NCBI GenBank assembly: GCA_963576565.1 | Contig: OY755048.1 | Coordinates: forward strand, 10,145,984 to 10,209,983 | Source of the DNA: Aspidapion aeneum | Taxonomy: Eukaryota > Arthropoda > Insecta > Coleoptera > Brentidae | Reading direction: 5' to 3' | Length of the DNA stretch: 64,000 bases | Shown here: positions 1 to 64,000 of the stretch, piece after piece | Position numbering within the stretch: position 1 is the stretch's first letter | Layout of the letters: each line of letters starts with the position of its first letter | Notes under the pieces: model-generated | What the model saw: only the letters and a program-made list of their open reading frames with translations | Told to the model about the DNA's origin: nothing | Database searches by the model: none | Program-made: the position numbers and the translations under genes

Positions 1-12
1 TTCGGTTCGGTT
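1..12. repeat. Edge of a CGGTT pentanucleotide repeat
   Basis: The first 12 bases read as two and a half CGGTT units, the reverse complement of the AACCG units at 2735-2850. The window probably starts inside or at the end of a second, oppositely oriented array. Too little is visible to size it. Confidence 0.5.
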
Positions 13-145
13 ACACACCCTTTAGGATCCCGGGAAAGAAATCAGGAAAGTTTTTTTTTGAAAAAATAAGTTTGAAAAGAGACCCGTTTATCGAACTATA
101 TTATTTGTGTTAAGTGTGGCAAGCCATTGGTTTATTTAGGTAATT

Positions 146-241
146 TTGTTTTTCGATCTTTTGCCTTTCGTACTTTTGTCTTTCGATCTTTTGTACTTTC
201 GATCTTTTGTATTTTCGATCTTTTGTTTTTCGATCTTTGTT
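146..241 (-). repeat. 16-bp minisatellite (AAAAGATCGAAAGTAC-type units)
   Basis: Five to six imperfect units of about 15-16 bp with core TTTCGATCTTTTGTAC on the plus strand. The array ends at 241 against TTCCGCCACC. The same unit and a similar GGCGGA-like boundary recur in opposite orientation at 25463-25620, so both look like the internal minisatellite of one dispersed repeat family. Confidence 0.75.
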
Positions 242-242
242 C

Positions 243-1480
243 CGCCACCCCTTATCTTACATACAGTAATAATTTCCCATGAATCTTATAGCATTTAACC
301 ATGAACCATGCGTATGAACAACATAATTACTGGACTTCAAGTATAGTTTTTGCAAAGTCACTTGAATCACTCCTAATACGGGGTTCTATCGATTTCATGA
401 AATTCTGCTTCATTCTGCCCTTCAAAAGTTATCCAAATTCATATAAAATCTTCCTGGTATAATTTCAACCCTACCGACACAGAAGAGGCGCAGCTCTTTG
501 CGGTCCGACGACAAAGTATTTGTTTTCGGACCGACCGAGCCCAGGTGGATAGACGACACCTGATTGATGCGCTTTTAATTGCTTTCGGGTGTGCGTTTCG
601 AAACCCCTTTAGTCGGCAGTATGCAGAGTTAGAAATTAAATCAGTGTCGTTTCTATACTACACCTATAGAAAGTTTCATTATCTATTTTTATTTCTTTAG
701 TTTATGCCATAATTAAATAAAATAATTTTCATGAGTATATCTACCGCCGCCCATGTCACTTTCTATAAAGGATATGCCGATGGACGGCTTTTATATTTGT
801 TCAACTGACTTTGCAAAAACTATACATATTTTGTTGAATCAATTTTTTTGTGTGTATGTTTGGAAAAAGTCGTGGAGTTTGCTATTAAGGGTGCGCTATT
901 TAGAGTATCCGGTGTTGTCGATTTTAAGACATAATTGATGAGTGAATGAATAATGAGAATGAATTGTTTGAAAATAATAGTTTCGCAGTGATTAATGTTT
1001 TGGTTGTTGAAACGCGATATCCAAAAAGTGTTTACCTAAAACCCAAAGGCTTTTTGCGTTAATTGATTGTCCAACCAGCTTTTTATTTAGCCGAGCTCGG
1101 CAAGCTATATTTGACGTTTGATTAATAACTTCAACAACGTTCATCCTTTGACGTTTTTATAGGGATGGAATTAATTATCCTGCGATATATTCTTTAAAAT
1201 TCTCGGGGATAACGGAATCCTTTTCATATTAAAAATTTCATATTTTGCTCCGTCTAAAAAAAGACTGCACGATCAAAATATAGGGAATAACGTTACCTTG
1301 GTTACATGGGATCAATCTAAATTGAATTAAGAAGAGCGAAAGACAAGTAGGCTTATTCCGGGAATTCTTTTAATATTACAAACTTGATATTTTGCTCCGT
1401 CTAAAAAAAGACTTTCCAATCAAATATAATAAATAAGATACTAGAAATAGTTGAACTTATCATATCTTAGTTTGATCGAC
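243..1480. other. Gene-free stretch with a short direct repeat
   Basis: No supported gene; the one frame here (61 codons at 753) has no recognisable motif. A 27-bp direct repeat starting ATATTTTGCTCCGTC lies at 1240-1266 and 1387-1413, with similar sequence before each copy, suggesting two tandem units of about 147 bp. Confidence 0.5.
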
Positions 1481-1990
1481 ATTTAGATTTTCCAAATTTT
1501 AAACGATTTTAAAAAATACTCTGCCAATATATAGGCACCCTCGCAATAGGTAGGTCCTGTAGTTGTAGTGTACGTGTGCGCAAATATCACTAAAAACTGA
1601 AATATATTTTATTTAACTCCAGACTCAATTACTTTTCGTTTGATACCACACAAGCCATGTTTTGACTTAAACTCATTTTCACATAAACTCTAAATTTTTT
1701 AATCTACCCCCACCCTTTTATTTGCCTTGTTTTTGGTGGATTACGTTCATTTTTAAATGGGACCATCTCGACCCAAGACCCAGCCTAGGTACCAAATTTC
1801 ATTCAAATCAGGCAAGCGGTTTTTGAGTTAAGCGCGTTGGTCGTTACAGAGACATACAGACAGACAGACAGCGTGACAAAAAAGTTTCAAAATCATTTGA
1901 AAAGCAAAGATATATAACTTTTTTTTAAATCGGAGAAACTTTCTTTTCTCGACAACACTATTATAGTATAGCAGTAGTGTGAGCTGGCGT
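1480..1990. repeat. Dispersed repeat with (ACAG)n stretch, copy 1
   Basis: This block matches 60030-61090 over several hundred bases. Shared landmarks are CTCTGCCAATATA, the segment TCCAGACTCAATTAC, CCCAGCCTAGGTACC, CAAGCGGTTTTTGAGTTA and a GACAGACAGACAG run. It holds an unoccupied TTAA at 1677-1680, exactly where the second copy carries a piggyBac-type MITE. No coding potential is visible. The parent element is unknown. Confidence 0.7.
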
Positions 1991-2734
1991 TGCAACTTTT
2001 AAAATAATACAATATTTTGAAAATTATTCACATTAGAAACTAGGCTTCTCCGGCGGTTCGACGGGGCGGGGGGAGACGGGTTACCCTCCACAGAACCCTA
2101 AAAAATATGTAAGGTAAATATGGTAGCTACTTAAAATAAATTATTTTTTTGTATTGTTAATTGTTTTATTAGAATTCCGAAAATAGGCGCAAAACAAAAG
2201 CGAATAGGAAAAATATGGCACATGGAAAAACTTAACTTAAACCAGATCACGCAACCAGTTCTATCCGACCACGCCAAATCCAAATACGAGTTTTGGGATG
2301 CCCGTAGATCCCCAAAATTTCGAGTAAATTGCAAAAAACTTTATTAAAGGACTGCAATATTACATGGTGAAATTGCGAAAACGGTACCTTTTCAAAGCCA
2401 AAAAATAAATTATTTACTATAGATTAGATAAGACTAACCATAATCTTAAAAAAAATCTCATAATCTTAAAAAAGACTCTCTGACCACTTCGCTGAACTAC
2501 TTTATAAAGCAACGTTGACAGCAATCAAAAAATTTTCTACATTTATTAAACTGACATTTTTTGCGATTTTCAGCGTTTTTCGCATTTTTTTTGTGAGTGC
2601 GCGAAATGTTGCAGCGTTTTTACAATTTACTCAAAATTTTAGACAAACCGTCAAAAGGGCTCCCCCCGATAAGTAAGTCTGATCAAATATATCAATTTTT
2701 TATTTTATATGCCGGTCTAGATGTTACCTACGAC
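1991..2734. other. Gene-free AT-rich stretch
   Basis: Only short frames without recognisable motifs. A G-rich patch lies near 2055-2090. No function can be assigned. Confidence 0.5.
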
Positions 2735-2850
2735 CGAACGAACCGAACCGAACCGAACCGAACCGAACCGAACGGAACCGAACCGAACCGAACCGAACCG
2801 AACCGAACCGAACCGAACCGAACCGAACCGAACCGAACCGAACCGAACCA
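2735..2850. repeat. (AACCG)n pentanucleotide array
   Basis: About 23 tandem AACCG units, nearly perfect, with one AACGG variant near 2772. Short frames on both strands translate it as NRTEP or RFGSV repeats and are by-products of the array. The unit is not the usual insect telomeric TTAGG. Confidence 0.95.
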
Positions 2851-3705
2851 ACAATACTAGTCTAATGGCCCATTTATGCTCCTGAGATAGTAATGAACTT
2901 AAGAAATGAATCGTAAGAGGTTTTGAACAAAGTTTATTTAAAACTACGAAAATTTCACAAGTAATAAATGTTCTCCAAGTATTAAATATTTCAAACATTT
3001 TTAAGGTTTTTATAATATTTAATATTAAAAAAAAATCGAAAAATTTCAAATTTTTTTAACATTTTCGTATAATTAAAATAAAACTTAGAAAAAAAAATTT
3101 AAAACTAATCCTAAACATCCGAAAAATGATTAAAATAATACAACGAAAATTTTTTTATTTACTTTTTTGTGGTATTTCTAAAAAAAATTAACCTTGAAAT
3201 GATTTTCACCAAGGTTATGGTGAAATTTGAAGGCAAAAGTGGGAGAGGTGAAGATTTGATGAATTACGTAGTCCTTATAACGATAATAATGCAGTTCTGC
3301 AAGTCTAAGTGAAATTATTCCCTATTCAAAATCAATGACAAGAATTTTGTAAATATGTTTCTTTTTAAAAATGGATTTCGAACGGTTCTAGGGAAGGGGG
3401 GAGGTGGGTAGGGGAGTTAAAAATATTTGGCTTGCCTGCCGACTGGAGGGGTAGGGGGGCATAACCGGAAATGCAAATATCTGTACTTTAACAGGCAAGA
3501 TTTCTAACTCACACTGGACCATCGACGCGACGCTCCTAATGTTTAAATTTTGCTTGTTTTTTGTAGAGAGCATATCCGGCCATTTACAACGGAAAGATAA
3601 AGCCGAACTTAGGGAGCCTTTTGAATCATAATAGAATTCGTTAAGATAAATCACAAGTATTTCGGACACATTTCGACGTGCGGGCGCTCAACATCTGCTT
3701 TTTAA
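2851..3705. other. Gene-free AT-rich stretch
   Basis: A-rich and T-rich sequence with short frames lacking motifs. Nothing supported. Confidence 0.5.
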
Positions 3706-3709
3706 TAAA

Positions 3710-4227
3710 TACTACTATGTCGGTTTAAAACGTTTTAAGTTATCCGACGTTTTTTCCACCTCCTTCGATCCTGACAATCATCTTATATCAAGTTTTCTTC
3801 ACTTATTGATCTTTGGATTGACTGTTGCCATTCCAGTTTAGGACGCCCCCTTTTTCTGCGCCCTATTGTTTGCCATTCTAGGACCTGCTTTGATAATTTT
3901 TCGTCGTTCGTCCGTTGTACATGCCCATATCAGTTGTCTTTTAGTGATGTCATCCGGTATGCTTTCCTCGATTCACATTCTCTCTTTTATGATCTCGTTT
4001 CTTATATGATTTGTTCTAGAGATCCTCATTAATCTTCTTTCCGTACAACTGCTTGATTTTCACCATTGTTTCATAGATGTTAAATTTGACATCCTTTTTA
4101 TCTGTCTGCTTCATAAAACACTACAACCAGTAACCTTTTTTGCTTTTACTATTCTTTTTTCCACTTTTTACAGTCTGTTCGCGTCTTATCAAATGTAATA
4201 CCCAAGTATACATACTCATTGCATGGA
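3710..4227 (-). pseudogene. RTE-type LINE 3' fragment (family B), inverted copy
   Basis: On the minus strand this reads as the 3' coding end of an RTE-clade element. Recognisable pieces are the basic C-terminal module (R..R.SRT.HIRNEI, the W-G-H-V-x-R-M region and RGRPKLEWQQS-like residues) and the conserved end that becomes CCGACATAGTAGTA. It is broken by frameshifts and stops. It meets the plus-strand copy at 4228 head to head, so the pair has both 3' ends facing outward. Confidence 0.75.
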
Positions 4228-4818
4228 GATAACGCCTAACGGAAAAATACAAAGCAAAAATGGAATATCTAGAACAGATCATATAAGAAATGAGATCATA
4301 AAAGAAAGGATGGGAGTCGAGGGAAGCATAACGGATGACATCACTAAAAGACAGCTGATATGGTACGGCCGTGTACAACGGATGAGCGACGAAAGATTAC
4401 CAAAGCAGGTCCTAGAATGGCAACCAATAGGGCGCAGAAAAAGAGGGCGTCCTAAACTGGAATGGCAACAGTCAATCCAGCGGCGTAGCGTGCCTGACGG
4501 AGCGGGGGGTCGACAGAAAAAAAGGGCGCCCACAAAAAATCTTGCGACCAAACCTCTCAATTTGCAGTTGCCGGCCCTACTACTTAATAAAGCTTAGGGC
4601 GCTTCGGGCACCCATGGGGCGCCAGTACCCTCGAACGGGGGGGCGACAAACCCCCCCCCCCAGCACACCCCGCCGCCCCCCCCCCAAGCTACGCCACTGA
4701 GTCAATCCAAAGATCAATGAGTCAAAAAAACCTGAGGGAAGATGATTGTCAGTATCGAAGGAGGTGGAGAATAGGCGTCGGACAACGTAGGAAAACGTTC
4801 TAAACCGACATAGTAGTA
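4228..4818 (+). pseudogene. RTE-type LINE 3' fragment (family B), interrupted by a hAT MITE
   Basis: The translation contains SRTDHIRNEIIKERMG, ITDDITKRQLIWYGRVQRM and SDERLPKQVLEWQPIGRRKR, the C-terminal region of RTE endonuclease/reverse transcriptase proteins. A hAT-type MITE at 4478-4699 splits it after the QQSIQ codons, and the LINE resumes with QSKDQ-like sequence up to the 3' end CCGACATAGTAGTA. The endonuclease and polymerase domains are absent (5' truncation). It resembles the copies at 18.9, 45.9 and 59.3 kb. Confidence 0.8.
4478..4699. mobile_element. hAT-type MITE (CAGYGGCGTA family) with 8-bp TSD
   Basis: The termini are CAGCGGCGTAGC and GCTACGCCACTG, inverted repeats of 12 bp with one mismatch. 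The flanks are a perfect 8-bp duplication AGTCAATC (4470-4477 and 4700-4707), as hAT transposases make. The interior is C-rich and noncoding. It inserted into the RTE fragment around it. Confidence 0.9.
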
Positions 4819-6054
4819 TAGTTCTTTTATAGCTTTTATGTATGTATGATTGATATTAGTTTGTGCTAACACTGTCCATAACTTTTATTTTTTTTGTAAA
4901 TATATCCAACTTTCAAAAGAAAACTTTTCAAGTAGAATCAACGTAGTCAAAAGTCATGGATCTCATCCATTTCCACCCTCAATAACAATTCCAACGTTGA
5001 TGGAGCCTAGTCACCCCCCAGCTCACAATTACCACCCCCTCTAAATCACAACACCAAATGATAAAAATAATATGGATGGGTGAAGCAGAAATCTTATTTT
5101 TTGTATTTTTGTGCAGAATTTACATTTTGAAAATAGCATGCAAGCGCCTTCGGACTTATACCTACTCCATCCAAGAGCTTTAAAAGTGTTGACTCAGTTA
5201 GTTTAGTTAATATTAGTACATCACATTGACTTTTTGTCGCAAATTTGAGGTAATCAATTAAAATCTCTTCTAATGTTTGGAAACAGCATATTTAGTTCCT
5301 TGGTGCTCCAATTAAGTTAAGTTAAAAAAATACAAAATAAACAGTTGATCTAAATACGCCAATGTGTAAATTAATTAAATTTTATCGCTTTAAACAAATA
5401 TAAAAAAAAATACAAACACTACGCATATTTTTGAAAAAAAAATATGTGTAACCAAGGCCGTGCTGTTATTAAAAGAACTGTTAAGTTTATTCTGTATATA
5501 ATTTTATTTTGTGAGGGCTTTTTGTTTATCAGTTAAAGGGATATTAAATAACCGTGATGTTTATTTAGTTGTTTGCTCATAAATCAGCTGGTCATCTGAT
5601 CAGAAAATAAAAAACAAAGGAAAATAAAATTACGTCGGATCCCATTTAACACGCGTATATGCGAAATGCTTTTTGGGCCGTATTTTTGTGAGTATTATGT
5701 GAACGTTTGTGTTTTTCAATGTCCATACATTGTTTGTTTACCATTTATCTTTTTCTTTTTCAGATGCCACGAAATACGCTCATTATGTGTTTAACACAAT
5801 GAAACAAAAGCAGTCTGGCAAAATCTGTTTTGAGGTAAGCTGGCCAGATTATCATTTTACTCCAGATAAGCAGCCAACATTATTCCGCACAATTTGACAT
5901 TCGCCTCACGTTTCTCTTCTCCTAAATGCGTAATAGAGAAAACAACAGTTGCTTGGCTTTGGTGCATTACGCCACTTTACGCTACTGCAACGTTATGCAT
6001 TACGTATGCATGTACAAAATGTAGTTAGAAAGTACTATACTACTACTAATAAAA
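4819..6054. other. Gene-free stretch
   Basis: Several 60-85 codon frames occur, but none shows a motif, a codon bias contrast or splice context I could defend. Mostly AT-rich; no repeat recognised. Confidence 0.5.
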
Positions 6055-7520
6055 CTACGAAAGGTGTAATTGAAAACAAGCAAATAAGAACTGTCTCCTG
6101 TGTGACCTGCACAGATGAAATTAAGAACTAAGAAATGATGACTGAATCCACATGACTTCACAGGTAGAATTGAAAACAAATGGCTGTTTTGTGACCTGCA
6201 AAGGTGTCATTGGGAACTAGAACTCGATAACTGGCTCCTTTATAACCTGCTAAGGTACAATTGGAAACTAGGAAAGAAGAAGTGGTTCCTTTGTGACCTG
6301 CACAGAGAACTAGGGAAGTGGAACTGGCTCCTTTGTAGTGACCTACATTGCAACTGGAATTTAGGAAATGAGAACTGGCTGTTTTGTAACTTGCAAAGGT
6401 GTAATTTGGAACTACCGAAGGTGAACTGGCTCCTTTGTGATGCCTGCACTCCACATGTGCAATTGAGAACCAGGAAAGGAAACCTGATTCTTTGTGACCT
6501 GCACAGGTAGAATAAAAAATATGACAGAATGACTCCTTTGTGAGCTGCATAGGGGTAATTGGGACTAGAAAACGGAAGCCTTTGTGATCTGCACAGGTGT
6601 AATTGGGAACTAGAAAATAATCACTGGCTCCTTCATAACCTGCTAAGGTGCAATTGGGAACTAAGAAAGAAGATATGGTTCAATTCTGACCTCCACAGGA
6701 AACTAGGGAAGGGGAACTTGCTCATTTGTGATGACCTGCACTGTACATGTGTAATTTGAAAATAGGAAGTGAGAACTGGCTGCTTTGTGACTTACAAAGG
6801 TGTAATTGAGAACAAGAAAAGGATAGTTGGCTCCTATGTAACCTGCTAAGGTGTAACTGGGAACTATAGAAGGAGAACTGGCTCCTTTGTGATGACCTAC
6901 ACTACACATGTCCAATTGAGAACTGGAAAAGGAAAACTAATTCTTTGTGACCTGCACAGGTCAAATAAAAAGTACGAAAGAATAACTGGGTTCCTTGTGA
7001 ACTGCACAGGCGGTATTGGGAACCAGGAAACGAGAAACTTTTGTGACCTGCGCAGGTGCAATTGGGAAATTGGGAAGCAGAACTGACTCCTTTGTGGTGA
7101 CCTGCACTGCACATGTGCAATTCGAAAATAGGAAAGGAGGACAGGCTGCTTTGTAACTTGCAAAGGTGTAATTGGGAACTAGAAAAGGATAACTGCCTCC
7201 TGAGGTGTAATTGGAAACTATGGAAGGGAAACTGGCTCCTTTGTGATAACTTACACTACACATGGACAATTGAGAACTAGGAAATTAAAACTGATTCTTT
7301 ATGAACTGCACAGGTGTAATAGGGAACTAAAAAATGAGAAGCCTTTGTGACCTGCACAGGTGTAATTGGGAAATAGGGATGAAAACTGATTCATTTATGG
7401 TGACCTGCACGGCACTAGTTTAATTGGAATTAGGAAAGCAGAATAGGCTTCTTTAAGACCTGCAAAGGTGTATAAGGGAACTTTTCAGAAGATTCGGAAA
7501 GAAAAACTGGCACCTTTGCT
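6055..7520. repeat. Minisatellite array of ~50 bp units with higher-order structure
   Basis: About 28 diverged units of roughly 45-56 bp follow the pattern GACCTGCACAGGTG, TAATTGGGAACTAGG, then ...ACTGGCTCCTTTGT. Variant units recur in the same order: the CACATGTGCAATTGAGAAC-type unit near 6446, 6899 and 7253, and the AACTAGGGAAG-type unit near 6310 and 6700. This indicates a higher-order repeat of about 8-9 units (roughly 350-450 bp) with deletions. Many units are near 51 bp (17 codons), which keeps several minus-strand frames open. Those frames are most likely by-products of the array. Confidence 0.9.
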
Positions 7521-8270
7521 CTCTGCTGAAATGGACCGCAGCGTGCATGTATTAACAATCTGCTCAGTTACTGCGCAGAAATGTTTCATTCACAAACGCC
7601 TTATTACACCTGCGCAGCACATAGGGGCAAAATAATCAAGACATGCGATTTAGTGCAAAACTCTTTTATCTAATATGGTAGATATTTTTACTGAAAACTA
7701 TTTATTAATAATCGCTTTTCCATAGCAAGTTAGCTTCGGATAGTCAAACGTCAAACAAATGAATAAAACACCTTGCCAACGTTAGCGTGTTTTGAAAACT
7801 GACGTTGCGTAGTTGTTTTAAGAACACAAATGAATCAACTTTGCCACAATTTTTAATGTTGATCAAGTTTGGTTAAAATAATTTTAATTATGTCAAATAA
7901 TCACTATGGTGAGTACATTATTCTTGTATAAAAAAAATGCGAAATTTTTTGTTGTTTTTCTTCAAACTGCCATTTATGTAAAATCTTTCAAAAATTTATT
8001 ATTTTCTTTAATCTTAAAAATATACGTAGACAAAAAGTAACTTGTCGCCCACTGTCGCGGGCTAGTTTTACCATGTCATTTTTTAGAACCTTCCTTTTTA
8101 AAATGATGCCGCATTTAGCTGCTATATATATGTTATAACATTAACATATAATATTAACATTTTTCTCCAAACTTAGCGAAATATGTGTTTAAATTGTAGT
8201 ATAGATATTTAAAATATAAAGTACTAAATACATATACATCTACACATACTATTATTATACTAATTATATA
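7521..8270. other. Gene-free stretch
   Basis: AT-rich sequence with no supported gene or recognised repeat. Confidence 0.5.
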
Positions 8271-8272
8271 TT

Positions 8273-8870
8273 AAGGAATAAAAGTCACACCTTATCCCAA
8301 GGCAAAAAGTTTGTAGCCTGAGCGTAGCGAGGTATATAATTGGCCTATAACTACCAAGACACTAATAACGAATTTAAAGAGATATTTTTTAAACTTTTGG
8401 ACAGTGGCGTATATAGAAAAAAGTTTCGGGGTGGGCCCGAGACAGTTTTGGGGGGGGCCGAGACCACGCATGAGGCTGTATTTTATGCTATTTTATGTTT
8501 GTATTCATGAAATATGTGGAAAATATCCAAAAAAATCTTAGCTTCGGGGGGGGGGCCGGGCCCCCCAGCCCCCCGCCCCCCGCCCCCCCGTATATACGCC
8601 ACTGCTTTTGGATTTTTATGCCCTAAAATTAAATTATAATTATAATTATGTGGTTTTCAGCTACTTTACTAAAAACATAATGTCTGATAGAGATACTAGT
8701 ATTTTGAATTATAAGGATAAAAAGTGACAGTTTTATCGCTAAAATAAGGGTTAAGGAGGGCCCTATTCTTATAATATATAACAAGGGATAAAAGTGTCAC
8801 TTTTTATTTCAAAGTAAAAAGTTTTTAGCACGAGTGTAGCGAAAGCTACAATTCGCTAAAGGATCAAAAT
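8273..8870. repeat. Dispersed GATAAAAGTGTCAC / GAGCGTAGCGA repeats
   Basis: Blocks combining a TAAAAGTGTCAC-like motif with AAAAGTTTGTAGC plus GAGCGTAGCGA-like motifs occur at 8273-8330 and 8765-8855. Related blocks lie near 23284-23330 and 56638-56880. A hAT MITE is inserted between the two blocks here. The family is probably a small DNA transposon, but no clean termini were found at this site. Confidence 0.45.
8402..8604. mobile_element. hAT-type MITE with perfect 8-bp TSD
   Basis: The termini CAGTGGCGTATATA and TATATACGCCACTG are perfect inverted repeats. The flanking CTTTTGGA at 8394-8401 and 8605-8612 is an exact 8-bp target duplication. The interior shares the segment ATTCATGAAATATGTGGAAA with the MITE at 9019 and, diverged, with 46530, so these are one subfamily. 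Confidence 0.93.
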
Positions 8871-9018
8871 ACTCTTTAATAGCGAAGTTCATACGTTAAT
8901 TTTACACTTTCAGACCGATCTTTTTTTATTATTATTTGATTTACTAATATAGTTAAATTATTTTTTTTTTGTTTAGTATAATACATAAACATGATTATTT
9001 ATAAACAAAGAGAGCTTC

Positions 9019-9175
9019 CAGTGGCGTATATAGTTTGGGGGAGGGGGGCGAGACCCCATGAGGCCGTATTTTATGCTGTTTTATGTTTGTATTCATGAAA
9101 TATGTGGAAAATATTTAGGAAAATCTCAGCTTCGAGGGGGGTGGGCCCCCCAGCCCCTCCTTATATACGCCACTG
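9019..9175. mobile_element. hAT-type MITE, same subfamily
   Basis: The termini CAGTGGCGTATATA and TATATACGCCACTG are inverted repeats. The flanks AGAGCTTC (9011-9018) and AAAGCTTC (9176-9183) match at 7 of 8 bases. The interior is a shorter version of the 8402 copy. Confidence 0.9.
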
Positions 9176-9337
9176 AAAGCTTCTGTCAATTCGTTTTAAA
9201 AATGGCGAAAGTCAGTCAGAAGGAAAGAGTACAAAGTTTTATGTCGGTTCTGTAAAGTATTTTTAGAGGGGGGGGTTAGGTGTTTTCATTTTTCAGGGGG
9301 GCGATTAGTTATTGAGGAGGGGGCAATCTTGGCCTTT

Positions 9338-9507
9338 GGGTCTGTCCTTAAATTACGTAACGCTCTAAAGGGGGGAGAGGAGGGGTTTGGCCTTGCGTTA
9401 CACTCAATGTTATTTTAATGTGTCTTTTCTTGAAAATGCGTTACGAGGGGGGGAGGGGGGGGTTCACAAATCCTGAATTTTTGCGTTACATAATTTAAGG
9501 ATGTTCC
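9338..9507. mobile_element. MITE with TCCTTAAATTAYGTAACGC ends
   Basis: The left end GTCCTTAAATTACGTAACGC is mirrored by the right end GCGTTACATAATTTAAGGA. The interior is G-rich and noncoding, with further GCGTTAC motifs. Both sides show TTT next to the GGG/CCC termini, so a 3-bp duplication is possible. The superfamily is not established. Confidence 0.65.
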
Positions 9508-10155
9508 CTTTCCGTTTCTGTAGGGTCGACAACATAATATAATATTTTGTAAACATTGCCGTCGTACATAGTATTTTAGGAAATATTTTGAAGCTTATTC
9601 GACCACTTATACCTCGATTAACAGCTCGGGCTCACTTTGTTTTTATTTTAGATCACTAAGTAATTTATTTTAAACATTGCTGACTACAAAAGAATACATC
9701 CATTGCACTGTGGGACTTTATCGCATCTTTTAGTGCTTCTGCCCCACAGTGCGAAGGTTTACCTATTCATGTTGATTTCAGCGTGGATGTTAACAAAAAA
9801 ACAAAGAGTTCTTAATACCAAAAACCCCTTTTTTTCTTAACTAGGGGCATTAGGTGCATTGTTTATTCTAATAAGTTTCATAAACACAAAGCTTACGGGG
9901 ATCTCTGTTTTAAAAGAAATTTAAATAAAAAGTCATGCAGAATTAGTCTTTTTAAGAAATTTAAAAACGTAAACTACGTCTGCAGGCAAGACAAACAACC
10001 ACATAGAATAACTAACAAGGTAGGCGACACACATACGAGCACGTTTAATACAGAAATATACTTATAAGTAGTTCGCGAATAGAAAGAGATAGGTATAGGG
10101 ATTGCTTGACAAAAAATACTTCAAATAACTTGGTGTATCCAAATATGTAATAATA
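9508..10155. other. Gene-free stretch with a small hairpin
   Basis: No gene is supported. A 53-bp inverted repeat lies near 9705-9757 (TGCACTGTGGG ... CCCCACAGTGCGA). It could be a tiny palindromic element. Confidence 0.45.
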
Positions 10156-10345
10156 TACAGTGTATTTCATTTGAAAAAATGTAAGTTTATGTCATATCTT
10201 TTTTTTGAGACACCCTGTATAATAACGCATTTTTTTTTTCTGAACCCCCTTTTTTAAATAAAAATCGACATGTCCGAGCTTTTTGCTAAAAAAGTTACGA
10301 TTTTCTCGGAAATTCGATGTTTCCAGACTTTACGGACACACTGTA
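10156..10345. mobile_element. Small mariner-type MITE (TACAGTGT ends, TA TSD)
   Basis: The ends TACAGTGT and ACACTGTA are flanked by TA dinucleotides, as Tc1/mariner insertions are. A second candidate right end, CACCCTGTA at 10219, would give a 64-bp element, so the right boundary is ambiguous. Confidence 0.5.
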
Positions 10346-10439
10346 TAAAAAAGTGTGTCCTGCAACTTCGTAAGCTCACACCAGTATTTACTTAAGGGTT
10401 TAAAGTCCTAAGTTTTAAAATTCCAGATCTAAAAGTCTA

Positions 10440-10830
10440 AGTTAAAATTTAGATTTAAAAAATTTTCCCCTTTTTGGTACGCATATGGCACATGCACCAT
10501 TGCTTTTGGAGAAGACTTATGTAGATAGATGGAAAGAAAATTTGATCTTTTTCAAAAGTTTTCGAGTTATTAGCAAAAAACTGTCAAAAAGCACGTTCTG
10601 GCAGGGGGGTTCCTCTTCGGGGAAGTCTTATGTTTATCAATACCAATTTATGAATTCTTGAACGAGTGAGAAGGAGTGGGTGAAAGTCAAACTGCGCATG
10701 CAATTTCACTTGATTTCCGCATATCTATTGGTCCTCGCTCGAATTTTGAGAAGTGCTCGCTCGGGAAGATTTCAGGAATAACGACACAAGTGTGTTGCTT
10801 CTCTCATGAAATGCAGTACATCATAATATA
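10440..10830 (+). repeat. Diverged copy of the 51-52 kb inverted-repeat family
   Basis: Shares with 52170-52470 the segments TTTTTGGTACGC/TTTTTAGTACGC, TTTTCGAGTTATTAG, AAAAAGCACGTT and GTGTGTTGCTTCTCTCAT in the same order. Noncoding; the parent element is unknown. Confidence 0.65.
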
Positions 10831-11259
10831 GGTCTTAGAACTTTAAGCCACCCCTCAGAGGTGGTATTACAATTTGAGCGCTGCTCTAAACTAGTTTTAA
10901 ATAATACAAAATGTACAAAAAGAATAAAAGCATTTTTTTTCGTAGGTTAACGAAAAAAAGCAAGACTAGGTTAACGACAAACCAGACAAAACAAGTCTCG
11001 TTTTCTCTAGTTAAAAAAAGGCACAGATATTTCGAAAATGTCATAAAAGTTGACATAATATGTCACGTACCGGTTGATTCACCATATTTTACTCAATAGC
11101 TATCTCCGTTACTACTAATCTGACAGTAATGTTTAAATTAGCAAAGTTGAACGCTTGTTCCTAAATCATCAAAATCTGATGTCAAAAATGACGCCAGCCA
11201 AATTTTTGATATATGGTTTATTATTTTTAATTAAAATCTTACCCTCTATTTTTCTGTTT
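10831..11259. other. Gene-free AT-rich stretch
   Basis: Short lysine-rich frames only; nothing supported. Confidence 0.5.
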
Positions 11260-12170
11260 TCAAAAATATATAATTTGTTGAAATTTGGCACAGCCGTTTT
11301 TGAAAAAAAAAACATTTTTAAAAAATATAGCCGCCATTTTGTTTTGAAGTGACAGTTGTAAAAAAAATTTAAATTTCATATTTCTGTTATTTTTTATAAC
11401 TATCTCAACCTTTATTTCTTTGCTCTTTCTTTTATTTTCTTTTATCATTTTTCTTATAGTTTTATTTATTTCTGTGAATTCTATCGATGTTCTTTTTCCT
11501 TCTTTCTCCAGGTTCGGCTTTTTTTCCATCAGGTACTTTATTTCTTCTGACATACAATTTTCTGTCTTGTCATCTTTTTGTGCGATATCTTTTCCGACTT
11601 TGGTCATAGCTTTTATTTCATCTATATTTTCATTTTCGCATCTTAAGTTTTGGGTTAGCTTTAGCCTTTGTTTGCACATAGCTTTATTTTGTGTAAGGTT
11701 ATTTATTTCAAGTTGTTCATTGTTATTATTAATTTTTATTTCAAAATTGCTATTATTGCAGATTTTTGTTCTGACCATCCTGTGGACTGTTACATCCCTA
11801 ACGATGTTAGTCAGTAAGTAATAAATTTCATTTTGTGTTATTCCATTAGGGCTGAGCCATGTCCGCTTTCGTTGCGGTTTCTTTCTATAGAATGAATTCA
11901 TTGAATAAATGTGTTTTTCCTCTAGATAATTTATTAAGATTGTGCACCTATCATTCCCTTCGCCATATCCAAAATCCCCTATTTAAGTTTCTTTTATGTT
12001 AATTTTCTTATCTAATTTGGCATTGAATCTCAAATTATTAGTGTATGGGTTTTGTGTTGTTCCATAGCTTTTGAGATGTCTTCATGGAATGCTTCAAAAT
12101 GCTTGCCATCGTAGGTAGAAGTGGAGGCGTATACTTGAATAACTTTAAGTGATGTTTTTACTAGATACTA
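11260..12170 (-). pseudogene. RTE-type LINE endonuclease fragment
   Basis: The minus strand encodes part of an apurinic-type endonuclease domain of the RTE / craniofacial-development-protein-2-like family. Near 12170 it begins KVIQVYASTSTYDGKHFEAF. It passes a decayed D-x-N motif region and then reads RKRTWLSPNGITQNEI, YYLLTNIVRDVTV and HRMVRTKI, the C-terminal part of the domain. A lysine-rich helical linker follows (open frame of 213 codons from 11901 down to 11260). The upstream part has stops (TGA and TAA near 12040 and 11990), so it is a pseudogene. RT is absent. The order on this strand makes it a separate copy from the RT fragment at 12931-14597. Confidence 0.75.
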
Positions 12171-12920
12171 CTATGCAGCTTTTTTTTATAAATTTACTCT
12201 GCTATATCGAAACAAAACTTCTGGCAAATGTGTGTCCTTGGTCAGGAATTATTTAGCACTGATTTTCACTCAAGATCTAACTTGTCAAGTGTAACGAAAT
12301 TTTTGAGAAAAAATAAATATTCCGTATTTTAAAAAAGATCTAACAAAAATAATAATCTAATTTAATCGAAAAATTAATTTTATTTTGAATTATGACCATC
12401 TAATCCTTTTGTTAAACTCTTTCATCGGTGTAATAAAGTTTCTCGCTTTAGTTTACAAACTTTCCAAAGTAAAAGCTTTTATTCGCTTTAAAATTGTTCT
12501 GATATTTTATAGGAAATTTGAAAGCGCTACGGTGTTAAAAATAATCCTGAAAGTTTTAATATTTTAAGTTATTTATACGATTCTGAATTATTATTTAGAT
12601 AAAATCCTACAAAAACAGATTTTAAATGGTCCTTGCCCCAGGAATAAAAATCGGTGTCTGGCAGGAAATTACAGTAGAGTCCAATATATTTTTGGTGAAA
12701 TCCGTTTTGCTTTTGAAAAAACAATGAGGCATTGAATATTTTTGGAACATATTTTCTTAGCCAGCAACATTGATAGAATTGTATCAATTCTAAGCAAAAT
12801 TTGTGATATGAATAGGGGGAGGAGGGATTCCGATTGGTTTAGACGCAAAATGCAAAAGGAAATATGAATACGAAGAACCTATTTTCTTAGTAATAATAAT
12901 TGTTTTACTTGTAAGGGTAA
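12171..12920. other. Gene-free AT-rich stretch
   Basis: Nothing supported; short frames without motifs. Confidence 0.5.
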
Positions 12921-12927
12921 ACCTAAG

Positions 12928-12930
<3 letters not shown>
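12921..12930. repeat. Target-site duplication ACCTAAGTTA (copy 1 of 3)
   Basis: The same 10-mer occurs exactly at 14598-14607 and 17179-17188. It bounds the RTE element on both sides and then the Penelope-like element. Confidence 0.85.
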
Positions 12931-12997
<67 letters not shown>

Positions 12998-14597
12998 TTA
13001 TCGGTTTCACAACGTTCTACGTCTTCCGATACCCAATCTCCACTCGTTTCTGTTTGCCCATAATTCATCATCTAGGCCGCTTATTCTTATTTCACTGTCT
13101 ATTCCTTCTCTCCAGCTTCTCCTTGGCCGCCCTCGTTTTCTTTGGCCAGTTGGTTTCCATTGTAGTATTTGTTTAGGTAGTCTTTCATCATTCATTCTTT
13201 GTACATGTACATGTCCGTACCACATCAGTTGGTTTGATCTTATATCATCCACTAAAGTACGTTCACACACTGTCATAATTTCTCTTATTCTTTGATTTGT
13301 AACTCTTTCTCTTTTTGATTTCCCTGCTGCTCTTCTCCAATAGTCCATCTCCGTAGCGGAAAGCATTTTTCTGTTCTATCCTTGATTGGCCATACTTCTG
13401 AGCCGTATGTAATAATACTTTTTACAATGGTGTTATATATAGGCTTTTTGTTATGTTTTGATATACTTTGGTCCCAAATTATTCCATTTAATAAAGTTAT
13501 TGCCTTTCTTCCTTGTACGTTTCGATCTTTTATAGCTTTGTCTAGTGTTCCGTCAGCTGTAATTTTTAGACCTAAGTATTTGAACTCATCATAGGACTAA
13601 ATTCACTGCCCGGTATTTAAGATTCTGTTTCATTCCACCGATACACATATACTCTATCTTATTGAGATTAACATCTAGTCCCCACTTATTGTACTCTTCT
13701 AATAGTTTTCGTGTCATATATTCGAGGACGTCATAATCCTGAGCCACTACTATCTGATCATCGGCGAAACATAAAGTATACAAGGTGGTTTCATCCAACG
13801 GAATTCCCATGTTTTGGCATTTCCTCTTCTTGTTCCAAGTATATCTTGAAGAGCGTAGGCGAGATACAGCAACCTTGTTTAAGACCTTTATTTACTTGAA
13901 AGCCTTTGGTTAGTTTTGCTTTTATTTTAACTTTTGCCTTACTATTGCGGCATAACTCTTTGATGGCCTTAATTAGTTGTACGCTTTTGTTTGTGTTTTC
14001 CAACGCTTTCCAAAGTAGATTTAGTGGTATACTATCATATGCCTTCTGCAAATCGACGTAAAGCAGATGCAGCTCTTGTGCGTATGCCATTTTCTTTTAA
14101 ATAACTTGGGTTATCCAAAAGAGATGATCTGAAGTCGATCTACCCGCCCTGAAACCTTGTGGATATATATGACGTTTTCCACTCAGTTGGTACTACAGTT
14201 CCATTTAAATATTTTTGGAAAAGATTCCGTAATCTCCAAAACAATTCTTCAGTGCCATATTTAATAAGTTCGGCTGGGATATTTCCGGGTCCGGCAGATT
14301 TACCGCTTTTCAAGGTTGTGCACACGTTTTTGACCTCAGAGATTGTAAGGGGTACTGGAGATCCCATCGTTCTAATTATATTGTCTCTTGCGTCTTCCTT
14401 GAATTCTGCTCTATCTTCAGTTAAAAGTTTTTTAAAATGCTCATCCCATTCTTTGTCTGGTATTGGTGAAATGATATCTCTGCATGTTTCTTTTTTAATC
14501 GATCTTATAGTTTTCCAGCTTTCGGTATTTCGCCTACCTCCTAAGTAAGAATCTATTTTCTGACACTTTTGCGTCCACGAATGATTTTTCTTATCAT
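12931..14597 (-). mobile_element. RTE-type LINE (family A) with (TA)n 3' tail, 5'-truncated
   Basis: A minus-strand non-LTR element bounded by the exact 10-bp duplication ACCTAAGTTA. It ends in GTGAAACCGATAAATAAATA followed by (TA)n at 12931-12992, a microsatellite 3' tail as seen in RTE-clade elements. The 5' end lacks the endonuclease. A second copy of the family lies at 37843-39517 with the same tail. Confidence 0.9.
13007..14590 (-). pseudogene. RTE reverse transcriptase and C-terminal domain, decayed
   Basis: Minus-strand pieces in order. Near 14367-14140: fingers region with TISEVKNVCTTLKSGKSAGP and IPAELIKYGTEELF. At 14090-13791: palm start LLYVDLQKAYDSIPLNLLW and GLKQGCCISPTLFKIYL. 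At 13810-13589: catalytic FADDQIVVAQ and the following thumb. At 13366-13007: the C-terminal module WRRAAGKSKRERVTNQRIRE, with WYGHVHVQRMNDERLPKQIL and RKRGRPRRSW. Catalytic aspartates are present, but frameshifts and a deletion after SYIST split the frame. Plus-strand frames in this interval are antisense shadows. The protein would copy element RNA at a nicked target by target-primed reverse transcription. Confidence 0.88.
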
Positions 14598-14607
14598 ACC
14601 TAAGTTA
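14598..14607. repeat. Target-site duplication ACCTAAGTTA (copy 2 of 3)
   Basis: The copy shared between the RTE element on its left and the Penelope-like element on its right. Confidence 0.85.
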
Positions 14608-14689
14608 TTTTTTGTTTGAAACTCGTAGACAATGATTGTGTAGAAATAAAATTTCGGACTTCCATTGTCTTTATTTATTTTAAAACACG

Positions 14690-14735
14690 ACGTTTCGGTT
14701 AGTAAGTATCTCTAACCGTTATCAAGTGTAAACTA
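14690..14735 (-). ncRNA. Degenerate hammerhead-ribozyme-like motif in PLE (copy A)
   Basis: Reverse complement of the motif described at 17091-17135: stem II GGTTAG/CTAACC followed by GAAACGTC. Core changes make cleavage doubtful. Confidence 0.5.
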
Positions 14736-14760
14736 AACAATCTAGTCTCTAGGCTACTAC

Positions 14761-15543
14761 TTATACTACTTGGTATGCAGTCAGGTGTGACGGCCCGCCC
14801 CCTTTTTTAATCCTAAGACGCCTGTTTTCCTTAAGGAGTGGTTTCCATATGTTTGGTATGTCCGTGCTTGGTTGACTGAAAACTTCTTTATTCTGCATTA
14901 TAAACGCAGCTTCAATAAACTTTCGTTTTCGCCAATGTGACTCCTTATGTAAAACTTTAGCTTCTGACCACTGAATCCTGTGATCATTTGACCATGCATG
15001 ATCTGCTAAACCGGATTTTTCAATATCCCCTAATTGGGTACTTTTTAGATGTTCATTTACTCTAACTTGAAGAGGGCGTTTCGTTTCACCTACATATGAT
15101 TTACCACACTCACACGGGATTTGGTAAATACATTCCTTATTATTTGAGGGATTTTCTGGTTTTGTTTTAGTTACAAAACTTCTTATCGTATTTCCCGAAG
15201 AAAATACTGTTTTTATATTATAGTGTTTAGCTATTCGTCTTATGTTTTCTGAAATCCCTTGAACATATGGAATGTTAATAACACCTAACGGATTATTATT
15301 TTGAGAATTCGGTACATTTAGTTTGTTTTTAATTTTAAATATCGTTGAGTTTAATAATTTCTCGGAATAACCATACTGTTGTAAGTCCTTTTTAATGTTG
15401 TTAATTTCTGTGGTTAATTCTTCATTATTACTACAAATATTTACGGCTCTTAAATACAAACTTCTTATAACTCCTTGTTTTGTTGCAACAGAATGATTAG
15501 ACTTAATTTTAAAACACGACGTTTCGGTTAGTAAGTATTTCAA
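14761..15543 (-). pseudogene. PLE C-terminal polyprotein fragment: GIY-YIG endonuclease
   Basis: An open frame of 260 codons on the minus strand with no authentic start. It covers the end of the RT-to-endonuclease linker and the GIY-YIG nuclease of a Penelope-like protein. Visible motifs are KECIYQIPCECGKSYVGET near residues 137-155, then KRPLQVRVNEHL and SGLADHAWSNDHRIQW, ending in a basic tail (KENRRLRIKK). In PLEs this domain nicks the target DNA. The frame is uninterrupted, but the RT is missing from this copy. Confidence 0.88.
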
Positions 15544-15888
15544 ACCGTTATCAAGTGTAAACTAAACAATCTAGTCTCTAGGCTACTACTTATACTACTT
15601 GGTATGCAGTCAGGTGTGACGGCCCGCCCCCTTTTTTAATCCTAAGACGCCTGTTTTCCTTAAGGAGTGGTTTCCATATGTTTGGTATGTCCGTGCTTGG
15701 TTGACTGAAAACTTCTTTATTCTGCATTATAAACGCAGCTTCAATAAACTTTCGTTTTCGCCAATGTGACTCCTTATGTAAAACTTTAGCTTCTGACCAC
15801 TGAATCCTGTGATCATTTGACCATGCATGATCTGCTAAACCGGATTTTTCAATATCCCCTAATTGGGTACTTTTTAGATGTTCATTTA
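15506..15888 (-). pseudogene. PLE 3' fragment, tandem partial copy B
   Basis: A near-identical repeat of 14687-15060. It includes the hammerhead-like motif (15508-15553) and the end of the GIY-YIG domain, and is cut off at KST-VNEHL-like codons where piece C begins in the opposite direction. Confidence 0.85.
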
Positions 15889-17056
15889 CGCTATCGGTGG
15901 AGGGGGTGATGGATCTTTTGGAGCTCTGTCTCCGTAACTCTTACTTTCAAGTGAAAGATAAGTTTTACGCGCAAAATGATGGACTCCCAATGGGTTCATC
16001 TCTTTCGCCAGTAGTAGCAAACATCTACATGGAGTGGTTCGAGGGCCATGCGATCAACACCGCAAGAGTCAAACCAAAACTATGGCTACGATACATGGAT
16101 GACACATTTATTATATGGCCGGAAAATGATGACGAACTACAAAATTTTCTACACCATTGAAACGGTATTCGACCAACAATCAAGTGCACCATGGAAATTG
16201 AAAAAGATTCGGCCTTACCTTTTTTGGATATTCTTGTCAAACGATTAGACAGAAACATTCAAACCACTGTATATAGGAAACCTACACACACGCGACAGTA
16301 CCTAAATTTTAAGTCCAATCATTCTGTTGCAACAAAACAAGGAGTTATAAGAAGTTTGTATTTAAGAGCCGTAAATATTTGTAGTAATAATGAAGAATTA
16401 ACCACAGAAATTAACAACATTAAAAAGGACTTACAACAGAATGGTTATTCCGAGAAATTAATTAATTAAACTCAACGATATTTAAAATTAAAAACAAACT
16501 AAATGTACCGAATTCTCAAAATAATAATCCGTTAGGTGTTATTAACATTCCATATGTTCAAGGGATTTCAGAAAACATAAGACGAATAGCTAAACACTAT
16601 AATATAAAAACAGTATTTTCTTCGGGAAATACGATAAGAAGTTTTGTAACTAAAACAAAACCAGAAAATCCCTCAAATAATAAGGAATGTATTTACCAAA
16701 TCCCGTGTGAGTGTGGTAAATCATATGTAGGTGAAACGAAACGCCCTCTTCAAGTTAGAGTAAATGAACATCTAAAAAGTACCCAATTAGGGGATATTGA
16801 AAAATCCGGTTTAGCAGATCATGCATGGTCAAATGATCACAGGATTCAGTGGTCAGAAGCTAAAGTTTTACATAAGGAGTCACATTGGCGAAAACGAAAG
16901 TTTATTGAAGCTGCGTTTATAATGCAGAATAAAGAAGTTTTCAGTCAACCAAGCACGGACATACCAAACATATGGAAACCACTCCTTAAGGAAAACAGGC
17001 GTCTTAGGATTAAAAAAGGGGGCGGGCCGTCACACCTGACTGCATACCAAGTAGTA
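15889..17056 (+). pseudogene. PLE reverse transcriptase plus GIY-YIG endonuclease, decayed
   Basis: Starts inside the RT with VEGVMDLLELCLRNSYFQV, then AQNDGLPMGSSLSPVVANIY, the catalytic WLRYMDDTFIIW (near 16085-16115) and ALPFLDILVKRLD. It is 5'-truncated. An in-frame TGA lies at 16158-16160. A short TTAA-like insertion near 16465 shifts the frame before the GIY-YIG region, which continues open to about 17056 and matches copy A. The element would have primed reverse transcription at a nick made by its own endonuclease. This copy cannot encode a full protein. Confidence 0.88.
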
Positions 17057-17090
17057 TAAGTAGTAGCCTAGAGACTAGATTGTTTAGTTT

Positions 17091-17135
17091 ACACTTGATA
17101 ACGGTTAGAGATACTTACTAACCGAAACGTCGTGT
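17091..17135 (+). ncRNA. Degenerate hammerhead-ribozyme-like motif in PLE
   Basis: Drawn by hand as a type I fold. Stem I is ACAC (17091-17094) with GTGT (17132-17135). The core TTGATAA is at 17095-17101, one extra C follows, then stem II GGTTAG/CTAACC with a 9-nt loop, GAA at 17124-17126, minimal stem III A-CG-T, and C17 at 17131. Against CUGANGA, positions C3 and G8 are substituted, so activity is doubtful. PLEs are known to carry hammerhead motifs in their repeats. Confidence 0.55.
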
Positions 17136-17178
17136 TTTAAAATAAATAAAGACAATGGAAGTCCGAAATTTTATTTAT

Positions 17179-17188
17179 ACCTAAGTTA
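17179..17188. repeat. Target-site duplication ACCTAAGTTA (copy 3 of 3)
   Basis: Right boundary of the PLE composite. The presumed unoccupied flank continues ACTAAAGAAAATAATC. Confidence 0.85.
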
Positions 17189-17939
17189 ACTAAAGAAAAT
17201 AATCTGGCTAATCTCTAAGGATGACTATATGGCTCTGTCTGTAAAGTGAAAAAGCATATGACATGAGTGTCATTATTTTCCTAGTTTCAAATATTATGAG
17301 ATTAAAGGTTTTAAAAAATCTAGCTGTTATAAAAGTCCCAAAGCCTTGTCAGATTTATCTGATTTCCGTCAATTTAACACATTCGATTATTTCAATGTTG
17401 ATGATGAGAAGAAGTGGTTATTTGGCTTATTTTCAGGCTAAAAGCTTTCTATGCTCATATGTCCACAAACGATTTGTTGCCAATCTAAAAATTGTTTTTT
17501 TGTTATTATTTTTTGGTGTCTAGCTTTTGCAGTTCCTTAGATATGTAGCTCAAACTTAAAACCTATAGAGATCTAAATAAAATATTTTTATTTGTTAATA
17601 TATAATTTAAGGCATAACCGTAAACAGGAGGGGCCTGGGGCCAAATATGCTAAATTACAAATATATTTTTCCACCTTTATAATGAGCTTTAAAATTTGTA
17701 TCGGATAAAAATAACTATAAATGTCCAAGCCACACCAAACTGAACCGAACCTCCCCCCACTATATATGTTTATGTTGTACTGGAGTAACCGTTACCTAAA
17801 TATACACATGCTACTCTTCCCTCTGTAGGTTGACTACCTGGCTTTCAGGGAGTCTTTAACGCTTAGAGCTTGTTTGTCAAGCAGATCTTGTTGTGATAAT
17901 GTTTTTGTCTTAAACAAGTAATTGAGAAAAGGACTACCA
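17189..17939. other. Gene-free stretch
   Basis: AT-rich; one 86-codon frame at 17263 has no recognisable domain. Nothing supported. Confidence 0.5.
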
Positions 17940-18955
17940 GAAATATAGATACTCATGTTACCTTTGTGAAGTACAAAAAGCATATGATACCGTTCCAGTA
18001 GAAAAATTATGGACTGTGCTAGAGCACACTAATATCAATCATACATAGAAAAAAGCGATAAAAGAACCATACAAAGGATTAAAATCTAAAATTAAAATTG
18101 GAAATCGACTTTTAAAAGAATCTGATAACGAAACGCTTAAGACAGGGATGTTGTATCTCTCCAACTCTTTTTAAAATATATATCGCAGTAGCTCTAAAAA
18201 ACTGGAAACGTAAGGTACACACCATACCATACCATATAGACACACTACAGTTTGCTGACGACCAAGTAATTGTAGCTAATGCTAATGAGAATGTTATTAT
18301 TATTATAATATTATTAATTTTATTGTCAAAAGTATATAACTTAAGATACTAAATTCTTACAACAAACGTCAGAGTTCGCACTATCTAATTTTCAGGAGAA
18401 TGGATAGCAGTGTTCTTCCACTCAGGCTATTAACGGAAGAATACCAAAGGTAGGGGTTAACAGTGAACGTGTACAAGACACAGTGCTTATGTATTGGAAA
18501 CTAGACAATGGATAAACAATATCTCCATGCAATGAGTATGTATACTTGGGTGTCACATTTGATAAGACAGAAATAGACTGTAAAGAACTGGAAAAAAAAT
18601 AGTAAAAGCAAAAATGGTAAATAGGATATCTTAACAGTATTTTATTGAGCAGAGATAAAAAAGAATGTAAAATTTAACATTTATGAAACAATGGTGAAAA
18701 GCACGCTGTTGTATAGAATAGAGACTTGTCGCGTAACAGGAAATTAAAAAACAAAAATGGAAAGTGTCCAAATAGATGGAATAAGAAGATCAATGAGAAT
18801 ATCTAGAACAGATCATATAAGAAATGAGATCATAAAAAAATAATGGGAACCAAGGGAAGCATAACGGATGATATCACTAAAAGGCAAGAATCGAAGGCAT
18901 TGGAGAATAGGCGTCGGACAACGTAGGAAAACGTCGTAAACCAACATAGTAGTAG
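17940..18955 (+). pseudogene. RTE-type LINE (family B) reverse transcriptase to 3' end, decayed
   Basis: The plus strand translates, over several frames, to EVQKAYDTVPVEKLWTVLEH, KSKIKIGNRLLKE, then a decayed GLRQGCxxSPTLF motif, LQFADDQVIVANANE (the catalytic FADD) near 18250, QRWGLTVNVYKTQCLCIGN, and the C-terminal ISRTDHIRNEI. It ends in the family-B terminus CCAACATAGTAGTAG. About 130 bp of low-complexity sequence interrupt it after the FADD motif. Many stops and frameshifts make it a fossil. It is related to, but distinct from, family A. Confidence 0.8.
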
Positions 18956-19883
18956 CAGGTTGTCTGGCGAGACTTTCCTGATTTTGAATAACAGCCAGAC
19001 CAATTTTCTCCATAACATTATAGTCGGTCCACTATTTGAAAAAATTAAAAAATCAAGAAAATTAGTTCCTAATTTTCCAATCTTGACGACGCCGTCATAT
19101 GCATTTTCCAGTTTTGTAAATCAGCCGAACTTATTTTTGGTTATAGTATATTATAACATCAGTTTACATGTTCAGTTCCAAGACTAAGAAAATAAGGGCA
19201 AAAATAAGAGAAGAATCATTACCATTACTGAAAAATTGTTGATTATGATCATTAACAGAACATATTCATAATACACAAACTAAGAAAATAAGTTCCAAAA
19301 AGTATTCACTGCCTATATGTATAATAATTCACCACAGAACTTAAGAAATCCTTTGATATCTTTTATGTTATGATGTACATAAGCCTTGCTAGATTATTCA
19401 AGTCGCTTGCAAAATTCATAACTCTAAATATACCTACATATTTAGGTATGTATATCTCAACTGAATGTTGTACGCTTTCGTTCAATAGTAATTTTATTTA
19501 AACGTCAGGAGATTCTCGGTTTCCAACTGACAATAATAAGTACATGTATGTACATGTATTGCGAGGATGTCACATTCGCGGAAACAGAGTTGCGGAAAAT
19601 GATTTGAAAGCTTTTTACGAAGCAATGAAACTGGTGCAGCGGTTTTTATGCATGATACAGGATATTAAATGTTAAAATTTTATCCATTTTCAGTGGTGGA
19701 ATAAATCGTGTTTATGGAAAGGAAATGGTTAATCCGTGAAAACCAGCCATCTTAGCAAAGGAATAAATTTTTCTCGGCTGCGACATTCTAATAATGATAA
19801 GGCTAACACACAACTTCCCAAATGCCGCGAATGCAGGGCACAAAGGCACGATATAGAGGGTATTGATTAATTGATTGGTTCAT
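18956..19883. other. Gene-free stretch
   Basis: AT-rich sequence with no supported gene or clear repeat. Confidence 0.5.
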
Positions 19884-19891
19884 TCATATTC

Positions 19892-20829
19892 TAGAGATGG
19901 GTTGCGATTTCGCACACTGTCACTGTGCCTCGTCTGTCACAGTCACGGTCTGCTTCAGTCCGAACGAAATAGCAGTGACATTTTGTCACAGTCTGGCACT
20001 GAGCGCCCCGACCCACGGTGGATAGAATATACCGGTGTTCTGATCTTATAAATATATGTCGAATTTTCTTGTCACTGGTGGTCCATCTGCTTTTTAGAAA
20101 CGAAAGTTAGATATGATAGGAGCAACTAATATTTTTTGATTTTTTTGAAAACTAAGGCAATTTTCGTACTATTTTTTAGTATATTCTTATAAAATAATAT
20201 TTTTCAGACATACCAGTCGTTATTTTTTTTAGTCCGCTTCATTTCTCTTTACACAAAAACGAAAATTCGAAGAAATTAATGTGTTCGTTTCAGCTTCAAA
20301 AATTATACGCTGACATACCTCTTTGTTTACTACCCAATAGTCATCGGTTCACCTTTAATATTAAACGATCACATTCAGTTTGACTTGTAGTTTAAGTTTT
20401 GTGTAATAAAAAATAAAGCGAGCTAAAAAAAAATAACGACAATACATCTAGAAAATTACATTTTATAAGGATGTACCAAAAAACAGTAGAAAAATGGCCT
20501 TAGTTTTCAAAAAATATTAGTTGTTCCGTTGTTCATAACTGATCTAACTTTTGTTTACAAAAATCAGCTGGACCCCCAGTGACGTGGAAAATTCGACATA
20601 TATATATGAGATCCGAACACCGGTCTATTCTATCCACCGTGGCACCGACCGAACTCGTGACGTTTACAGTGACTTCTTGCCGGCCCACTCCGTCTGTGGC
20701 GTAGGTGTACCATTTATATGCATTGGTTAAACTGCTCCAAAAAAATCATTGCGATTCGTCACCGTGACGCGACTGAAGCCGTCACATCCTGGCACTGCTC
20801 CCCTAAAATCGCAGGTTGGCCCATCTTTA
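19892..20829. mobile_element. hAT-type element with TARAGATGGG ends, containing a nested MITE
   Basis: The left end TAGAGATGGG and right end CCCATCTTTA are inverted repeats with one mismatch. The flanks TCATATTC at 19884-19891 and 20830-20837 form a perfect 8-bp duplication. Subterminal sequence is rich in GTCAC/GTGAC motifs on both sides. It encodes nothing. A second element occupies 20013-20642. Confidence 0.88.
20013..20642. mobile_element. Long-TIR palindromic MITE (CCACGGTGGATAGAATA)
   Basis: The first ~150 bases and the last ~150 bases are imperfect inverted repeats starting CCACGGTGGATAGAATA, with shared internal blocks such as CGACATATAT and AAAACTAAGGC. The flanks CCCCGAC and CACCGAC (6 of 7) may be a TSD. 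It sits inside the hAT element at 19892-20829, so it inserted later. Superfamily unknown. Confidence 0.75.
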
Positions 20830-20999
20830 TCATATTCCTACAGCAAGGTTAGGTTTTGGAGAACGCAGCACTGCAATTGTCGCTAGGCTTAAAAGCCGCG
20901 TTGTTAGGTCTTTCTGACAGTCTGTCTCCTCCAAGTGGTCTTTCTTCAGTAGGTTTCGCATTCAAAACTTTAATGCTGGGCACTCGGATATGATGTGAC

Positions 21000-23036
21000 C
21001 AGGCGCAGATCTACGAAGGGAAAAAATGGGAAATTTCCCTCCAAATCCCAAAATATATTTAGTTTTGACCCACAGAAGACACCTACTGGTCAGGCTGTAG
21101 GACAATTCGCCTCTAACAACTCATCGTTCATCGGCGCGGCGGGCCAACTCGCTGCCGGGCTAACTCGCAGACGACCCGATTATCCGCCACACTGAAAAAA
21201 GTATTTTTTTAAAAGTCCACTTAGTACCTGTAATTTAACAAAGCCATAAAACATTTATACGTACCTACCATTTACATTACAGGATATGGAAAATGAAAAT
21301 TTATAAGACAAAATTTCAAAATCCAGTTGTGTAAAAACCCTATGTATTCTGTAAAAATGGATAAATATATCTACAGTACTAAAAAAACACATTTATAGTA
21401 TATGTTATGTAAAAAACTACATGATACATTATGGAAAATTCCCAAAAAAAAATTCAGGCAGGCAAACTTTCCGCCGCGCCGCCGCCATAGTTTTTGTTTG
21501 CAATTTTGTTTATTGAACGGTTTATTTATGCTTTTTTTATTAAATCTTGCGACAGAGCTTTTTCAACGACTTTTCTATGAGTTACAAATGTTATATTTGA
21601 CAGGTGTATTAGGTTCCGGTAAAAATGCAATTTGGCTGAGTTTTTATTTATAAAGCGATTTGTGAAAATGTGAAACTATACGGTATTAGGGTAAGTAATA
21701 TATCTTTTGACGTAAACCTAAAAAAAAAATTGCCCTATGGAATTTTCAATTTAGACACTTGGGCACAAGTATTTACTAAGACCTTAAGACTTAGCAAAGA
21801 TTTGGTTCACCCTAATGTGCAATATGCAATTTCTCAGTAATTTCATCTCATATAAATTCCAATTAACTTTAGAAGTAACGAAAAACCACACAAAAGTTTT
21901 GTAACGAAATGTCATTTTTTGGAAATTTAGTACGTGCAGTCGTAGGGTTCCCATTAAAAATAGTCTCAAATTTTAGTACCAGTACTGAGGGGTGGTTTAA
22001 AGTTCGAAAAACAATAGAAATAATCCATGATTGACAAAAAAACTTATATACAAAAATATTCAAAGCTAAATAATATATAATTAACCTAAAACTATATCTG
22101 TAGATGCATTACCGTATTAAATACGTATCAATACTTAAATACTGTAAAAAGCACAAGATATATTAGAATCCCTTTTCAATTACACATTCACCAAAACAAT
22201 AGAACATCGGTTTAATCGTCGCTAACTTGTAAAATATGGCGGACAGCTGACACTGACTTACACCGTTTTTATTATATTTTTATTTCCTAGTGACGTTTGG
22301 AGGTTTAAATATGGCTACCATTTTTAAATCAAAATATTTTATTCTTTTTATTTATTTATAACCTTTGTGTGGAAATAATGTCTTTTTTACAATGAAAAAA
22401 GATGACTACTATTGCATTCATGGGAAAAATAAGTTAAACCTTCAACTAAAATGTAGACTTTTAAACCTAGAATTCTGGCATTTAGCACTGTAGACCCGTT
22501 AGTAAATACTGGTGGGGGTCTTTATTTATTTATTTATTTATTTATAAGATAACATGTAAAACTGTAATTGTAGTTTAAGGTCGCTAATTATGCTTTTTGA
22601 ATTAAATTTAAAATCAAAGTCAAAATAACGGATTCAAAATGGAGGACTTTTTCATTTAAAAATGGGTATTTAATAAATTTTGTAGGTTATTGATTGTTGA
22701 TTTTTGAATTAAAAAAGTAGATACTCACTACATTTGAAACTTTGTAGTGTTTAATGTCTCTGATTATAGGTATGTACCGATATGTATTATTTTTAAAGTT
22801 TACGGTCAATCAAAATGTCAAATCCAAAATATCGGATTTTTTCCTTTATGGACCGTAATGTATCAAATTAAGAAAGTTGCAGTTGAGTTGAGTCAAAATG
22901 GCGGCGGCGACTGGACACGGCGGCAAATCGGGTCGACAGTGAGTTGAGGCGGCGGCGAATTGTCCCATTCCCCCTGGTCACTATGCAAAATGCATAAAAT
23001 TTCCCCCCCAAAATGAAATTCCTAGATCCGCCCATG
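21000..23036. mobile_element. Possible large hAT-like element (CAGGCGCAGATCT / AGATCCGCCCATG ends)
   Basis: The left end CAGGCGCAGATCTACGAAG resembles the complement of the right end, CATGGGCGGATCTAGGAAT (15 of 19). The flanks GATGTGAC and GATATGAG match at 6 of 8. The interior has no transposase. The element would enclose the CAC...GTG transposon at 21764. Tentative. Confidence 0.35.
21764..22514. mobile_element. CAC...GTG nonautonomous DNA transposon, copy 1 (751 bp)
   Basis: The ends CACAAGTATTTACTAAG and GTTAGTAAATACTGGTG are inverted repeats. The flanks are GGG (21761-21763 and 22515-22517), a 3-bp duplication. It is nearly colinear with the copy split by the BEL element at 27776. It lacks about 95 bp after AAGACTTAGCA that copy 2 has. 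No transposase is encoded. The CAC terminus and 3-bp TSD recall CACTA/EnSpm-type elements, but this is inference. Confidence 0.85.
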
Positions 23037-23068
23037 GATATGAGCGACTGATTCTTCTGCCTCAACAT

Positions 23069-23560
23069 GAGTGCGTTCGAGTAGAAAACCCGTCGAGCGA
23101 GCGGGGCGTAGTGACGTCACGGACTGAACGCCCTGGTTTTCGCGGTTCGACTCGAACGGAAAAGGTATTCACCGGTTACAAATTTCTAACCCTAAATTTT
23201 TGACAGAAAATTTTTATTTATTTTTGCAATTTAAAACTATTTGTAAATAAAAAACCCTAGATTAAAATCGCCTTTAAGTTTATACATGAGTGTAGCAAGG
23301 CTACAATTTGTTGAGGGATAAAAAGACACTTTGATCACGCGGTTAAAAAATGTAAAAAAATGTAAACAAAAGTTTGAAAGTATAAAAGAGTAGGGTTATG
23401 TAATACGCCCGCTTTTCTCCATCCTCAAGCTCGGGTCATATCGAGCGTGCCCCGAGGGTTCGCTCGGTGTCATCTCGAACGCAAAAGGGCGTGCTCCGAG
23501 CGTCAACTCGAACGGAAAAATAGACCTCGGGGCGCCCGGGTTGCCTACTCGAACGCACTC
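23069..23560. mobile_element. CpG-rich MITE with GAGTGCGTTCGAGTAG ends
   Basis: The perfect 16-bp ends GAGTGCGTTCGAGTAG and CTACTCGAACGCACTC are flanked by CAT on both sides, a possible 3-bp TSD. TCGAACG motifs repeat inside both ends. The element is much more GC- and CpG-rich than its surroundings. No coding content. Confidence 0.72.
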
Positions 23561-23659
23561 CATGTAGTCTGCAAGCGCAACTCTATGCAGTTGTTTCTCA
23601 GTGTGCAGTGACGAGTTATTAATCCGCTCACCTGTCTGCTTTTTTTCCTATTTAACTTA

Positions 23660-24130
23660 GGTGAGTGATATTGAGGGGAATCTCACCATTATCTTGCTGT
23701 GGTTTTGCCTCGGTATTAAATGCCGGTTGATTGGCGGCGAAGTTTTTGGAATTCCAAATATAGTTTCTGGGCCTATAAATGGTTTTTCTGATCCTCTAAT
23801 TAGAGAATTTGTTGCCTGGGACACCAGTCTGCCCTGGAAAGGGAAGTCTTGTTGTGTTTCGCCGACGTTAAAAGGGACTGTAGGCAGTTGCAAACAAGTT
23901 TTGAGTTTAATTATTGGCATACTAGAGCATTTATTGCTGCCTGGCTATCTGCGATATCCTTATTAAAATACCTTCTTCCCAGATTTTCCCGCAAAAGATC
24001 TCTATAGCATATATTTTGGGTTGGAATACTGTAATATTTCACCAGAGATGCACTGCCCTTTTTGGATCCGTTGGTAAACCAAACCAACTTTGCCGAGTGG
24101 ACTAGTAAGTTTCCCGTCTTGTTTCTTAGA
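23660..24130 (-). pseudogene. Jockey-like LINE RNase H domain fragment
   Basis: The minus strand shows KLVWFTNGSK near 24090, then VFQPKIYAIE, ADSQAAINAL and GSEKPFIGPETIFGIPK across shifted frames. These are the characteristic segments of the C-terminal RNase H domain of Jockey-like elements (the expected FTDGSK has N for D). Frameshifts and stops show it is dead. Confidence 0.7.
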
Positions 24131-24220
24131 TTTTACTGCTCTTATCGAGCAGCAAGTTGTTGATAATTCTTCCGCGAAGGGTGAGAAAGGACCTTGCCGT
24201 GGAGAAGCTCACCTTTCCCA

Positions 24221-24439
24221 TTAGTAGTTTGGCTTGTTAGATGATCCCATTCTAGCAAGTTGGTCATCAACTTCCTTGTTTCCGAAAATGCCTTCATGCC
24301 TGCATACCAAGAAAAAATCAACCTTGTTGTATCCTAGCAGGGTCCTCAACAAACCCTTACACTCAGCCACAACTGCAAAACTTACTCTGACCGATTTTTG
24401 TTCAGGCAAGATTCGGGAAAATCCACTTTCTAGAAGCAT
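24221..24439 (-). pseudogene. Jockey-like LINE RNase H fragment, second piece
   Basis: The minus-strand frame includes HEGIFGNKEVDDQLARMGSS, the end of an RNase H domain (H-E-G-x-x-G-N-x-x-x-D). It lies upstream of the fragment at 23660-24130 on the same strand, although the domain order would place it downstream, so the two are separate copies or rearranged. Confidence 0.65.
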
Positions 24440-26561
24440 TTTATATAACTTTTTGGCAAATGGGCAATTCCCCCTATTTTGACCCCGCTGAATCCGAATA
24501 TCCCTGTTGCCAACTCGAAATATTCACAGGGGCTGAGATATTCAAGATGGCGGCCAAAATGGCGGCGGGATTTTAAATTGCCGCTGAATAGCCCAAATTG
24601 TCACAGGTGTATATTCAAAATATATATTTGTATAATTAAAAAATATTAACATTATTTTTTTTAATTGGCTGCAGAAACCTCCAAAAACCCCCCTAGACCC
24701 CCCAAAATCTGAAAGTTTGAGGTTTTTTTTAATTTTCTTAAAAACTAAGCTTCTAAGAGAAAAATGTACAATATACTTTATTGTAGACAATAAAATTTAA
24801 ACATGGTATAACTTAATAAAGTTAGACTAATAACAAGCTCTCCAGCGGCGTCCGTTAATTGAAGTAATTAAAAAAAGTTGAAAAAGTACCTATGTTTTTT
24901 CCAAAATTTATTAAATTATATACTAAATAAAATTTCCTTCAAAATGACGTATAACATGATTAAATCAGTTTTATAAATAAAACTTCAAGGGCATCCGTAA
25001 ATTAAATTAATTTTGAAAAAACAGAAAATAAAACATTTTTGTTACACGTTTTGAGAAAATTAGCTAAAAAACTAAGCTTAACATGAAAAAACTTCTTCCA
25101 CACTTTTTTGTAGACAGGGAAATTCCGTTTTTAAAAATGTGAAACTCGGTGGGGTTTGACTTATGGCAAACTCTCCAGCGACGTCCGTCAATGGGGGTGA
25201 TTTCAACAAATCATTAAAAAAAACATGTTTTTCATAAGTTTTATTCAATTTTCTTAAAAACCATGCTCTTTATCAAAAAATGTGTTCTATACTTCGTCAT
25301 AGCCAATAAAATTTCCTTTCAAACGATGTATAACAAAGTAAAAGTTATTTTACATTTACCGCTCCAGTGGTGTTCTTAATTTAAAGAAATTATTTAAGAT
25401 CAATCCAAACTAATCAATTTTGTGTTTTATTAGCTTTTCGGTGGATAATAAAGAGCGGCGGATAAAAGGTCGAAAGTACAAAAGGTCGAAAGTACAAAAG
25501 GTCGAAAAAATAAGGTCGAAAGTACAAAAGGTCGAAAATAAAAAAGGTCGAAATTACAAAAGGTCGAAAGTACAAAAGATCAAAAAACAAAAGGTCGAAA
25601 GTTCAAAAGGTCGAAAGTATGAGAACCTAATTATGACTATGCCCCCCCCCCAAACCGTTGCATAAGATTCACCACTTTATTTTCAGTTCCATATGCTTAA
25701 AAAAATAACCAAAAACACCTGTGTCAAAGTTACTACTGTTACTTTCTGCACAAAAATATTGCTTAGGGGGGGCCATGGCCCCTATGCCCCCTCCCCTTAT
25801 AAACATCGGTGTTTTTTTGCTTTAAAGAACTTATTTAGATAAATCAAAATATCTAATCTGATCAAAAAACAGTCTATTTTAATTTGGAAACATTTTATTT
25901 TTAGGTATAAATTACGAACCTTTTTGAAGTATTTATCATGACATTAACCTCACTTTGTAATATATCATTTAAAAAGAAATTGTCTTATCCTCAATAAGGA
26001 CTAAAGGCACATTTTTTTCTAAAAATCTTAGTTAGAAAAGATATTTAAATATGCAAGAGAAACTGATTATTTCAGTTATTTTTGAAAATAAGTTTATATT
26101 AGTACGCCCCTGAAGCCTTAAATATGGCAACAACCCGACATTTTAATAAAGTTTTTAAAAGAAAATGTTATGTTCTACAATAAAGTATACTACATATTTT
26201 TTCCTAAAAAGTGTAGTTTTTGAGAAAATTTTGAAAAACCTATAATAAACATGTTTTTTCTAAATAATCCCAATTTACGTACGCCACTGAAGAGCTACTT
26301 GCTTTTCCTAACCTTATTGACCAATACATCGTTCGAAAGGGAACTTTATTCTCCGCAAACTGTTCTTTGCAATTTTTGATAAAAAGGTTAGTTTTCGAGA
26401 AAATTGCATAAAACTGAAAAAAACAGGTTTTTGGGGGTTTGGGGGGGATTTTCTCCGTTCCTGTCGATTTTTCGAGTTGGCAACAGAGATATTTGGATTC
26501 AGCGGGGTCAAATTAGGGGGAAATGGTCTGTTGCCAAAAAGTAATATGATTTGCTTCTAGA
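24429..26561. mobile_element. Foldback-like palindromic element with tandem modules, copy 1
   Basis: The ends match as inverted repeats over about 110 bp, starting TCTAGAAGCA and including GGATTCAGCGGGGTCAAA. Inside, a module recurs several times and in both orientations. It contains AAAACTAAGCTTCT, CTTTATTGTAGACAATAAAA and CTCCAGCGGCGTCCGT. The same modules make up the palindrome at 48.5-49.5 kb. Noncoding. Long inverted arms built from tandem modules resemble Foldback elements; assignment is by structure only. Confidence 0.65.
25463..25620 (+). repeat. 16-bp minisatellite (AAAAGGTCGAAAGTAC units)
   Basis: About ten imperfect units of 15-16 bp, each AAAAGGTCGAAAGTAC or close. The 81-codon frame across it (KGRKYKRSKVQKVE...) is a by-product. 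It lies inside the foldback-like element and matches the array at 146-241 in reverse. Confidence 0.88.
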
Positions 26562-27159
26562 CCGAAAACGGAAAGCCTTTTAAAATAATATGCTCTGACT
26601 ATTTGGTGACATATGTATGCCGTGGTAATGCCTTAACACGGACATTTCTAAGTTTTGATATACACACATCAGAATGGAAGTGTATACTTTCGCTTGAAAA
26701 ATAGTGAAAAGACATGGATAGGGTTATTTATGTCTTTAAAGAACATCTAAGAATCTTGGGAAATAGAGGATCGTAAATTACTCTAAATCTAACAGAAACT
26801 TTGTTGGAAGTTATTTAATATAAAGCTTGAAATATTTGTCACGAGCAATTTAGTTTACATTCCCAAACAGAAACACTAACGAAGTTTAGAAATGTCCGTT
26901 TTCTGCATATAACATAATACATATAGAGGTAGATTAAATGGGGATCATAGATTGTTGCTGTACTGAGAGGAAAATATATTTTGGGCAATGTCTTGAAATA
27001 TTTTTCGCTGTTTTAGACCCGTATTTGGGCTGGTAGTGGGAAAGTAGGGGAATAAATCGGGATCTCTTGTCTTTACAAAATTTTTCGTCATTCCGTCGTG
27101 TTCAGCGAAACAGGTGAGAAGTGAGTATTTGTTTTTCACGCAAATTCTAGCTTAAGCCA
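26562..27159. other. Gene-free stretch
   Basis: No supported gene. The 5' end of the mariner-like element that follows probably lies here, but its terminal repeat was not found. Confidence 0.45.
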
Positions 27160-27772
27160 TGCCGCTTATTACATTTAGCGTTCAGGAAAAAGTACAGATG
27201 ATCTAATGATATTACGCGGGAAATAGCTGTCAAGATGTTGCAAATTTATTTGTTGTCGCGTTTGAGGAAAGGGATATTCCAAGCCGTAGCACGGTCCAAA
27301 AAATAATGACCCGTTTTCAACAAACAGGGTGTGTCCACTTTTGCCACAAATGCAATGGTGGAGAGGCACCTCCTGTTCGTGAAATTGGAGAGGAAAGGGA
27401 ACGGCTCAAATCTATGATTTGTGCCGCAGCACAAGCATTGCCTTCCTATTCCAGTAAGGCAATTGCCAATGATGTTGCCGATGATATTTCACCCTCATAC
27501 CATCCGAAACATTTTGAATCGACATACGCACCGGAGTTTTAAAGTAAAGAAAACTCAAGAAATACTTCCCGATGATCAGTTTCGAAGAATGGAGTTTTGT
27601 GAATCCATGATTGAAAAAGCGAATCAGGATGAAAATGTTATGAAAAATATCTGTTTTGCAGACGAAAGTTCGTTTTCATTTCAAAGTCGTCAAAATGTCT
27701 CCGTTGTTCGTTACTGGTCACGGAAAAATAAACATTCGCATACTGCAGAACGATCCCAGTATCCTCAAAAAC
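27160..27772 (+). pseudogene. IS630/Tc1-mariner transposase, N-terminal part
   Basis: Begins MPLITFSVQEKVQM and continues through a helix-turn-helix region (IPSRSTVQKIMTRFQQTGCV) and a linker. A TGA near 27200 and a frameshift near 27480-27545 break it. Then come DDQFRRMEFCESM and the first catalytic motif FADESSFSFQSRQNV with RYWSRKN. This matches the insect DDE_3-type transposase family. The gene is split at 27772 by an inserted transposon and resumes at 35778. Its product would have cut and pasted its own element; this copy is inactive. Confidence 0.8.
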
Positions 27773-27775
27773 TTA

Positions 27776-28602
27776 CACCAGTATTTACTAAGACCTTAAG
27801 ACTTAGCATTGTAGACCGGGTTTAAGTATCAAGTCTATAGACTTGATACCGACCGGTTTAAGTGTATTTTTTTAATACTCACAGGTCACATAACTGCAAA
27901 GATTTGGTTCACCCTAATGTGCAATATGATAGTAAGCATTTCTCAGTGAGTTTCATCTCATATAAATTCAAATTATCTTTAGAAATAAAGAAAAGCAACA
28001 TAAAAATTTTGTAACCAAATATAATTTTTTGGATCTTAGTCCGTGCAGTCGTAGGATTCCCGTTAAAAATAGTCTTAAATTGTAGTGCCACCCCTGAGGG
28101 GTGGTTTAAAGTTCGAAAAACAATAGAAATAATCCATAATTGACAAAAAAACTTACATACAAAAATATTCAAAGCTAAATAATACATAAGTAACTTAAAA
28201 CTATATCTGTAGATGCATTACCGTATTAAATACGTTTCAATATTTAAATACTGTAAAAAGCACAAGATATATTAGAATCCCCTTTTAATTACTCATTCAC
28301 TAAAACAATCGACCATCGGTTTAATCGTCGCTAACTTGTCTAAAAAATTAACATGTAAAATATAGCGGACAGCTGACACTGATTTACACCGTTTTTCTTC
28401 GACTTTTCCTAGTGACATTTGGAGGTTTAAATATGGCTACCATTGTTAAACCCAAATATTTCATTATTTTTATTTATTTATAACCTTTGTGTGGAAATAA
28501 TGTCTTTGTTACAACGAAAAAAGATGACCTTCAACCAAAATGTAGACTTTTAAACCTAGGATTGTAGCACTTAGCACTGTAGACCCTTTAGTAAATACTG
28601 GT
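27776..28602. mobile_element. CAC...GTG nonautonomous DNA transposon, copy 2 (main part)
   Basis: The left end CACCAGTATTTACTAAG follows TTA (27773-27775). The right end TTTAGTAAATACTGGT is interrupted one base before its terminus by the BEL element. The last G is at 35774, followed by TTA (35775-35777), so the TSD is TTA. The element is 828 bp in total. Relative to copy 1 it has about 95 extra bp near 27807-27900 including CAAGTCTATAGACTTG, a palindrome. Confidence 0.88.
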
Positions 28603-29074
28603 TGTTACTGCAATTTTCTTTAGCTTTATTTTATTTATAATTTATATATTTCGCCTCAAAAATAATCAGCCATACAAATTCAAATTGTGGCACCTTGCGC
28701 CGTCGAAACAACGCGGGTGCTAAGGACATGCGCAAAAGGCGCATGAGATGACATTCTGTCAAGCGAAAAACCACGTGAACTCGTGAAAAATCATTCTCTT
28801 CTTTCGAAGACTAATTTTCTTTCGAAAATTAACTATTAAACATAAAAACCTTAGTTATTAAGTGCTACCATCCTCAATCCAAAGACTGAACGTGAGACTA
28901 CTTGGAGAGCGGGCCCGCAAGCCGAGAAATAACCATCAAAAGGTAGGTGCCATTTTTTCTCTTGCTTTTGTATGGTTGCGCGATCAAGAAATATTAAATA
29001 AGAAAATTACACCTAAAGAAAGTTACAGTCCGCTATGAATTAAAGAATAAAATCTATTCACACTATCCATTACA
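28603..29074 (+). repeat. BEL 5' LTR
   Basis: 472 bp, TG...CA ends. It would hold the promoter and polyadenylation signals; no TATA box could be assigned with confidence. It appears identical to the 3' LTR. Confidence 0.96.
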
Positions 29075-29585
29075 TTTTATGTACCTCCGAGCCGCATCTA
29101 GGCTATGAAAAAGCGTTTTTAAAAATATTCTAATTTTTCTTGAACGCCATATTGGGCTTCATTCTTATCAAACGGAGCACAGTTTAGTTGTAGGTAATCA
29201 AGTTTCCTTGATACCTACGTATGTGTGCGTGTGTGTGTGGCCTTCTAAATTTAAAATAAAAACTTCACGGTCAGTCTTGTTTACTACCTAGTATCGATAA
29301 ATTTAATGCATTTATTTATTCGGGAATTTTGTGTTTTCAAAATTTGATTTAATGCAAAAATAAAATACAAATCTTCTATCAAATATCGCCTTTCGGTTTC
29401 GCGTTTCCGCGATTTTAAACATATTTAGTGCGCTAAAGTGCAAAAAAATAAAAGTGTTTAAATAAATCAAAATCCAAGTAACCAATTACAAAAAATCAAA
29501 AACTCAAAAACTGTTTTAAAATAGATACCTTTTTTTTTCAATAATTTAAAACCAAAAAAAAAAAAAAAAATACTTAACAATCAAA
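29075..29585 (+). other. BEL 5' leader
   Basis: Untranslated region between LTR and gag. A (GT)n-like tract lies at 29221-29240 and a 15-17 base A run just before the start. No primer-binding site starting TGG was found right after the LTR, so the tRNA primer is unassigned. Confidence 0.7.
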
Positions 29586-32500
29586 ATGGGGGATGCAGAA
29601 TTAAAAACATTTACTAGAAAAAGAAAAATCGCTTTGACTAGGATCACTGAAATCTATACTTTGGCGGTAAAAGCCAAGGATGATGAAGCCGAGCGCCCTA
29701 TCTTTCAAATTGCTTTTGAAACTTTGGAGGATCAATATTTTGAGTTTAAACATCTCCATAACGAATTGATGGGGTTGCTGACCGACGATAAAAATTTCGA
29801 TGCGGAAGATGCAATTAGAAAAAATTGTGACACTTTTTATTTCCAAGCAAAAGCAATATTTTGTAAGTTATTTCCAATTCCAGGCACTTCTAGGCCGCAG
29901 TCCTCTGCGCCTACTCCCACCAGTCATAGTTTTGAAAGTTTTAAACCTTCAATTCCGGTTTTTACGGGCTCAATGCTAAAATGGCCGACTTTTCTAGATC
30001 TTTTTTCAAGTATAATAGACAAAAATCCTGCACTATCGAATGCCTCAAAATTTCGGTATTTAATTACTTTATTGCAGGGTGAACCATTAAATTTGGTAAA
30101 GTCGTTACCAGTTACTGATAGTAACTATTTAATTGCCTTTTCAAATCTACAAAAAAGGTACAACAATAAGCGCCTTTTAGCTACGTCATATTGGAATTCC
30201 ATTGTGCATGTTTCCTCCATGAAATCAAATCAGAGCTCTAAAGATCTTAGAAATATTTTGGACACGTTTACTGAAAATCTAGAGGCCCTGAATGCCTTAG
30301 AATTTAATACAAAAGATTGGCAGTTTCCGTTGTTTAATTTATTGCTGGGAAAAATAGATACTCCCACTAGATCAGCCTTTGAGGTTTGCCATACTGAAAA
30401 GGAAATTCCTAGTTACACCGATCTATATGAGTTTTTAGAAAAACAGTGCCAAGCACTAGAATCGGTTCAGTATTTTCAGCCTTCAGTATCAAATATGGAA
30501 AAAAAATCTAAAAGTTTTGGATCTGGTAACTACAATAGTTCAAAACCAAATTCATATAATAACAATAATTTCAAAAACTCCTTTATGACAGGCATACCGA
30601 AAAAACAACAAATTTTACCAAACTTTAATAATCATAATCAAAGCAACTTTCAAACAAAAATATCAAAACAATGCAAGTTATGTAACCTTTCGGTACATCC
30701 TTTTTCTCAATGCCAAGTTTTTTTACAAAAAACTCCAGCTGATCGTCTCGCTTTCGTGAGACAAAATAATATATGTGGCAACTGTTTAAGATCAAATCAT
30801 TTTCTTTTAAAAGATTGCTTATCGCCTTTTAATTGCAAATCCTGCGGGTTACGTCACCATAGTTTATTATGTGACGTCACAACTCGATTTAACCCAGCCC
30901 AACCTAACATGCAAACTTCTTCATTTATTTCAAGTATTCAGTCACCAACGCAAAATCAACAATCAAATTATAGTTTATATCCTAATAATATCGATTCAAA
31001 TCAAATACCTTTCTATGATAAAAATATTCAGCAGAATATTAACCCAACCTTAACTAGCATGCAGCATTCTAATCAATCTAATTTTAAGTCACAAATGCAA
31101 CCAATTCAAGATCAATCGCAACAACAAATCAATCAAAGTCAATATCCTTCTACTTCGCAACAAAATCAACAATTAACGCAAAATACATCTCGACAACAAC
31201 CTAACCAAACCAACTGTTATACCTCATTCACCCCAAACTGTCAAAGCACAGTACTATTGTCTACCACAATTGTAGAAATCCTCGATGCACGCGGGAACTA
31301 TCAAGTAGTGAGAGCCGTCCTAGACAACGCCAGCGAAGCCTCTTTTATCAGCGAAAACTGCTTAAATAGGTTAGGTTTATCTAGGAAAAAATTATCTGTT
31401 CCTATTCTAGGAATAAATCAATCTTCTTCTTCAACAAAAGGTATGACGCAATGCACTATTCGTCCAGTTGGAAAAACTGATCCCACATTTTCCTTTAACG
31501 GTTTAGTCGTTCAAAGATTATGCTCTTCTTTACCTAGTGTCCAAATTAATCCAAGAAATTGGAATTATCTTTCAAACATTAAACTAGGCGACCCCTTCTT
31601 CTACAAACCGGCCCCTGTTGATCTACTTCTAGGCGCCGAGATTTATTCCCAAATTATTAAATCAGGTCGTATGTCTGGGTGTCAAGGTCAACCAGTCGCC
31701 CTAGAGACGGAGCTGGGATGGGTGTTGTTAGGCAGGGTCGAACAAAACATATCTTATCAATCCAATCCCTTAAAAATCGAAAACTACTTTACCGCTTTCG
31801 ATAACTCTCTAGACTTGACTCTTAGGAAGTTCTGGGAGCTTGAATCGATTCCTCAAAAAAGCTATTTATCCCCAGATGAGAAAAAAGCTGAGGAAATTTA
31901 TCAAAATACGGTATCACGTGATAGCACGGGACGATTCATGGTAGCTTTACCTTTTAGGCACTCTGAACCCGACTTAGGTGACACGTTTTCTAGAGCTTAC
32001 CGTTGTTTCATTTCATTAGAATCTAGACTTCTTAAAAATCCTGAAATGTATTCCATGTATTCAGATTTTATGCTAGAATATTTAAAAAACGGACACATGA
32101 GCCTTATTTCAAATAATGAACCGAAATCAATGAATGTTTCATATTTACCACATCACGGGGTACTAAAACCCGATAGTACAAGCACGCGTTTGAGAATTGT
32201 ATTTAATGGATCTTCAATTGGAAGTAAGAATTATAGCTTAAATGAGACCCTTTTACCAGGCCCTAAACTTCATGCAGATATTACAACTATTTTATTAAGG
32301 TTTCGTTTTCATTCTATAGCAATTCTTAGTGATGTTCAAAAAATGTTTTTGCAAATCAATTTAGTACCCGAACATAGAGATTATCAGCGTTTATTGTGGC
32401 GTTTCCACCCCAATGAACCCTTAAAAGAATATCGTTTAAATACTGTTGTTTTCGGACTCACTTCAAGCCCTTTCTTAGCTATCAGAACCTTACGAGAGTT

Positions 32501-32957
32501 AGCCTTTCAAGAGAAAAATAAGTATCCAAATGCTGCAAAAGTAGTTCTTCAAGACGTTTTCATGGACGATGTCTGTACGGGCAGTTCTGATTTGTCTTCT
32601 GCGCAAGCGCTACAAAAAGAGCTGATTGGCTTGCTAAAATCCGGTGGGTTTGAACTACGTAAGTGGGCAAGCAATGACCCAAGATTGCTATCATCATTGT
32701 CTCCTTCAGATTGTCAAGTTCCAATATCTTTCGATAAGGAACAACCTTCTAGTATTAAGGTCTTAAGGCTGCAGTGGAACCCTTCGTCAGACACATTTTC
32801 ATATAAATGCAATCAAGATAATAGTCCGTTAACAAAACGTAAAATCCTCTCTGTAATTGCTAAAATATACGATCCTTGCGGATACATATCGCCAGTAACT
32901 CTTCTCGCAAAATCAATAATGCAAGAACTCTGGAAGCAAAAAAATCAATTGGGATGA
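29586..32957 (+). CDS. gag-pol: BEL Gag-protease-reverse transcriptase polyprotein, ends at a frameshift
   Basis: 1123 codons from an ATG after an A-rich leader. Residues about 1-330 are the Gag-like DUF1759 region. Residues 360-430 are a cysteine/histidine cluster (CKLCNLSVHPFSQC, CGNCLRSNHF, CKSCGLRHHSLLC). A glutamine/asparagine-rich spacer follows. The aspartic protease lies near residue 578 (VLDNASEASFIS; D-N-A in place of the textbook D-S/T-G). The reverse transcriptase has catalytic FMDD at residues 992-995. The frame ends at TGA 32955-32957, inside what should be continuous pol. The next pol frame opens at 32950 in +1, so a 1-2 base indel is the simplest explanation. The protein would form virus-like particles and reverse-transcribe the element RNA in the cytoplasm. 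Confidence 0.93.
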   Translation: MGDAELKTFTRKRKIALTRITEIYTLAVKAKDDEAERPIFQIAFETLEDQYFEFKHLHNELMGLLTDDKNFDAEDAIRKNCDTFYFQAKAIFCKLFPIPGTSRPQSSAPTPTSHSFESFKPSIPVFTGSMLKWPTFLDLFSSIIDKNPALSNASKFRYLITLLQGEPLNLVKSLPVTDSNYLIAFSNLQKRYNNKRLLATSYWNSIVHVSSMKSNQSSKDLRNILDTFTENLEALNALEFNTKDWQFPLFNLLLGKIDTPTRSAFEVCHTEKEIPSYTDLYEFLEKQCQALESVQYFQPSVSNMEKKSKSFGSGNYNSSKPNSYNNNNFKNSFMTGIPKKQQILPNFNNHNQSNFQTKISKQCKLCNLSVHPFSQCQVFLQKTPADRLAFVRQNNICGNCLRSNHFLLKDCLSPFNCKSCGLRHHSLLCDVTTRFNPAQPNMQTSSFISSIQSPTQNQQSNYSLYPNNIDSNQIPFYDKNIQQNINPTLTSMQHSNQSNFKSQMQPIQDQSQQQINQSQYPSTSQQNQQLTQNTSRQQPNQTNCYTSFTPNCQSTVLLSTTIVEILDARGNYQVVRAVLDNASEASFISENCLNRLGLSRKKLSVPILGINQSSSSTKGMTQCTIRPVGKTDPTFSFNGLVVQRLCSSLPSVQINPRNWNYLSNIKLGDPFFYKPAPVDLLLGAEIYSQIIKSGRMSGCQGQPVALETELGWVLLGRVEQNISYQSNPLKIENYFTAFDNSLDLTLRKFWELESIPQKSYLSPDEKKAEEIYQNTVSRDSTGRFMVALPFRHSEPDLGDTFSRAYRCFISLESRLLKNPEMYSMYSDFMLEYLKNGHMSLISNNEPKSMNVSYLPHHGVLKPDSTSTRLRIVFNGSSIGSKNYSLNETLLPGPKLHADITTILLRFRFHSIAILSDVQKMFLQINLVPEHRDYQRLLWRFHPNEPLKEYRLNTVVFGLTSSPFLAIRTLRELAFQEKNKYPNAAKVVLQDVFMDDVCTGSSDLSSAQALQKELIGLLKSGGFELRKWASNDPRLLSSLSPSDCQVPISFDKEQPSSIKVLRLQWNPSSDTFSYKCNQDNSPLTKRKILSVIAKIYDPCGYISPVTLLAKSIMQELWKQKNQLG

Positions 32958-35088
32958 TCAACCCCCACCCCACATCTGCGAAACTTGGTTACAATTTAAC
33001 TCACAGTTTTCTAGTTTATCGGAGATTTCTCTCCCTAGATACATTTTTTCATCTAACATACAACGTTGCCAAATTTTAGCATTTTGCGACGCTTCAGAGC
33101 GCGGCTACGCATGCGCTATATATCTACGTATCGAATTATTAAACGAAATCAAATCTTCCCTTGTTATTGCAAAAAGCAAGGTAGCCCCACTCAAAACAGT
33201 TTCGATTCCTCGACTGGAGCTATTGGGAGCTACGCTCCTTGCTGATCTGCTTCGATTTGTCCTTGACATTTATTCGCCAATGATAACAATCGATGAGATT
33301 TTAGCATTTTCTGACTCAGAGGTAGTCCTGGCTTGGATTTCTAACTCTCCGCATAGGTGGAAAACTTTTGTGGCTAATAGAGTCAGTCACATCCAGGAAA
33401 CCATTCCAGATATTCCCTGGTATCATATCCGAACTCTGGAGAACCCAGCCGACTGCGCCAGTCGCGGCCTAACTCCAGATAATTTACTTAATCATTGTTT
33501 ATGGTTTACCGGTCCCCCCTGGATATGTTCTCCTCGCTCTGAATGGAATTTAGCTTCTCTGTCAGAATCGAATATTACTAGTTCTGTTTTAGAGGAAGAG
33601 AAAATACAGGTTTTGGCCACAATTCTGAATAATGATATTTTAAACGATCTTTTACATAATTATTCATCTATTTTACAAATTCAACGTATTATTGCTATTT
33701 GGCACAGATACTTTTTCAACATTAAGCATCAGGACACTAAACGCACTGGTTTTATTACGCTTTTTGAATTACAAGAATCTTTACTTGTACTTGTCAAGTA
33801 CGTGCAAAATCAACATTTTTCTGATATCTTCTTAAAAATTCAAAATAATGAACTTTTACCAAAACCATATCGCAAATTAGCGCCTTTTCTCGACCCCCAA
33901 AATCGTATTAGAGTTGGCGGGCGGATTAGAAATTCAATCACATTATCATATGATGTAAAACACCCCCTACTATTACCAAGTGATAGCACACTTACCAAGC
34001 TGATCATTCAAAATATTCATTCAACCTACTTGCACCCAGGATTTAATACAACTATGTATTTACTTAGACAACAGTTTTGGGTACTTTCAGCACGTAGAGT
34101 TATTCAAAAGGTTTTATCATCTTGCGTTAAGTGCTATCGCACTCAACCCAAAGCTCTTACCCCCTACATGGGTGACCTTCCAAGCTTCAGAATATCACAG
34201 CTGAAATGTTTTTCAAATGTTTGCATTGACTACGCTGGACCTATAAAATTAGCTCAAGGGCGTAAATTAGTCATTCATAAGGCTTACATTTTAGTGATTG
34301 TGTGCACAGCTTCTAGAGCTATTCATCTCGAACTAGTTTCTAACCTAACTTCAGAGGCTTTCATTGCTGCTTTTCGGAGATTTGTCAATCGAAGAGGAGT
34401 TTGCACCAATATTTATTCTGACTGCGCAACTACATACAAGGGAGCTTACAAGGAGCTTACCGAGCTTTCAAAGCACGCCGCAGATCATTTAAAAATTTCT
34501 TGGTTTTTCAATGTACCTGCTGCCCCACATTTCAATGGGCTTGCGGAAGCTGGTGTAAAATCCGTTAAAAGCCATTTACTTCGTGTTATCGGTGATCAAA
34601 TCTTAAACTTTGAGGAGTACTATACTCTTTTAACCGATGTTGAAGCATTGCTAAACAGCAGACCCTTATGGGCGCAAAGCTCTGACCCGAACGGCTTAGC
34701 TCCTTTGACTGCAGGGCATTTTCTTACGTTATCTGCACTAAATTCAGTTCCTGATCCAGATCTTTCTCATTTAAAACTAAATTCCTTATCTCGTTGGCAA
34801 CTTATACAAAGGTTGAACACAGATTTCTGGAAGAGATGGAAATCAGAATATTTGAACACCCTGCAACAAAGGTCAAAATGGCACGAGCCAAACCCCAACA
34901 TTGAATTGAATACATTGGTACTCATTAAAAATGAAAATGAGCCACCAATTCATTGGTTACTTGGACGCATAGTCGAGTTACACCCCGGCCGAGATGGGCA
35001 TGTAAGGGTTGTTACGGTGAAAACTAAAATCGGGTTATTTAAGCGACCTATAGTTAAACTGTGCCCTTTGCCTATGGCTTCAGATTAA
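32950..35088 (+). CDS. pol: BEL RNase H and integrase, downstream of frameshift
   Basis: Continues pol in the +1 frame from a TGGGATGAT sequence at 32950 without a start codon of its own. RNase H shows LAFCDASERGYACAIYL, and SDSEVV near 33315. The integrase zinc region is HPGFNTTMYLLRQQFW followed by CVKC. Catalytic residues are D in CIDYAGP (34228), D in YSDCATTYKG (34420) and E in HFNGLAEAGVK (34546). A DUF5641-type C-terminus ends at 35088. All catalytic residues looked for are present. Integrase would insert the cDNA with the 5-bp duplication seen. Only the junction at ~32950 breaks the reading frame, so it may be a mutation or an assembly error. Confidence 0.92.
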   Translation, partial: WDDQPPPHICETWLQFNSQFSSLSEISLPRYIFSSNIQRCQILAFCDASERGYACAIYLRIELLNEIKSSLVIAKSKVAPLKTVSIPRLELLGATLLADLLRFVLDIYSPMITIDEILAFSDSEVVLAWISNSPHRWKTFVANRVSHIQETIPDIPWYHIRTLENPADCASRGLTPDNLLNHCLWFTGPPWICSPRSEWNLASLSESNITSSVLEEEKIQVLATILNNDILNDLLHNYSSILQIQRIIAIWHRYFFNIKHQDTKRTGFITLFELQESLLVLVKYVQNQHFSDIFLKIQNNELLPKPYRKLAPFLDPQNRIRVGGRIRNSITLSYDVKHPLLLPSDSTLTKLIIQNIHSTYLHPGFNTTMYLLRQQFWVLSARRVIQKVLSSCVKCYRTQPKALTPYMGDLPSFRISQLKCFSNVCIDYAGPIKLAQGRKLVIHKAYILVIVCTASRAIHLELVSNLTSEAFIAAFRRFVNRRGVCTNIYSDCATTYKGAYKELTELSKHAADHLKISWFFNVPAAPHFNGLAEAGVKSVKSHLLRVIGDQILNFEEYYTLLTDVEALLNSRPLWAQSSDPNGLAPLTAGHFLTLSALNSVPDPDLSHLKLNSLSRWQLIQRLNTDFWKRWKSEYLNTLQQRSKWHEPNPNIELNTLVLIKNENEPPIHWLLGRIVELHPGRDGHVRVVTVKTKIGLFKRPIVKLCPLPMASD

Positions 35089-35296
35089 AATTAAAATATT
35101 AAATTTTAATTTCTTTAGTTTAATTGTAAATATAAATTTCTTTTCAAAATAGGAAAAAAAATATTATTTTTTTTTGTTCAAACAATGTTTGGAATTATCT
35201 TTTGTTTTTCTATTTTTTACTTAAAAAATGCATAAACGCGTTTTTTTTTCTACTAAATTACTATAATTGAAAACATTCGTTTTCGGTGGCGGGAAA
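35089..35296 (+). other. BEL 3' untranslated region
   Basis: AT-rich spacer ending GGTGGCGGGAAA at the 3' LTR. This short purine-rich tract is the likely polypurine tract. Confidence 0.6.
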
Positions 35297-35768
35297 TGTT
35301 ACTGCAATTTTCTTTAGCTTTATTTTATTTATAATTTATATATTTCGCCTCAAAAATAATCAGCCATACAAATTCAAATTGTGGCACCTTGCGCCGTCGA
35401 AACAACGCGGGTGCTAAGGACATGCGCAAAAGGCGCATGAGATGACATTCTGTCAAGCGAAAAACCACGTGAACTCGTGAAAAATCATTCTCTTCTTTCG
35501 AAGACTAATTTTCTTTCGAAAATTAACTATTAAACATAAAAACCTTAGTTATTAAGTGCTACCATCCTCAATCCAAAGACTGAACGTGAGACTACTTGGA
35601 GAGCGGGCCCGCAAGCCGAGAAATAACCATCAAAAGGTAGGTGCCATTTTTTCTCTTGCTTTTGTATGGTTGCGCGATCAAGAAATATTAAATAAGAAAA
35701 TTACACCTAAAGAAAGTTACAGTCCGCTATGAATTAAAGAATAAAATCTATTCACACTATCCATTACA
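35297..35768 (+). repeat. BEL 3' LTR
   Basis: 472 bp, TGTTACTGC...CCATTACA; no mismatch to the 5' LTR seen by eye. Confidence 0.96.
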
Positions 35769-35773
35769 CTGGT

Positions 35774-35777
35774 GTTA
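35774..35777. other. Last base and TTA duplication of the split CAC...GTG transposon
   Basis: The G at 35774 completes the transposon terminus CTGGTG. TTA at 35775-35777 matches TTA at 27773-27775, restoring the mariner coding sequence when both insertions are subtracted. Confidence 0.85.
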
Positions 35778-36060
35778 ATGTCTGGATTGGGATTTTGAGT
35801 AACAATATCATTGGTCCTTTTTTTGTCAATGGTAATTTGGGAGGGAGAAATTATTTAGCTCTGTTGCAGGAACATATCATTTGGTTTATGCAAGATGGTT
35901 GCCCAGCTCATGACACTTTGCCTGTGAGAGAGTTTTTAATTGAAACGTTTCCAAGGCGGCTTATTCCAAGCAGGCCAGGTATTATCAGCTAGCCTTCGAA
36001 ATCCCTGGATTTGGCACCCAATAATTTTTTAGGGGGCTATCTGTCTAGCTATTTAGCCTT
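35778..36060 (+). pseudogene. IS630/Tc1-mariner transposase, C-terminal part
   Basis: Continues the gene split at 27772: NVWIGILSNNIIGPFF, then WFMQDGCPAH (second catalytic D), a FPRRLIP segment, a TAG stop near 35990, and KSLDLAPNNF (third acidic position) followed by LGGYL. The order and spacing fit a DDE_3-type transposase. The stop and the missing tail confirm decay before or after the split. Confidence 0.8.
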
Positions 36061-36916
36061 CTTCAATCCATCTTTGGACATTTTTCTCACCACTGTATTG
36101 TCTAATCATCCAAAAAGGTTAGCTATCAGTTTGGGTAAGACACTGTTCAGATCTTCTGAATCAATCTGAGGTTTACCGAAAGTGTTTTGACGTAAATGTG
36201 GAATAGCTGGACATTCGTACAATACATGTCTAACTGTTTCATCATCCTCCATACAGAGTCTACATTCGGTCTCTTCTGTTATTCCCATTCTTCGCATGGG
36301 TACTCTTAGTCGACAGTGACCCGTAAAAAGTCCAGTCACTATACGGATCTCTTGTCTGGTAAGTCCATTTTTTTGTGGATTAAAAACATGCATCTTGCTG
36401 ATTGGTTTTCCACAATTAGATCCTATCATATTAGAAATCACTTAACAAAAACTATACAATGATATTCCTGGCTCTGTTTTGACAAGATCCTTTAATGAAC
36501 CTTTTAGAGTGAGCCAGTTTTGGTATATTCATCCAGTATAGCTAGAAGCTGTTCTCCATCTATCTCAATATGGTTAATTTAGCAGCATTTTATGATATCC
36601 CATGGACTGGTTCCGGGGCAAGAAAAATTCGGAAAATGCCGCTGCCCTCGCTATTGTCTGCGGCCTCATTTACCTCGTGCCTATAATGCCCTAGTATCCA
36701 TACCAATGACACCTTACCACCTACCAGGCGCAGCGAATCCCTGCAGCTCCTCACGGTTCTCGATGAGACCGTATAGGAATCAAGCGCTTTTAAGGCTGCT
36801 TGACTGTCGGAAAAGATCTTTATTGTCCTGTTGGTCCATTCGTGGTCATTAATCCACCGGGCATACAGTTCAATGGCTACGAGTTCGGCATGAAATATAG
36901 TAGCCAATTGTGCCAC
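36061..36916 (-). pseudogene. Jockey-like LINE RNase H and C-terminal zinc region
   Basis: On the minus strand, 36916-36590 reads FHAELVAIELYARWI, IFSDSQAALKALDSYTVSS, LVWILGHYRHEVNEAAD and a decayed GPEPVHGIS, the RNase H domain. After a gap, 36441-36106 reads LTRQEIRIVTGLFTGHCRLR and CRLCMEDDETVRHVLYEC, the C-C-H-C motif that ends such proteins. The 3' end lies near the GTGGTGAGAAA region at 36080-36100, shared with the copy at 57.5 kb. RT and endonuclease are absent. A frameshift between the two parts makes it a pseudogene. Confidence 0.8.
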
Positions 36917-37606
36917 TTTGTTGAATCTCGACTTTTTCTTATCATGCTGAATATTCTTTAACTAAATGTTTGTATAGAGTAAATATTTAAGTTTAGAACA
37001 CAGTAGCTATGTCCAAACACCTTTAGTACTGGAATATTTAGTTTTGTAACTTGTAGTTACACTGATTCTCTTCTTATTTCTAAACACGAGACGGATTCCG
37101 ATAACCTAAATTGTGCATCATAAAAAATATATGAGTTATATTTTCTAATTTCTTGCTTCATTTTAAGGTGTGACAGACAGGTGATTTTTTTAAAACTGAA
37201 AACTAAGCTTGTTTTATCCAAATAAGGCTGCAACATAGAACGTGTTAGACTAATGAGGTACTCGACTTGAAAGGTGCAAAATGTAAAATTCTTGCGGCTA
37301 TTTTAACTCCACTTTCAAAATTAACGTAGTCATTTTAATTTTAGAACAACAACATAAACTCGCAAGTTCTTTGTACTTTGTTGAGTGTTGCATGATAACA
37401 AAACATAAAAATGTAAAAAAACTTTTGTTTAAAGAAGTGTTTCCTTCCACGTCATTGGCGTAAAATATTGCCAGAAGTATAAGATAAAGGAGGGATAAAA
37501 ATGATTTATTTTCAGTAATAACAATAAATCACTAATAACTTAATAAATTTTTACCTTAAAATACCTAAAAATCATCTACCAACTAATGAGAAGAATACTT
37601 GGCACT
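36917..37606. other. Gene-free stretch
   Basis: AT-rich, no supported feature. Confidence 0.5.
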
Positions 37607-37614
37607 AAAAAATA

Positions 37615-37810
37615 CAGTGGCGTACGCAGGGGGGAATGGAGCCCCTCCCAGAGTCACTGAATATTGACCCCCAAAACAAGAGTTTTCCCCAAAAATCAAT
37701 ATTAAAATGTATCGACCTCTGCTCAAGCCCCCCCCCCCCAGGATTCCTCTCTGCGTATCGATACGCGTTTAAGCCTCCCCCCCCAGGATTCATATCTGCG
37801 CACGCCACTG
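37615..37810. mobile_element. hAT-type MITE (CAGTGGCGTACGCAG ends)
   Basis: The ends CAGTGGCGTACGCAG and CTGCGCACGCCACTG are inverted repeats with one mismatch. The flanks AAAAAATA and AAAATATA match at 7 of 8. The interior is C-rich and differs from the 8402/9019 subfamily, with an internal direct repeat (CCCCCCAGGATTC) near 37735 and 37780. Confidence 0.88.
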
Positions 37811-37842
37811 AAAATATATTGGTACCGTATATTATGAATTTT

Positions 37843-39429
37843 AGAAAATAAGATCTTACTTAGGAGGTAGGAGAAGTATCGAAAGCTGGAAAACTATAAG
37901 ATCGATTAAAAAAGAAACATGCAGAGATATCATTTCACCAATACCAGACAAAGAATGGGATGAGCATTTTAAAAAACTTTTAATTGAAGATAGAGCAGAA
38001 TTCAAGGAAGACGCAAGAGACAATATAATTAGAACGATGAGATCTCCAGGACCCCTCACAATCTCTGAGGTCAAAAACGTGTGCACAACCTTAAAAAGCG
38101 GTAAATCTGTCGGACCCGGAAATATCCCAGCCGAACTTATTAAATATGGCACTGAAGAACTGTTTTGGAGATTACGGAATCTTTTCCAAAAATATTTAAA
38201 TGGAACTGTAGTACCAACTGAGTGGAAAACGTCATATATATCCACAATACACATAAAAGGAAGGAAAAATATATGTGACAATTATAGAGGTATATCTGTA
38301 AAATAATAAGAAACCGAACCGAACACAAGTTATTGAAAAGAAAATGGCATACGGTCAAGAGTTGCATCTGCTTTACGTCGATTTGCAGAAGGCATATGAT
38401 AGTATACCACTAAATCTACTTTGGAAAACGTTGGAAAACACAAACATAAGCGTACAACTAATTAAGGCCATCAAAGAGTTATACCGCATCAGTAAGGCAA
38501 AAGTTAAAATGACAGCAAAACTAACCAAAGGCTTTCAAGTAAATAAAGGTCTTAAACAAGGTTGCCGTATCTCGCCTACGCTGTGTGGAAGAGAAAATGC
38601 CAAAACATAGGAACTCCGTTGGACGAAACCACCTTGTATACTTTATGTTTCGCCGATGATCAGATAGTGGTGGCTCAGGATTATGACGACCTCGAATATA
38701 TTATGACACGAAAACTAATAGAAGAGTACAATAAGTGGGGACTAGAGGTCAATCTCATTAAGACAGAGTATATGTGTATCGGTTGAATGAAACAGGATCT
38801 AATCTTAAATACCGGGCAGCGAATTCAGTACTGTGATGAGTATAAATACTTAGGTCTAAAAATTACAGCTGACGGAACACTAGACAAAGCTATAAAAGAT
38901 CGAAACGTACAAGGAAGAAAAGCAATAACTTTATTAAATGGAATAATTTGGGACCAAAGTATATCAAAACATAACAAAAAGCTTATATATAACACCATTT
39001 TAAAAAGTATTATTAAATACGGCCCAGAAGTATGGCCAGAAACGAGTTATGGTATGGCCAATCAAGGATAGAACAGAAAAATGCTTTCCGTTACGGAGAT
39101 GGACTATTGGAGAAGAGCAGCAGGGAAATCAAAAAGAGAAAGAGTTACAAATCAAAGAATAAGAGAAATTATGACAGTGGGTGAACGTACTTTAGTGGAT
39201 GATATAAGAACAAAACAACTGGTGTGGTACGGACATGTACAAAGGATGAATGATGAAAGACTACCTAAACAAATACTACAATGGAAACCAACCGAAGAAA
39301 ACGAGGACGGCCAAGGAGAAGCTGGAGAGAAGGAATATACAGTGAAATAAGAGGCATAGATGATGAATTATGGGCAAACAGAAACGAGTGGAGATTGGGT
39401 ATCGGAAGACGTAGAACGTTGTGAAACCG

Positions 39430-39517
<88 letters not shown>
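37843..39517 (+). mobile_element. RTE-type LINE (family A), second copy, with (TA)n tail and TSD
   Basis: Starts AGAAAATAAGATCTTACTTAG just after ATGAATTTT (37834-37842) and ends with (TA)n before the same ATGAATTTT (39518-39526). This is a 9-bp target duplication (10 bp if the preceding T is counted). The 5' truncation point is within about 40 bp of that in the copy at 12931-14597. Confidence 0.92.
37850..39420 (+). pseudogene. RTE reverse transcriptase and C-terminal domain, decayed
   Basis: The same domain order as the copy at 13007-14590. First TISEVKNVCTTLKSGKSVGP, then LLYVDLQKAYDSIPLNLLW, GLKQGCRISPT, the catalytic FADDQIVVAQ near 38650, YKYLGLKITADG near 38850, and WRRAAGKSKRERVTNQRIRE with WYGHVQRMNDERLPKQILQW at the end. 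Stops and frameshifts occur around 38305, 38610, 38784, 39070 and 39290. The motif after GCRISPT is truncated relative to the other copy. Two minus-strand frames of about 100 codons here are shadows of the (TA)n tail. Confidence 0.9.

Positions 39518-39519
<2 letters not shown>
39434..39519. repeat. (TA)n microsatellite, LINE 3' tail
   Basis: About 43 TA units directly after the LINE end GTGAAACCGATAAA. It is equivalent to the 31-unit tail at 12931-12992. Confidence 0.95.
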
Positions 39520-39522
<3 letters not shown>

Positions 39523-39526
39523 TTTT

Positions 39527-40065
39527 TTATTTGTTTTACTACATTTACTGTCTGACAGACACCCACTCTCCAAAACATGTCCATTTGCAAGAAATACTCT
39601 TAAGAGCAGTACTTGAGAGTATGCTTCTCAAATGGAAACGCACATGCATACCAAGTTACCTATTCTCGTAATCGAACGATGTTGCAATTCCCATCACATG
39701 CTTTGGCCAATGGCAAGATTTAAATTTCTCACCTTTGCTATTGCGCAACTTTCTTATACAATCCGACCCAGAAACGTTTAGTCGGTATGGGCACAGTGTA
39801 GATAACTTATTATTGCAGATAAATAAACACTGTGGTATGGGGCTGGAGATGAGATTTCATTTCAAAAGCGTAAAATTCACTAACTGTGAAGAGCGCGCGA
39901 TATGCCATTGGTCGACACAAGTCATGTCGCACAACACGCGACCACTCAGAGATCATTCAAAGTTTGCTATTGGCCAAAGCATGTGAGGTGAATGATATTT
40001 TCGAGTATGAGAGCAGGCGCGTAGCGCTGTTAAAACCCTCCCATGAGGCAACAAATTGTGTGCAC
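39527..40065. other. Gene-free stretch
   Basis: Between LINE and Gypsy; one 83-codon frame without motifs. Nothing supported. Confidence 0.5.
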
Positions 40066-40069
40066 TGTT

Positions 40070-40627
40070 AATTGTAACGGTATATTTTAGACTCTGCTAT
40101 AACCTAGATTTTACAATGATTTGTTTCCCACTACACGAGGTTTTCCTACAAAACTGAGGTAGAATTACGCAATTTTGGGGAGGAAAAGCAAGCCAACATC
40201 GTCATTTAATGAGGTTATTAGAGAACCCCTAATAAGTTTTTCTTCTACACTTTACTGTGAAATCTAGAACCCACTAACCTTCAAGAAATCGCACTTTACA
40301 TCAACTCAACTTTCGTTTTTTTAGCACTAGGTAATATAGGCTGTCTGCTTCTGAGCCCGTAATAATTTAGTTGGCACTGTAGAATATTGTTTACATCTCT
40401 GCTATAGTATTTTGTTGATAAGCTTAGGGTGACTTTGCTTCTTACAGTATGGACTCCTAAAATATTTATAAATTTATGCTGTTCCTTTTGTCTTCACTTT
40501 ATTTGGCGATGCATTTTTTGGTGAGAGTTAGAGTAAATCACTAGATACACTGACTTGCCTTTGGTGCGAATCTCCATGATGATGATTTATAGTTTAATAA
40601 CTAGTTTCACTCACTAGAACTATAACT
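40070..40627 (+). repeat. Gypsy 5' LTR (558 bp)
   Basis: Begins AATTGTAACGGTATATTTTA and ends ACTATAACT. No primer-binding site follows; the next bases already lead into zinc-knuckle codons. Confidence 0.9.
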
Positions 40628-40809
40628 AAATTGTAGTAAACTGGGAAAAACATTTCAATCTGTTTTGTTTCAATTGTGGGTTATCGGGTCATAAGGCTAT
40701 TGGTTGTGTTGCTCCAAAGAAATTAGTGTGTTATGGTTGTAGAAGAGAGGGATATAAGAAATCGAATTGTCCAACTTGCAGGTCGGGAAACCGGCAAAGG
40801 CTCACTTAG
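40628..40809 (+). pseudogene. gag: Gypsy Gag C-terminal remnant with two zinc knuckles
   Basis: In frame 1 the LTR runs straight into CFNCGLSGHKAIGC and CYGCRREGYKKSNC, two CCHC/CCYC-type nucleic-acid-binding knuckles, ending at TAG 40807-40809. There is no start codon, and the matrix/capsid part is absent, so about 1 kb was probably deleted between LTR and knuckles. The frame overlaps pol in -1 phase. Confidence 0.85.
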
Positions 40810-42356
40810 GCAGTCGGCCTAAGGGTGGATTAGGCCAAAATCCGACTATGAGACCTATTTTAGATTTTATTCTTGATCACGTACGTGATGATGAAAGACC
40901 TTTTTTAGAGGTTGATGCTCTAGGACCTAAGTTATTAGGACTATTAGATTCGGGAGCTTCACGCACCTTTTTGGGTCGTTCTGGTTGGGAAATGGTAAAT
41001 AGTTTAGGTTTTTGTTTAGATTCCTCAAAGAAGACCGTTTGTACAGTGGCTAATGGACAGAAAGCGACGTCTGTTGGAATTGTGGAGCTTCCTTTTAAGT
41101 TGCGTAATAGGTTTCGGATATTAGAGGTTATTGTGGTTCCTGATCTTCCGCATTTGCTAATTCTTGGACATGACTTTTGGGTAGCAATGGGTATTTTACC
41201 AGATTTTCGTCACAATGAGTGGCATTTTTCTAAAAAGGTAGATATTTGCTCAGTTATGGATTCGCCACCCACTGTTCTTACTCCAGATCAAGGGATTCGA
41301 CTTAATGAGTTAGTTTGTAAATATAAAAATTTAATGGGTTCTAGCTTAGGTAGGACAAATAGAGTTGAACATAAGATTGTAACTAATTCATCACCAATAC
41401 GACAGCGACCTTATAGAGTGTCCCCACCAATACAGGCAATGATGGATTCTGAAATAGATGAAATGTTGCAGTTAGGTGTGATCGAGCCTAGTTCTAGTCC
41501 GTGGGCCTCTCCCGTGGTTATGGTACCTAAGAAAAACACCGGGAAGTATAGGTTCTGCGTTGACTACAGGAAATTAAACTCTGTTACCGAACGAGACAGT
41601 TACCCACTACCTCTGGTCTCCGAAACGTTAGATAAATTGAGTAATGCCAAATATCTATCGAGTTTGGATATTAAAAGTGCCTATTGGCAGGTTCCAATTG
41701 ACGAGGCATCTCGTCTGCTTACTGCATTTATCTGTCGTAGAGGTCTTTTCCAGTTTCGTAGGCTCCCTTTCGGTTTGCACAACGCACCAGCGACTTGGCA
41801 ACGTCTGATCGATAATGTACTAGGGGCAGACTTGGAGCCAAACGTCTTTGTTTACCTGGATGATGTTTGTCTGGTTTCTGACACTTTTGAAGACCATTTG
41901 CGTGTCCTGGAAGAGGTACTTAAGCGTCTGCTTGACGCCCAGATTACTGTCTCATGGGATAAGGTTCAGCTGTGCCGTACAGAATTGAAATTCTTAGGTT
42001 ATTTAGTACAATCAAATCGAGGGTTGAGTGTAGACCCGGATAAAGTAAAATTCATGTTAGAATTACCTCGTCCTACCAATGTGACCGAAGTTCGTAGAGT
42101 ATTAGGTAGTTTCTCTTGGTATAGAAGGTTTGTACCCGAATTTTCGTCTATTGTTACGCCCATTACTGCTCTTACAAAGAAAAATCATAAATTTATTTGG
42201 ACCGAAGAGTGTGAGATTGCTTTTCGAAAGATTAAAGCGTTATTGGTTTCTGCACCAATACTTAGTTGCCCAGATTATAATAAAGAGTTCATTCTGCAGA
42301 CTGATGCTTCTGGTTTTGGAATCGGTGCTGTGTTGTCTCAACCTGATGAGAATTGA
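40767..42356 (+). pseudogene. pol: Gypsy protease and reverse transcriptase (pol N-terminal part)
   Basis: 529 codons open. The first ATG (40767) is probably not used, because the frame is entered by -1 frameshifting at 40785. Protease: LLGLLDSGASRTFLG with catalytic D at residue 61, and LLILGHDFW as the flap-side motif. RT: KYRFCVDYRKLNSVTERD, then LDIKSAYWQVPI and the catalytic FVYLDDVCLV (YLDD at residues 363-366). RNase H begins LQTDASGFGIGAVLSQ and is cut by TGA at 42354-42356. The sequence then continues in the same frame, so this is a nonsense mutation. The protein would make cDNA in cytoplasmic particles. Confidence 0.92.
40785..40791 (+). promoter_or_regulatory. -1 ribosomal frameshift slippery heptamer GGGAAAC
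   Basis: In the Gag frame this reads G GGA AAC, the canonical X XXY YYZ pattern. A -1 slip moves ribosomes into the protease-RT frame, which is open across this point. The Gag stop follows 16 bases later. No downstream pseudoknot was verified. Confidence 0.75.
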
Positions 42357-43919
42357 GAAAAGGTAATCTGTTATCTGAGTAGATCGTTGACGAAACAAGA
42401 ACGAAATTATACTACAAGTGAGACAGAATGTCTGGCTCTGGTTTGGGCAATTGAAAAACTTCGACCGTACATCGAGGGTGTTAATTTCACTGCTATTACT
42501 CATCACTACAGTCTTAAATGGCTTCATAATCTAAAAGACCCTGCTGGTAGATTGGCCAGGTGGGCAGTAAAACTGTAACAATTTAATTTCAAAGTAATAC
42601 ATCGGTGTGGTAAGGATCTCGTTGTACCAGACATGTTGTCTCGAGCAGTTCCATTTGTCGATCTTGTTCAAGCAGAAACTGTTGAACCTCAGCTCGCTGA
42701 TGATGCTTGGTATAATCGGATGGTTGATAAAATTAAAAATTATCCATTGAAATTCTTGAATTGGAGGTTATCTGAAGGAAAATTGTGGAAATATGTTCGT
42801 CAGAGTTATTCTATGTTGTCTGGTGATGTGGACTGTTGGAAAATGGTGTTACCTAAAAAACTAAGAAAAGAGGTTATATAGTGGCTGCTCATGACCCTCC
42901 TATTTCTGGTCATATGGGTGTGTTTAAAACTTATTCTAGACTGATGGAAAAATATTATTGGCCGAAAATGAGGCAAGATGTGGCACGCTATGTTAGGAAT
43001 TGTGTAACTTGTGCAGCTCATAAAGGTAATCCTCAGGGCAATCCTGATCAGATGGCTTCGCACGCTAAACCTAGTCGACCTTGGGAAGTGATTTCCACTG
43101 ATCTAATAGGACCTCTTCCCTGATCTAATAAAGGTAATACTGCAATCTTAGTAGTCACTGATTATCTTACAAAGTTTTCACTAATCTTTCCTTTGAGGAC
43201 AACTTCAACTAAAAACATTATCACACGCATCGAAGAACAAGTATTTCTAGCTTTTGGTGTTAGTACAGGAATAATTTGTGATAATGGACCACAATACCGT
43301 AGTTCTGAGTTTAGGAAGTTTACTGAGAGTTATCACTGTAAAATCCACTTTAATGCGAATTACCATCCTAGAGCAAATCCTACCGAAAGACAGAATAGAA
43401 CTATTAAGACCATGTTGGCTATGTATGTGAAAGATAATCATCGTAAATGAGATGAGGATCTTCACAAATTAGCTTGTGCTATTCGTACCGCAGTACAAGA
43501 AACGACGAAGGTATCTCCATACTTTGCCAATTTTGGGAGAAATATGTTTCTTTCTGGTAATGATTATAGTAACAAGGCTTTGTTTACTACAGAGGATGGC
43601 CAGCAGACTGCAGAAATGAGTAAGAACGAGGGCTTCCGTAAGTTGTTTCTGGATATTAAGAATCGATTAGAAGTATTTATATCTTCGAAATCTTCAAAAA
43701 CGCGATGCTCAGTATAATGTTGGTGATCTAGTTTGGAAAAAGAATTTCGTCTTATCTGATGCGTCTAAGTATTTTACTCACAAGCTAGCTCCAAAATATA
43801 AAGGACCTTTTGTGATTCATAAACGTTGTTGTCCTTGGACTTATGAGTTGCGTGAACAGTCAGGCAAGGTAATGACGGCATGGCATATTAAAGACTTAAA
43901 ACCATACCAGTGCTAGTGC
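42357..43919 (+). pseudogene. pol: Gypsy RNase H and integrase, with stops and frameshifts
   Basis: Continues ...VICYLSRSLTKQERNYTTSE, ALVWAIEKLRPYI and a decayed HHYSLKWL motif. A TAA lies at 42576-42578 and a frameshift near 42880. The integrase zinc region reads HMGVFKTYSRLMEKYYWPKM then CVTC. Catalytic residues remain visible in STDLIGPLP, CDNGPQYRSSEF and HPRANPTERQNR. TGA stops lie at 43121-43123 and 43448-43450, with another shift near 43665. The last part (PKYKGPFVIHKRC ... MTAWHIKDLKPY) is the integrase C-terminal domain. Four stops and two shifts make it nonfunctional in cis. Confidence 0.88.
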
Positions 43920-43943
43920 CGATTAACTGTGTTAATCGTCTTG

Positions 43944-43957
43944 AAGGAAGGGGGGGA
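43944..43957 (+). other. Gypsy polypurine tract
   Basis: GAAGGAAGGGGGGGAAA-type purine run directly before the 3' LTR; the expected primer site for plus-strand DNA synthesis. Confidence 0.8.
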
Positions 43958-44499
43958 AATTGTAACGGTATATTTTAGACTCTGCTATAACCTAGATTTT
44001 AAAATGATTTCTTTCCCACTACACGAGGTTTTCCTACAAAACTGAGGTAGGATTACGCAATTTTGGGGAGGAAAAACAAGCCAACATCGTCATTTGGTGA
44101 GGTTATTAGAGAACCCCTAATAAGTTTTTCTTCTACACTTTACTGTGAAATCTAGAACCCACTAACCTTCAAGAAATCACAACTTTCGTTTTTTTAGCAC
44201 TAGGTAATATAGGCTGTCTGCTTCTGAGCCCGTAATAATGTAGTTGGCACTGTAGAATATTGTTTACATCTCTGCTATAGTAATTTGTTGATAAGCTTAG
44301 GGTGACTTTGCTTCTTACAATATGGACTCCTAAAATATTTATAAATTTATGCTGTTCCTTTTGTCTTCACTTTATTTGGAGATGCATTTTTTGGTGAGAG
44401 TTAGGTAAATCACTAGATACACTGACTTGCCTTTGGTGCGAATCTCCATGATGATGATTTATAGTTTAATAACTAGTTTCACTCACTAGAACTATAACT
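43958..44499 (+). repeat. Gypsy 3' LTR (542 bp)
   Basis: Matches the 5' LTR with about ten substitutions, a deletion of about 14 bases near 44180 and a 2-base deletion near 44404. Confidence 0.9.
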
Positions 44500-44503
44500 T
44501 GTT

Positions 44504-45890
44504 CTAAAATATTTGTATCAAATTTTTCATTTATACAGTCAACCCCCCCCCCCCACCCACTGGATCGCTGGGGCTACGCTAATGTACGAAAGAATATATA
44601 AAGGGTATGCAAGTTTAGCAAACTAGTGGGCGAAAATAATTATTAAAACCGTCTCAAAATTGTAAAATTTAAAATCGAAAAACAAAATATAAATTTTTGT
44701 CTAATGCAGGTTTATGCCGATATGTCGACACTTTTTTCCACTTATTGGCGTTAATGTTTGCAGTTTTGCTGTTTGTGTTTTTTTACATTTATTTAAGTTT
44801 CGTGGGGTGTGAAATTTGGTTTAATGGAAAGGAAACAATATTTTTACGAGTCAATTTTATGCACCTGAAGCATGTAAAATTGACGTGAAAAATTTTCGCA
44901 GGACTGAGCGAATAATATTAAGTTAAGAATACTAGATATTTATCGTTATTCTCTAGCGATTTTCAATAATTGTATTTTTGCCAGTGACACGATCTTTCCA
45001 AATAAATAATGAGGCCTCGTGATATTTTCTTCCAGGTATTTTTTGTAAACATCATACTCCAATAACCTTGGAATAAAATCTAGACAAAAATAAATTTGGT
45101 ACCCAAAGTTTTGTACTGGTTTAATTTTAATAATAAATGTTTTATTAATTTATTTAAAAACTTTTAAAGTCGAATAATGATGGCTCAGCAAAAGTAAGGG
45201 TGGTTCGTTCACGAAAAAAAAAAATTTATCAATGGAAGATATAAATAAATATATTTTTTTTTCTATAATACCTTAAAACTACACTGAAAAAAAAATCATT
45301 AGACCAGGATAAATAGAACTTGTAGTTTTGAGATAAAGAAGGATTTTTGTCGAATTTTGAAATGTTTGTCATTTTGCTATTTTTTCTCCAAATTTAATCA
45401 AATTTTCGTAGAGTTTGCTTAAAAGTGTTAATTTTTTTAAAAGAATAAGAATCAAGGAAATACATTAATGCGTTAACTTTTTTTTGTTAGTTAGGTCCTT
45501 GGCTATTTGGACTAATTTACATAAGCCCTAACCACTCTAAAAGGATTTTGGCAGATAGAACCTAGAAATTGGTAGTGGGGCCTAATTTTTTTTTAAATTA
45601 CTTAGGCCCAATTTTTAAAAATAGAAAATATTAAATATTTAGGAAATTCCAAAAATAAGTATATTATTATAGTGCAGTAAAATACAAATACATACAAACT
45701 TTAAAACAAAATAAAAAAATTAAAAATAATGGCATAAAAATCCAAATTTAAAAAAAAATCCGTGCTGCACTTAGGTCTTTTTTTCTTGCCATTTATAAAT
45801 AGAAAAAGGCCAATGTCAACATGGGCCCTAAGTTTTTTAGAGGTGTGGAATACTTTTGCAGTTGAGCCCTACAAAGAAAAATGGGTAAAA
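44504..45890. other. Gene-free AT-rich stretch
   Basis: No supported gene or clear repeat. A C-run lies near 44546. Confidence 0.5.
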
Positions 45891-46098
45891 GGCATAAGAG
45901 CAGGTCCTAGAATGGCAACCAATAGGGCGCAGAAAAAGAGGGCGTCCTAAACTGGAATGGCAACAGTCAATCCAAAAATCAATGAGTCAGAAAAACCTGA
46001 CGGAAGATGATTGTCTGGATCGAAGGAGGTGCAGAATAGGCGTCGGACAACGTAGAAAAACGTTCCAAACCGACATAATAGTAGTAGGCATAAGAGCA
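45891..46098 (+). mobile_element. RTE-type LINE (family B), 184-bp 5'-truncated copy with 12-bp TSD
   Basis: The insert 45903-46086 starts GGTCCTAGAATGGCAACC and ends CCGACATAATAGTAGTA. It is flanked by perfect GGCATAAGAGCA copies at 45891-45902 and 46087-46098. It encodes only the last ~50 residues (VLEWQPIGRRKRGRPKLEW region). A textbook target-primed insertion showing that family B ends in a TAG repeat. Confidence 0.93.
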
Positions 46099-46529
46099 AG
46101 TAAGTTTAATAAATACGAGCCAAAATAACAATTAAGCCTTTTTTATTTTTAAAGTCTTATGCTGTCTAAAGATAGCACCCACTAAGAAAGGCATATAATG
46201 AACATAGGACTTTATTACACTGAAAGTTGTGAATTTTGGGCCCTTTTAACATTACTATTTTCAAATCCAGCACGGTTTTGTATTTATGACCATTTTTTTA
46301 AAAAAGTACGCATTTCAGTTAGTAAGATAGGCCTACTAACTCATTTTCGGCAAAATTGCACTTAGGCCCTTTATCCAAGCCAAGCTTATCAGGATTGACT
46401 TGAATTAACGAAAATCCATAAATTACATGTTTGACCAGTAAATGTTTGAATAAAATGCTCGAGCTTCTTAATCAACTCATTTAAATTAATCAATTTATCA
46501 TATATTTATGTATTTTCTAGTACATATTT
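46099..46529. other. Gene-free AT-rich stretch
   Basis: Nothing supported. Confidence 0.5.
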
Positions 46530-46690
46530 CAGTGGCGCACCCATGAATATGTCTTGGGGGGGGGCGAGGCCTCTTGGGGGGGGGGGGTCGAAGCCTCATG
46601 ATGTCCAATTTTAAGCTATTTTTTGTGTTTTTTCATGAAAAATGTGGAAAATGTGTAAAAAAAATCTAAGGCTTGGGGGGGGGCCCATGC
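46530..46690. mobile_element. hAT-type MITE, right end deleted
   Basis: Begins CAGTGGCGCACCCATG and shares the interior TCATGAAAAATGTGGAAAA block with the MITEs at 8402 and 9019. The right terminus (TACGCCACTG) is missing. The flanks ACATATTT and GCATATTT near 46690 may be remnants of the TSD. Confidence 0.6.
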
Positions 46691-46866
46691 ATATTTTGTG
46701 TCGAATGATTGGCTTACATAAAACATATATATGCTAGCTTCAAGTATATTTTAAGTTGGTATCTATTTATTTTTACCTTCCTAGCCCGCGCAGTATTAGT
46801 TTTGATGATTTTTTTTTTTTTGAGATAACTCCATAAATGTGTTATTTGGGGGTAGTTTCTATCTTA

Positions 46867-49695
46867 TAGTGCAGGCGCTATAGGTAGTTGAGTATGCAAA
46901 ATATGAGGACCGCACTTTGACAGTGGATTCTAGCTGAGAATTGGTCACAGATTAAGGATCTGGATGTTGCCAAGCCAGGTTTTGGTTCAATTTTTCCCCT
47001 CTTATGGTCGTGTTCGAATTTCTGAAAATTTAACTATGTTGATGGCCTAAAGCCACAATGACAGAGAAATAAATCAAAAATGTATAAGACTGTAGCCTAT
47101 TTTTTATACTGATTGTTAACAATTAAAAAATCTGTTTAGGCTCCAGCAAACGGACACTCAGTTTTTGTTAGGAAAGCTAAGTCGTAGGTTTTTTATCATT
47201 GAGTTGAAGTACCTGTATATATTAAATGTTTTTGGACGCCACTCATTTTTAATCATGTGTAAAATGAGAAACACAAACTAAATACCTTAAATAGTGAATT
47301 ATTATTAAAGGCACATTATTACAAATTAATAAAGAAGACCTTACTGATTTTTTCTGATGAAAGTAAAAACACCAGTTTAAAGTAGAAAACAACAATAGAT
47401 TTATTTTAAAAAATCTTCATGGAATTTTATAACAAAAAAAGTAAAGGAAATAATACCTCTTGAAAGTAATGAACCTACTAAAAACTGATACCTAATTAAT
47501 TTAAAAAAAAGGAAAAGGTTATAAAAAAGTAATACCTAATTATTTATGTAAAGGGTTATTACCCTTTGGCAATCACACTACACATTTACCTGGGTGTTAT
47601 GGCCATAATATACCAAGGAGGTTATAGTTTTAAGCAAGTTGTCGCCAACTGTACATCATGGAGAAATTAAAGTTTTAGAATAAAGGTTTTTCTTTATCTT
47701 TATGAATTTACGTTTATGTTTTATTATTTTATTAGGTTTAGAGTACCCATTAATTTATTTTAATTAAATTAATATTTTTATACGATGAATATTCTCAAAA
47801 TTAAAGGAAATGTCTTGCCTGATATTCATGGAAATGGAAAATATGGACTGCCTGCGATTATGGAAACCATGAGACAGTGGAGACTATGGAGTGCCTGAGA
47901 CCATGGAAATGATGGACTGCCCATGACCAGTATTTTGGTCAGGCATGAAAATGCAGAGTCCGGATGGATTTTTCGTAACCAAAAACAGGATGGAAATTGC
48001 AGCGGGATAATTATGCGGTCTTCCCAAGGACCCCGCTTTTAACAAAAAACTAGCATGAGCATTTTGTCCACATCGTGGAAATAGCAACAAAAATGACTTA
48101 CCTCAATAAGGGAAACTCTCCACACATTCACAGACCCTGTACAACAAATCAGTAGTTGGGGGCTCGCTAAGAACGTGGTTTTAATGGAGGATTTTCTCAA
48201 AACCTCCAATGGAGAAGAAATTGAGGGTCAGTCCACATCATTCGAAGTGATTCTGGCTTGGACGCTAAAAGGCAAAACGCAATCTCCCCAGAGAATAGGA
48301 TATTCTCCGACTAAAATATCAAGTGGGGCTATTCACAGTTGATGTACACGGACAGTGCAAGCAAAAACTTGAGCGTTTTTTTTCGAGCTAACCATGCTTA
48401 TATTTACGTAGCGTTTTATTGTTCCATAAAATAAGAATGCTACAAGACCTAACCTAAAAATAAAACTATATCAGTTTTTTAAATTTTAGCTGCAAAAACC
48501 CCCAAAAACCCCCTAGAACCCCCAAAACCTAAAACTTTTAGGTTTCCTTTAAATTTTCTCAAAAGCTAAGCTTCTTAGTGAAAAATATGAAATTACCTTT
48601 ATTGTAGACAATAAAATTTTCATTTCAACGACATACAAGTAAGTGGGGTACGACCAAAGGCAAGCTCTCCAGAGGCGTCCGTGTATTGAGGTAATGCAAA
48701 AAAATTAAAAAAAGAAACATGCATATTACCTGTTTTCCCCGATTTTCTTGAAAACCACGCTCTCTATTAAAAATTGTGTCCTATAGCCGGTTGTAGACAA
48801 TAAAATTTCCTTTTAAACGTTGTATAACAGGGCAGGATTAGTTTTATTTATAACAATTTAGGGGCCTCCGTAAATTACATCAATTTTGAAAAATCACTAA
48901 ACTGACCAAACTAACTAAATTTTTTTACAAGTTTTATCCAATTTTTTCAAAAACTAAGCTTTTTAGGAAATAAATTATTCTACACTTTATTGTAGAAAAT
49001 GAAATTCCCTTTTTAACAGTGTAATGGTAAATTGGCAAGTTTAGTGATTTTTCAAAATTATGTAATTTACGGACGACCCTAAATTGTTACAAATAAAAGT
49101 AATCTAACATTGTTACACACCATTTTGAAGGAAATTTCATTGTCTACAATTGACTATAGAACACAATTTTTGATAAAGAGCTTAGTTTTCAAGAAAATCG
49201 GGTAAATCATGTAATCAACATGTTTCTTTTTTCATTTTTTTTCATCACCTCAATAAACGGACGCCTCTAAAGAGTTTGTCATTGGTCGTACCTCACTGAG
49301 TAATACACCGTTGAAAAGCAATTTTTTTTGTTTACAATAAAGGTAATTACATATTTTTCCCTAAGAAGCTTAGTTTTTGAGAACATTTGAAGAAAACCTC
49401 AAAATCTCTGATTTTGGGGGGTCTGGGGGCTTTTTGGGGGTTTTTGCAGCTAACATTTAACAAACTAATAAAATTTTATATTAAGGTTGGATTTTACACA
49501 TTTTTGATTAATTTCTCTCTCATTGTGGCTTTAAGGCGTCAACTTACTTAAATTTTCAGAAATTCAAACACGGCTATGAGAGAAGGGGGGATAAAAAAAA
49601 TTGGACCAAAACCTGGCTTCGCAACATCCATCCATCCATTGTCAAACTGCGGTCCTCATATTTTGCACCCAAATACCTACAGCGCCTGCACTATT
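46867..49695. mobile_element. Foldback-like palindromic element, copy 2, TTA TSD
   Basis: The ends TAGTGCAGGCGCTATAGGTA and the complement of TAGTGCAGGCGCTGTAGGTA are flanked by TTA on both sides. The arms match over hundreds of bases: outer blocks 46867-47086 against 49490-49695, and inner blocks 48485-48960 against 48990-49460. They contain tandem modules with CTTTATTGTAGACAATAAAA and AGGCGTCCGT-like motifs. The left arm is interrupted at 47091-48444 by another insert. Modules are shared with the element at 24429-26561. Noncoding. Confidence 0.72.
47091..48444. mobile_element. Solo-LTR-like insert (TGTAGC...GCTACA) with AGAC TSD
   Basis: This 1354-bp segment is absent from the matching right arm of the surrounding palindrome. 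It starts TGTAGCCT and ends ATGCTACA (6-bp inverted ends, TG...CA). It is flanked by AGAC (47087-47090 and 48445-48448). These are features of a solo LTR, but no internal LTR motif proves it; a DNA transposon with short ends is the alternative. Confidence 0.55.
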
Positions 49696-51104
49696 AGCAA
49701 TATTGTCGTGATGTGTGCCTATGTGTATGTGTGTGATGGTGTGTATATCTGTCCGTAACACGATAGCTCCTAAGCCGCTAAACCGATTTTTATCCAATTT
49801 TCAGGCAAAATAGTGTTCGACACTCTGACAAGCTAATTAGATTTTAGTCAAAATCCATTAATGCTAATGACAGTTTTTTAACAATTTTTTTTTAAATGCT
49901 AACTTTTTAACGGAGCATCGCATCAATATGCGGTTTTTGGAATATATAGTAGATTACATTTTGCTTAATCATTTCTGTGATAACCTAAAACTTCGTAGGA
50001 GCTTTAGTTTCTGAGATATTTACAAAAACAGTTTTCAAGGCTGATATATCATGGCTTCACTTGAAGTGTGCTAATAGGCTTGCTAGGAAGGTATCAGATC
50101 CGTCATGGATCTATTTATTTCTGTAAGCACCCTATTTTTATACTTTATGAAACTTTCTTCTGAAAAGACAGAAAACATATTTTATATCTTATTGAAAATA
50201 GAAAAAATATTTGGAAGCATAAATAACCTATGTATATTATTTTCAAGGCGTAACAAAAAGAAAAATGTGAAACGTAAATATAAAAATAATGAGGTCTGCA
50301 AATCATGAAGCTTTCGTTCAAGACTCATCGGGGACTAGTTAAGCTCTACCTTTCTTACCTCGAACCCTGAGATTGAAATAAAAAATACTGTGGCTTTTGC
50401 CTGCATTTTATGGTTTATATTACTTAAATTCATTTTTCTATTTCCTTTATAGTCAAATCTAGTAACGACCTTGTACTGTATTTTCTTAGAGGCTTTACTC
50501 ATAATAAATAGATTATGGCGGTTCAAACATAAAAGCTAGGAAAACGCACAACAATATGAATAAATTTATATGCCACAACCATAAATTTGAAAACTAATTT
50601 CGATTGATTTATTAGTAAAACTATTATCACTTGTGTCTAAAAAAATATGCTACAATATCTTGCTGTATCACATGTTTTTTATTTAAAAGTCAAACCTAAC
50701 AAAAAATATGTTAATCCATAATTGTTATCATGTCATTTCGAAAGTTCTTAAGTTTTGTTAAAAAAAAAACTACGAAATTACCCATAGAAAACAAAAAGTT
50801 CTTTTTTATTGAAAGCTTTAAAAGAGATAAAATTACACTAAACGCTCGGGTTTTCATCACATTTATTTATTCTACAACTAAAACACATAATATGCTTTTC
50901 TATCTGTGATTTTTTAAAAGAATTGACAGTCTATAAAACCTCACATAAGTATTGAGAGCAAATAATTGCTAATTGCATAATTTTCGGTAAAGTGTACTAC
51001 GATTTAAACAAAATAAGATAAGTGTAAAAATTATGGGTTTACAAATCAAAAAAGGTGTGAATTTTCGAAAATCGTTTTGCTTTTTATGCCTGAGCCGCAA
51101 CCTT
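49696..51104. other. Gene-free stretch
   Basis: Short frames without motifs. The segment near 49740-49800 (CTGTCCGTAACACGATAGCT) resembles sequences common in dispersed repeats, but no boundaries were found. Confidence 0.45.
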
Positions 51105-52405
51105 AGGGAACCACCCCCCATCTCTGTCAGGGGGGTGGTTCCCCCCGTTAAACGTGTTTTTTACAGTTTTTTGCTGATAGCTCGAAAACTGACAACTTTT
51201 TAAAAATTCCTTCACAGATCATTTTATGAGCAAACAAAATTTACTTTCCTTCGATGTGCATGAGTTGAAAGCAGTGCTGCCATAAACTTTTCAAAAAAGT
51301 AAATTTTTAAAATTTACATTTTTGTTTTTTCTTGTAGTATTTTGTATTCGTAACACATTGTTTTTCTCAAAAAAGTATGTATAGTCAAAAATCCAACATA
51401 TACAGTCACATATTTTATAAGTTAGATATATCTTTTGAACACATCCGCCTTGAAATTAAAATTAATATGTTTCTGGGAATGCTCAAATCAATGAAAAATT
51501 GATCATTCATTTTTGTAACTCAGTAAAAAATAAATTGACGTGAATAAAAATTATTTCTGGATTAATTATATTAAGTGGAGGTGGGGGAAATCCACCACAT
51601 ACCCCCCTCAAAAGTGATCTGATACTGTTTTCCTAATTATTTGCAAACTTTTAACTTGGCCGAAAACAACTCAGTAATAGTTATTAAGGCTGACAAATAG
51701 TCCTCTACAACGGTGTGTAACAAGCCCCCCTTACGTGAGTGGCGTACCTTTTATAGGCTTTAGATAAATTGAAGGTATGGAAAAAACATATTTGAGAGGA
51801 CTTTGTGTCCGCCTTAATAATTGATATTTAGTTGTTTTCCGCTAAGTTAAAAGTTTGCAAATAATTAGGAAAATACTCTCAGAGGGCACTTTTGAGGGGG
51901 GTGAGGGGGATTGCACTCCCTCTCCACCTCCACTTTAAAAATTGAGATTTGACTTAATAATAAACAGAAATCATTTTTTACTTACCTTAATTTATTATTT
52001 ATTGAATTACAAAATTTAAAGATTCCCAGACACACATTTATTTTTATTTAAGCCGGCTGTTTTAGAGATATATCTAACTTATAAAATATGTAACTATAGA
52101 TACAATGGGTTTTTGACTAAAAATACACTTTGGAGAAAAACAAAAATATCACAAGAAAAAATAAAAATTTAGATTATAAAAATTTACCCCTTTTTAGTAC
52201 GCCTGTAGCACGTACACCGCTCCTTTTTGAGAGAAGTTATGTACATTCGTGGAAAGAAAATCTTGTCTATTCGAAAAATGATCTCTTGAGGATTTTTAAA
52301 AAAGTTCACAGTTTTCGAGTTATTAGTATTAAAAAGCACGTTTAACGGGGGAAACAGCCCCCCTCTCTCCAGGCAGGGGGGTGGTTTCCCTTCGTAAAAT
52401 ATTCG
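51105..52405. repeat. Large inverted repeat, ~640-bp arms
   Basis: The left arm (51105-51740) and right arm (51770-52405) are diverged inverted copies. Paired blocks include TTATAAGTTAGATATATCT, AATTATTTGCAAACTTTTAA, GGGGGGTGGTT-type runs and TCGAAAACTG. The spacer is about 30 bp. A third, single copy of the outer part lies at 10440-10830. Noncoding. It may be a long-TIR transposon or two head-to-head insertions. Confidence 0.75.
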
Positions 52406-52484
52406 GGGGGGGGGGGGGAGGATTAATGTCTATCCGTACCAAGTGTGTTGCTTCTCTCATTAAACGCAGTATATCGCTTAAATC

Positions 52485-52735
52485 TCACATGTAGTGCCTG
52501 AACTACTAGTAGATCAGGCAAAAATTTAGGATTTCCAAACAATCGTCCTTCTTTACCAAATTTTGTACACATATACAGTACCCTTTCACGGTTCCAAGAA
52601 TATACTTCGTTAAGTTTTTTGTTAACTTTTCTGTGGCGCAGAGGCCATTTACTGATGTACGAGATTCGTACACACATAAGTTTCTTATTTATTAAATTTC
52701 TTCACAACCCGGACCACCCACATCCCGAATATATT
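52485..52735 (-). repeat. Dispersed repeat starting GGGTGGTCC, minus copy
   Basis: Matches 53061-53275 in opposite orientation (AAGAAATTTAATAAATAAGA, CGAATCTCGTAC, CTCTGCGCCACAGAAAAG, GTACACATATACAGTACCC on this plus strand). The 84-codon minus-strand frame is not obviously a protein. Confidence 0.7.
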
Positions 52736-53060
52736 TTTTAAAAGCTGTTAAAATTTCTAATAAAATGATGTATTACAGAATTACAATTTTTTTTGAAATT
52801 AAGGAAAAATATGAGCAAGTATTTAGTTTTTGTAAAAAATTTGCCATTTTATTAAAAAATTATTTTTTTGTTTTTTAATTCTTAAAAGCAGAAAACAAAA
52901 AACAAATAATACGGTTTACCAGAAAAAGTTTTTGGAATCTCTCTACTACTAAAAAATCATTAAAAAATAATTAAATATGCTACAGGGGCAATACGATAAG
53001 TTTTTATCTTGACAAAAACAGAGCAAAATCGCATTTTCTTGATTTCATTCAGAATATACA

Positions 53061-53275
53061 GGGTGGTCCCAATTGTGAAGAAATTTAATAAATAAGAAAC
53101 TTATGTTTATACGAATCTCGTACATGAGTAAATTGCCTCTGCGCCACAGAAAAGATAACAAAAAACTTAACGAAGTATGTTCTTGGAACCGTGGAAGGGT
53201 ACTGTATATGTGTACAAAATTTGGTAAAGAAGGACGATTGTTTGGAATTCCTAAATTTTTGCCTGGTCTATAGTA
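53061..53275 (+). repeat. Dispersed repeat starting GGGTGGTCC, plus copy
   Basis: Head-to-head with the copy at 52485-52735, about 325 bp apart. The left boundary TACAGGGTGGTCC resembles mariner-type termini. Confidence 0.7.
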
Positions 53276-54245
53276 TTAAAAATGCTTTAGAATTACAACG
53301 CTCATGAAGTTAGCACTAGCGCCGCGGCTTTTTTTAACCTGGCAATGCTAACTTCATGCGGAAGTTAGCACTACCACCCTTAAAACCTGCAATATCTAAA
53401 TATTTTATTTATGCGTTAATTGGTGTTAATTTTGTCGTAAAAGAAAATTTTTTGTCGCGATTCGTCCCAAAAAATCCTCGAAATTGTTAACTTTATGCAG
53501 AGGTATGTACCAACGTTAAAACTTATAATTTTGGAATATGTTATTTATGCATTAATTGTAGTATTTGCCATCAATTTGTTGTAAAAAAATGTTAATTGCC
53601 TGCGAAAGTCGGCACTTAAAACCTCAAAGTCACTTAAAACCTCAAAGTCATAATACTTGCTTCATCGACGGGACTTGTCAGCAATTTTTAAAAAACGCAG
53701 AGCATGCACAGAAATGCAGAAAAGAAATGAGTTCTCGAACTTTTACCAAACCTTCTTTCAGCACATCTCTAATAGTCTAAGAGCCCAGTAGGATTTTGGG
53801 ATTGAATTGCCAACCGATACTCATATATTTTATAGTAGAAGCTAATCACAATTTGTTTGATTAAAATCGATGTAATAATAAAAAAGTTACGTACATTTGA
53901 TTCAAACTCATTTTCGCCATCTTTAAACAAAGATGGCGGGTTGTTTATGCAGGATTTTCGCAGGTATCTCCATTTTTTTTGGGACATGGTCTTATGACGA
54001 ATCGACTAAAATATATGAGTATCGGTTTGCAATTCAAGTCCAAAATCCTACTGGGCTCTTATACTATAATGTGAATTTTATGTACATGGATAGCTCTCCA
54101 TATTTCAGCAACTTTTTTTGGCTATATAGGTACTTTGGAAAAATAGTTTGCGTGCGGCAAAATACATTTATAAAACCATTCAGCTTCGCTCCAATGATAA
54201 AACGCTCAAAACCGACAATAAAGCCCATTCATCAAAAAGCTGAAC
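53276..54245. other. Gene-free stretch with a GAAGTTAGCACTA hairpin
   Basis: At 53306-53380 the motif ATGAAGTTAGCACTA is mirrored by TGCTAACTTCATG. It is probably a relative of the Mutator-type MITE at 57827. A 15-bp direct repeat (CACTTAAAACCTCAAAG) lies at 53614-53648. No gene. Confidence 0.5.
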
Positions 54246-54486
54246 TTGTTTGATTTTAGGCGATAGCTCCGTGTAGAGCATAAGTTTTGTGAAATTAACA
54301 GAAACAACTACTCCGAGGGAAAATACCCCTACCGGCATTGAATTATACTGATGGCTTGATGCTTTTGTTGGGAACTTGTTAAATCTGTTTGGTTTTCACT
54401 ATCTCCAACGTATTGGTATTTTCCCTCGGAGTAGTTGTTTCTGTTGGTTTCACAAAACTTATGCTCTACACGGAGCTATCGCCTAC

Positions 54487-54534
54487 ATTCACCTGAGGAT
54501 GGCCCAAAAGGTCGAAACCGGTCCGGTCGTGGAT
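54487..54534 (+). ncRNA. Type I hammerhead-ribozyme-like motif, unit 1
   Basis: Hand fold. Stem I is ATTCAC (54487-54492) with GTGGAT (54529-54534), one G-U pair. Core CTGAGGA is at 54493-54499. One unpaired T at 54500 is unusual. Stem II is GGCC/GGTC with loop CAAAA, and GAA lies at 54514-54516. Stem III is ACCG/CGGT with loop GTC. C17 is 54528, so cleavage is predicted after 54528. All core residues of CUGANGA...GAA...H are present. Confidence 0.65.
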
Positions 54535-54760
54535 TGGCATGGATCACTTGTTCCTGACTATCAGGACGTGTTCCAGACGGGGATCATTCGTATCCTTGTG
54601 ATCGACGTTGGAGATAGTGAAAACCAAACAGTTTTAACAAGTTCCCAACGAAAGCATCAAGCCATCAGTATAATTCAATGCCGGTAGGGGTATTTTCCCT
54701 CGGAGTAGTTGTTTCTGTTGGTTTCACAAAACTTATGCTCTACACGGAGCTATCGCCTAC

Positions 54761-54808
54761 ATTCACCTGAGGATGGCCCAAAAGGTCGAAAACGGTCCGG
54801 TCGTGGAT
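54761..54808 (+). ncRNA. Type I hammerhead-ribozyme-like motif, unit 2
   Basis: Same fold, exactly 274 bp downstream. One C-to-A change creates a mismatch in stem III. The predicted cleavage site is after 54802. Confidence 0.6.
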
Positions 54809-55034
54809 TAGCATGGATCACTTGTTCCTGACTATCAGGACGTGTTCCAGGCGGGGATCATTCGTATCCTTGTGATCGACGTTGGAGATAGTGAAAACCA
54901 AACAGTTTTAACAAGTTCCCAACGAAAGCATCAAGCCATCAGTATAATTCAATGCCGGTAGGGGTATTTTCCCTCGGAGTAGTTGTTTCTGTTGGTTTCA
55001 CAAAACTTATGCTCTACACGGAGCTATCGCCTAC

Positions 55035-55082
55035 ATTCACCTGAGGATGGCCCAAAAGGTCGAAACCGGTCCGGTCGTGGAT
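55035..55082 (+). ncRNA. Type I hammerhead-ribozyme-like motif, unit 3
   Basis: Same fold as unit 1, 548 bp downstream, with no change in the core or stems. The predicted cleavage site is after 55076. Confidence 0.65.
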
Positions 55083-55198
55083 TGGCATGGATCACTTGTT
55101 CCTGACTATCAGGACGTGTTCCAGACCGGGATCATTCGTATCCTTGTGATTGACGTTGGAGATAGTGAAAACCAAACAGTTTTTTTTGTTTGATTTTA

Positions 55199-56636
55199 TC
55201 TGATAAGCTGAACTATTTTTCAAGTTTATTTATTTCACACACTTTATATTACAGATAGTATAATACTTATTTGATTAATATTAAATTTTAAATATAACTT
55301 AACACCTGTATGCCCATTTTTTTACTTATTAAAAATAGTTATATTGAAATCTGTTAAAATTAATTCATATCATGCTACCTTAGAGTTTTATGTCCTACAA
55401 ACTAAAAAAAAACAAAAGAACACTATTACATAAAAAAAATAATTTTTTCTAGTTTGTGTATACAAAAATTGAAATCCGTGAAGCATAAGTTAAAAATTAC
55501 TTATTTAATCCACAAAACCAATAAAAGTTAAAAATGTATTAATTAGTTTCTACATACCTATAACACCGCTGCTGCGTCTAAGGTAAACTTTACCCTAATT
55601 TATTTATAAAAAATAAAATTATTTTTAAAGTGAAAATTGGTAAGATTTACTTACAGAAGAATGTTTCAAAGTCTTGTGTCGAGGGTAAAGCTTTTAAAAG
55701 CTCAGAGCTTCGACAGGCGTTAAATTTAAACATAAATCTTAAGGGTGCAGAACTTTTGAGTTAAATAATCTCGAGAACTGCCGTCTAGAGTATTTCTTGC
55801 AAATGAACACACTTTAGAAAGCGGCTGTCGGACAGCTTGAATCGGCGCTAGTAGAGAGCTGCTGGCTAGTAAATTGCTTGAATTTGATGAACGAGAGCAA
55901 CTCTCGAACTTCCAATGAATTTCGAATTACGACAATACTATAGCAGAAGTCGTGGAGTCTCAGGAGACCACAATATTACTTAGAGTACCCTTAAATGAAT
56001 AAAGTGTTGATAGTAACTGACAAAAGAAGAATGCCGAACTCGTAGCTATTAAACTGTGTGCCCGGTGGATTACTGACCACGAATCAGTGTTCCCAGCTGA
56101 AGGGCATTTTCCCTCTTTAGAGAATTTTCGACCATGAAAGGAAAAAGTAATTCTTACCGAAAAAAGGGAATTTTCAGGACTAAGCAATCAAAAAAAATAA
56201 AATAGTTAAATTAAGTATTTTCATCGCATTTACTAACAGTAAACTCGACACAAAGTGCGAAAATTCGCAGTTAGTAAGTAAAACCTTAAAATAAATAGTT
56301 TTGGGCGTAAAGAACTAACAATTCTTTAGGACGATGCGATAGTTTAGTAATCTGATATTGTATTGATTTATAACAAAAATATCAAAACATTAACGGATAT
56401 TGAGGGGAAACAGATTCAAGATTTATTCTAGATAAAAATGTACCCTTACGTAAACGAGAAAAGTTGCGGCAAAAATTCCTAATCGTGACATTTCTAACCT
56501 AACAGTGACATATATTTTTAAATAGTGACTTTAAACCGATAATGTCTAGGCACTAACAAGCTATGCTTCAGTGTCAAATGTTTATTTATCATTAATTACC
56601 TTATTTTTGTATGCTAAAAAAAATTTGCACACATTT
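55199..56636. other. Gene-free AT-rich stretch
   Basis: No supported gene or repeat. Confidence 0.5.
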
Positions 56637-56880
56637 TTAGGATAAAGTGTCACTTTTGATCCTCAGGATAAATACCAGATAGATGAGGTATAACTAAAAA
56701 CTGAAAATCATGACAAAAGGTGAGAGGCCAGGAAGAAAAACTAAAAAACTCCGAAAAAATAAGGTACAAACCTCATGACAAAACTGTATTGTTATCCATC
56801 CACAATGTCTAGCCCTCGCTACGCTCATGCTACAAGCTTTTCACTTCGGGATAAAAAGGGCCACTTTTATCCCTTGATAT
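56637..56880. mobile_element. Small putative DNA transposon of the GATAAAAGTG family
   Basis: The left block AGGATAAAGTGTCACTTTTG and the right block AAAGGGCCACTTTTATCCC are imperfect inverted repeats. The interior has the CGCTACGCTCATGCTAC motif also seen near 8310, 8830 and 23290. TSD not resolved. Confidence 0.4.
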
Positions 56881-57059
56881 TCTAGGTATATTAGAGATAC
56901 TATTTCAACATCAACATCTCTATGTTTTGTCCAACAAGGGAATTTTCAACACTTTGGTAGTAAATTTTTTTCTCGAAAGGTTGGGAACACTGCCACTAAT
57001 AGACCAAGTACAATAAAAATCTGATTCCTATACGGATTCGCTGAATGAGCTTGGTAGCG

Positions 57060-57600
57060 CTAATATCTCAAAGGGCATTATGGCACGAGGGAAATGACGC
57101 CGCAGACCAAGCAGCGAGGAAAGCGGCATCTGCAGAATTTTATGGCCCTAAACCAGCCCTGGGGAATCATCCAATATTGCTAAATAAACCATATTAAAAT
57201 GGATGGAGAATAGCTTCCAACAATACTGGATAAATATACCAGAACTGGCTTACTCTAAAAAGTTTACATTAAAAACCCTGTAGAAAAAGAGCCAGGAAGA
57301 TCATTGGACTTACCAGACAGAAGATACCTATTATATTGACTGGTCTTTTTACGGGTCACTGTCAGAAGAGACCGAATGTAGACTCTTTATGGAGGATGAC
57401 GAAACAGTCAGACATATACTGTGCGAATGTCCGGCTGATGCACGTTTACGTCAGAACACTTTCGGTAAACCTCAGATTGACTCAGAAGATCTGAACAGTG
57501 TCTCACCCAAACTGATAGCCAACATTTTTGCAGGATTACGCATACAGTGGTGAGAAACCATTCAAAAGTGAGGCACAGTAGACCCACTGGTGGTCGCAGT
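57060..57600 (+). pseudogene. Jockey-like LINE RNase H end and zinc region, decayed
   Basis: The plus strand reads HEGNDAADQAARKAASAEFY then GPKPALG (end of RNase H). After frameshifts come ILTGLFTGHCQK-like codons and a cysteine-containing region matching the fragment at 36061-36916, including the shared CAGTGGTGAGAAA 3' sequence near 57545. Many stops. Same family as the fragments at 24 and 36 kb. Confidence 0.7.
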
Positions 57601-57826
57601 GAAATTGCTGCAAGGTCCACTCACATATAAATCATTATCAACTGTCGAAAGAACTTTTCTGCGATTAATCTCATGTGGTAGGTACTCTCATATTAAAATC
57701 CGGTCGCAACATTTTTAATTTTAGAAAGCAGATAATAAATATTTCTTTCTCTTGAATAAAAGAGCGCAAGGACACACCCATTTTTACAGTAGAAATATTT
57801 CTAATTATGCCATACTTAAAATATTT

Positions 57827-58089
57827 ATGAGCATGAAGTTAGCGAAGCACCCATCGCAGATCGAATCGTGACTAGGTGGATAATTTGCCGTTAATTAGTC
57901 GTGAATTAATTGTGGAAAAATTAATTTTGTCGCTCTTATTCTTGACCGTTTTTGAGGGTGCTTCGCTAACTTCATATGAAGTTAAAAAAGCACCCTCGTA
58001 AAAATGGCTTTTATCAAAATCGAATATGGTGGATCATTTGCCGCTAATTAGTCGTGAATTAGTTGTGGAAAAATTAACTTCATGCTCAT
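57827..58089. mobile_element. Mutator-type MITE with 9-bp TSD
   Basis: The ends ATGAGCATGAAGTTA and TAACTTCATGCTCAT are perfect 15-bp inverted repeats. AAAATATTT is duplicated exactly (57818-57826 and 58090-58098). A 9-bp TSD fits Mutator-like elements. The interior has a second hairpin (GAAGTTAGCGAAGCACCC with its complement) and a ~50-bp direct repeat (near 57886 and 58028), so it may be two related units fused. Confidence 0.85.
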
Positions 58090-58165
58090 AAAATATTTCA
58101 TTCCATAAGACCCATCCATACCAGCCGTTCAGGATGTTAGGGTAGCTTTATTTTTGTTGAAAATA

Positions 58166-58818
58166 TACAGGGTGTTTCCTAAACATTGGTCAAAAATTCG
58201 TGGTGTGATTCCTGGAGTATTTTCATGAAAAAAAGTACCTAAAAACATTTGTCGAAAAATGGTTTCTAAGGGAGCTGTGCCCCTTTAAAAATGGCACCCT
58301 GAAGACTGTTTTTCTTCAATATATCTTCAATATATTATACCGTGTACCAAATTTCATGATGTTTTTATGAGAAGTTTCGAAACTATTGAGGAAAACTCAT
58401 CTTGGTATTGTTGATGCATCAATGTCGAAAATTGTAATTTCCTCGAAAACTACTCCCCATATCGATATGAACTAAAAGCACCTTTCATACGTGAAAAACC
58501 TTCAGGTATCATCTTGTGAATCTCAATGTAAAAAAACTAGCATAGAAAAAATGGCATTCTTTTTACCCTTAACCCTTAATGGTACGCCCTTAATTAAAAT
58601 TTTGCAATTCTGAGCTGAAATTTTGATGCAGCTTTAAAAGCTTATACGTTGTACCAAATTTCACGATTTTTGCATGGACGGTTCCGGAAATATTGAGAAA
58701 AAACCGTCTTCAGGGTGCCCTTTTGAAAGGGGCGCAGCTCCCTTAGGAACCATTTTTCGACAAATACTCCAGGAATCACACCACTAATTTTTGACCAATG
58801 TTTAGGAAACACTCTGTA
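58166..58818. mobile_element. Mariner-type MITE with ~180-bp terminal inverted repeats
   Basis: The ends TACAGGGTGTTTCCTAAAC and the complement of TACAGAGTGTTTCCTAAAC extend as inverted repeats for about 180 bp (shared block GGTGTGATTCCTGGAGTATT). TA flanks both sides (58164-58165 and 58819-58820), as for Tc1/mariner. A second element with the same start (CAGGGTGTTTCCTAATTG) abuts the right end at 58821. No transposase. Confidence 0.82.
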
Positions 58819-58904
58819 TACAGGGTGTTTCCTAATTGTATGTGAATATTTATGGCGGTGATTTTTGGGCCCATTTTAAGAAAAACTTTTTTTTTAATTT
58901 CCAT

Positions 58905-58965
58905 CAGTGGCGTTCGTACGTAATTTGACCTGCCTATTTTGGAAGACATTAATGGCACGCCACTG
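58905..58965. mobile_element. Very short CAGTGGCGT...ACGCCACTG element
   Basis: 61 bp with hAT-like ends CAGTGGCGT and GCACGCCACTG. The flanks ATTTCCAT and ATTTTTCC match poorly, so transposition is only suggested by the termini. Confidence 0.55.
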
Positions 58966-59204
58966 ATTTTTCCTGAAATAATTTTTTTTTGTTGAAATCC
59001 CCAATCATTTCTAAGCAAAGTTGATCACTTGATTTTTTCAATCTGGTTTTCTCTTAAAAAAATAAAAACCGTTTCTCGGCATGATCATAACAATATCGTT
59101 AATATGACAATATATCATCATGCAGAGACACGTAAATTTTATTTTTTTAGATGAAACCCATGCGTCGGACTAAAAAAATTCAAGAGATCAAATTTGCTCA
59201 TAAT

Positions 59205-59667
59205 TGAATACAGAATTTTTTTTTAAAAGAATGTAAAATTTAACATAAATGAAACAATGGTGAAAAGCACGCTGTTGTATGGAATAGAGACTTATCGCGT
59301 AACAGAAAAATACAAAGCAAAAATGAAAAGTGTCGAAATGGATGCAATAAGAAGATCAATGAGAATATCTAGAACAGATCATATAAGAAATGAGATCATA
59401 AAAGAGAGAATGGGAATCGAGGGAAGCATAACGGATGACATCACTAAAAGGCAACTGATATGGTACGGCCATGTACAACGGATGAGCGACGAAAGATTAC
59501 CAAAGCAGGTCCTAGAATGGCAACCAATAGGGCGCAGAAAAAAGGGCGTCATAAACTGGAATGGCAACAGTCAATCCAAAAATCAATGAGTCAAAAAAAC
59601 CTGACTGAAGATGACGTCGGACAACGTAGAAAAACGTTCTAAACCGACATAGTAGTAGTGAATACAG
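59205..59667 (+). mobile_element. RTE-type LINE (family B), 5'-truncated, with 10-bp TSD
   Basis: TGAATACAGA at 59205-59214 and 59658-59667 flanks an insert ending CCGACATAGTAGTAG. The translation from 59257 gives SRTDHIRNEIIKERMG, WYGHVQRMSDERLPKQVLEW and RKKGVINWN. The frame is shifted after the arginine cluster, and about 30 bp before the 3' end are deleted. It shares its start region with the copy at 18.7 kb. Confidence 0.85.
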
Positions 59668-60029
59668 ATTTAAAAGGTACACTTCACTTGGAATTTTTGC
59701 AATAAATATGTGAAAACTATGTTACTCAAAAATAATGACAAACATGACGCCATTACAAATTTTGTTGAAAATGTAATTATCAATCTAAATTTGAAAACTG
59801 CGTTTCGATAGCCGCTATAATGAAGTGAAAGATATAATTTTAATTAAAAAAATAAAATCTCAAAAACTGCGACTTTGACGAAATTTGCCGTTATGACTAA
59901 TTTCGTTGAAAATATAATTCTTAAGAGGGAGCTCTACGTATGGCATTTAATGGGCGTGTAAGGGTTTTAAAATTATAATTTTATGGGAAAAGTATTTAAT
60001 ATTTTTTAATAAAAGTTTTGACGATTAGT

Positions 60030-61090
60030 AAAGAAAAATACTCTGCCAATATATGGGTACCTAAGCTCACACTAGGTACTATAGTTATAATGTACGTGTG
60101 AGCTAATATAACTAAAAACTGAAATATATTTTATTCAACTCCAGACTCAATTACCTTTCGTTTGATACCACACAAGCCATGTTTTGACTTAACCCTTTAT
60201 AGGATACCGGTCGATATTTTAACCAACGAAAAAAAAATATTTGCCAAAAAGATACGGGTTCAATATTCACTTCATATTAGCTTCTACCAACGCACACTGG
60301 TCGACAATTTGACCGGATGTTTTTAGCTTTTACGATTCAGAAAAAGTGGTTCAAAATTCAACCAGTGAGCATTTAGACAAGTTGAGAAAAACACGTGTTG
60401 TCTGCAATGGATACTGGTCGATTTTACCACCTGTTGAAAAAAGGAGGGGGGGGGCAAAGTTTGTCCACCAATTTTCTTCAAAAATGCTCAAATAGCTAAT
60501 TTAGAAAAAAATCGGTCGATTTCCTTCAATCATTATCCGCCGTATAAAGGGTTAAACTCTAATTTTTGAAATCTACCTCCACCCTTTTTTTAAACTAAAA
60601 TGTATTTTGTTTAACTCCAGACTCAATTACCTTTCGTTTGATATCACACACGACATATTTTCAATTAAACTCTAATTTTTGAAATCTACCCCCACCCTTT
60701 TTTTTAAAGACCTAAAATTTATTTTGTTTAACTCCAGACTCAATTACCTTTCGTTTGGTATCACACACGCCATATTTTCACATAAACTCTAATTTTTAAA
60801 ATCTACCCCCACCCTTTTATTTGATTTGTGATGGGTGGATTTTGTTCATTTTTAAATGACACCATCCCGACCCAAGACCCAGCCTAGGTACCAAATTTCA
60901 CTAAAATCGGGCAAGCGGTTTTTGAGTTATGCGCGTTGGTCGTTACAGACAGACATACAGACAAACAGACGGCGCAACAAAAAAGTTTCAAAATCATCTG
61001 AAACGCAAAGATATATAATTTTTTTTTTAATCGGAGCATGAAAAAATTAGGATTACTATAGCTCACACTACTATAGTATAGTAGTAGAGT
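60030..61090. repeat. Dispersed repeat with (ACAG)n stretch, copy 2, with internal triplication
   Basis: Colinear with 1480-1990, but a ~120-bp block (TCCAGACTCAATTACCTTTC through ATCTACCCCCACCC) is present three times (from ~60140, ~60615 and ~60735). A piggyBac-type MITE sits at 60193-60551. Noncoding. Confidence 0.7.
60193..60551. mobile_element. piggyBac-type MITE with TTAA TSD
   Basis: The ends CCCTTTATA and TATAAAGGG are bounded by TTAA at 60189-60192 and 60552-60555, the signature of piggyBac transposases. The paralogous repeat at 1480-1990 has a single TTAA (1677-1680) at the same point, showing the empty site. The interior has repeated GGTCGAT/GGTCGAC motifs and no gene. Confidence 0.9.
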
Positions 61091-62150
61091 GACCTGAAAT
61101 TCTATAGCGCCCATTTAAATCCTCAATTAAAAAAATAAGCCTCAAACCTCAAAAAACGTACCTCCTGGATTAACTAATTCTTTCATACATTATTTTGTCT
61201 AGAGCCGTTGTACTTAACGCAATAGGGTTTTAAATGCGTTTTTACAAAGTGTTATTTTAAAACTCTTATAATATAATTAGATTTTTGCCTACAATATTTT
61301 TAGTCCGATATAACTTTGCACCGCCTGCCTCCACAGACTTAACAGCTTCAGGAAATTTTAATTATTTTATAGTTCCTCTTTATAATAAATAGTTTTCTCA
61401 TAAAAGAGTTATTTCAAAACCCTTACGCGCTCATTATATGCCATATGCAGAGTTCCTTCTTAATACCTACTTGCAGCCCCCACCCCCCACCAAAATTAAA
61501 TGGCCTCATCCACGGATACCGCAAAATTTTCGAACCAAATTTGGTTATAATCAGATTATTGATTTTTGACTTTTGACTGTCCCAGACAGACAGACTGACG
61601 GACAGACATACAGAAACCATCACACACGTTGGTAATTAGGCCTTTTTTACACAAATAACTTATTTTGACTGAAAATATTTTTTTTGACGATTCCAATAGC
61701 CTTCCATACATACTGTGTGAATGATTAAAAAAGTTTTTTTTGTTAAAGAGCTGTTTGTTGTTGAGCAAGTGAAAAATACCGTTTATGGCTTACGGGATAT
61801 AAAATAGAAACATTGAGTTCAATTAAAAAGACTGTATCAAGCTGGGAATTAAATTTATGAAAGCTATCAAAATCCTCAAAATTGGAGAATGTTATGGTAA
61901 TTTTCGTAATTTAAATGAGGGAATTTATTTGAGCTGGAAATTTAAACAGCATAGCATTTCGGTAAAGTCCCAGTTTACAAATTAATACAGCCAGACGGGT
62001 TAATTATGGCTGTGATTAGAATGTAGGTTCAACATTATAAAATGTGCTTCCCAACCACCCTGGAAATAGAGTATCTATTGTTTTGTAGGTTACAGTTAGT
62101 GCAGTAGTGGCTTTACAGGGTTTTGCTTTTAAGAGAAAAGGGAAATCTTT
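61091..62150. other. Gene-free stretch with a (CAGA)n tract
   Basis: A CCCAGACAGACAGACTGACGG tract lies near 61580-61610, preceded by an AATTTTCGAACCAAATTTGG segment. It is probably another dispersed repeat relative. No gene. Confidence 0.45.
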
Positions 62151-62550
62151 AAAAACATCTATTTTAGAAAATATACATTTTACGAACAAAGCACGAGGTA
62201 TTGTCGGGTAATCTAGATCTAGAAAAACGTCATTTACGGTTTTTTGAGGTGTCAAATCCTATGACCTTCACATGACAAAAAAAAAATCATATTTTAGAAA
62301 CTATATATTTTACGACCAAAAGCACCGGGTTGTGGTATTGTCGGACCATTAAGATGCAAAAAACACAGTGACCTAAGATTCCGAAAGACATCAGTTACGG
62401 TTTTTTGGAGCTGAGTTTCCGAAAAACATCAGTAAGTAAGTTTTTTCGGGCGTTTAATCCTATGACCTTGCTATGGTAAAATTTTTAAAATTCTTAATTT
62501 AGAAACTATAAATTTTACAAACAAAACTATCTACTGAGATATGGTAACAA
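62150..62550. repeat. Satellite-like units, block 1
   Basis: Units of roughly 130-200 bp share CATATTTTAGAAACTATA, TTTTACGACCAAAAGCACC, GGTATTGTCGG and CGTCAT/CATCAGTTACGGTTTTT. Starts lie near 62155, 62290 and 62495. Confidence 0.6.
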
Positions 62551-62555
62551 TAAGA

Positions 62556-62969
62556 ATGGAAGGTAGCACTGTTCGCGTCCGTAGAAAATAGTGCATTCTA
62601 TAGGGCTGGCTAAAAGTTGAAAATGAAAAATTTTTTAATAAAAAAAACACCCAGCTGCTAAATCTACTTGTCTACTATTTGAAATTCGGAAAAGTAGTTT
62701 GAACCAAAACAAAAAAATTCTGAACCTTACGTCTCTATCTGTATACATGAATATTTAAAAAATAAATTTTTTTGATTTCTTTAAATGATTAATTTTGACA
62801 GAAAAAAAATACAACGGCAATTTAAAAAGTCCCTGACTGTACAAGTAGATTTAGCAGTTGGGTGTTTTTTTTTTTAATTTTTTTATTTCCAACTTATAGC
62901 CAGCTTTATGGAATGCACTATGCATTTACGTGTAGATTTTCTACGTATGCGAACAGTGTTACCTTCCAT
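62556..62969. mobile_element. MITE with ~120-bp inverted ends (ATGGAAGGTA)
   Basis: The left arm ATGGAAGGTAGCACTGTTCG and right arm (complement of ATGGAAGGTAACACTGTTCG) stay alignable through AACACCCAGCTGCTAAATC. It lies between the two satellite-like blocks. TSD not resolved. Confidence 0.7.
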
Positions 62970-63004
62970 TTAAAATATTTCTCTTTTGTTTGAGTAAAGG
63001 TAAA

Positions 63005-63390
63005 GGAGGGTAGAAGCAGGGGGGAACTAATAAAATGGTGTTGAAAAAAATAATAATGCGTGTGCAGAAAGAATTTTTGAAATCTCTCTATATTTGTGCA
63101 AGTTATAGCTGCAACTATTAATAATAAAGAGTGCTGGAAGGAGTGAAGGAGAGGAAGGGGGGAACTAGTAAAATGGTGATGGAAAAAAATCTTAAAGCGT
63201 GTGCAGAAACAATTTTTAAAATCGCCTCATATTTGACAAAATTATGCGAATATGGTTTTTAAAGATGGTGGGGGGAACACACAGGAGAGGGGTTGGAGCA
63301 GGGAGGACTACAAAGAAATTACAAATTAGAGGAGATTTACAATGGCTGATCAAAGGAATTTCATAAAATCGCCTGAAATTTAGGTAATTT
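63005..63390. repeat. Three tandem ~135-bp units
   Basis: Blocks from about 63005, 63145 and 63290 share GGAGG...GGGGGGAACTA, AAAATGGTG, GCGTGTGCAGAAA and AATCGCC in order, with increasing divergence. Confidence 0.55.
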
Positions 63391-63639
63391 GTATGCCTTA
63401 AAGCCAAGAACATGTGAGAAAATGGCGTCTGACGAGCGCCATGTCGATTCATGTAAAAAAAAATAGCATATAGTACCTTCAGGATCAGTAGCAATTCACC
63501 GACACCTTCTTTGTCAAAATCGGTTCAGCCGTTTACCCTCTATGCGACACAAACATACATGCATACATACACATCCCAAACGAAAAAACATTACCTTTCC
63601 TGCCGTGCTGCATGCAGTTGAGTAAAAATACACAGTGGC

Positions 63640-64000
63640 TTGTGATTCACATTTAAGCTCCATACGGCAAAACTTTATATTAAAAAAACTATAATTTTAC
63701 GACCAAAAGCAGCAAGTTGTAGTATTGTCGGGCTATCTAGAGGCAAAAAAACCACCCAGTGATTTGAGATTTCGAAAAACGAACGAACCTTTGAAAAATC
63801 ATATTTTAGAAACGATACATTTTAAGGAACAAACGCACCCAGTTGTGGTATTGTCGGGCCATGTAGTAGCGAAAAGGATTGCATGTAGGATTCCGAGAAA
63901 CGTCATTTATGGATTTTTAGTCAAATCCTGTAAGCTCCATATTGAACATGAAAACTTTAAAAATTCATATTTTAGAAACTACACATGGTACGAACATTGG
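63640..64000. repeat. Satellite-like units, block 2, reaching the window edge
   Basis: Same unit as block 1. Starts lie near 63684, 63797 and 63966, with TTTTAGAAACKATACATTTTA, GTTGTGGTATTGTCGGGC and GATTCCGAGAAACGTCAT. It continues beyond the window. Confidence 0.6.

Follow-up and report, generated by a model that had tools for sequence, protein, structure and literature searches.

Non-LTR retrozymes of animals, as portrayed in passages of the survey by Cervera and de la Pena (2020, PMC7229834), are built of short units in tandem that carry a type I hammerhead ribozyme, with a GC content below 50%, target site duplications (TSDs) longer than 4 bp and no coding content above chance. On the grounds of common features and coexistence, the same passages present Penelope-like elements as a strong candidate for the mover of retrozymes. 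The purified Penelope-like protein of Anolis cuts and extends both strands with a preference for AT-rich targets, and it starts internally at an AC-rich loop; its tail is defined by two start sites (PMC11167929). The start site was no different between the strands in that study, and the hammerhead was unneeded for insertion in vitro; according to the same paper, recognition by the Penelope endonuclease of Drosophila virilis required the tail (PMC11167929). Here, we analyzed a stretch of 64,000 nucleotides from the beetle Aspidapion aeneum (referred to as the window), which carries an insert at positions 54246-55198. Its units, type I hammerhead, GC content, TSD and lack of coding content fit the animal non-LTR retrozymes described in parts of PMC7229834, which supports the retrozyme reading of the initial annotation. 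With the mechanism proposed below included, we consider it very probable that this insert represents a metazoan non-LTR retrozyme, copied into the genome and moved by a Penelope-like protein.

The coordinates, the 13-bp TSD, the 274-nt direct repeat and the inverted piece given by the initial annotation were all borne out, by an exact match of the TSD copies, by tandem repeat detection (2.8 copies of a 274-bp unit in the direct array, with 98% matches) and by 96% complementarity, and its predicted cuts at 54528, 54802 and 55076 do lie 274 nucleotides apart. Units are numbered here such that p1 is 54529, the first base past the predicted cut. The insert is made up as follows:

54246-54258, no strand: left TSD, TTGTTTGATTTTA, an exact 13-bp match to 55186-55198
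54259-54411, minus strand: inverted partial unit, 96% complementary to 54605-54765 and 54879-55039
54412-54414, no strand: junction filler ATT at the boundary of inverted and direct units (unit-end alignment)
54415-54528, plus strand: 3' part of a unit, p161-p274, ending at the first predicted cut (repeat and unit alignment)
54481-54538, plus strand: type I hammerhead 1, intact, predicted cut after C54528 (Rfam HH9, 26.5 bits, E value of 9e-4 in a 2.5-kb stretch; descriptor scan)
54529-54802, plus strand: full 274-nt monomer 1 (repeat and unit alignment)
54755-54812, plus strand: hammerhead 2, damaged, predicted cut 54802 (HH9, 17.8 bits, E value of 0.57; missed by the descriptor; unit differences)
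54803-55076, plus strand: full 274-nt monomer 2, with 3 differences from monomer 1
55029-55086, plus strand: type I hammerhead 3, intact, predicted cut after C55076 (Rfam HH9, 26.5 bits; descriptor)
55077-55185, plus strand: 5' portion of a unit, running from p1 to about p107-109 (clustering of ends across 37 genomic loci)
55186-55198, no strand: right TSD, TTGTTTGATTTTA, a perfect copy of 54246-54258

The inverted match spans 54251-54411 (161 bp), running from p237 to p77, with its first bases overlapping the left TSD; in the unit-end alignment, the junction filler can alternatively be counted as one filler base plus two mismatches. This inverted piece contains no ribozyme; it ends within the 5' strand of stem I, and it diverges more than the direct units (Fisher test, 0.048). 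The GC content of the unit is 46 to 47%. No frame of at least 120 amino acids was found in the insert, nor the reverse transcriptase (RT) and GIY-YIG frame of an autonomous Penelope-like element. Folded as circular RNA, the monomers are 65% and 61% paired, with z values of only -1.2 and -0.3 (200 shuffles each), for which reason we dropped circular stability as evidence for a retrozyme. An Rfam match to MIR1435 at 54274-54468 was likewise dismissed: it is a by-product that stems from the inverted repeat and scores 43.4 bits, versus a gathering score of 94. A MITE-like element lies immediately to the left of the insert, at 53772-54067, and has 61-nt inverted arms that are 93% complementary and separated by 174 nt. 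Elsewhere, the window holds a BEL/Pao-type element in two frames (29586-35088, from Pfam domains), whose relatives include Leptinotarsa and Onthophagus proteins, and a Gypsy-type RT frame (40767-42356, from Pfam domains).

Hammerheads 1 and 3 are composed of a stem I of 6 bp plus 3 outer pairs and of stems II and III of 4 bp each, with CTGAGGA and GAAA. In hammerhead 2, all 12 invariant bases are kept, and two pairs are lost, one of stem III to a C-to-A change at 54792 and an outer one of stem I to a G-to-A change at 54810. The claim that each unit folds with an intact core is thus upheld for the cuts at 54528 and 55076; for the cut at 54802 it holds for the core but not for the pairs. With respect to covariance models, whose silence the initial annotation would have counted against itself, the outcome is divided: none of the Rfam models gives a hit at its gathering score, and the weak HH9 matches lie beneath it (best 26.5 bits versus 52). 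A hammerhead descriptor run over both strands of the 64 kb returned only the two intact motifs, compared to 0.03 hits per window for a loose descriptor in 60 Markov shuffles and none (0/60) for the full motif, which demands six pairs in stem I and a hairpin on stem III; the hammerhead motifs are not a product of chance. Computed without tertiary contacts, the local minimum free energy structure of the intact copies is another fold, at -17.5 kcal/mol versus -14.7 kcal/mol for the ribozyme fold. The strand of stem III, ACCGGUCCGGU, comes close to being self-complementary and can pair with another copy over 10 bp. Given that this strand can pair between copies, a double hammerhead within multimeric RNA seems possible.

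The atypical base before stem II that was pointed out earlier is an extra U after A9, which 258 of the 263 genomic units retain, and it creates an AUG inside the hammerhead core. Chrysanthemum chlorotic mottle viroid has an extra A between A9 and stem II of its plus hammerhead. Parts of the literature on this viroid describe the extra A (PMC3705267) and state that the additional core nucleotide accompanies weak cleavage (PMC11014351), and mixed effects on activity are mentioned in a portion of PMC3088659 for other insertions into hammerhead cores. The extra U has natural precedents, but additional core nucleotides can weaken hammerheads. A search pattern that demanded the inserted T yielded 8 motifs in six phage or bacterial contigs (L001 to L006, with two motifs each in L004 and L005), none of them at Rfam gathering scores. 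Although the pattern left their stems I and III partly unspecified, both are complementary by eye; these motifs show existence, not frequency. The exact 26-base hammerhead pattern had no match in viral contigs. Separately, the window contains minisatellites of 15 to 16 bp at 25464-25619 (unit AAAAGGTCGAAAGTAC) and 144-238, whose unit has up to 14 bases in common with the hammerhead stem II strand, probably by chance.

A search of the 1,286,157,303 bases (149 contigs) of the same assembly showed a dispersed multicopy family: at least 448 matches came from the 39 scored among 1,259 candidates. We parsed 37 loci, i.e., the window and 36 further loci that scored best among the matches listed, and this set is biased to long young arrays because of that choice. 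The hammerhead is covered by 263 units, of which 235 have all 12 invariant core bases intact, with at least one core-intact unit in each of the 37 loci; in 169 units, the 14 pairs of stems I to III are all intact as well. The initial annotation had named genome copies lacking conservation as a sign against its reading, and the core proved to be intact in most units, if only marginally more conserved than the rest. The core varies in 1.1% of cells versus 2.6% elsewhere, a value as low as which was reached by 1,034 of 20,000 random position sets; the free core position N7 varies in 6.5%, and there were no compensatory stem changes among the 263 units. Core conservation is thus marginal, and the evidence for selection is at most mild. 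A first test of core conservation had appeared strong, as it counted uncovered positions as variable, and was replaced by the corrected one.

These data bear on the notion of a DNA satellite that was spread by unequal exchange or by excision at the DNA level, the ribozyme being a passenger. Such a history would be in line with the marginal core conservation and with arrays that reach up to 6.7 kb at some loci. Within loci, 75 variants are fixed, 548 occur in a single unit and 185 are common to a subset of units, the latter suggesting local duplication. Nonetheless, we regard a satellite as highly improbable, given the short dispersed arrays with TSDs and recurrent 3' ends and the number of units with an intact core. 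The same variants led us to reject a single template per insertion, since they are mixed within loci and the inverted piece of the window copy is the more divergent part; for these reasons, circle and multimer templates are indistinguishable by these data.

Insertion ends were mapped onto the unit in the 37 loci. Among 52 outer sense 3' ends, 23 fall into p103-115 and 16 into p196-211, with 13 elsewhere; these ranges were set after the ends were seen, and chance would place about 2.5 and 3 ends in them. The corresponding numbers for 61 5' ends are 2 and 7, the 7 being slightly above expectation (P = 0.06), and the variability of the 5' ends speaks against LTRs. A single 3' end of the 52, in L048 (contig C10), lies exactly at the predicted cut, p274, as if copied from the end of cleaved linear RNA. 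In the window copy, the right end sits at the first recurrent 3' end (start site A) and the left end, p237, is atypical, so only one of its ends is inside the clusters. As for layout, 15 of the 37 loci are head to head, often with long arrays on both sides, none is tail to tail and 16 are single blocks. Eight of the head-to-head loci have both ends in clusters, and seven of these (L016, L024, L025, L036, L037, L044 and L049) have one end of each kind, compared to about 48% expected under independence (P of about 0.03); L015 has the same kind twice. The remaining seven, which include the window, have one clustered end or none.

A TSD score of at least 9 was obtained for 12 of the 37 loci, compared to 13 of 1,332 mismatched flank pairs. 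After L027 was dropped, because its match is unit sequence, 11 TSDs were left, 9 of them exact and 2 with mismatches. The exact ones measure 9 to 14 bp at eight loci besides the window, which has 13 bp; matches of 9 bp at L022 and 8 bp at L027 are unit sequence and were not counted. Hence, 11 loci have an acceptable TSD and 26 do not, and 22 are not head to head. The initial annotation had pointed to a count of insertions with TSDs in the assembly, and these 37 parsed loci with 11 TSDs provide it for only part of the family. At the 22 nick edges of these insertions, T was found 16 times at position -1, G 12 times at +1, T 17 times at +2 and T 19 times at +3, i.e., T^GTT, and GTT occupies +1 to +3 at 9 of the 22 edges, compared to 1.9% in the window. 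Judging from titles and the openings of abstracts among the matches listed, we found no report of this two-site head-to-head footprint in the literature. The retrozyme itself is of a known kind; its insertion footprint is new.

We also examined a family of Penelope-like elements in the same genome, of which the window contains a copy:

14596-17188, no strand: Penelope-like insertion, head to head (TSD and ends; repeats; protein match)

This copy is flanked by a 12-bp TSD, ATACCTAAGTTA, at 14596-14607 and 17177-17188, and consists of minus-strand pieces at 14608-15893 and a plus-strand piece that extends to 17176. Its protein piece shares 50% identity with an RT-domain protein of Leptinotarsa. 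A GIY-YIG endonuclease in the family is supported by our reading of the sequence and by the name that the source gives to a JGI protein of 60% identity, so we treat it as putative; Pfam and PDB searches with the endonuclease-region protein gave no relevant match. The family comprises 147 scored matches of 20,998 candidates, at 94 to 100% identity, and by hand count more than 30 of the 147 have an 822-amino-acid open frame. Also by hand count among the scored matches, about 26 pairs have minus-plus order with starts no more than 6 kb apart, compared to no pair in plus-minus order; with a limit of 6.5 kb, the numbers are 27 and 1.

From these we sampled 20 minus-plus pairs (40 ends), chosen by their head-to-head form and without regard to ends and TSDs. 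In 19 of the 20, one end is a tail end (tail site after GTTTCAAACAAA) and the other a no-tail end (no-tail site after AAATTTTATTTCT), and the window copy and L053 match these 19. The twentieth, L078/L079, has one no-tail end and one that the script classed as "other," and the match taken as its TSD does not adjoin the ends. TSD matches in the sample are 7 to 18 bp long, with 12 to 13 bp in 15 of 20. Including the window copy and L053, 44 nick edges show T at -1 in 28, G at +1 in 15, T at +2 in 24 and T at +3 in 26; the preference for G at +1 is modest (P = 0.006). In the portions of the literature consulted, we found no statement of this rule of one tail and one no-tail end in head-to-head Penelope-like insertions. 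The element also has a hammerhead-like remnant, ACAC-TTGATAA-C-GGTTAG...CTAACC-GAAACGTC-GTGT, at 17091-17135 of the window, with U at core position 3, A at position 8 and an inverted copy near 14674-14720. The remnant occurs as well at about 285-330 of L052, a tandem junction whose flanking copies are reported as open. A search of the Penelope-like element with Rfam returned no hammerhead.

The scar of the retrozyme resembles that of this Penelope-like family, which suggests whose enzymes may move it; the comparison was drawn with one Penelope-like family of the genome. The preference for T at +3 is stronger in the retrozyme (Fisher test, 0.028, one of four tests). A comparison with 24 Penelope edges had suggested differences at both +2 and +3, and with all 44 only +3 stayed below 0.05. 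Because T at +3 is stronger in the retrozyme and G at +1 is itself modest in the Penelope-like family, the mobilizing partner may be this family or a sister family. Likeness between the start site sequences was rejected as not robust: compared to the 12 nucleotides preceding the Penelope tail site, p202-204 ranks first (tied with p124), a rank that is lost with longer contexts, and p109 resembles neither Penelope start site.

A LINE-type element as the mover, with the inverted pieces arising from twin priming, would account for TSDs of 9 to 14 bp equally well, and the 15-bp TSDs of Nematostella repeats have been likened to those of LINEs (in a passage of PMC4918200); by eye, the window also has LINE-like frames. 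It would be harder put to explain ends at two internal sites that are used at both edges, a head-to-head layout in 15 of 37 loci, often with long arrays on either side, and a T^GTT nick motif as in the one Penelope-like family compared, and we therefore hold it to be highly unlikely.

Pieces of Penelope were found in 3 of the 37 retrozyme loci (L033/34, L042 and L049), which may be due to chance in a Penelope-rich genome. In L049 (4279-4445), a short Penelope copy of head-to-head form has the retrozyme at its end, inside the Penelope tail. The right retrozyme TSD is followed directly by the reverse complement of that tail, the nick being T^GTTTGACAC. On the nick strand of L049 the Penelope tail reads CTTTGTTTGAAACTCG, and the T^GTT preference thus resembles the tail of Penelope itself. 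By eye, the Penelope copy in L049 apparently has its own short duplication, AGCTGTCTT.

Such pieces would also suit a unit that is a pseudo-LTR fragment of some Penelope-like element instead of an independent retrozyme; Penelope-like elements bear tandem hammerhead pseudo-LTRs (PMC11167929 and, in the part consulted, PMC7761336). Moreover, the extra U gives an AUG in the core, and the open reading frame of the Anolis element begins at stem II (PMC11167929), which made the longest frame of the unit (62 amino acids, opening with this AUG) look attractive. We rejected it as a real open reading frame, since 38% of 1,000 shuffles contain one as long; begun at the AUG of position 54773, the frame runs for 12 codons before a stop. 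Given this and the lack of any similarity between the unit and the one local Penelope-like family compared (E values up to 1), a pseudo-LTR fragment is in our view highly unlikely.

We consider trans-mobilization by a Penelope-like protein, presumably the one described here or a close relative, to be the likeliest mechanism. Tandem units would be transcribed, and the hammerheads, whose core and stems are seen in the DNA, would cut the RNA to 274-nt monomers, which may then be joined into circles; alternatively, uncut multimers may serve as the template directly. The Penelope-like protein, with its putative GIY-YIG endonuclease and RT, would nick both strands of an AT-rich target, favoring T^GTT, at a distance of about 12 to 13 bp, and both target 3' ends would serve as primers on the retrozyme RNA. 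Reverse transcription would begin inside the RNA, either near p107-110 (after CCAAACAGTTTTA) or near p202-206 (after GTTTCACAAAA), usually with one start site for each target strand. Each cDNA may cover several units, and the two would meet head to head, leaving an inverted piece, a direct array and a TSD. In this way, two convergent reverse transcription events per insertion would explain the tandem arrays, the inverted pieces and the TSDs together. The end positions, the head-to-head layout, the TSDs, the nick motif and the similar Penelope-like pattern are parts of this scheme that can be read directly from the loci. Beyond this genome, it is somewhat more likely than not that animal retrozymes are RNA parasites of Penelope-like elements, whose RNA, probably circular, would be loaded at two start sites that stand in for the tail and no-tail sites, with one cDNA per cut strand rolling round the template. 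As to the enzyme that moves animal retrozymes, the footprint makes the Penelope candidate testable, as it names RNA positions for the start of cDNA and a target motif for cutting.

Among known systems, other invertebrate hammerhead repeats, such as the W-elements of Schistosoma (PMC8490949) and pDo500 of Dolichopoda (PMC2837043), have been described as satellites; by these descriptions, they resemble the unit in being repeats with hammerheads. The RNA of the unit is 61 to 65% paired and not clearly stabler than shuffles, compared to more than 70% reported in a section of PMC4918200. From the metazoan non-LTR retrozymes, as depicted in passages of PMC7229834, the element differs in its low Rfam score and the U before stem II, and the head-to-head footprint with two start sites was not found in those passages. 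It agrees with them in tandem repeats of 150 to 450 bp with a type I hammerhead, in a GC content below 50%, in the absence of coding content, in its coexistence with Penelope-like elements and in its 13-bp TSD, which exceeds the 4 bp of plant LTR retrozymes. Compared to the Anolis element Poseidon (PAc, PMC11167929), the retrozyme lacks coding sequence, and its hammerhead is of type I and includes a helix III; the local Penelope-like family retains only the remnant described above, in which core position 3 is U and position 8 is A. Alike in both, on our reading of the scars, would be cutting and extension on both strands, AT-rich targets, internal starts that define a tail, tandem copies and a hammerhead.
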